Source of the DNA: a virus
Strand: one strand, 5' to 3'
DNA: 28,055 bases
IMG/VR virus record: IMGVR_UViG_3300006919_000317
Location: 1-28,055 of that record
Under the pieces are notes generated by a model. That model was not told where the DNA came from and did no database searches. It saw only the letters and a program-made list of their open reading frames with translations. The translations under genes were made by a program, and so were the position numbers. This document shows positions 1 to 28,055 of the stretch, piece after piece; position 1 is the first letter of the stretch, and the number at the start of each line of letters is the position of its first letter.

Positions 1-2
1 AT

Positions 3-1277
3 GCAGGTGATAGTCAAATGTCAGCCTACATCACAGATACCTATAACACTGGTTGGATGCATGGCGATATTAAGTTAGCCACACTAGCTAGCACAACTGC
101 CGAAACCCTGACTACAACTGAGATGATAACCAACGGTACTTTTGACTCTGACATTAACTCATGGAGTGGAAGCGACTTTAGGTGGGATGGATCTGGTGCG
201 GCTGAAAGGTATCAGGGTGATATTAACTCATTTTTGTTTCAGAATATAAATATCGTAAAAGGCGAAGTTTATAAAGTTGAGTATGACGTCACGCATACAG
301 GTGGTCACAACCAAACAAATGTATTTATAGATACAGGTAGTGGGTATATTACTTTAGGGGATACTTTTGGATCAGCACATGTTGTCGATTATTTTAAAGC
401 CGAAAGTACAAAGTTAATGCAGTTTAGACTATACGGTATTAATGATTTTAGGGGTACATTTGACAATGTATCCATTAAAAGAGTCGAGCCTAACCTAGCT
501 ATTAAAGAAAGTAGAGTTGCCAGAGCAGGATTAAATGTCAACGGTACTATTGTTAAGTCTGCTGTAGCAACTGGTGCGGAGCTTATGGGTTATAGTGGTA
601 TTAGTAGCACTAACTATTTACAACAACCTTATAATAGTGACCTAGACTTCGGTACTGGTGATTTTTCAGTTTTAGTATGGATAAAATCTGCTGATACTTT
701 TGGCATAATAGTTGACCGTTGGGACGCTAACGAAACTGGACAAAGATTTAGAGTAGATTTACATCAAGGAAAGTTTAGGTTTAGAGATAATAACTCATGG
801 GTTATGGAAGGCATAGGGGGAGGTTTTGATGATAACCTTTGGCACTGTCTCGTTATGACACGAAAAGATGGTGTTCTATCTCAATATGTTGATGGCAAAC
901 TTGTAGGCTCTGTTACAGACACTAACGATTACACAAACACTTCAGCACCCTTAAATGTAGGTGTAATAAGCAATACCCAAGCTGGTGGTTTATCGGGTAA
1001 CCTTGCACTACTCCGCATCTCAGCCACAGCTCCAACCCCAGAGCAAATAGAAAAAATATATCGTGATGAAAAGCCCTTATTCCAAGAGGGAGCTAAGTGT
1101 ACTTTATATGGAAGTGATACAGTTAAGGCACTGGATTACGACGAAGATGAAAATCTTTTGTATGCAGGTACACCAAGCGGCACGTCTATGTTTAGTGGTC
1201 TGCAACGAATAGATAATACAACCCATGCTGTCAATGTAGCAATAAGCGCAAGCAACGGCTTGGTTATAGAGGAATAA
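3..1277 (+). CDS. Tail fibre / receptor-binding protein, 3' part (5' end outside window)
   Basis: Probable adhesin that contacts the host surface. The frame is open from the window edge (codon 3-5) through an ATG at 18, and the first visible residues look like mid-protein sequence, so the true start is probably upstream. Numbering from the ATG at 18, residues about 36-155 form a jelly-roll-like carbohydrate-binding module beginning with the NGTFD signature and closing with GTFDNVSIKRV. Residues about 200-335 form a LamG/concanavalin-like domain (LDFGTGDFSVLVWIK, then DNLWHCLVMTR and YVDGKLVGS). The same NG(T/D)F...FDNVS module is found in the next two genes, so this is the first of three related fibre genes. 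The stop is 3 bases before the next ATG. The assignment to a tail fibre rests on domain type and neighbours; sugar specificity cannot be judged. Confidence 0.72.
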   Translation, partial: AGDSQMSAYITDTYNTGWMHGDIKLATLASTTAETLTTTEMITNGTFDSDINSWSGSDFRWDGSGAAERYQGDINSFLFQNINIVKGEVYKVEYDVTHTGGHNQTNVFIDTGSGYITLGDTFGSAHVVDYFKAESTKLMQFRLYGINDFRGTFDNVSIKRVEPNLAIKESRVARAGLNVNGTIVKSAVATGAELMGYSGISSTNYLQQPYNSDLDFGTGDFSVLVWIKSADTFGIIVDRWDANETGQRFRVDLHQGKFRFRDNNSWVMEGIGGGFDDNLWHCLVMTRKDGVLSQYVDGKLVGSVTDTNDYTNTSAPLNVGVISNTQAGGLSGNLALLRISATAPTPEQIEKIYRDEKPLFQEGAKCTLYGSDTVKALDYDEDENLLYAGTPSGTSMFSGLQRIDNTTHAVNVAISASNGLVIEE

Positions 1278-1280
1278 AAT

Positions 1281-2312
1281 ATGACAGTACAAATATCAAA
1301 ACCCGCAATAAACTTGCGAGAAGAGCTAGCCTCCCTGAGAGATCAGGGGGGTTTACCCAAGGAAGATAAGCTGTACTTGGATGACTTGGTGACTAATGGT
1401 GACTTTAGTAATGGGACTACTGGTTGGGAGACAGCTCCTGCGGCAACCACCTTAACTGTATCGAGTGGGGTTGCTACTCTAACCCGTAATGATAACTATG
1501 GTGATGCCAAGCAATACATAAAAACAGAAGTTGGTAAAACGTACAGGTTAACTTACACCGTTACAGCGGTTAGTAATTCTTATGCTGTGGATTTTGGCTC
1601 TGCACAACATACAAGTAATGCCATTACAGGAACTCGTGTTTTATACCACACAGCTACCTCAGATTCGACTTTAGTAAAGTTTGGTATCTTAAACAGTTCT
1701 ACAGGTACACTGACATTCGACAACGTATCAGTCCAAGAAGTAGGCGAAAACCTTGTAACCAACGGTACGTTTGATAATGGTACTACTGGGTGGACTGATG
1801 TTTCTTCAGGCAGCGGCACAGTGAGTCACTCGTCAGGCGCAGTTAACTTAGTTGGAACTGATAGTAGTAATCGTGGACGCATTTCACAGACCATTTCTTC
1901 TCTAGTTGTTGGTAAGACATACGTTATTATTTTTGAGAGTACAGTGTCGTCAGGTAATTACAATATGACAGGCTTACCTCTTGGGAGTCAGGTTAATCTA
2001 GGTTCTGGTCTTAAACAATACACTTTCATTGCAGATGCTGTGACAGACACCATTACATTTGAAACTTCAAGTAGTGGCGGCAATATTTCCTTAGACAACA
2101 TCATAGTAACCGAAGGAAACCACCAAGTAATCCAAAGCATCCCCTACGGCTACGATGTCAAAGATGTTTACATTGACGGAGAGTTAGCTCGTGAAGGTGA
2201 AGCCTACGATTACCAAGTGAAAACCGATGGTATCAACCAGTGGCTCAAGCCTACTGTTGAACCCACAGCAACCACAGAAACTGTTGTGATTGGGGTGAGA
2301 AATGGCAGTTAA
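1281..2312 (+). CDS. Tail fibre protein with two jelly-roll-like modules (paralogue A)
   Basis: Likely tail fibre or fibre-tip adhesin. It has a short N-terminal segment (residues 1-35, NLREELASL), two carbohydrate-binding-like modules (about 36-154 and 157-279), each opening with LVTNG(D/T)F(S/D)NGTTGW and closing with (L/F)DN(V/I), and a C-terminal segment (280-343) with DGELAREGEAYDYQVKTDG and a Thr-rich tail. The next gene has the same plan and nearly the same C-terminal segment, so the two are tandem duplicates. The N-terminal segment may attach to the tail while the modules bind sugars; that is inference from the repeat pattern. The last 11 bases overlap the start of the next gene, indicating coupled translation. 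There is no signal peptide or membrane segment. Confidence 0.7.
   Translation: MTVQISKPAINLREELASLRDQGGLPKEDKLYLDDLVTNGDFSNGTTGWETAPAATTLTVSSGVATLTRNDNYGDAKQYIKTEVGKTYRLTYTVTAVSNSYAVDFGSAQHTSNAITGTRVLYHTATSDSTLVKFGILNSSTGTLTFDNVSVQEVGENLVTNGTFDNGTTGWTDVSSGSGTVSHSSGAVNLVGTDSSNRGRISQTISSLVVGKTYVIIFESTVSSGNYNMTGLPLGSQVNLGSGLKQYTFIADAVTDTITFETSSSGGNISLDNIIVTEGNHQVIQSIPYGYDVKDVYIDGELAREGEAYDYQVKTDGINQWLKPTVEPTATTETVVIGVRNGS
1713..1751 (+). repeat. Near-identical 39-bp repeat, copy 1 (fibre paralogue A)
   Basis: Encodes TFDNVSVQEV-GEN at the end of the first jelly-roll-like module. It matches 2728-2766 with 30 identical bases, one mismatch, then 8 identical bases. The flanking modules are far more diverged, so this is a conserved island within duplicated genes. 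Confidence 0.85.
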
Positions 2313-3318
2313 AATAACTCAAAAATTAAAAAACATTAGAGAGGAGCTGACTGCTCTTTCTTTTGCAGGTGCCGAAAAGAAAAAAATATATCTAAATAAC
2401 CTTATAGATAACGGAAACTTCGGTACTTCTAGTGATTGGACGCTAGACACAAACTGGGAAATAAGCAATGGAGAGTTACGGGCTAACTCAACTGCCCAAT
2501 ACACCAGTGCAAGGCAAACTTTAAAAACAACCGTAGGTAAAACATACAAAGCAACAGTAACTTGTACTAGTTATACATCAGGAACTTTTAGGTTGTATGT
2601 CCATGACGGCAATGCTTATCAAGAATCTGCTACTTTCACTTCAACAGGTACTTACACAGTTACATGGAAAGCTCACACATCAAGTGACCAAATACGAGTA
2701 TATAGCTATGGTTCAACAGCGGTTGGAACATTCGACAACGTATCAGTCCAAGAAGTAAGCGAAAACATGGTCGTCAACGGTAGCTTTGATTATGACAGTG
2801 GCTGGAATAAAGGAGCCGAATGGACCATTAGCGGTGGCACTGCTAGTTGTGACGGCTCACAGACAAGCAATAGTAGCTTCACGCAGAGTCAGTCCGATTT
2901 AAAAGGTCAGCTAATTACAGGTAAACAATACACACTTACATTTACCCTTTCAGGACATTCGGGTGGCGGTGTTAACCCTCATATAAGAAATCAAGGATAT
3001 GGTGTTAACATCACTGGTAATGGTACGTACACCATAGTTTTGACAGCAGGCACAGGTAACGATGGATTAAACTTTTATGTCCAGTCTAATTTTGTAGGTT
3101 CTATAGATAACGTAATACTTACTGAAGGTTCACACCATGTAATCCAGAGCTTACCAAAAACCTTAGATGTCTCCCGTGTGTTTATTAACGGCGAGCTTGC
3201 TCGTGAAGGTGAAGATTACGACTACCAAATTAAAACAGACGGCATTAACCAATGGCTCAAGCCCACCGTAGAGCCTACAGCAACCACCGAAACTGCGGTG
3301 ATAGGAGTTTATAAATGA
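2302..3318 (+). CDS. Tail fibre protein with two jelly-roll-like modules (paralogue B)
   Basis: Paralogue of the preceding fibre gene with the same order: N-terminal segment (NIREELTALS), two modules (about 33-152 and 155-274), and a conserved C-terminal segment (275-338, INGELAREGEDYDYQIKTDG). The modules have diverged in their sugar-facing middle parts, but the closing strand FDNVSVQEV is preserved even at DNA level (see the repeat entries). This pattern fits a duplicated adhesin whose binding faces vary while its framework is conserved. The start codon lies inside the 3' end of the previous gene, and the stop overlaps the next ATG by 4 bases (ATGA). The role as a receptor-binding protein is inferred; no enzymatic motif is visible. 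Confidence 0.7.
   Translation: MAVKITQKLKNIREELTALSFAGAEKKKIYLNNLIDNGNFGTSSDWTLDTNWEISNGELRANSTAQYTSARQTLKTTVGKTYKATVTCTSYTSGTFRLYVHDGNAYQESATFTSTGTYTVTWKAHTSSDQIRVYSYGSTAVGTFDNVSVQEVSENMVVNGSFDYDSGWNKGAEWTISGGTASCDGSQTSNSSFTQSQSDLKGQLITGKQYTLTFTLSGHSGGGVNPHIRNQGYGVNITGNGTYTIVLTAGTGNDGLNFYVQSNFVGSIDNVILTEGSHHVIQSLPKTLDVSRVFINGELAREGEDYDYQIKTDGINQWLKPTVEPTATTETAVIGVYK
2728..2766 (+). repeat. Near-identical 39-bp repeat, copy 2 (fibre paralogue B)
   Basis: Second copy, encoding TFDNVSVQEV-SEN at the end of the first module of the downstream paralogue; see the copy at 1713. The distance between the copies (1015 bases) equals about one fibre gene, as expected for a tandem gene duplication or for recombination between the two. 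Confidence 0.85.
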
Positions 3319-3854
3319 TTTTTATACACAAGGGAATGAAACCTTTAAGTTCCCAACAAATTAACCGCAGAACGCAGAGGTATATTGATAACGATTGGCC
3401 TCAATGGAAGCGTGAGCGGTCTATACGTAAAGCTGATGGACTATTCGATACGTACATGGATGGTGTTGAAGCTGACACAGACACTAACAGAGCTAACAAC
3501 GAGTTTAACTGGAACTTAGAGCAATACCGAAAGGCTGTTCTAAGACTAGAAGACTATGTGTTGTCTGTTGGTGTGCCTGAAGTAACTGTTGAGGTTCTTA
3601 CAGGTGAGACAGAGTACGATGAAACAACAAACCAAGTTGTAGAAGTAACGGAAACTCGAGTTATACCTGCTATCGAACCTTTAGAAGCTACTATTACGGT
3701 AGCTACCTACGATGAAAACGGTGAAGAAGCGGGCACTGAAGAAGTAGCTAACCCTTTAATCGTTAAGGATGAAGAAGAACGGGCTCAAGCTCAGTCTATA
3801 GTAGACAATGCATCTGACGAAGTAGTTAATTTTGATCAATCTGAGGAAGAGTAA
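3315..3854 (+). CDS. Hypothetical protein, acidic C-terminus, in fibre operon
   Basis: I do not recognise this 179-residue protein. The N-terminal third is basic and polar (QQINRRTQRYIDNDWPQWKR), followed by a helical stretch around residues 55-85 (NLEQYRKAVLRLEDYVLSVG). The C-terminal part is strongly acidic and beta-rich with two short similar strands (VTVEVLTGETEYDET and ATITVATYDENGEEA). No membrane segment or signal peptide is seen. It is translationally coupled to the upstream fibre gene by an ATGA overlap, and its stop overlaps the next start by one base. Small proteins directly after fibre genes are sometimes fibre-assembly chaperones or minor tail components; either is possible here, but nothing in the sequence decides it. 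Confidence 0.55.
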   Translation: MIFIHKGMKPLSSQQINRRTQRYIDNDWPQWKRERSIRKADGLFDTYMDGVEADTDTNRANNEFNWNLEQYRKAVLRLEDYVLSVGVPEVTVEVLTGETEYDETTNQVVEVTETRVIPAIEPLEATITVATYDENGEEAGTEEVANPLIVKDEEERAQAQSIVDNASDEVVNFDQSEEE

Positions 3855-4117
3855 TGGATTTTACTTTAAATAAAAGCATACCAGTTATGTTCTTGTTAGC
3901 ATTAGGGCTGCAGTTTGTATACTTTGTTAGTTTTATTACTGAATTAGATAATAATATATTAAGTAATGAAAAAGAACTTGTTCGTCAGGACGCTAGGCTT
4001 ACAGCCATAGAAGAAAACGTACAGGGTCAACAGGTTGCATTGGCTCGTATAGATGAAAACATACGTCATATACGAGAAACTGTAGATAAAGTATTAAATA
4101 AAGATTTTTTAAAATAG
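3854..4117 (+). CDS. Small membrane protein with coiled coil
   Basis: This 87-residue protein has one clear transmembrane segment (about residues 9-29, IPVMFLLALGLQFVYFVSFI) followed by a heptad-like coiled coil (about 35-80, with ARLTAIEENV and ALARIDENIRHI). The N-terminus is short, so the coiled coil would project into either the cytoplasm or the periplasm. The ATG overlaps the preceding TAA by one base (TAATG). The TAG stop forms part of the ribosome-binding site of the next gene. One TM segment plus a coiled coil is typical of small phage lysis accessory proteins (spanin-like or pinholin-like), and a holin lies 2.7 kb downstream, but no cysteine-lipobox partner is seen. A structural anchor is an alternative. 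Confidence 0.55.
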   Translation: MDFTLNKSIPVMFLLALGLQFVYFVSFITELDNNILSNEKELVRQDARLTAIEENVQGQQVALARIDENIRHIRETVDKVLNKDFLK

Positions 4118-4121
4118 GAGG
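4116..4121 (+). promoter_or_regulatory. Strong ribosome-binding site embedded in the upstream stop
   Basis: AGGAGG lies 5 bases before the ATG at 4127 and includes part of the TAG stop of the upstream membrane protein. It is one of the strongest Shine-Dalgarno matches in the plus-strand operon and suggests high expression of the basic protein that follows. Confidence 0.7.
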
Positions 4122-4126
4122 TCAAC

Positions 4127-4441
4127 ATGGCAGACCGTAAAGGACCCCTAGCTAAACGAAAAAGAGATCCTCGACTAGAAAGAGCTGGGGTATCTGGTTT
4201 TAACAAACCAAAACGTACCCCTAATCACCCTAAAAAATCACACGTAGTTGTGGCAAAAGAAGGTGATCGAGTTAAGACTATACGCTTCGGAGAGCAGGGA
4301 GCAAGTACTGCGGGTAAACCTAAAGCAGGTGAAGGTGCTAGAATGAAAGCTAAGCGTAAAAGCTTTAAAGCTAGGCACGGGAAGAATATTGCTAAGGGTA
4401 AAATGTCAGCAGCTTACTGGGCTGATAAGGTGAAGTGGTAA
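4127..4441 (+). CDS. Lys/Arg-rich basic protein with N-terminal KGPLAK motif
   Basis: Small, highly basic protein of 104 residues with no membrane segment. It opens with MADRKGPLAKRKRDPRLERA, continues with a Pro/Lys-rich linker and a short beta-like patch (SHVVVAKEGDRVKTIRFGEQ), and ends in a helix-prone segment KARHGKNIAKGKMSAAYWAD. That C-terminal signature is one I associate with small conserved proteins of unknown function in marine and other podoviruses. The charge suggests nucleic-acid binding or association with the virion. The gene follows a strong RBS and its stop overlaps the start of the next basic protein by one base. It shares the KGPLAK motif with the C-terminus of that neighbour, which implies a linked function. 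The exact role is unknown. Confidence 0.65.
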   Translation: MADRKGPLAKRKRDPRLERAGVSGFNKPKRTPNHPKKSHVVVAKEGDRVKTIRFGEQGASTAGKPKAGEGARMKAKRKSFKARHGKNIAKGKMSAAYWADKVKW

Positions 4442-4842
4442 TGGCTAGAACAAATGAAAAGTTATGGGCTAAAGCTAAGGCTAAAGCTAAAGCTAAGATG
4501 GGCGGTAAGCACTCAGCTAGGGCTATGCAGTTAGCTGGTAAGTACTATCGGGAAATGGGTGGTGGTTACACAGGTAAAAAGACTAAGGCTCAAAAGTCTA
4601 TGACTAAATGGACTAAAGAAAAATGGGGTACTAAATCTGGAAAGAATAGTACTCAAGGGCCTAAGGCTACTGGTGAGCGTTACTTACCAAAGAAAGCTAG
4701 GGAAGCTTTATCTTCTAAAGAGTATGCTGCAACTAGTAAAAAGAAAAGGGAAGATACTAAAAAAGGTAAACAGTTTAGTAAGCAACCCAAAAAGATTGCT
4801 AAGAAGACAGCTAAGTATAGAAAGGGTCCTCTAGCTAAATAA
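4441..4842 (+). CDS. Lys-rich basic protein, DUF5872-like, C-terminal KGPLAK
   Basis: This 133-residue basic protein starts MARTNEKLWAKAKAKAKAKM and continues with GGKHSARAMQLAGKYYREMG, which resembles the small phage domain called DUF5872 (a short helical segment with a SARxxQLAxxxYxxxGGGY pattern). The rest is a Lys-rich, low-complexity tail ending in RKGPLAK. I chose the ATG at 4441 (TAATG overlap with the upstream stop) rather than the in-frame GTG two codons earlier. The Lys-Ala run is encoded by a hexanucleotide repeat. The protein is likely to bind DNA or acidic partners through charge, comparable to histone-like tails. Whether it is packaged or acts in the cell is not evident. The DUF assignment is from memory of the pattern. 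Confidence 0.68.
   Translation: MARTNEKLWAKAKAKAKAKMGGKHSARAMQLAGKYYREMGGGYTGKKTKAQKSMTKWTKEKWGTKSGKNSTQGPKATGERYLPKKAREALSSKEYAATSKKKREDTKKGKQFSKQPKKIAKKTAKYRKGPLAK
4468..4497 (+). repeat. In-frame hexanucleotide (Ala-Lys) microsatellite
   Basis: Five consecutive GCTAAA/GCTAAG units encode an Ala-Lys run at the N-terminus of the DUF5872-like basic protein. The unit length is a multiple of three, so slippage would change the length of the basic helix without breaking the frame. Confidence 0.8.
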
Positions 4843-4853
4843 TAAGAGGACGT

Positions 4854-5507
4854 ATGAATAGATTACTTATATTGCTTTTACTAGCATCACAATTATCTTT
4901 TGCAGCAGACAACACTAATACTCAAGAGGGTAGCTTAAATACAAGCAATGTAAACTCTACAGTATCTAGTAATAATGTAACAGAAGATAAGTCAGTATCT
5001 AACACGTACAACGGGGCAGGGTCTAGTAGTGAAATACCTGTAGGCTCTGCAATAACCCCAACGTATATGTCTAATGGGAGTGAAACCTGCTTGCAAGGTG
5101 TTGGGGGTTCTATCCAAACAGTTGCAGTAGGGATTAGCACTGGCAGTTACGAAAAGGATAATGACTGTAATAGACGAAGGGACTCTAAAGTTCTAAGCGA
5201 CCTTGGGATGAAGGTAGCTGCTATTGCAAGAATGTGTCAAGACCACGGAGTGTGGAGGTCTATGTTTGTCTCAGGCACACCCTGTCCACTAATGCATAAT
5301 GGTAAGTTAGTGGTAGGGAAAAGAGCTTTTCTTTTAATGAAAACAGAACCACAAACTTATATACCTGACTATGGTAAGCTTGGTAAAAAGCCAACAGATA
5401 CTCAGGAGTGGTATAATAAAATACTAGGGATCGGAGAGACAATAAATGAAGAAGACACTGAAGGCGTTATTTCTATTAGCGGTAAGTTCCGCAGCACACT
5501 CAAGTGA
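4854..5507 (+). CDS. Secreted (Sec signal) protein of unknown function
   Basis: Protein of 217 residues with a classical Sec signal peptide: MNR, a Leu-rich core (LLILLLLASQL) and a small-residue cleavage region near residues 16-18 (SFA/AD). The mature part begins with a long Asn/Ser/Thr-rich stretch (about 20-60), followed by a Cys-containing domain (Cys at ETCLQ, DNDCN, ARMCQ and GTPCP) that could form disulfides in the periplasm. No catalytic motif is recognised. It begins 11 bases after the basic protein, and its 3' end overlaps the next secreted-protein gene by 62 bases, unusually long for this window. A phage-encoded exported pair beside a holin could act in lysis, envelope modification or superinfection exclusion; I cannot choose between these. 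Confidence 0.62.
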   Translation: MNRLLILLLLASQLSFAADNTNTQEGSLNTSNVNSTVSSNNVTEDKSVSNTYNGAGSSSEIPVGSAITPTYMSNGSETCLQGVGGSIQTVAVGISTGSYEKDNDCNRRRDSKVLSDLGMKVAAIARMCQDHGVWRSMFVSGTPCPLMHNGKLVVGKRAFLLMKTEPQTYIPDYGKLGKKPTDTQEWYNKILGIGETINEEDTEGVISISGKFRSTLK

Positions 5508-6282
5508 GTTAGATAATCTTATACAAACATCTAATGATATTGTAAACCAAATAGACTTGGGTATAAATTTAGTTGGTGCAGCTACAGAGTATAGCTACCA
5601 GGGTAGTGGACTATCCTCAGGGAACCTATCAGAATCTGCACATATTACTACAGAACAACTAGAAGCTTATAACAGTGCATTGCTAGGTATGAGTAACTAT
5701 AAACCTTTTGGGGACTTGCAGGCTGTACTTGAAGATAAAGCAGCAGGTGAGCTAGACCTTATGGATTCTGCTATTGATACCTTTACTGAAGCTGTAGTTG
5801 AAATGGTACAAGTAGTAGAAGTAGCAGAGATGTCAGAAGCAGCTGCTACACCACAAGAGGAAGCTGATGTTCAAGAGTTTGTAGCAAGTAATCAAGAGAT
5901 GTTAACTATATCTCAAGATACTGTAGATAGCTATAATGAATCGTTAGATGATATTGAAACCCATGCAAACAATGCTAGTGCTTATATTGCTGTAGCTAAT
6001 AACGAAGCAGCAGTAAGTTTCTTAGAGCAGGGTATAGAGAATGCTAACACTACAGCAGAACAGACTAACATTTTTTATGATGCTAATCAACAATGGGTAG
6101 CTATGGGCTACAATACAACTAGAAACTTAACAGCAGTATACCTTAACGGATCTGATGGTATAGGCATTGACTTATACACATCAGAAGCAGATATCCTTGC
6201 ATTAGGTAGTGACTCAGACTTTTATCTAACTGGACCTACAGCGTTAGGATATAATTGCTTTATGTTTGAAACGGATTGTTAA
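5446..6282 (+). CDS. Secreted, acidic helical protein of unknown function
   Basis: Protein of 278 residues with a Sec signal peptide: MKKTLKALFLLAVSSAAHS with a probable cleavage near residue 19. The mature protein is acidic and largely helical, with long runs rich in Glu, Ala and Gln (about 90-205), then a short beta-rich C-terminal domain ending in two Cys (GYNCFMFETDC). The start lies within the 3' end of the upstream secreted-protein gene; the 62-base overlap is in a different frame and the start follows a purine-rich stretch (GGATCGGAGAGAC). The paired arrangement of two exported proteins suggests that they act together in the periplasm. No family is recognised, and it could be envelope-targeted or an assembly accessory. 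Confidence 0.6.
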   Translation: MKKTLKALFLLAVSSAAHSSELDNLIQTSNDIVNQIDLGINLVGAATEYSYQGSGLSSGNLSESAHITTEQLEAYNSALLGMSNYKPFGDLQAVLEDKAAGELDLMDSAIDTFTEAVVEMVQVVEVAEMSEAAATPQEEADVQEFVASNQEMLTISQDTVDSYNESLDDIETHANNASAYIAVANNEAAVSFLEQGIENANTTAEQTNIFYDANQQWVAMGYNTTRNLTAVYLNGSDGIGIDLYTSEADILALGSDSDFYLTGPTALGYNCFMFETDC

Positions 6283-6284
6283 AT

Positions 6285-6764
6285 ATGGATCTAGAAAAAA
6301 CAGAATTAAAGATAGGTAACACATCATTCAAAGGGGTGTGGATAGCTATCGTACTTACTATTGGTACTAGTATTGGGGGTACCGTGTGGACAGCTTCTAG
6401 CTTATACTCAAGACTTGAAGCAGTAGAGTCCCGAAAGATCCCTAGTATAAAACCATTAGAAGAACAAGTACAACTTATACAACAGCAGCTAATAGATAAC
6501 GATGTAAGCAAATTACAGGGTAAATTAGCGGAGTTAGGAGCAAACCTTATTACCATTAAGGGTCAACAAGAAAAGCTCTTAGAATTGAATACAGACGTTT
6601 CTGAGCTATCTAAGGATATAGAGACTATAAAAGGTACAGTTGCAGAAGCTAAGGTTATTTCGGATACATTGCAAGATTATTCCGATGATTTTAAAACTAT
6701 AAAGAGAGAGATAGAAGATCTCTGGCAGGGTATGGATTACTTATCTAACCCTTTAGGTAAATAG
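6285..6764 (+). CDS. Membrane-anchored coiled-coil protein
   Basis: Numbering from the ATG at 6285 (MDLEKTELK), this is a 159-residue protein with a single TM segment at about residues 16-38 (GVWIAIVLTIGTSIGGTVW) followed by a long coiled coil (about 40-145, with LEEQVQLIQQQLI and KLQGKLAEL). A TTG three codons earlier is in frame, but the ATG just past the upstream stop is the simpler start. It resembles, in plan only, the small membrane coiled-coil protein at 3854. Its place between secreted proteins and the holin suggests an envelope or lysis role, such as an inner-membrane spanin-like subunit, but no matching outer-membrane lipoprotein is evident. A membrane-tethered scaffold is another possibility. 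Confidence 0.58.
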   Translation: MDLEKTELKIGNTSFKGVWIAIVLTIGTSIGGTVWTASSLYSRLEAVESRKIPSIKPLEEQVQLIQQQLIDNDVSKLQGKLAELGANLITIKGQQEKLLELNTDVSELSKDIETIKGTVAEAKVISDTLQDYSDDFKTIKREIEDLWQGMDYLSNPLGK

Positions 6765-6773
6765 GAGAGGACT

Positions 6774-7172
6774 ATGTTAACACAATTGATTGGCCCAGTA
6801 ACTGGGCTGTTAGATAAATTTATAGAGGATAAAGATAAGAAGAATGCCATTGCCTTTGAACTCTCGACTATGGCGGAGAAACACGCACAGGAGCTTGCGA
6901 AAGCTCAACTTGAAGTTAATAAGACGGAAGCGGCGCATAAGAATTTATTTGTTTCGGGCTGGAGACCAGCTGTGGGTTGGACTTGTTGTGTGGGACTTGC
7001 GAGTAACTACATACTTATTCCAGTGGCAAATTTTTCGCTTGCTCTTGCCAATTCTACCATTGAGGTCCCTGTTCTAGACCTGTCAACAATGATGCCAGTC
7101 CTAATGGGTATGTTAGGGTTAGGTGCTATGAGAACAGCAGAAAAAGTAAAAGGTGTAAACAGGAATAAATAG
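6774..7172 (+). CDS. Holin, GTA/podovirus 3-TM type
   Basis: Probable holin, the inner-membrane protein that times lysis. The N-terminal helix (about residues 10-55) is amphipathic and charged (DKDKKNAIAFELSTMAEKHA). It is followed by the signature WRPAVGWTCCVGLASNYILI and two further hydrophobic segments (about 65-85 and 100-118), the last with MGMLGLGAMRTAEKVKGV. The WRP...GW...N..L and LGLxxxRTxEKxxG pattern is that of the Pfam 3-TM holin first described for gene transfer agents (PF11351 type), and the length of 132 aa is normal. It has a good RBS (AGGAGAGG). No endolysin gene sits next to it, so the muralytic partner must be elsewhere. Confidence 0.85.
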   Translation: MLTQLIGPVTGLLDKFIEDKDKKNAIAFELSTMAEKHAQELAKAQLEVNKTEAAHKNLFVSGWRPAVGWTCCVGLASNYILIPVANFSLALANSTIEVPVLDLSTMMPVLMGMLGLGAMRTAEKVKGVNRNK

Positions 7173-7181
7173 GAGAATAAA

Positions 7182-8087
7182 ATGGTAAGCTCAATTAATG
7201 AAAACAACCCAATAGCAGGTAGTCCTACGACTCAATCTGTTAGGGATAATTTTGGTGCAGCAAAAGATGAAATTAACAAGATGCTACGCATGGGTGAAGA
7301 TGTTGTAGTTACAACTTCCCCTAGTGTTAATACATATATTGCAGATTTTTCTAATAACGTTACGTTAGCAGAGGGTCTAAGGATTTGTGTTAGAGCCAAT
7401 ACTGCAAACACTACAGGTACTACTACTTTAAACGTAGATGGCACTGGTGCAAGACCTGTTGTAAATGTTGATGGAAGTAATTTGATAGGTGGTCAGATAG
7501 GGGGTGCAACTCATTATTTAGATTTAATGTATAATGCTTCAACTCAAAATTGGACACTATTAAACCCTAAAACAATAGAAGCTGACAGACTTTCTACAAC
7601 TAGGAATATTCAATTAACAGGTAGTATTACAGGTAATGCAGACTTTGATGGTTCAGGTAATATTAGCATTGCTACTACTACTACAAACCAAGTGGGCTTA
7701 ACAGCGTACCCTGTAGGTGCTATATACATTTCTACAAGTGGTGCAAATCCATCAACAATTTTTGGTGGATCGTGGACTGCGTATGCTGCAGGTAGGGTTC
7801 TTGTTGGTGTTAATCCTGCTGATTCTGATTTTAATGCTGCAAATAAGTCTGGTGGTAGTAAGACACATACACTTACTACAAATGAAATGCCTTCGCACAC
7901 TCACATTCATACGGTTAGGACAGGTCGTAGCTTTAGTTCTTCAACGGGATCTGCGCCCATTGTTCAGGGCAGTAACTCCACAGAGTTAGACTCAGACCCT
8001 GAGACAACATCAAGTACAGGTGGTGGTGCAGCGCACAATAACCTTCAACCTTACATGACAGTATATATGTGGAAACGTACTGCATAG
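7182..8087 (+). CDS. Tail-tip / fibre protein with phage collar-like C-terminal domain
   Basis: Tail fibre or tail-tip protein of 301 residues. The N-terminal part (1-60, NENNPIAGSPTTQSVRDNF) resembles the start of podovirus fibre proteins, and the middle is beta-rich. The C-terminal domain (about 172-301) has the collar/tail-tip signature: YPVGAIYISTSG, then FGGSWTAYAAGRVLVGV, a His-rich segment (SHTHIHTV) and the closing NNLQPYMTVYMWKR. In T4 gp12-like tips such HxH motifs bind metal at the trimer axis, so this is likely a trimeric, metal-organised receptor-binding tip; metal binding here is inference. A good RBS (AGGAGAATAAA) precedes the ATG. It opens the tail-protein block after the holin. 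Confidence 0.75.
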   Translation: MVSSINENNPIAGSPTTQSVRDNFGAAKDEINKMLRMGEDVVVTTSPSVNTYIADFSNNVTLAEGLRICVRANTANTTGTTTLNVDGTGARPVVNVDGSNLIGGQIGGATHYLDLMYNASTQNWTLLNPKTIEADRLSTTRNIQLTGSITGNADFDGSGNISIATTTTNQVGLTAYPVGAIYISTSGANPSTIFGGSWTAYAAGRVLVGVNPADSDFNAANKSGGSKTHTLTTNEMPSHTHIHTVRTGRSFSSSTGSAPIVQGSNSTELDSDPETTSSTGGGAAHNNLQPYMTVYMWKRTA

Positions 8088-8097
8088 GAGATAATAT

Positions 8098-9855
8098 ATG
8101 TCAACTTCACCAAGAAGTCCTCGTGGGTTTTTCCCAGCGGACTTATCACCTTTGTTACCATCTGGGTGGCAAACAAATAAATTTGATGCAAGCATTCCTT
8201 TCTGGGAAGAAGTTGATGGCGTTCAATTTACTGAATCATCTATTAAACCTAGACGAGGAAGATTTGTAGGTTTTAATACTATTAGTGATAAACCTATACG
8301 TGGTATTATAACTATGGAAGAGTTTGATACTAGAGTGTGGTATATAGGAGATACTAATAAACTTTATAGGATTAGAGAAGATGATTTTATTAGTGGCCTA
8401 GTAGAAGTAGGGTCTGGTTACGGTTTGGTTGAAGTAGCAGGTAGCACGTTCTGGGACAATAGTACTTCTGTTTGGGATAATGGAAGCTCTTCTTGGGACT
8501 TAGGTATCACTCAATCATCTCTATGGTCTTTAGTTAATTTTGGTTCTTGGGTTGTAGCTGCAGACAACACAGGTCCTTTGCAAATTAAAAAGAACCATGA
8601 AACATTTGCTGATTTACAAAACGGAAAAGTATCGGGGATAGTGATAACAAATGATACTGCTAGTGGTTATAATGTTGGAGATACTTTAACTTTTACTGGG
8701 GGTACAGGAAGCAACTTAGAAGCAGAGATAACAGAGATATCATTAAATAAAGTAACTAGAGTAAAGATAACAAATTACGGATCAGCTTACACTAATGGTG
8801 ATACTTTAACTGCTACTTCAGGTTCATTTGAATGCACTGTTCAAGTTAGCAACTGTCCGTTTACTAGGGTTAAAGCAGTAGATAAATCAGGACCACATAT
8901 CCTTGCAATTAACTACGATAAAGAAGGTGGAACCCATCACCCCCATGATGTAGCATGGTGTTCTGCAGATAACCCTGATGATTGGATTGCATCTTCAACT
9001 AACTCTGCGGGTAGTCTAACTTTACGTGAAGCTAACTCAGAGCTTAGATGCATTGTTCCTTTAGGTGAGTCTAAAGCTATTTACACTGATGATCAAATGT
9101 TTATACTTACTTATACAGGTGATCCATTTTACTTTGGGTATCAAACAGCAATGACATCTGGTGTAGGTGCAGTATCTCCTAAGTCAGTAGTTTCTGTAGA
9201 CAGACTTAACTATGGTCTTTCTAAAAAGGGACTGTTTATGACAGATGGTAACTCTGTTACTATACTTGGAGAAAAGGAAGGTATTAATCAATACATTAAA
9301 GACAACATTTCTTTAAACCAATATGGCTTGGTAAACGCATTTCATAGTAAAAATAACAATGAAGTTGTATGGAACCTACCCTTAGAAGATACTAAGTGTA
9401 ATACGGAAATTATATATAACTATAAGACAGGTGTGTTTAGCAAAAGAACAAGAGATAACAGTGCAGTTGCTGAAGCTGGTGTATTTGAGTTTGCAACATC
9501 AGGCACTTCTGATGGGTATATTAACTTTGAAGAGTTTTCAGAAGATGATCGCTATGTTTATGCTCTTACTAAGGCTCACGATTTAGGAGACCCTTATGCA
9601 ATTAAAGAAATAACTAGTATTAGGGTTGGTAAAATAGGTAATTCAAATCCTAAAATTGAAATAGGTTGGGCTAACAAAATAGACGATGCTCCTACTTTTA
9701 ATGTTGAAGATAGTTTTTATGCTAACGAAGAATATAAAGAGTATAACATAAGAACTTCAGGAAGATATTTATTTTTAAAAATAAGCTCTGAAGATTCTCA
9801 TATATGGGAAATTTTTAATATAGTAATAAAAGGAAGAACGAGAGGATTCAGATAA
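8098..9855 (+). CDS. Tail nozzle / P22 gp10-like protein
   Basis: Large beta-rich protein of 585 residues, probably the nozzle or tail-stabilisation component at the end of the short tail. The pattern of repeating blade-like strands (RGRFVGFNT, VWYIGDTNKLYRI, SWVVAADNTG), the segment DVAWCSADNPDDWIAS, and then YTGDPFYFGYQTA...GVGAVSPKS and GLFMTDGNSVTILGE match what I know of P22 gp10 and related phage proteins. Residues about 178-243 look like an insertion with two copies of a (S)GYxVGDTLT/YTNGDTLT beta repeat. The start has a good RBS (TAGGAG), and the stop overlaps the next ATG by one base. T7 gp12-like is an alternative family assignment; both have the same functional position. Confidence 0.65.
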   Translation: MSTSPRSPRGFFPADLSPLLPSGWQTNKFDASIPFWEEVDGVQFTESSIKPRRGRFVGFNTISDKPIRGIITMEEFDTRVWYIGDTNKLYRIREDDFISGLVEVGSGYGLVEVAGSTFWDNSTSVWDNGSSSWDLGITQSSLWSLVNFGSWVVAADNTGPLQIKKNHETFADLQNGKVSGIVITNDTASGYNVGDTLTFTGGTGSNLEAEITEISLNKVTRVKITNYGSAYTNGDTLTATSGSFECTVQVSNCPFTRVKAVDKSGPHILAINYDKEGGTHHPHDVAWCSADNPDDWIASSTNSAGSLTLREANSELRCIVPLGESKAIYTDDQMFILTYTGDPFYFGYQTAMTSGVGAVSPKSVVSVDRLNYGLSKKGLFMTDGNSVTILGEKEGINQYIKDNISLNQYGLVNAFHSKNNNEVVWNLPLEDTKCNTEIIYNYKTGVFSKRTRDNSAVAEAGVFEFATSGTSDGYINFEEFSEDDRYVYALTKAHDLGDPYAIKEITSIRVGKIGNSNPKIEIGWANKIDDAPTFNVEDSFYANEEYKEYNIRTSGRYLFLKISSEDSHIWEIFNIVIKGRTRGFR

Positions 9856-11402
9856 TGTTACCAGTTAAGTATGATGCTAAGGCTACTCAAAGGGCAATTA
9901 ACCTTTTAGACCAACAAGTAAGTTCTTTGTCTGTTAGCTTTGAAGATCTTAAAACTACAGTAGATGCTATACCAACAAATGTTACTCAGTTTGCTGCAGA
10001 CATTGCAGCTAACACTGCAGATATAGCAACTAACACTAACAGTATATCTAACCTAAGCACTACAGTGGGTACACATTCAGCTGCTGTGGCAACAGTAACT
10101 GCTAACTCAGCAAACTGGAATACCGCTTATGGGTGGGGAGATCATAGCACTGCAGGGTACCTTACATCATACACTGAAACTGATCCTATATTTTCTGCTC
10201 ATGCAGCTTCAGGTATAACAGCTACTAAGATTTCTAACTGGGATACAGCTTATGGCTGGGGAGATCATGGTAGTGTAGGTTACCTAACTAGCCATCAGGA
10301 TATCTCAGGTAAAGCAGACACAGCAGGTGATACATTTACTGGTGATGTCATTATTAGCGGCACGAATAACCTCACAGTTGGCGAGCTGCACTCTATCACT
10401 GGGACTGGTGAAAGGAATGTCATAAGTGGATATGAAAATACTGTGTCTGGCAGCAACAACAACGTATCTGGGCAAGACAATACTGTTGGCGGATTTGTAG
10501 GGGTAACGACAGGCTACCAAAACACTGTAAGCTCATCTGCGGACAGGGGGATTACAGGTGGATATAGCAACACAGTTTATGGGGCAAACAGTTTAATCGT
10601 AGGCAACAGCAACTCTTTAGGTTCTGTTGCTAATAACTGTGTTGCTGGTGGGTATAACAACTCTATCAACGGCAGCCATTGTCTTTCTGTCGGCTATCAA
10701 TGTCAAGTAGGCTCGGCTACACAATGGTTTTCTACTGCATTAGGGTATCAAACAAGAGCACTTGCAAACACCGCATTCTCAGGTGGCAGAGCGTGGTATG
10801 ACGGCGGAACAAAATACACTCAAGTAGATGCAGATGCAGGCTTTGCTTATGGTAGTGCAACTCATGTGTACGACAACGCCCCTAGTAGTGTAGCTTTGGG
10901 AACATTGACACAATGTGGTGAACCCCCTGCTAGTGGTCGACCTACTGCGTCACAATCTATGGCTATAGGGTACAAATCTAAAGCGTATAGAGATAATAGT
11001 TTTGCAGGTGGAAACCAAAGTTACTCCTTTGGGGATACATCGTTTTCATTTGGTAATGGTGCTGTCGCTAGTAATGGGTTTTCTAACATTGCATTGGGAC
11101 GAGGGATTACAACACCTGTTAGTGGTAGCTCTGCAACAACTATTGGCGCTGTTAGCGTTGGACAATGGAACGATTACAATGTGACAACAGAACAACACTT
11201 TAGTGTAGGAACAGGTACAGCTGACGGTGCACGTTATACATCTATGTATGTTGGTCCACGTTCCAGTGCTGTTAGTGGTATAGTTATGCAAGCTCTTAAA
11301 GATACACCTAGTTACAACACAGATAATGCGGCAGGATTAGCTGGCGTACCTATAGGTGGTTTATACAGATATTCAAGTTACATAAGAATAAGGATGACAT
11401 AA
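9855..11402 (+). CDS. Trimeric tail fibre with YadA-like head repeats
   Basis: Tail fibre of 515 residues. An N-terminal coiled-coil-like region (about 15-85) is followed by two copies of a known phage-fibre repeat centred on AYGWGDH (residues 91-97 and 132-138, each followed by GYLTS). Residues about 185-300 contain repeating SG-Y-NTVSG/NNNVSG motifs resembling the left-handed parallel beta-roll of YadA-type trimeric adhesin heads. The C-terminal end (AAGLAGVPIGGLYRYSSYIR) is the closing motif found on many marine-phage fibre proteins. It is likely trimeric, attached to the tail and involved in adsorption. Both ends are coupled to neighbours by one-base overlaps. No auto-proteolytic chaperone domain is visible. 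Confidence 0.75.
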   Translation: MLPVKYDAKATQRAINLLDQQVSSLSVSFEDLKTTVDAIPTNVTQFAADIAANTADIATNTNSISNLSTTVGTHSAAVATVTANSANWNTAYGWGDHSTAGYLTSYTETDPIFSAHAASGITATKISNWDTAYGWGDHGSVGYLTSHQDISGKADTAGDTFTGDVIISGTNNLTVGELHSITGTGERNVISGYENTVSGSNNNVSGQDNTVGGFVGVTTGYQNTVSSSADRGITGGYSNTVYGANSLIVGNSNSLGSVANNCVAGGYNNSINGSHCLSVGYQCQVGSATQWFSTALGYQTRALANTAFSGGRAWYDGGTKYTQVDADAGFAYGSATHVYDNAPSSVALGTLTQCGEPPASGRPTASQSMAIGYKSKAYRDNSFAGGNQSYSFGDTSFSFGNGAVASNGFSNIALGRGITTPVSGSSATTIGAVSVGQWNDYNVTTEQHFSVGTGTADGARYTSMYVGPRSSAVSGIVMQALKDTPSYNTDNAAGLAGVPIGGLYRYSSYIRIRMT

Positions 11403-11734
11403 TGGCTGTTACATGGGATATTAAAGAAATAAAAGCTAATGATAGTGGTGGTATTACTTACGTCCTTTATTTTGCATGGGACGAAGAAGTTACAGGTGAG
11501 GGCTTAAACTCTAGAAGCTACCACGGTTATTATGATGCGTTTGTAGAGTACACTCCTGATGAAACTGCAGAAGGTTATACAAACTTTAATGACTTAACAA
11601 AAGAGCAAGTAATAGGTTGGGTCAAAGAAACACTTGGTAGTGATATGGTAGATACAATTGAAGCTGCTATAGCTACTCAAATAGAAGATAAGAAGCAATT
11701 ACAAGGTCCTATGGATTTCCCTTGGGATTCTTAA
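11402..11734 (+). CDS. Small conserved phage protein, tail operon
   Basis: Protein of 110 residues, predicted to be a beta-rich domain (MAVTWDIKEIKANDSGGITY) followed by a helical C-terminus (NDLTKEQVIGWVKETLGSDM, then AAIATQIEDKK) and a short PWDS end. The pattern WDIxxx...LTxxxVIGWVKxxLG...IEAxIxxQIxxxK is familiar from small proteins encoded next to podovirus fibres and virion genes, which I recall as a DUF with no known function. The role is probably structural or in fibre assembly. It is coupled to the fibre gene by a one-base overlap, and 18 bases separate it from the next gene, one of the larger gaps in this operon. Confidence 0.6.
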   Translation: MAVTWDIKEIKANDSGGITYVLYFAWDEEVTGEGLNSRSYHGYYDAFVEYTPDETAEGYTNFNDLTKEQVIGWVKETLGSDMVDTIEAAIATQIEDKKQLQGPMDFPWDS

Positions 11735-11752
11735 TATAAACTGGAGGACTAT

Positions 11753-12205
11753 ATGCTTTGCATGTGGACACGAGAACACTTTAAAGATATACCTGTATCA
11801 ACTATAGAGCACATTGAGTCTGCCCTAAGGTTTTCTTATGGGGAGCGTGAGGTACGGGACATCATAAAAGAATTAATTGATGGTAGTAAACAAATATGGT
11901 TAGGTACTCTTGATAATGAGTTTGTTGCTACGGTAATTACTCAGATAATAGATTACCCTAAAAAGAAAACGTGTGAGATTTGTTACATGGGAGGTAGGGC
12001 TGGTACAGGTGTACTTAATGCTTTGGGTCATATAGAGTCTGTAGAAGACTGGGCTATAGCAAATGGATGTGATGACATACAAGTATTTGGCAGAAGGGGC
12101 TGGCTTAAAGCCTTAAAGAAACATGGGTATTCAAGTAGATATACTATTATAGGTAAAGACTTGAAAACCAACAAAGATAATAAAGGATCTAATAATGAAA
12201 CTTAA
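11753..12205 (+). CDS. GNAT-fold-like internal virion protein (T7 gp13-like)
   Basis: Protein of 150 residues with a pattern like a degenerate GNAT acetyltransferase fold: IWLGTLDNEFVATVITQII (beta2-beta4 hairpin region, about 48-66), a helix-containing middle (LGHIESVEDWAIANG) and the closing IQVFGRRGWLKALKKHGYSS segment (about 108-128). In T7, gp13 has a comparable GNAT-like plan, sits just before gp14-16 and is needed for virion assembly. The gene order here supports a gp13-like role, and a catalytically active acetyltransferase is not indicated. Translation starts at the ATG at 11753, which has GGAGG 5 bases upstream. The end overlaps the next gene by 11 bases. Confidence 0.6.
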   Translation: MLCMWTREHFKDIPVSTIEHIESALRFSYGEREVRDIIKELIDGSKQIWLGTLDNEFVATVITQIIDYPKKKTCEICYMGGRAGTGVLNALGHIESVEDWAIANGCDDIQVFGRRGWLKALKKHGYSSRYTIIGKDLKTNKDNKGSNNET

Positions 12206-13007
12206 AGGTAAACGGTCTCAACTAGGGGCTAACTATGATGAATCTATAGGGTGCTTTACAGATAACTATATGATTCAATGCAAAGGCGGTGGAGGATCAT
12301 CAACTACAACTTCAGAGCCATCAGAAGAGCAAAGAGCAATATTAAATAAACAGCTAGGCTATGCTGAGCAGATGGAACAATTAGGGCCTATGGAGTATTA
12401 TGGGGGTCAAACTGTTGCAGACCCTAATCAATACACCTATGCAGGTTTATCTGGTCAAGCTGGAGCTGCTGGGGCTGCTGGTGAAATAGGTCAATCAGCT
12501 ATGGATAGGTTTCGATCAGCTATGGCGTATGATCCGTTAGATGATCCTCAAACAGAAAAGTATTTACAAGCAGTCACTCAACCATTAACAGATCAATTTT
12601 ACGAAGAAACTCTTCCAGGTATCGGATCAGCTGCAGTTAAAGGTGGAGCATTTGGTGGCGATAGAGCTGCACTGTTAGAGGCAGAAGCCACAGGAGATTA
12701 CGTGGGAGCTATGGCAGGCGCAAGATCGCAGGCACTACAAGATATTGTTACTTCTAATAGACAACTACAAGCAGATATGATGAGACAAGTACCTACGTTA
12801 CAAGATGCTGCGTTACAACCAAGTCAAATATTAAGAGATGTTGGTGCTGGATACGAAGGTATAGAACAAGGACTAATAGATGCTGATAGAGAACGATTTG
12901 AATTTGAACAACAAGCTCCAAGAGATGTGTATAGAGATGCTTCAGAGATGCTCGGTGGTATTAACTTTGGTAGTGTACAGAAAACAGTCCAATCGGGTGG
13001 TAAATAA
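12195..13007 (+). CDS. Virion protein, probable ejection/assembly component
   Basis: Protein of 270 residues. The N-terminal segment runs to about residue 36, followed by KGGGGSSTTTSEPSEEQ and a helix-rich body (about 50-250) with ALRDIL-like helices such as FYEETLPGIGSAAVKGGAFG. That sequence motif (poly-Gly/Ser start, then LP.I.S.A...GAFGG.R) is one I recognise from podovirus virion proteins near the ejection cassette. It is long for gp14 of T7 (196 aa), and the gene at 13503 is a better gp14 candidate. An internal Met at codon 26 (12270) lacks an RBS, so the upstream start is kept. No signal peptide or TM is seen. Confidence 0.55.
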   Translation: MKLKGKRSQLGANYDESIGCFTDNYMIQCKGGGGSSTTTSEPSEEQRAILNKQLGYAEQMEQLGPMEYYGGQTVADPNQYTYAGLSGQAGAAGAAGEIGQSAMDRFRSAMAYDPLDDPQTEKYLQAVTQPLTDQFYEETLPGIGSAAVKGGAFGGDRAALLEAEATGDYVGAMAGARSQALQDIVTSNRQLQADMMRQVPTLQDAALQPSQILRDVGAGYEGIEQGLIDADRERFEFEQQAPRDVYRDASEMLGGINFGSVQKTVQSGGK

Positions 13008-13020
13008 ATAGGATAATAAT

Positions 13021-13506
13021 ATGACAACAGATTTAAAGCTGAAGGCAAGTGTTTCTTATTTAGAAGAAGCCCTTAAGGACGCTATGGAATCTGGTAAGGT
13101 TGAAGATAATATGGACCAAACAGGTCTTAATCATTACTTTACAGATCCCATAGAGGACTTTAATGATCTGTGCTTGTATGGCAGGGAGCTAAGCGTACCT
13201 AAGGGTATGGTAATTACAGGCGCATTACATAGACACCCTCATATTATAACACTGGTAAAGGGTAAGATGTCTGTTGTATCAGAACAAGGACGTAAGGTAA
13301 TAACAGCTCCCAGTACTTGGGCCGCACCTGCTGGTTCTAAAAGAGCATTCTATGCAATAGAAGATTCAGTTATTCTTAACGTGCATATAACAACAATTAA
13401 AAGTGAAGAAAATCTAGATGAACTAGAGGAGGAGGTAACTGCTCCTTCATATTCTTCTATTGGTCTTGAAGAGCCAAACTATAAATTATTAGGAGTAGAC
13501 GTATGA
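13021..13506 (+). CDS. Cupin-like domain protein within virion cassette
   Basis: Protein of 161 residues with a single cupin (double-stranded beta-helix) domain at about 50-130. Signatures are VPKGMVITGALHRHPHIITL, with H70, H72 and H74 as possible metal ligands, the turn VKGKMSVVSEQGRKV, and the second motif TWAAPAGSKRAFYAIEDSVI ending in NVH (H122). The C-terminal 35 residues are acidic (NLDELEEEV) and short. Cupins can be enzymes or structural sugar/metal binders. In a set of ejection genes a structural or assembly role, or a metabolite-binding protein, seems as likely as catalysis. The canonical first-motif Glu is not obvious. The stop overlaps the next ATG by 4 bases. Confidence 0.65.
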   Translation: MTTDLKLKASVSYLEEALKDAMESGKVEDNMDQTGLNHYFTDPIEDFNDLCLYGRELSVPKGMVITGALHRHPHIITLVKGKMSVVSEQGRKVITAPSTWAAPAGSKRAFYAIEDSVILNVHITTIKSEENLDELEEEVTAPSYSSIGLEEPNYKLLGVDV

Positions 13507-14084
13507 GTTTCGCAACATTAGCAACAATGGCATTAGGTGGGGCTGCACTAGGGGCGCTAGCTAATCCAGAAGATAGAGAAAAAGGAGCACTAATAGGTTT
13601 AGGTCTTGGTGCAATGGGGCCTCTTGCAGGTATGGCAGGTATTGGTGGAGGCGGTGTACTTGGTACTAGCCTTGGGGCTGGTATAGGGACTGGTGCAGGA
13701 GCGGGAGCTGGAGCTGCAACAGTTACAAAAGCTAGTGCTCCTATAGTTGAGCAAGGTATGACTACTGCTGCACTTAATGCTAACGCAGGTAACCTTGCTG
13801 CACAACAAGCCTTAACTACTGGGGTTGGTGAAGTAGCTGCTGCAGAAGGAACTAAAGCTACACTAGGTAGTAAGCTTGGTGGGTTTATGAAAGATGCTGC
13901 ACCTGGTATGGGAGTAGCAGCATTACAATCTGCAATGGCACCCAAACCAGGAGTTAGAGGGTCTACACCCCAAGACCTTTCATTACCCGTAAGTCAACGA
14001 CAAAGAGTAAACCCATACGAAAGATCACTTGTAAATATGCAGACTCGTATGCAACAAAAGAGACAACCACGTAGGTTTGTTTAA
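13503..14084 (+). CDS. Gly/Ala-rich internal virion protein (T7 gp14-like)
   Basis: Protein of 193 residues (T7 gp14 has 196). The N-terminal region (about 8-75) is very rich in Gly and Ala with glycine-zipper spacing (GGAALGALANP, GLGLGAMGPLAGMAG, LGAGIGTGAGAG), suited to helix packing within a membrane. The C-terminal part (about 150-193) is polar and Arg/Gln-rich (QTRMQQKRQPRRFV). In T7, gp14 inserts in the outer membrane during DNA ejection to form the pore for gp15/gp16. Position directly before two large ejection proteins, length and composition make this the best gp14 counterpart. It is identified by composition and context rather than by sequence similarity. Confidence 0.6.
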   Translation: MSFATLATMALGGAALGALANPEDREKGALIGLGLGAMGPLAGMAGIGGGGVLGTSLGAGIGTGAGAGAGAATVTKASAPIVEQGMTTAALNANAGNLAAQQALTTGVGEVAAAEGTKATLGSKLGGFMKDAAPGMGVAALQSAMAPKPGVRGSTPQDLSLPVSQRQRVNPYERSLVNMQTRMQQKRQPRRFV

Positions 14085-14093
14085 GGAGGCAAT

Positions 14094-16412
14094 ATGTCAC
14101 AATTTACATTCTTTGCAGATGTGCTTACCGCTTTAGGTGGAGCCATTGAAAAAGACAAGAAAAAGACAAAGCCTGAAGGAACTAAGATACCGTTTAGATC
14201 TGGATTAAGTGAAGTGGATACATCAACTGCAACGGAAGTTCCTGAAATTAAGATTCCTGTTGTTCAAGATGGAAGACCACATACGTCTGAGTATGTAGAT
14301 ACTGGAATACCTCATTATCAAACAAGACTTGATGACCCTAATAGGGGTATTATGCAACCAAATGGTATGATAAGTACACATAAAATGAGAGCTGAAATAG
14401 ATCCCGCAACAGGTAAAATGACAGCTTTTCCTATGATTGTAGATATGCCTGGTCTTGGTAGACTTCATGAGTTTACAGATCCTAATGCAGCTCTTGATTA
14501 TAACAAGTCTCTTAATAATGTAAAGGTATTTGATGACCCTCAAGAGGGTATTGACTACGCTGAAGGTGGTTATAAAAAAGGAACAGCCTTAAATGATAAT
14601 ACACCAGAAGGTCAGTTTAGTCAGCAGTTTGGTAGCGTACCTTTAATGGGTAATGTTCCTGAAGTAAAACAACCAAGTGAGCTTGAAAGAAGGATAACAG
14701 AATACTTAGAAACTGATAAAGGCAAGAAAATATTTCCTGCTGCAACCGAAGAAAGACGAAGGGCTTTTGCTAAGGATATAGTATTAAAAGACATGGAAAG
14801 GGAAAGAGAAAAACTTTCTAAAAATACGCCTGTTTCTGAACAAGAAAGAGATGCGTGGAGAAAAGCAAACCCTAACCTATTTCCTCAAGCTAAACCAGAA
14901 GCTATAGACAAAATTATCCAAGAAGAAAAGTATGGTGTTACAAGAGATGGTAAGTATTTTAATGCTGAAGTTAAACCTCTTGCGCTTAATGAAGATGATG
15001 TTCCTCTTTTGATTGGAAAAAAATCTGATGATAAAGAAGTAGATCAAGAAGTTGTAACTAACAATAATATAATCTCAGACCCAAGCAATCAAGAAGCTAA
15101 AGTTTTAATTGATAACGCTGTAGATGAAACTTTAATTACTGAAGACTTCCCAAGGTTAATGCCTGGTGAAGGGTCAAGCCAACAAACAATAGAAGAAACT
15201 TTTAATCAAGAAGTCCTTGATAATAAAGGTAATGTTGTAAAAGACCCTAAGAAAAGTTTCTTATCTAAACTATGGGATGGTGTTAAGGATGTAGTTGTTA
15301 CACAGTTTAAAGACCCTGCAAACCAACGAGCACTCTTTGCATACGCTGTTAGTCGTGCTTTGGGATACGATGGGGTTACCCTTGCAAGCCAAGTATTAGC
15401 TAATGAGTGGGAGCAAAAAGCTGCTACTACAAAACATGAGCGAGAGCTTGAGCGTATCTATGGTAAAGAGAAAATAGCTGCAATGAAAAAGCAAAGAGAA
15501 AATCAAACTATTGATTACTCTAAACCTGTTGTTCTTTATAATGCAGATCAGAATCAAAACGTTACAGTATATTTATCTAAAGACAATCAAAGCTTTACAT
15601 TTGGAACTGGAGATACGCAACCCTACTCAATACAATCTTTATTAAGTAAAGGGTATGTTGTTGGTGAGGGGCTAGACTTTGAAGATCAAAGGCAAGTACT
15701 CACTGACTTTATGTTAACAGATGCAGAAACAATAACTGGTGATTTGATTGATGAGTTAAATGCTAATGAAGATATAAAGCCTGGTGTTAGGCAAGGTATT
15801 ATTAAGGAGCTTAACAACGCTAAGTCACCTTATGTTATTAGAGAAGCTATGGTTGCTTTTACTAACAAGTATGGTAAAACAGCAGATTATAATTCTAGTG
15901 ATGTTCAGGCTATGGCTAGCAGAGGTATTCAAAATTACCTTCGTGCAGTATCTCAGGGTAGAGCTAAAGGTTCTAAAGATCTTATAGGTTATATGGACTA
16001 TGAAGCACTTACGTACGACATTAGTAAAACTAATATACCAGAAGCATTCTTTAGTATTGCTGGTAATCCAGAGCAAGAGATAGGTGTTAACGGTTGGTCT
16101 CGTACTAACAATGTAGTAGGTAAAATTACGAATAACATTAACTCAAGATTAGGTAAAGGTTCTTACACAGAGGCAGATATATATGGTGTATTGTCTGACG
16201 AATTCCTTAAAGAATTTGGAGATGGTACAAATAAGTTTGCTACTTACTGGACCAAAGCATCTAAAAATACTTCAGATAAAAAAGCTGAAGCTGTATCACC
16301 AGCTATGTTGTGGATTCAAGGTATTGTATCAGGACAAGAAGCATCACCTGATTACAAATCTCCAAGCTTAAAAGAAGTACTTGATATGCTAGCTGATAGA
16401 AAGAAATCCTAA
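14094..16412 (+). CDS. Internal virion / ejection protein (T7 gp15-like)
   Basis: Protein of 772 residues (T7 gp15 has 747), placed between the gp14-like and gp16-like genes as in T7. Residues about 60-155 carry a small domain with the pattern NGMISTHKMRAEIDPATGKM...PMIVDMPGLG...FTDPNAALDY...VKVFDDPQEGIDY, seen in many phage virion proteins. The middle (about 180-310) is charged and helical with many Lys/Glu, and the region about 420-560 includes a hydrophobic-to-charged helix (ALFAYAVSRALGYDGVTLAS). No catalytic motif is recognised. It likely assembles with the gp16-like protein in a tube crossing the periplasm to guide DNA. Similarity to T7 gp15 is by size and synteny. Confidence 0.6.
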   Translation: MSQFTFFADVLTALGGAIEKDKKKTKPEGTKIPFRSGLSEVDTSTATEVPEIKIPVVQDGRPHTSEYVDTGIPHYQTRLDDPNRGIMQPNGMISTHKMRAEIDPATGKMTAFPMIVDMPGLGRLHEFTDPNAALDYNKSLNNVKVFDDPQEGIDYAEGGYKKGTALNDNTPEGQFSQQFGSVPLMGNVPEVKQPSELERRITEYLETDKGKKIFPAATEERRRAFAKDIVLKDMEREREKLSKNTPVSEQERDAWRKANPNLFPQAKPEAIDKIIQEEKYGVTRDGKYFNAEVKPLALNEDDVPLLIGKKSDDKEVDQEVVTNNNIISDPSNQEAKVLIDNAVDETLITEDFPRLMPGEGSSQQTIEETFNQEVLDNKGNVVKDPKKSFLSKLWDGVKDVVVTQFKDPANQRALFAYAVSRALGYDGVTLASQVLANEWEQKAATTKHERELERIYGKEKIAAMKKQRENQTIDYSKPVVLYNADQNQNVTVYLSKDNQSFTFGTGDTQPYSIQSLLSKGYVVGEGLDFEDQRQVLTDFMLTDAETITGDLIDELNANEDIKPGVRQGIIKELNNAKSPYVIREAMVAFTNKYGKTADYNSSDVQAMASRGIQNYLRAVSQGRAKGSKDLIGYMDYEALTYDISKTNIPEAFFSIAGNPEQEIGVNGWSRTNNVVGKITNNINSRLGKGSYTEADIYGVLSDEFLKEFGDGTNKFATYWTKASKNTSDKKAEAVSPAMLWIQGIVSGQEASPDYKSPSLKEVLDMLADRKKS

Positions 16413-16437
16413 CCTGATTACAGGAGAATAGTCGATT

Positions 16438-19400
16438 ATGAGCGACAACAAACAAGTATATTATGGGCAAGACGCAATAGCTCAAGTCGAACAAAACATA
16501 GGTAGAGAACTAACCTATGCGGAGAAACGAGTAGTTGAGGAAGAGGGGTACGTTGCTACCCCTTACCTTGACACTAAAGGTATTATTACACAGGGAGTTG
16601 GTCAAACTGGGGAATGGATTGAAAAAGGTTTTGAAGCTGCTTATCAACACCATGTTGACAGAGCTGAAAGACGAATCCCAGGCCTAAGAGATCTACCAGA
16701 AGCCTTGCAAGCTGAGCTAATACAAGCTGAGTATAGAGGTGACTTGGGTACTTCTCCGACTTTTGTACGATTATTAAATGAAGGTAACTACGAAGAAGCG
16801 TCTTCTGAGTTCCTTGATAACAATGATTATCGCAGATCACAGGAAGAAGGTACAGGCGTGCACAAGAGAATGAAAAAAGTCTCTGATGCAGTAGCCTCTT
16901 ATGCCTCAGAAAAGAGGAGAGCAGTACCTGAGGCTGCACTTCTCACAGACGACTTTCAAGTCGGAAACTCAGGGTTCTCTTTTCTTGACGGTGATACTAT
17001 CATTAATCAAGAAACTGGGGAGCGTGTTAGGTTTCCAGAAATAGACTTAGCTGAGCTTACTAAAGTAACTCGTGAAGAGGGTTACTCAGTAGGTGAAGCT
17101 GGTGGTGAGAAGGTAAAACAATATGTTTCTTATCTTGCCAATAAGTATGGATACACAAACGTAACAACAACTGATAAAGAAGATAAGTATGGTCGTAAGA
17201 TTGGGGACCTTAGGGACTCCAATGGAAACTCTTTTACTAACTTCTTGATTAGTGCAGGTATCGCAAGGCCTACCTTTATAGGTGAATCTACACACATGAT
17301 GTCTGATGATAGCTATACAAGGTTTTTGTATGGTGAAGGTCTTAGAGCCCTGCGTAAGGATGAACCACAAACAGATTATGAACTAGCTTCAGAGCTAATT
17401 AAAGTAGCAAGCCTTGATCCTACTAACGGTGTACCTCTTGCTAAGATGGATGCATTTAATGAGGAAGAGTATGCTTCATTTCCTGATTTGTTTTCGGGTG
17501 TAGTCTTAAGAAACAAAGATGCAAACTTTGATAACACATCTAAAACACCATGGTCTGATGCATGGGGTGCAGGTATTAGTTCTGCAAGTAATGCTTTTAA
17601 GCTTACTGGTGCAGCTCTTATGGATACTATGGACCTTGATAATGCTCAAGCCTGGCTAGAAGGTAGTGTAGCTGAAAGTAAATTTACATTAGCTAGAGCA
17701 CCTAAGGTTAGACTTAGTTATAAGGATGTAGATTGGACTTCGTTCGATCAGGTTACAGAGTTCTTAGGTGCTAATGTTGCAATGTCCTTGCCGTTTATGG
17801 GTGTTACTGCAGCTTCGGTACTTGCTGCTCCATTTACATATGGTGATAGTCTTGCAGCACCTGTAGCTATGTACTCAGGTATGATACTTGATGAAATGCC
17901 AGGCAGAATGGAAGATAAAAGCTATGGTGCAGCCCTTGCTGGTGGTACTCTTGCAGCTGCATTGGATCGTTTAGGTCTTAAGGCAGCAATGGGTACTTTT
18001 ACGCCTAGTCATTTTCTTACAGGAGAAGCTAAAGAAAAAGCATTAGATGCTATATTGCAAGCTGGTATGGCTGAAACTAGAGATCAAGCTAAACAAGTAT
18101 TAGCTAACTCTACTAAACGTGAGCTGCTATCTTATGTAGGGGATGCTGGTGATTTTGTAAAGAACCAAATTACTAAGTCATACATTTTAAAACAGACAGC
18201 TAAACGATTGGCTGTTGCTGGTGGTATTGAGGGGTCTACAGAGGTTCTCCAAGAGCTTACCCAATACACTGCGGCTGTACTTGGATCTGATAAAACTTGG
18301 GACTACGCTGAGTTAGAAGAACGTATGGCTAATGCTTTGATTGCTGGTGGTATGATTGGTAGTGCCTTCTCTGTACCTGGCGCTGCATTTCAAGCAGGTT
18401 CATGGACAGATGCAGGTGTTGCTAAATCTGAGTATGATAAAAGATTTGATGATGCTACTACAGGGTTTAGGCAAGAAGCGGCTGATGATACTTCTGATGG
18501 GACAAAGCTAGGCGTAGTACCTAGTATCACATACAAATTAAACAATGTATGGCGAAGTCTTAGAAGTAGAGATGAAGCTGATAGAAGGTCTGGTAGAGAC
18601 CCTGACAGCAGGGAAAAGTTTGATACAGTAGCAGATGCTGGTGAGACTAGAAGAGAAGAGCGTACTCGTACACAAAAGCTTAAGGATGCTTTGTCAGATC
18701 CTGTAGCGGCATTACGTACCGCTCTAGATACTCGCATTACCACTGATATGCTACAAAAAAGTAAAGCACTACGATTACTATACGATCAGTTTGGTGGTAG
18801 GAAAAATAAAACATATGGTGGTGTAGACTTTCAGAATGATAAGATACTTAACTTTACACACTTTGAAAGTTTCTTACGTCCTATTGAGGATGTCCTAAGT
18901 AGCTTTAAGGTTAAGGCTAAGTCTTATGGTAAAAGAAAGAAAGCTATATCAGCTTTAATGTATGACTTTTATTTATCGGAAATAAAACCTATTACTGATG
19001 GTAAAGGTAATAAGAAACACATGGGTGTGGATCAGATCTTAGAGGCTATTGATTGGAATAACTTATCCAAGCAAGAGTTTACAGACAACGCTCAAGCTAT
19101 CAAAGAGTTTATGGCTGATCTGTATGCAGTAGATGATGCAATGTTTCGTAACATTACAGCAGTTCAAGAAGCCACAGGTGAAACTAGAATTGGTAACTTG
19201 CAAGACCACATCTTTAGAAGTAAAACATTTTTAAAATCAGCTATAGCTAAGGATAGAGCTAAGTTCTCTAAGTTGTTACAAGAAGAGTATGACTTAAGCC
19301 CTGAGGTAGCCAATGCTGTTACTGATTTAATAGTTGATAATCCAGATGTTAACACATTAGATGAAGCCTTTGACTTAACTAAGGGTGGTATCTTCCCCAA

Positions 19401-20991
19401 GACACACAAGAGACGTTCATTAAATATCTCTGATAACCCTAAGTTTTCTAATTACTTAGAGCAAGATCTGTTTAGAAACCTTGAGAACCTAATGAAAGGT
19501 TCTGCACGTTACATGACTATGAGTAGGTTTATTGGTCGTGACAGTAAGGTTCTTATGGAACAGCTTAGACAAGTATATGAGGACCTAAGGGGTGACGCTG
19601 AGATCGGGTCAGAAGCTGAGATAGCAGCCCGAGAAGCTATAGAAGATATTGCATCAGACATTAGAGATTTGGTTAACGCTGATTCTGGTAACTATAAAAG
19701 GATTGATAATACAGCTATACGTGGAGCACAAAAGTTCTTAACTGTTACAGCTACATTATCTATGTTACCACTAGCAGCTATATCATCTATTGTAGAACTT
19801 GCCTTAGTATCTAAAGGTGCATCATTACGTAACTTACATAAGAATGCAGGATCATTTGGGATGCTGGCAGGTAAGGAAATGTATGAGTACTTTAGAGAGA
19901 TGGGTAGGATCACTGGTGTTGCACCTAAGTTTAGTACATTTGACTGGCAGTTAAAGTCAAGAGCTAAAAGATTAGGTGAGGACTACAGGCACAAGGATAT
20001 TGATGACCCCCGTAAGATGATGAGAGAAGCAGGCTTCCTGTCGCAAAAGACTGGTGCTGCTACAGTAGTCGGTGTATCTGAGACTAACCAGTTTACAGAA
20101 GCATTGATGAACTCGTTCTTTAAAATTATTGGTTTGCAAGGTATTACTAACCTTACACGTACCATGAGGGCAGCTATCTACAATGATTTCTTAATAGAAA
20201 ATATTGACATCATCCATAGACAAGAAGGTAAACCACCTACTAATGAATCTATGGAAGCTGAAAAGATGTTAAGGTATATGGGTATACCTATAGATAGAAT
20301 GCTAGAGCTATCTCGTAGACTGATGGTAGCTCAAGACATGGGTGTAATGCCTGATGAAGCTTTGCTTGCTGCTTGGGATAAAGAGTTTAACAATGGTTTG
20401 ATAAACTTTATTAATGCTGCAGTACCAATGCCAGGTGCTATGAGTAGACCTTTGTTCTACAGTAACCCGCACTTTGCAATGTTTACGCAGTTCCAAGGTT
20501 TTATCTCTGAGTTTACAGCAAATCACTTACCTAATATGTGGGATAGTATTAAGACTGCAAATCCAGGCATGAAGTTCTCAGCCTTTGCATCAATCATGTC
20601 TATGCTTATGTTAGGTTACGCTTCACAACATCTTAAAGATCTCATCAAGTTTGGTGAATCATCACCATATCTTTCTGATCAAGAGAAATATTTGAGAGCC
20701 TTGTACTCTACAGGGTTGTTAGGTACAACAGAAAGAATATGGAGTAACAATTATGTCTTGCCTCTCTACAAGGATAGAAGTAGAAATGCAGGAGAAGCAG
20801 TTTGGAATCTTGTATCAGGAGAAGCCCCTGTTGCAGGTATCTTTGAAAACATAGTGGGCTTCGGACAGGGTGTCATGGAGGGTAGTTCCCGTAGTATTAT
20901 GAAGAGAGGCTTAGGCTTAACTCCGCTAGGTCCCTTTAAACATAGACTGTATGACACATCTGTAGAACAAGGTTGGATAACAGGAGAATAG
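16438..20991 (+). CDS. gp16-like ejection protein with GH24 lysozyme and SNase-like domains
   Basis: Very large internal virion protein (1517 aa; T7 gp16 has 1318) injected at entry. Residues about 25-160 are a GH24 (T4-type) lysozyme: the E36, D45, T51 spacing matches T4 lysozyme E11/D20/T26, with DTKGIITQGVGQTG around it, and FVRLLNEGNYEEASSEFL resembles its C-lobe. Residues about 180-285 resemble staphylococcal nuclease: DGDT (D186), R198, D203, E206 and DKYGR (R253) match D21, R35, D40, E43 and R87. T7 gp16 carries a different, SLT-type muralytic domain at the same place. The remainder is helical, with small-residue and amphipathic stretches (about 430-660) and a C-terminal part including FTQFQGFISEFTANHLPNMW (about 1350). 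The ATG follows a good RBS (AGGAGAA) in a 25-base gap. Lysozyme assignment is strong; nuclease is probable; enzyme activities are inferred. Confidence 0.85.
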   Translation: MSDNKQVYYGQDAIAQVEQNIGRELTYAEKRVVEEEGYVATPYLDTKGIITQGVGQTGEWIEKGFEAAYQHHVDRAERRIPGLRDLPEALQAELIQAEYRGDLGTSPTFVRLLNEGNYEEASSEFLDNNDYRRSQEEGTGVHKRMKKVSDAVASYASEKRRAVPEAALLTDDFQVGNSGFSFLDGDTIINQETGERVRFPEIDLAELTKVTREEGYSVGEAGGEKVKQYVSYLANKYGYTNVTTTDKEDKYGRKIGDLRDSNGNSFTNFLISAGIARPTFIGESTHMMSDDSYTRFLYGEGLRALRKDEPQTDYELASELIKVASLDPTNGVPLAKMDAFNEEEYASFPDLFSGVVLRNKDANFDNTSKTPWSDAWGAGISSASNAFKLTGAALMDTMDLDNAQAWLEGSVAESKFTLARAPKVRLSYKDVDWTSFDQVTEFLGANVAMSLPFMGVTAASVLAAPFTYGDSLAAPVAMYSGMILDEMPGRMEDKSYGAALAGGTLAAALDRLGLKAAMGTFTPSHFLTGEAKEKALDAILQAGMAETRDQAKQVLANSTKRELLSYVGDAGDFVKNQITKSYILKQTAKRLAVAGGIEGSTEVLQELTQYTAAVLGSDKTWDYAELEERMANALIAGGMIGSAFSVPGAAFQAGSWTDAGVAKSEYDKRFDDATTGFRQEAADDTSDGTKLGVVPSITYKLNNVWRSLRSRDEADRRSGRDPDSREKFDTVADAGETRREERTRTQKLKDALSDPVAALRTALDTRITTDMLQKSKALRLLYDQFGGRKNKTYGGVDFQNDKILNFTHFESFLRPIEDVLSSFKVKAKSYGKRKKAISALMYDFYLSEIKPITDGKGNKKHMGVDQILEAIDWNNLSKQEFTDNAQAIKEFMADLYAVDDAMFRNITAVQEATGETRIGNLQDHIFRSKTFLKSAIAKDRAKFSKLLQEEYDLSPEVANAVTDLIVDNPDVNTLDEAFDLTKGGIFPKTHKRRSLNISDNPKFSNYLEQDLFRNLENLMKGSARYMTMSRFIGRDSKVLMEQLRQVYEDLRGDAEIGSEAEIAAREAIEDIASDIRDLVNADSGNYKRIDNTAIRGAQKFLTVTATLSMLPLAAISSIVELALVSKGASLRNLHKNAGSFGMLAGKEMYEYFREMGRITGVAPKFSTFDWQLKSRAKRLGEDYRHKDIDDPRKMMREAGFLSQKTGAATVVGVSETNQFTEALMNSFFKIIGLQGITNLTRTMRAAIYNDFLIENIDIIHRQEGKPPTNESMEAEKMLRYMGIPIDRMLELSRRLMVAQDMGVMPDEALLAAWDKEFNNGLINFINAAVPMPGAMSRPLFYSNPHFAMFTQFQGFISEFTANHLPNMWDSIKTANPGMKFSAFASIMSMLMLGYASQHLKDLIKFGESSPYLSDQEKYLRALYSTGLLGTTERIWSNNYVLPLYKDRSRNAGEAVWNLVSGEAPVAGIFENIVGFGQGVMEGSSRSIMKRGLGLTPLGPFKHRLYDTSVEQGWITGE

Positions 20992-20994
20992 TAA

Positions 20995-23900
20995 ATGGCT
21001 AGAAGAGCAGGCGGGTCTACGATTGTAGGCCCCAAGGAACTTACAGCAGAAGAGATGGATCAAAGGCTAGAGGAACAGCTAGCACAGTTACGAGGTCAGG
21101 CTGAGGAAGGCAGGGCTGAACGTGAAAGAATGGATGAAGAGTTTGGGCCAACGGAAGGCCTTCTTCCTTCAGATGATTTGGAACAGCGTCTTGTTACTGA
21201 GACTACAGCTGACCCGAGTCAAGTAGACTTAGCACCCCCTCAAGCCCAACAGGGTATTGATGAAGACCCAAGGGCAGCACAGCGTGAAGCTGAAAGAGTC
21301 CCAGGATTACTTGAGCGTACAGGTATACAACCTGCACAACAAGGTGAGACTGTTGGTTTGTTAGGTGTAGAGGAATCTTTAGGTCATGACATGACTAACA
21401 GATTAAGAGGTTTTGCTGATACAATATCTAATCAACTTGACCCTATATCTCTACCTATAAAGCAAGCAACTGATATGGACCCTAATAATCCATTGTTTGA
21501 TAGTCAGTTAGAAAAGTTTAACAGGGATGACAAAGAGACTACCATGCGTATGAACAAGGGCCCAAGCTCCCTTGCTCTTACAAAGTCTAACCTACTATTA
21601 TCTAGACAAGGTTTGGGTATAGGTCAATGGAACCCTAAGTGGAATCCAGCTGAAGTAGATATAGATGGAGATGGTAAACTAACTAACTATAATGACCTAA
21701 CGACCACACAGCCTGCAATAATTAACCCAGTGTATGGGCTAGCTATTGCTTCTGTAATAGAACCATTTATGTTACAGCAAGAAGCTATGGGTGCTACTCA
21801 GGAAGTAGAAGCTCAACGTGGAAGACCACAAGAGATGGAGCAAGACTTCTCTATGCAGGGCTTAGGTCGTGAGTTGTTTAAGGGTGTACGTAAGATGCGT
21901 TCTGAAATGGAAGGTGAATCTTCTGATGCATACGTACAAGACTACAATAACATGACACCTGAAGCCTTTGAGTTATTAGGTAAGTGGGGTATGGATACCT
22001 ACGCCCAAGCTAATCCTAACATGGTAACTATATTACCAGGTCAGAAGGGTGAGGCTACTAGAGGTTATGCACTAACTAGAGAAGGTTTTGAAACTTTAGA
22101 AAAAGAAGTACACAAGTACAGACCTGTGGACTTTGACTACCCGTTGATGGTTAGTAAATCACCAACAGGTGGCATGGAGTTTGAAGGCTCTCTGGCTAGA
22201 ACTAGCACTGGTCAAAACCCTAACCCCGATCCTGATGTTGTGCAAGAAGCAAAGCAAAATGCCCATGAGGTAGATGTTGTATTTGATAATCAAAGATCTA
22301 AGATTGCTTTGATGTTTGGTTCTTATGCGTTTGCTACTAATCCTATATCATCAGGTAGAGGTACGGGTGGTAACTACACTCACAATGCTTTTGATTTAGG
22401 TGAGCAAAGATACAATAAAATTTTAGGGATAGCTAAGAAGCAGGAAACTATTGTTCAGAAAAAACAAATAGCTTTGAAAGAAGCACAAGCTGCGTATACA
22501 GAAAACCCTTTACCATTTTTAATGTATAAGATTAATAAATTAAAAGAGGATATAACGTTTAGGCAAGAGCTTGTTAGAAAGTTTAGTGACCCTAACGTAC
22601 TTAGGAACTTGTACTATCAGAATGCTAACAAACACTTAGAGGTTTTAGTTAACCTAGCTAAGTATGATGGACAAGTGTTCCACTATAGCTACTTTAATCA
22701 GAAAGCTACTCAAAGACTTACTACTCATCAAAACAAGATGTCATTCCAAAACAGTCACCTTGTTAGAAACATAGTAGGATCTGGTGTTAAGTATCAGATA
22801 CAACCCCGAAGTGGATCTCCAATGGAAAAGAACTTCTTAGAGAACATGGGGTATTTATTCTTTGATGGTGCTGGATTAATACCTGAAGCATCTGTAAAGA
22901 ATGCTAGGGAACATATGTATGGTAGAACACCTAGGTATAACAAACTAGTAGCTATTGGTACTAAGATTAAAAATGCACTAGACAACTATGATCCTACTGC
23001 CACACAGAATCAACTCAAGAATGTTAAGAGTACTCCTAAGGGTATCTCGGGTGTAGATGGAATCAAAGCTACTTTGCCTCAGGTTCTTCTACAAGATATG
23101 GATGTTAAGTCTTTCTTAGAATCTATAACTAATGAGAACGATTCGCACAAACACTTTATTCAAGTGGTAGATTATTTAGTTGAGTTAGCAAAGTATGATG
23201 CAGCTGTAAAGTCTGGATCATCATTTCATACATCTATAAATGCTATAGAGATTGATGGGATATCTAACGGGCTAGCATCTATGTTTGCTGCTTTAGGCAT
23301 GGAGTCTAAGTTGTATCGTGTAGGTGTTAAGAGAGCTGCAGGTCAAGAGAAAATACTAGGTAACTTTAAAGACATACCTAACAGGGATGCCTATGAAGGA
23401 GACATAAGAGATACTCTGCAAGAAAACCTTGAAGAAATTATGAATGGCGAGGTTGGTTCTACTGTATTGCATGATGCCGCTTGGATGCGTAAGTATGGAT
23501 ACAATGAAGCGCAAGTAGATATGCTTAGGGATATGATTACATTAGCATCAGAAGATAAAGGTAACTTTAGGAAGATGCCGTTGATGACATTCAGTTACGG
23601 GCAAGAACTACAGAACCTTATTGATTCCGTGTATGATACTATACTAAGTAACCCAGAGCTTGAGACTCTAATTAAAAGTGATTTCCCTGGGGGTGTACCT
23701 AAAGCTGCAGAGTTCCTTAATGATTTCAGAAATCAAGCTATTGAGCTAACATTAGGTAATGAGATAACTAACTTTGCATCTAGCCTAAAAAGATTTGTAG
23801 AAGTGTCTGCTTTGTACGGTAGACCTGTAACTCTTGATAGTCCTTCAGGTGGCAAGGTATCCTTTGGTGGGTTTGTAACTAAGGATGATCCTACAAGATC

Positions 23901-24795
23901 TACTTACAAGACGCAAGCTGCTGCCCCAGTAGATACTTCTGGAAGAAGATTGAACAGGAAAAAGCTTGAGGCTCAACTAGAAAAGACTACTGATCCTAAA
24001 CGTAAAGCTGCAATACAAAAACAGATTGATAGAATACCACCAGAAACTAAGGTAGTTGTTACACCTAAAGTACGGGAGTTTACTCCGTATGCTGAGAAGC
24101 AAGGCATGATAGGTGCAAGGGCTAGGGGTTCTATCTTGATTGCATTTGGTCAGGGATATGACGGTGCTACTATGTTAAATGTATTTGCTGGAAAGAACTG
24201 GCAGAATATTACAAGAGAAAATAAAGGGAAGGGACCTTTTGTACTACCTATTTATGATGCTATTGTAACAGACTTAGGTTCTATGACAGCTTCTCGTAGA
24301 GCTATTAATAACTCTTGGTTAGACCTAACTACATCAGGTGGTGTACTTAAAAGTTTAGAAAAGAATGTTATTGGTAATGTACATTTTGGTAGAAAAGATT
24401 ACATGGGCAAGAACTTGAAGTCTGCTATAGACATGGAAGCTGATGGTGATCTTGTGAAATGGGTAGCTAGTAAACTTGTTAGATTATCTACAGCTAATCC
24501 TGATGTAAAAGAAACTGGAAGAACTTTCAGGGATAGATTGTTGGAAGAGACAGCAACATATGGAGATCTCGTAGCTGCTCAAGAGTTCTTGTTAAGAAAT
24601 GAATACACCATTGATGGTCAATCTCCACAAGAACAAGTAGGGAAGCTAGTCAGGGATGCTATTAAGAACTCAAGGAAGGCAGCTCAGAATATCAAAAAGG
24701 ATTATGATGTTATGGGCACAGAAGCAGAGGTACTACAGTATGCTGCTGATGATTTAAAACTTAGCAAAGTCCTTAAAGCTTTTGACGAGCAGTGA
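20995..24795 (+). CDS. Candidate virion-packaged single-subunit RNA polymerase (N4 vRNAP-like)
   Basis: Protein of 1266 residues at the end of the ejection cassette. The C-terminal half shows single-subunit RNAP landmarks in order: a possible TxxGR-like site (ATQR, R574; the Gly is Gln), motif A EIDGISNGL (D754), DAY (D798), motif B RKMPLMTFSYG (K860, Y868), VTLDSPSGGKV (cf. TPDGFPVW in T7), IAFGQGYDGATM (cf. NFVHSQDGSH) and motif C PIYDAIVTD (D1088). K860-Y868 spacing (8) equals T7 K631-Y639, and D798-K860 (62) equals T7 D569-K631. T7 R627 is not conserved (G856, with K855 beside it), and motif C has Tyr where T7 has His. Residues 1-110 are acidic and Gln-rich; an EF-hand-like loop DIDGDGKL lies at 222-229. 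Size is close to the N4 mini-vRNAP (about 1,100 aa). RNAP assignment is from motifs; packaging is inferred from position. Confidence 0.72.
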   Translation: MARRAGGSTIVGPKELTAEEMDQRLEEQLAQLRGQAEEGRAERERMDEEFGPTEGLLPSDDLEQRLVTETTADPSQVDLAPPQAQQGIDEDPRAAQREAERVPGLLERTGIQPAQQGETVGLLGVEESLGHDMTNRLRGFADTISNQLDPISLPIKQATDMDPNNPLFDSQLEKFNRDDKETTMRMNKGPSSLALTKSNLLLSRQGLGIGQWNPKWNPAEVDIDGDGKLTNYNDLTTTQPAIINPVYGLAIASVIEPFMLQQEAMGATQEVEAQRGRPQEMEQDFSMQGLGRELFKGVRKMRSEMEGESSDAYVQDYNNMTPEAFELLGKWGMDTYAQANPNMVTILPGQKGEATRGYALTREGFETLEKEVHKYRPVDFDYPLMVSKSPTGGMEFEGSLARTSTGQNPNPDPDVVQEAKQNAHEVDVVFDNQRSKIALMFGSYAFATNPISSGRGTGGNYTHNAFDLGEQRYNKILGIAKKQETIVQKKQIALKEAQAAYTENPLPFLMYKINKLKEDITFRQELVRKFSDPNVLRNLYYQNANKHLEVLVNLAKYDGQVFHYSYFNQKATQRLTTHQNKMSFQNSHLVRNIVGSGVKYQIQPRSGSPMEKNFLENMGYLFFDGAGLIPEASVKNAREHMYGRTPRYNKLVAIGTKIKNALDNYDPTATQNQLKNVKSTPKGISGVDGIKATLPQVLLQDMDVKSFLESITNENDSHKHFIQVVDYLVELAKYDAAVKSGSSFHTSINAIEIDGISNGLASMFAALGMESKLYRVGVKRAAGQEKILGNFKDIPNRDAYEGDIRDTLQENLEEIMNGEVGSTVLHDAAWMRKYGYNEAQVDMLRDMITLASEDKGNFRKMPLMTFSYGQELQNLIDSVYDTILSNPELETLIKSDFPGGVPKAAEFLNDFRNQAIELTLGNEITNFASSLKRFVEVSALYGRPVTLDSPSGGKVSFGGFVTKDDPTRSTYKTQAAAPVDTSGRRLNRKKLEAQLEKTTDPKRKAAIQKQIDRIPPETKVVVTPKVREFTPYAEKQGMIGARARGSILIAFGQGYDGATMLNVFAGKNWQNITRENKGKGPFVLPIYDAIVTDLGSMTASRRAINNSWLDLTTSGGVLKSLEKNVIGNVHFGRKDYMGKNLKSAIDMEADGDLVKWVASKLVRLSTANPDVKETGRTFRDRLLEETATYGDLVAAQEFLLRNEYTIDGQSPQEQVGKLVRDAIKNSRKAAQNIKKDYDVMGTEAEVLQYAADDLKLSKVLKAFDEQ

Positions 24796-24820
24796 GAACT
24801 TACCCGACATATAACAACTA

Positions 24821-24880
24821 AAAAAATAAGGGGCCCGCTAAGGCCCCTCTTGGACCCCTTTATTGGGGTCCTTTTTTTTT
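24821..24880. terminator. Bidirectional terminator between convergent operons
   Basis: Two adjacent GC-rich hairpins separate the plus-strand virion operon from the minus-strand module. Hairpin 1 pairs AGGGGCC (24829-24835) with GGCCCCT (24842-24848), loop of 6. Hairpin 2 pairs GGACCCC (24852-24858) with GGGGTCC (24865-24871), loop of 6, and is followed by nine T (24872-24880), a canonical Rho-independent terminator for the plus strand. Read on the minus strand, hairpin 1 is followed by a T-rich run (complement of the A-run at 24820-24826), so it can stop the opposing transcripts. The 83-base gap 24796-24878 holds nothing else obvious. The T-run overlaps the stop codon of the last minus-strand gene. 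Confidence 0.85.
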
Positions 24881-25148
24881 AATAACCTTTCTTATTTAGA
24901 ATAGGTTGTGCTTCTTTCACTGTAGCTCTAGCTTTGTTTGCTAAATCATTAGCCATTGCCTCGGCCCTTTCAGGCTCCATCCCTTGGGCAATATAACCTG
25001 CAAAGTTTTCTGCAGCTACGTGTTCAATGATAGCCTCGTTGATCTCTGGTGTATATGCAAGTGCTGGATCAAGACCTAGCTCCTCTACGTATTCCATATC
25101 ATCAATACCATCATGTCTCATAATGTTATATGATTTCTTTTCACTCAT
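24879..25148 (-). CDS. Hypothetical acidic small protein
   Basis: Protein of 89 residues that I do not recognise. It is acidic in its N-terminal half (DGIDDMEYVEELGLDPALAY) and helical in its C-terminal half (INEAIIEHVAAENFAGYIAQ, then AEAMANDLANKARATVKEAQ), without membrane segment or signal peptide. It is the last gene of the minus-strand operon, 2 bases after the MazG stop, and its own stop abuts the terminator. Small genes in this position of T7-like genomes often encode host-takeover or regulatory proteins, but no such function can be read from the sequence. Confidence 0.6.
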   Translation of the reverse strand: MSEKKSYNIMRHDGIDDMEYVEELGLDPALAYTPEINEAIIEHVAAENFAGYIAQGMEPERAEAMANDLANKARATVKEAQPILNKKGY

Positions 25149-25150
25149 TG

Positions 25151-25489
25151 TTATTCATCCTTGACGAAGATACCATCTACCATTCGCCCTGTTCGTTTAC
25201 TAATAACCTCATATGCTTCGTTAAGGCAATCGTATAGGTTTGTATTCCAAAGCTTAGCTTGCATAATCAGGGTTACTAAGATATCACCGATAGCATCTAC
25301 AGCTTCATCCTTGTCATCAGCTTTAATAGCTTCAAACAATTCTATTACTTCTTCTTCCGTCTTGGTAAACTGTTTTAGTTTTCTTTCTGTAGTTGGAGGA
25401 TCGTAGGTTAGAATCCCCTTATCATACCCCCAGTCTACAACTTTGTTTTCTAGATCTTCAAAGATCTCATAACCACTAGACATTTTCAT
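25151..25489 (-). CDS. mazG: MazG-like nucleotide pyrophosphohydrolase
   Basis: Protein of 112 residues, a single MazG domain of the all-alpha NTP pyrophosphohydrolase superfamily. The metal-binding pattern is visible: KTEEEVIELFEAIKADDKDE (EExxE at about residues 45-50, the first helix pair), then DAIGDILVTLIMQAKL (ExxD-like second site; Asp in place of the first Glu) and the usual end, VISKRTGRMVDGIFVKDE. MazG enzymes hydrolyse NTP or dNTP to NMP plus PPi, and phage versions are thought to adjust host nucleotide pools or alarmone signalling; the substrate here is unknown. The ATG at 25489 has GGAGGT 5 bases before it; a second in-frame ATG at 25483 is less well placed. It overlaps the upstream small gene by 14 bases. 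Confidence 0.85.
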   Translation of the reverse strand: MKMSSGYEIFEDLENKVVDWGYDKGILTYDPPTTERKLKQFTKTEEEVIELFEAIKADDKDEAVDAIGDILVTLIMQAKLWNTNLYDCLNEAYEVISKRTGRMVDGIFVKDE

Positions 25490-25700
25490 TCATTACCTCC
25501 AAAGACCCAAGGGAAATCATATTGGCGTAAAGACCCAGTGCACCTATCATTGCGATGTTAGAAACTTTACCGTTATACTTATGGACTAACTCCTCAATAT
25601 CTCTTACCATCTCTTGCTCTGTCTCGAAGTGGTCCTCAGTTAGCACTGGTGCTTCAGTATCCACTACACCAGGCATTTTTACTACTTTATTTTTCTTCAT
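25476..25700 (-). CDS. Hypothetical small protein in RNAP-MazG operon
   Basis: Protein of 74 residues of unknown function. The N-terminus is basic (MKKNKVVKMPG), followed by an acidic helical stretch (TEQEMVRDIEELVHKYN) and a moderately hydrophobic segment (VSNIAMIGALGLYANMISLG) near residues 45-65 that may be a buried helix more than a membrane span. It has a clear RBS (AAGGAT) after the RNA polymerase stop and overlaps MazG at its 3' end by 14 bases. Its operon location between RNA polymerase and MazG suggests a phage-early or middle accessory role, and no motif allows a more precise statement. Confidence 0.6.
   Translation of the reverse strand: MKKNKVVKMPGVVDTEAPVLTEDHFETEQEMVRDIEELVHKYNGKVSNIAMIGALGLYANMISLGSLEVMNENV
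25495..25500 (-). promoter_or_regulatory. Ribosome-binding site of MazG gene
   Basis: On the minus strand, GGAGGT ends 5 bases before the ATG at 25489 and lies inside the 3' end of the upstream small gene. It decides the start in favour of 25489 over the in-frame ATG at 25483. Confidence 0.65.
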
Positions 25701-25715
25701 ATAATTATCCTTAGG

Positions 25716-27812
25716 TTAAGAAAAGAAATAATCTGAGCTAACTACCTCTTCAACTTTCAAGGTACCTAGTTCAGGTTGTGTTACAGAGTATCCTCTGAAG
25801 TCATCAATCAACATAGATTGAATCGTATCAAAGAAATTATCTACATTATATAACATGGCGAACTGCCACTTAGTATGTTCTATTAGTTTATCTACATCGC
25901 ATGCATGGGTAGAGAACGAGTCATGCACAGCACCAAAGGTTCCAGGGAATGCTTTGATTACCATAGCCATATGTGCTGCATCCATTGAGTGCACAAAGTT
26001 AGGTGAACATCCAGATGCAAACGATCTACGACAGGGTATTAAGTTACCATCTTTAGTTACTACAGGTATCTTAACGCTATGACCTATACGACCCAAGGTT
26101 CTTATGGTGCTTCTAAACGTCATGTTCTTTTGCTTCCACACTTCGTATAGCACAGGGAACCCTGAGGGTGTAGTCCATTCCAGGCAAGGCTTACCACTAT
26201 CTATTATAAAGTTAGTTACCTTTTGCAAGAACTTCATGGTCTTTAGGGGACCTACACATGTATCGTTGATAGCAAGTATTAAGTTCTTAGCAAGCAAATC
26301 ACAGTCCTCTCTAGTGATCTTATACTTCTTATCGTAACCTTCTACTTTACAATCATGATACATATTCTCTGCGATCTTACGTTGTCCTGCAGAGTAGGCT
26401 CTTGTCATAGACCCACGTTTAGCAATGCCCTTACGTATAGACTTCATTGGCATGTTACGTTCAGCAAACCATTCAGGCATACGAGCGATCAAACGTTTCG
26501 CAACCTGTACATAAAAGTCTTTTTGTATACTCTGAGGAACAAGTGATACTAACTCACCAGCTTGTTTATCTTTAGACATTGCGGCTAGGTGTTGCCAACC
26601 ATTGTTACTACCATCAACTGGTATAGGTAGGTGTGAGTAATACTCTCCTGTACTATCTCTGTACCCCTTTAGGTCCAAGCAACAAGCCAGTAGTGTTATG
26701 GGCTTCTCCGCTTCTACTCTGAACTTCAGGTTCTCTGCGTCCTCTATCAGACTCTTCATGTTCTGTATTGTCCACTGAGCCCTGTCATCTAAGGTCATCT
26801 TGTCTACTGAAATAGTATCTAAGCCTTCCTCTTCTAAGTGAGTCCTGTAGTCTTCGGTTAACCAGTCTAACGATGCTAACTCTTCTAGTGTATACGATTG
26901 ATTGTAAGAACACGCAGTGTGTATGCACAACCAGTAGAACCCACGCTCATCTAGTAACTTACTATCAGAGAACTCAAAGAGTCCCTTAGCCAAGTCAGAA
27001 CCTTGGAAGTTTAGGAAGGGTTCTGTATAGTAAACCCTGCCACGATAGTCACACTCCACCGCTTGGTAGAAAGTCTTATCACCAATAGCTCTAGCTTTGT
27101 TTAAGATAAACTTCATCTCGATTCTTTTAGATCTACCCTTGTCAGTCCTGTCCTCCATATCCAGGAACTTAGATACATTATCTCGTAATGCTTTTACTAG
27201 GGTAGTGTTAAGTCTCCAAGGAACTCTCTGTAGTTTATCTAATGCTTTAACAAATGGTTCGTTAAGACACTGACTAAAGTCTCTCTCTGAAGTCATACGT
27301 TTTATGTATGGCCTTTTAGTTACTGGGTTTCTCAGTCCACGGATAAGAGGGAACTTATGGAATGCAGTACCTAGCAGGGTAGCGTTCTCATAAGCTGCAG
27401 GTATTTCACCTAGCTCTTCCCACTTCTCTGTAAGGTATAGAACATACGGAGCACGAAACCCTTCGTACTCTCTTTCGATCTCTAGGAATCCAAGGATAAG
27501 GAAAGCTTCTATAAATAAATCACCTAATGAAAACAGTTCAGTGTAGGTGCTGTTTCTCAATCCTATCCTCGACACTACTGCGAGACCTATGGCAGACGAT
27601 GTAGCTGTTAGCTTGAACGGTTTACCGTTAGCTCTACGTGACTTAAGGAACACGCTCTGTGCAGCCTGCACTGCTGCAATGACTAGCTCCTCGTAGTCAA
27701 CACCGTAGTCTACATGTCTGTTAAGCAGTTCGATGCCCAAGTGATTTCTCCCTCGGGCACCTTCTCTGTTACTTCTAATGTACTCTGCTACTTTGTGAAT
27801 AGCATTAGTCAT
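25716..27812 (-). CDS. T7-type single-subunit DNA-directed RNA polymerase
   Basis: Phage RNA polymerase of 698 residues (T7 has 883). All core motifs are present: CDYRGRVYYTEPFLNFQGSD (DxxGR, R259), motif A VDGSNNGWQHLAAMSKD (D400), motif B KGIAKRGSMTRAYSAGQ (K465, Y473), CLEWTTPSGFPVLYEVWK, PNFVHSMDAAHM and motif C AVHDSFSTHA (D631). The Gly after the motif-B Tyr in T7 is Ser474 here. The part before the DxxGR site is about 166 residues shorter than in T7, so the promoter-binding N-terminal domain is reduced; the C-terminus ends in the usual Phe-rich tail (SSDYFFS). It transcribes phage genes from its own promoters, which I could not identify in the window. The start directly follows the TAA of the helicase gene. 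Confidence 0.95.
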   Translation of the reverse strand: MTNAIHKVAEYIRSNREGARGRNHLGIELLNRHVDYGVDYEELVIAAVQAAQSVFLKSRRANGKPFKLTATSSAIGLAVVSRIGLRNSTYTELFSLGDLFIEAFLILGFLEIEREYEGFRAPYVLYLTEKWEELGEIPAAYENATLLGTAFHKFPLIRGLRNPVTKRPYIKRMTSERDFSQCLNEPFVKALDKLQRVPWRLNTTLVKALRDNVSKFLDMEDRTDKGRSKRIEMKFILNKARAIGDKTFYQAVECDYRGRVYYTEPFLNFQGSDLAKGLFEFSDSKLLDERGFYWLCIHTACSYNQSYTLEELASLDWLTEDYRTHLEEEGLDTISVDKMTLDDRAQWTIQNMKSLIEDAENLKFRVEAEKPITLLACCLDLKGYRDSTGEYYSHLPIPVDGSNNGWQHLAAMSKDKQAGELVSLVPQSIQKDFYVQVAKRLIARMPEWFAERNMPMKSIRKGIAKRGSMTRAYSAGQRKIAENMYHDCKVEGYDKKYKITREDCDLLAKNLILAINDTCVGPLKTMKFLQKVTNFIIDSGKPCLEWTTPSGFPVLYEVWKQKNMTFRSTIRTLGRIGHSVKIPVVTKDGNLIPCRRSFASGCSPNFVHSMDAAHMAMVIKAFPGTFGAVHDSFSTHACDVDKLIEHTKWQFAMLYNVDNFFDTIQSMLIDDFRGYSVTQPELGTLKVEEVVSSDYFFS

Positions 27813-28055
27813 TTAAGCTCCTACGTTATAGTCCAAGAAATCTACTTGACCTTTCAAACGTTTAGTTCTTTGGTCATAGTAGGCAGAACCACAGTCCCCT
27901 GTCAAGCCAGTGAAGCGTGACTTCAAGACTCTCAAGTGGATAGTGTTACGTTCATCTTCGTTAGATGCTACCATGTTACGAGCGAAAGTAATAATATCAA
28001 AGCTGATCTGTTTGATGGAACCAGAACCTTTGATGTCATCAATAGATGCAAGGTG
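27813..28055 (-). CDS. DNA primase/helicase C-terminus (T7 gp4-like), partial
   Basis: Open to the right edge of the window; the 80 visible residues are the C-terminal end of a T7 gp4-type replicative helicase (DnaB/RecA-like ATPase). The sequence includes HLASIDDIKGSGSIKQISFD, ITFARNM, LRVLKSRFTGLTGDCGSAYY and ends VDFLDYNVGA. The HL..I.(D)GSG.IKQ...I...RN and RxLKxRFTGxTG motifs are diagnostic of the family and carry the C-terminal part of the ATPase core, including the conserved Arg-containing RFTG turn. It unwinds DNA ahead of the replisome; whether a primase domain is fused cannot be seen. The stop codon is directly adjacent to the RNA polymerase ATG, so both are expressed together. Confidence 0.88.
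   Translation of the reverse strand, partial: HLASIDDIKGSGSIKQISFDIITFARNMVASNEDERNTIHLRVLKSRFTGLTGDCGSAYYDQRTKRLKGQVDFLDYNVGA

Follow-up and report, generated by a model that had tools for sequence, protein, structure and literature searches.

The window, that is, the whole stretch of DNA analyzed here (a virus record of 28,055 bases), carries three successive plus-strand genes, referred to below as A, B, and C, followed by a holin gene. These genes and other features of the window are as follows:

4854-5507, plus strand: gene A, 217 aa, ATG start, predicted exported protein (phrog_20531, E = 2.3e-13), with a signal peptide (approximately 4854-4904) followed by a disordered Asn/Thr/Ser-rich stretch, a four-Cys core, and a C-terminal tail
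5088-5288, plus strand: four-Cys core of A (C79, C105, C128, and C144 of protein A)
5433-5436, plus strand: Shine-Dalgarno-like GGAG of gene B, within gene A
5446-5507, plus strand: 62-base dual-coding overlap of A and B (the C-terminal 20 residues of A and the signal peptide of B)
5472-5498, plus strand: A tail motif S-[ILV]-S-x-[RK]-[FY]-R-[ST]-[ST], with the core of the B signal peptide in the alternate frame
5446-6282, plus strand: gene B, 278 aa, ATG start, with a signal peptide (approximately 5446-5502) and a mature helical bundle
6285-6764, plus strand: gene C, third gene of the module, with an N-terminal membrane helix, a helical, coiled-coil-like stalk, and a C-terminal NPL motif
6774-7172, plus strand: holin with three transmembrane segments, GTA type (GTA_holin_3TM, PF11351, E = 3.4e-20), outside the conserved core
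25716-27812, minus strand: single-subunit RNA polymerase gene (PF00940, E = 4.4e-58), near the far end of the window

The preliminary description of this DNA had placed A and B between a pair of basic proteins and a holin. The holin gene is indeed found downstream, but gene C separates it from B. The two basic proteins encoded upstream of A (positions 4127-4842; phrog_7595 and phrog_14910, families with no assigned function) recur near the module elsewhere. The small protein encoded at positions 3854-4117 begins with a hydrophobic helix, has a heptad-like tail, and is weakly similar to phrog_937 and to the Rz-like family phrog_739; it is a possible second envelope factor. The 1517-aa protein encoded at positions 16438-20991 shows a weak Phage_lysozyme match at residues 34-129 (E = 0.0033) that fails the cutoff.

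Export signals and predicted folds of A and B

The Sec signal peptides originally noticed on A and B were borne out by a rule-based test of our own, which calls for a positive n-region, an uncharged hydrophobic 9-mer, and a small-x-small site. Among the 22 plus-strand genes of the window tested, only A, B, and C pass this rule. Across the respective families, it is passed by 146 of 163 A proteins, by all 65 B proteins of the same helical type as in the window (B1), and by 75 of the 87 proteins of a second type (B2), as against 127 of 1428 other genes. Lipobox-like motifs, sought with a crude scan that also used a rule of our own, are absent from A and B of the window and were found in 4/163 A, 0/65 B1, and 2/87 B2 proteins.

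The mature parts of A and B, described at the outset as unrelated, have different predicted folds. The model of A, mostly confident over residues 80-192, has a beta hairpin and then helices in this region, and the Asn/Thr/Ser-rich part, which is very long in some phages, is predicted to be disordered. B was modeled as a bundle of helices plus a small C-terminal portion (mean pLDDT of 90.4), and confidence is low only at residues 1-16, within the signal peptide; some versions of B carry a carbohydrate-binding annotation. Searches of the PDB with the A structure produced no match (best Foldseek E-value of 2.0; best VIA-align Z-score of 3.5 over 33 residues), and those with the B structure produced only generic helical-bundle matches (best Z-score of 8.7 with an rmsd of 14.7; best Foldseek E-value of 0.54), results that do not count as evidence of new folds. 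At the sequence level, the profiles of A, B, and the additional module proteins p166, p128, p142, and A0 (see below) had no match among PDB sequences at an E-value below 0.1 (for A0, none at E ≤ 5), and A matched no Pfam family at E ≤ 1 and hence has no OmpA (PF00691) domain. None of the structural or sequence matches yields a function for A or B. The A proteins of the window, HTVC023P, Mosig, CRP-207, and CRP-810 all match phrog_20531, a PHROGs family with no assigned function, whereas none of these families matches B with a usable E-value.

The dual-coding overlap and the stop-free corridor

The coordinates of A and B confirm the 62-base overlap exactly. The remaining overlaps had been given as 1 to 14 bases; the other junctions are all short, but those listed range from a 25-base gap to an 11-base overlap. 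The long overlap is kept in relatives. A search with B retrieved 54 viral loci, and, with L023, L060, and L062 left out because A's end or B's start is missing, the overlap (measured with hand-chosen starts) is 56 to 77 bases long in 51/51 countable loci. Across a total of 170 loci, many of them near-duplicates, A and B overlap by at least 50 bases in 140 of 150 pairs, compared with 16 of 649 other conserved neighbor pairs; here and in the phase and corridor counts below, every open frame was taken from its earliest start, which makes the overlaps upper bounds. By type of B, such overlaps are seen in 65/65 pairs with B1, in 75/78 with B2, and in none of the seven with the pelagiphage type B3, where A and B overlap by 8 bases at most. 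Homologs that are encoded apart and devoid of signal peptides, an outcome that would have spoken against the original reading, are thus not what the families contain. With the full open frame of B, the overlap reaches 80 bases in CRP-207 and 161 bases in CRP-810; the deposited starts are shorter. A Shine-Dalgarno-like tetramer precedes B in 89 of 109 A-B overlaps, versus 8.9% of 19,217 ATGs in the same loci.

Both frames of the overlap are genuinely coding. Among 47 nonredundant loci (de-duplicated, and with a B that shares 50% identity or more with that of the window), third-position diversity, averaged over all pairs, drops from 0.562 outside the overlap to 0.281 inside it for A and from 0.566 to 0.225 for B, and no equal-sized block outside the overlap has a diversity as low (0/168 for A and 0/236 for B). 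In a de-duplicated set of 61 distinct tail segments of A, the Arg and the Phe/Tyr residues are found in 61/61 and the two Ser residues in 59 and 57, and the eighth motif position is [STR]. The Arg is encoded by CGN in 50 segments and by AGG in 11, and the Ser at position -5 by TCN in 43 and by AGY in 16, with the residues of B varying where these Ser and Arg codons switch family. Since the residues of the A tail stay fixed across codon families while B changes, the tail is held as protein. An overlap-aware count of substitutions between near pairs yielded 47 changes over 20 disjoint pairs, too few to demonstrate, on their own, selection on the tail of A. Selection on this tail would now maintain the long overlap, which probably couples the translation of A and B.

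The length and phase of the overlap can be traced to the genetic code. All 140 long A/B overlaps are in one phase, compared with a split of 76:74 for other same-strand overlaps in the same loci; in this phase, the third position of each A codon coincides with the middle position of a B codon. In signal-peptide codons, which specify hydrophobic and small residues, that middle position is mostly T or C, and no stop codon ends in T or C, so the frame of A cannot close within the hydrophobic core of the B signal peptide. The frame of A could therefore read through the signal peptide to the point where mature B has its first polar residue, usually an acidic one; the stop codon of A coincides with a Glu or Asp of B in 106 of 140 cases. 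The exported proteins p166, p128, and p142, whose genes seldom overlap the preceding gene, display the same property: these genes are open for at least 50 bases in the overlap phase in 126 of 203 cases and in the other phase in only 5 of 203, with 145/543 being the overlap-phase figure for other conserved genes. In phages with B2, overlap length and signal-peptide length are correlated at 0.93, a value that is partly circular, as the first acidic residue sets both ends; the weight therefore lies on the open-phase counts. We attribute the origin of the long overlap to this stop-free stretch of signal-peptide DNA in one alternative phase.

The overlap could, then, serve no purpose in itself and be a neutral consequence of the signal-peptide corridor. 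This view, which concerns the overlap only, has in its favor that the genetic code predicts both length and phase, but it is at odds with the retention of the overlap in A-B pairs relative to the control pairs and with the conservation of the tail motif of A through switches of codon family; we regard it as unlikely. The code explains how long the overlap is and in which phase it lies, but neither its retention nor the conserved tail of A. The corridor is a simple explanation, open to testing, of how long gene overlaps can come to end at signal peptides, and it also accounts for the truncation of such genes by gene callers, as in the starts of CRP-207 gp74 and CRP-810 gp52.

Gene C, additional exported proteins, and the spread of the module

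Gene A was found in 160 and gene C in 139 of the 170 loci; C lies two genes after A in 74 of these 139 loci and five or six genes after A in 48. An N-terminal membrane helix is predicted in 136 of 139 C proteins; a helical stalk comes next, and all 136 complete copies end in an NPL-like motif. The charge bias around the helix is slight (1.96 Lys/Arg residues before and 1.66 after it), and 108 of the 139 proteins also pass the signal-peptide rule. In comparisons that, like those of module layout, used representative loci, C resembled the Rz-like spanin family phrog_739 only weakly (E = 0.009 for locus L094 and 0.14 for the window), and the C profile matched only coiled coils among PDB sequences (best E-value of 0.0026).

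Phages with B2 encode three further exported proteins, p166, p128, and p142, between B and C in approximately 60 loci (e.g., L188:5388-5888, L245:2742-3128, and L246:6209-6637). None of them has a convincing database match. A pilin-like identity of p166 was considered and dropped, the FimH_man-bind match being confined to 1 of 43 members (E = 0.036), as was a chaperone-like identity of p128, for which no match was found.

Of the 152 loci that could be tested, 11, among them CRP-207, CRP-810, and ct7L0027 but not the window, have in front of A a gene for a lipoprotein of 71 to 86 aa, A0 (e.g., L001:5663-5923, L002:1725-1940, and L127:2298-2519, plus 8 other loci; unannotated in CRP-207 and CRP-810). 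A0 bears a minimal, cysteine-rich version of the four-Cys core of A (profile match to A with a probability of 96.7), and its gene overlaps the 5' end of A by 34 to 194 bases, so that these loci contain a chain, A0-A-B, in which each downstream gene starts within the preceding one. Two phages without A, HTVC010P (L279:25223-25585, E = 3.2e-8) and HTVC019P (L280:38973-39338, E = 1e-3), encode distant C-like proteins that lack the NPL end.

A, B, and C make up a conserved module of late genes in phages whose hosts are marine and, for the most part, Alphaproteobacteria. A profile search with A detected at least 596 A-encoding virus stretches in IMG/VR, whereas only 11 of 50,697 catalogued phage records matched, including six phages of Pelagibacter and two of Roseobacter. 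The module is carried by hundreds of marine virus contigs, relatives of SAR11 and Roseobacter phages. Two of the locus sets used here each comprise the best 80 of more than 580 matches and therefore lean towards their queries. No description of the A-B-C module was found in the literature searched, in which subscription journals are poorly covered, and the current annotations of its parts are hypothetical, "OmpA family," or "lysozyme." The CRP-810 gp51 "lysozyme" (L001:7267-7689) and the CRP-207 gp73 "putative lysozyme" (L002:3292-3873) are C proteins, and the "OmpA family protein" of CRP-810 is A, with no OmpA domain; these labels look wrong.

Outside phages, the core of A is found in exported Asn/Gly-rich proteins of alphaproteobacteria, in 17 (L167-L183) of 39 genome loci, identified as such by their titles and, for 14 of them, also by their open reading frames. 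These Hyphomonadaceae/Caulobacterales proteins share with A a signal peptide, a low-complexity stretch, and the four-Cys core. In contrast to A, some of them have an OmpA domain (PF00691), either at their own C terminus (L172 and L181) or in collagen-like tandem genes (L169 and L180), and no B-like gene was recognized downstream in the 14 cell loci. The OmpA-bearing homologs speak for an envelope location of A, and the cellular proteins are a possible source of A and a possible guide to its function.

Possible roles of A, B, and C in the cell envelope

The arrangement of A and B invites comparison with two-component spanins. According to a survey of 677 phages (PMC6139136), overlapped spanin genes occur in 228 of them, with overlaps of, e.g., 70 bases in T5 and 116 bases in DFL12phi1, lengths similar to those of A-B; no spanin was found in 91 phages, and gene callers often miss o-spanin genes in overlapped or embedded arrangements. 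As in the overlapped class covered there, A and B would be two envelope proteins, with the signal sequence of the second encoded in another frame within the 3' end of the first gene, and C, with its N-terminal helix and helical stalk, is similar to an i-spanin in size and layout. However, A has a cleavable signal peptide and no membrane anchor, B is not a lipoprotein, the i-spanin-like protein is encoded by the third gene (in the order A-B-C), and the overlap joins two soluble exported proteins. Neither A nor B fits an i-spanin or an o-spanin, and C is not overlapped with A0. An Rz/Rz1 identity of A/B was ruled out by the lack of a lipobox in either family; as A and B fail this defining lipoprotein feature, the pair is not filed as a spanin. 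We class it instead with overlapping phage envelope genes.

Our tentative proposal, which we favor over its rivals but hold with less than even confidence, is that A-B-C forms a late envelope-spanning complex that helps to breach the outer membrane when the host lyses, a spanin-like task performed by nonlipoprotein parts. In its favor are the export signals, the i-spanin-like layout of C, the weak match of C to phrog_739, and the scarcity of o-spanin-like lipoproteins in genomes with the module (see below). A and B would be exported by Sec to the periplasm or the outer membrane, and C would be held in the inner membrane with its helical stalk and invariant NPL end reaching into the periplasm; we infer the assembly of the three proteins, its location, and its part in lysis. 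The envelope action suggested in the preliminary description agrees with the data, which do not discriminate between lysis, adsorption block, and exclusion. The position on the side of lysis genes holds for the window, for HTVC023P, where an M15 peptidase gene adjoins C, and for L244, where a holin-family gene and a probable endolysin gene follow C, and within three genes after C the most-matched families are holin (10) and endolysin (9) among 125 proteins (a subset of the 198 proteins of 66 loci, plus L244). It does not hold for CRP-810 and HTVC202P, in which A-B-C is far from holin and endolysin, and linkage to a lysis cassette was therefore dropped as proof of function. The three extra exported proteins encoded between B and C in many phages are more than a spanin needs and count against the spanin-like proposal, as does the slight charge bias of C, which gives little indication of its topology.

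Eight complete genomes that carry the module yielded no convincing lipoprotein apart from A0 of CRP-207 and CRP-810. Applied to lambda, the same lipobox scan recovered Rz1, along with a second lipoprotein that we take to be Bor, and in EE36P1 it recovered a lipoprotein close to the putative lysis gene; it also reported one antisense frame of lambda, antisense frames of several genomes, and one unexplained candidate in Baldr (37082-37246). As no o-spanin-like lipoprotein was detected in HTVC010P and HTVC019P either, its absence is not specific to phages with the module.

Other roles have to be weighed against the same data. In superinfection exclusion or an adsorption block, A (with A0, where present) would bind an outer-membrane receptor from the periplasm and stop further phages, in the manner of Llp or Rtp45. 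A0, a small lipoprotein with a cysteine-rich version of the core of A, would suit this role, but A and B generally lack a lipobox, A-B-C sits among late structural and lysis genes, and the module is near-constant across unrelated phages, unlike exclusion genes, which are usually accessory. Llp of T5 and Rtp45 are small periplasmic phage proteins that A0 resembles in size and lipid anchor, whereas A and B are larger and are not lipoproteins, with no sequence relation shown. Known superinfection exclusion lipoproteins are small and periplasmic, and Rtp45 has a disulfide, according to PMC12685063. Overall, we find exclusion rather unlikely.

Slightly less probable still is a structure on the surface of the infected cell, such as an adhesin or fiber for aggregation or "sibling capture," an idea proposed for the curli of pelagiphages in PMC7029224 and PMC9599517, with A as the stalk or anchor and B as the displayed domain. 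The long Asn/Thr/Ser-rich stretches of A in some phages, the repeats of the cell homologs, which are Asn/Gly-rich or collagen-like and in some cases accompanied by OmpA domains, the carbohydrate-binding annotation of some B versions, and the three more exported proteins of phages with B2 are all in keeping with such a structure. Against it, no usher, CsgG-like protein, or secretion channel was recognized in the window genes scanned, p166 and p128 have no convincing pilin or chaperone match, and B of the window is a plain helical bundle. The pelagiphage curli (type VIII) likewise consist of exported proteins of marine phages, going by the same two sources, but their gene set differs: no CsgG, CsgF, or curlin match was seen in the proteins scanned, which were part of the genes of this 28-kb fragment, compared with Pfam and PHROGs. 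Finally, A and B might be virion or tail components whose hydrophobic N termini are not export signals, and in many loci the module does lie among tail, head, and terminase genes. The pattern of N-, h-, and c-regions in nearly all members, the four conserved cysteines of A, the signal peptides and OmpA domains of the cell homologs, and the model of B, in which the N terminus is the only low-confidence part, make this highly improbable.

A broader version of the lysis proposal, somewhat unlikely as it stands, would make A-B-C, joined by A0 in some lineages, a third kind of outer-membrane disruption system, mostly devoid of an o-spanin lipoprotein and widespread in phages of marine Alphaproteobacteria, with its genes chained by stop-free-corridor overlaps under a rule that would be general for exported-gene pairs. 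If the module does open the outer membrane, it would supply the final lysis step that is missing for phages infecting some of the most abundant bacteria in the ocean.
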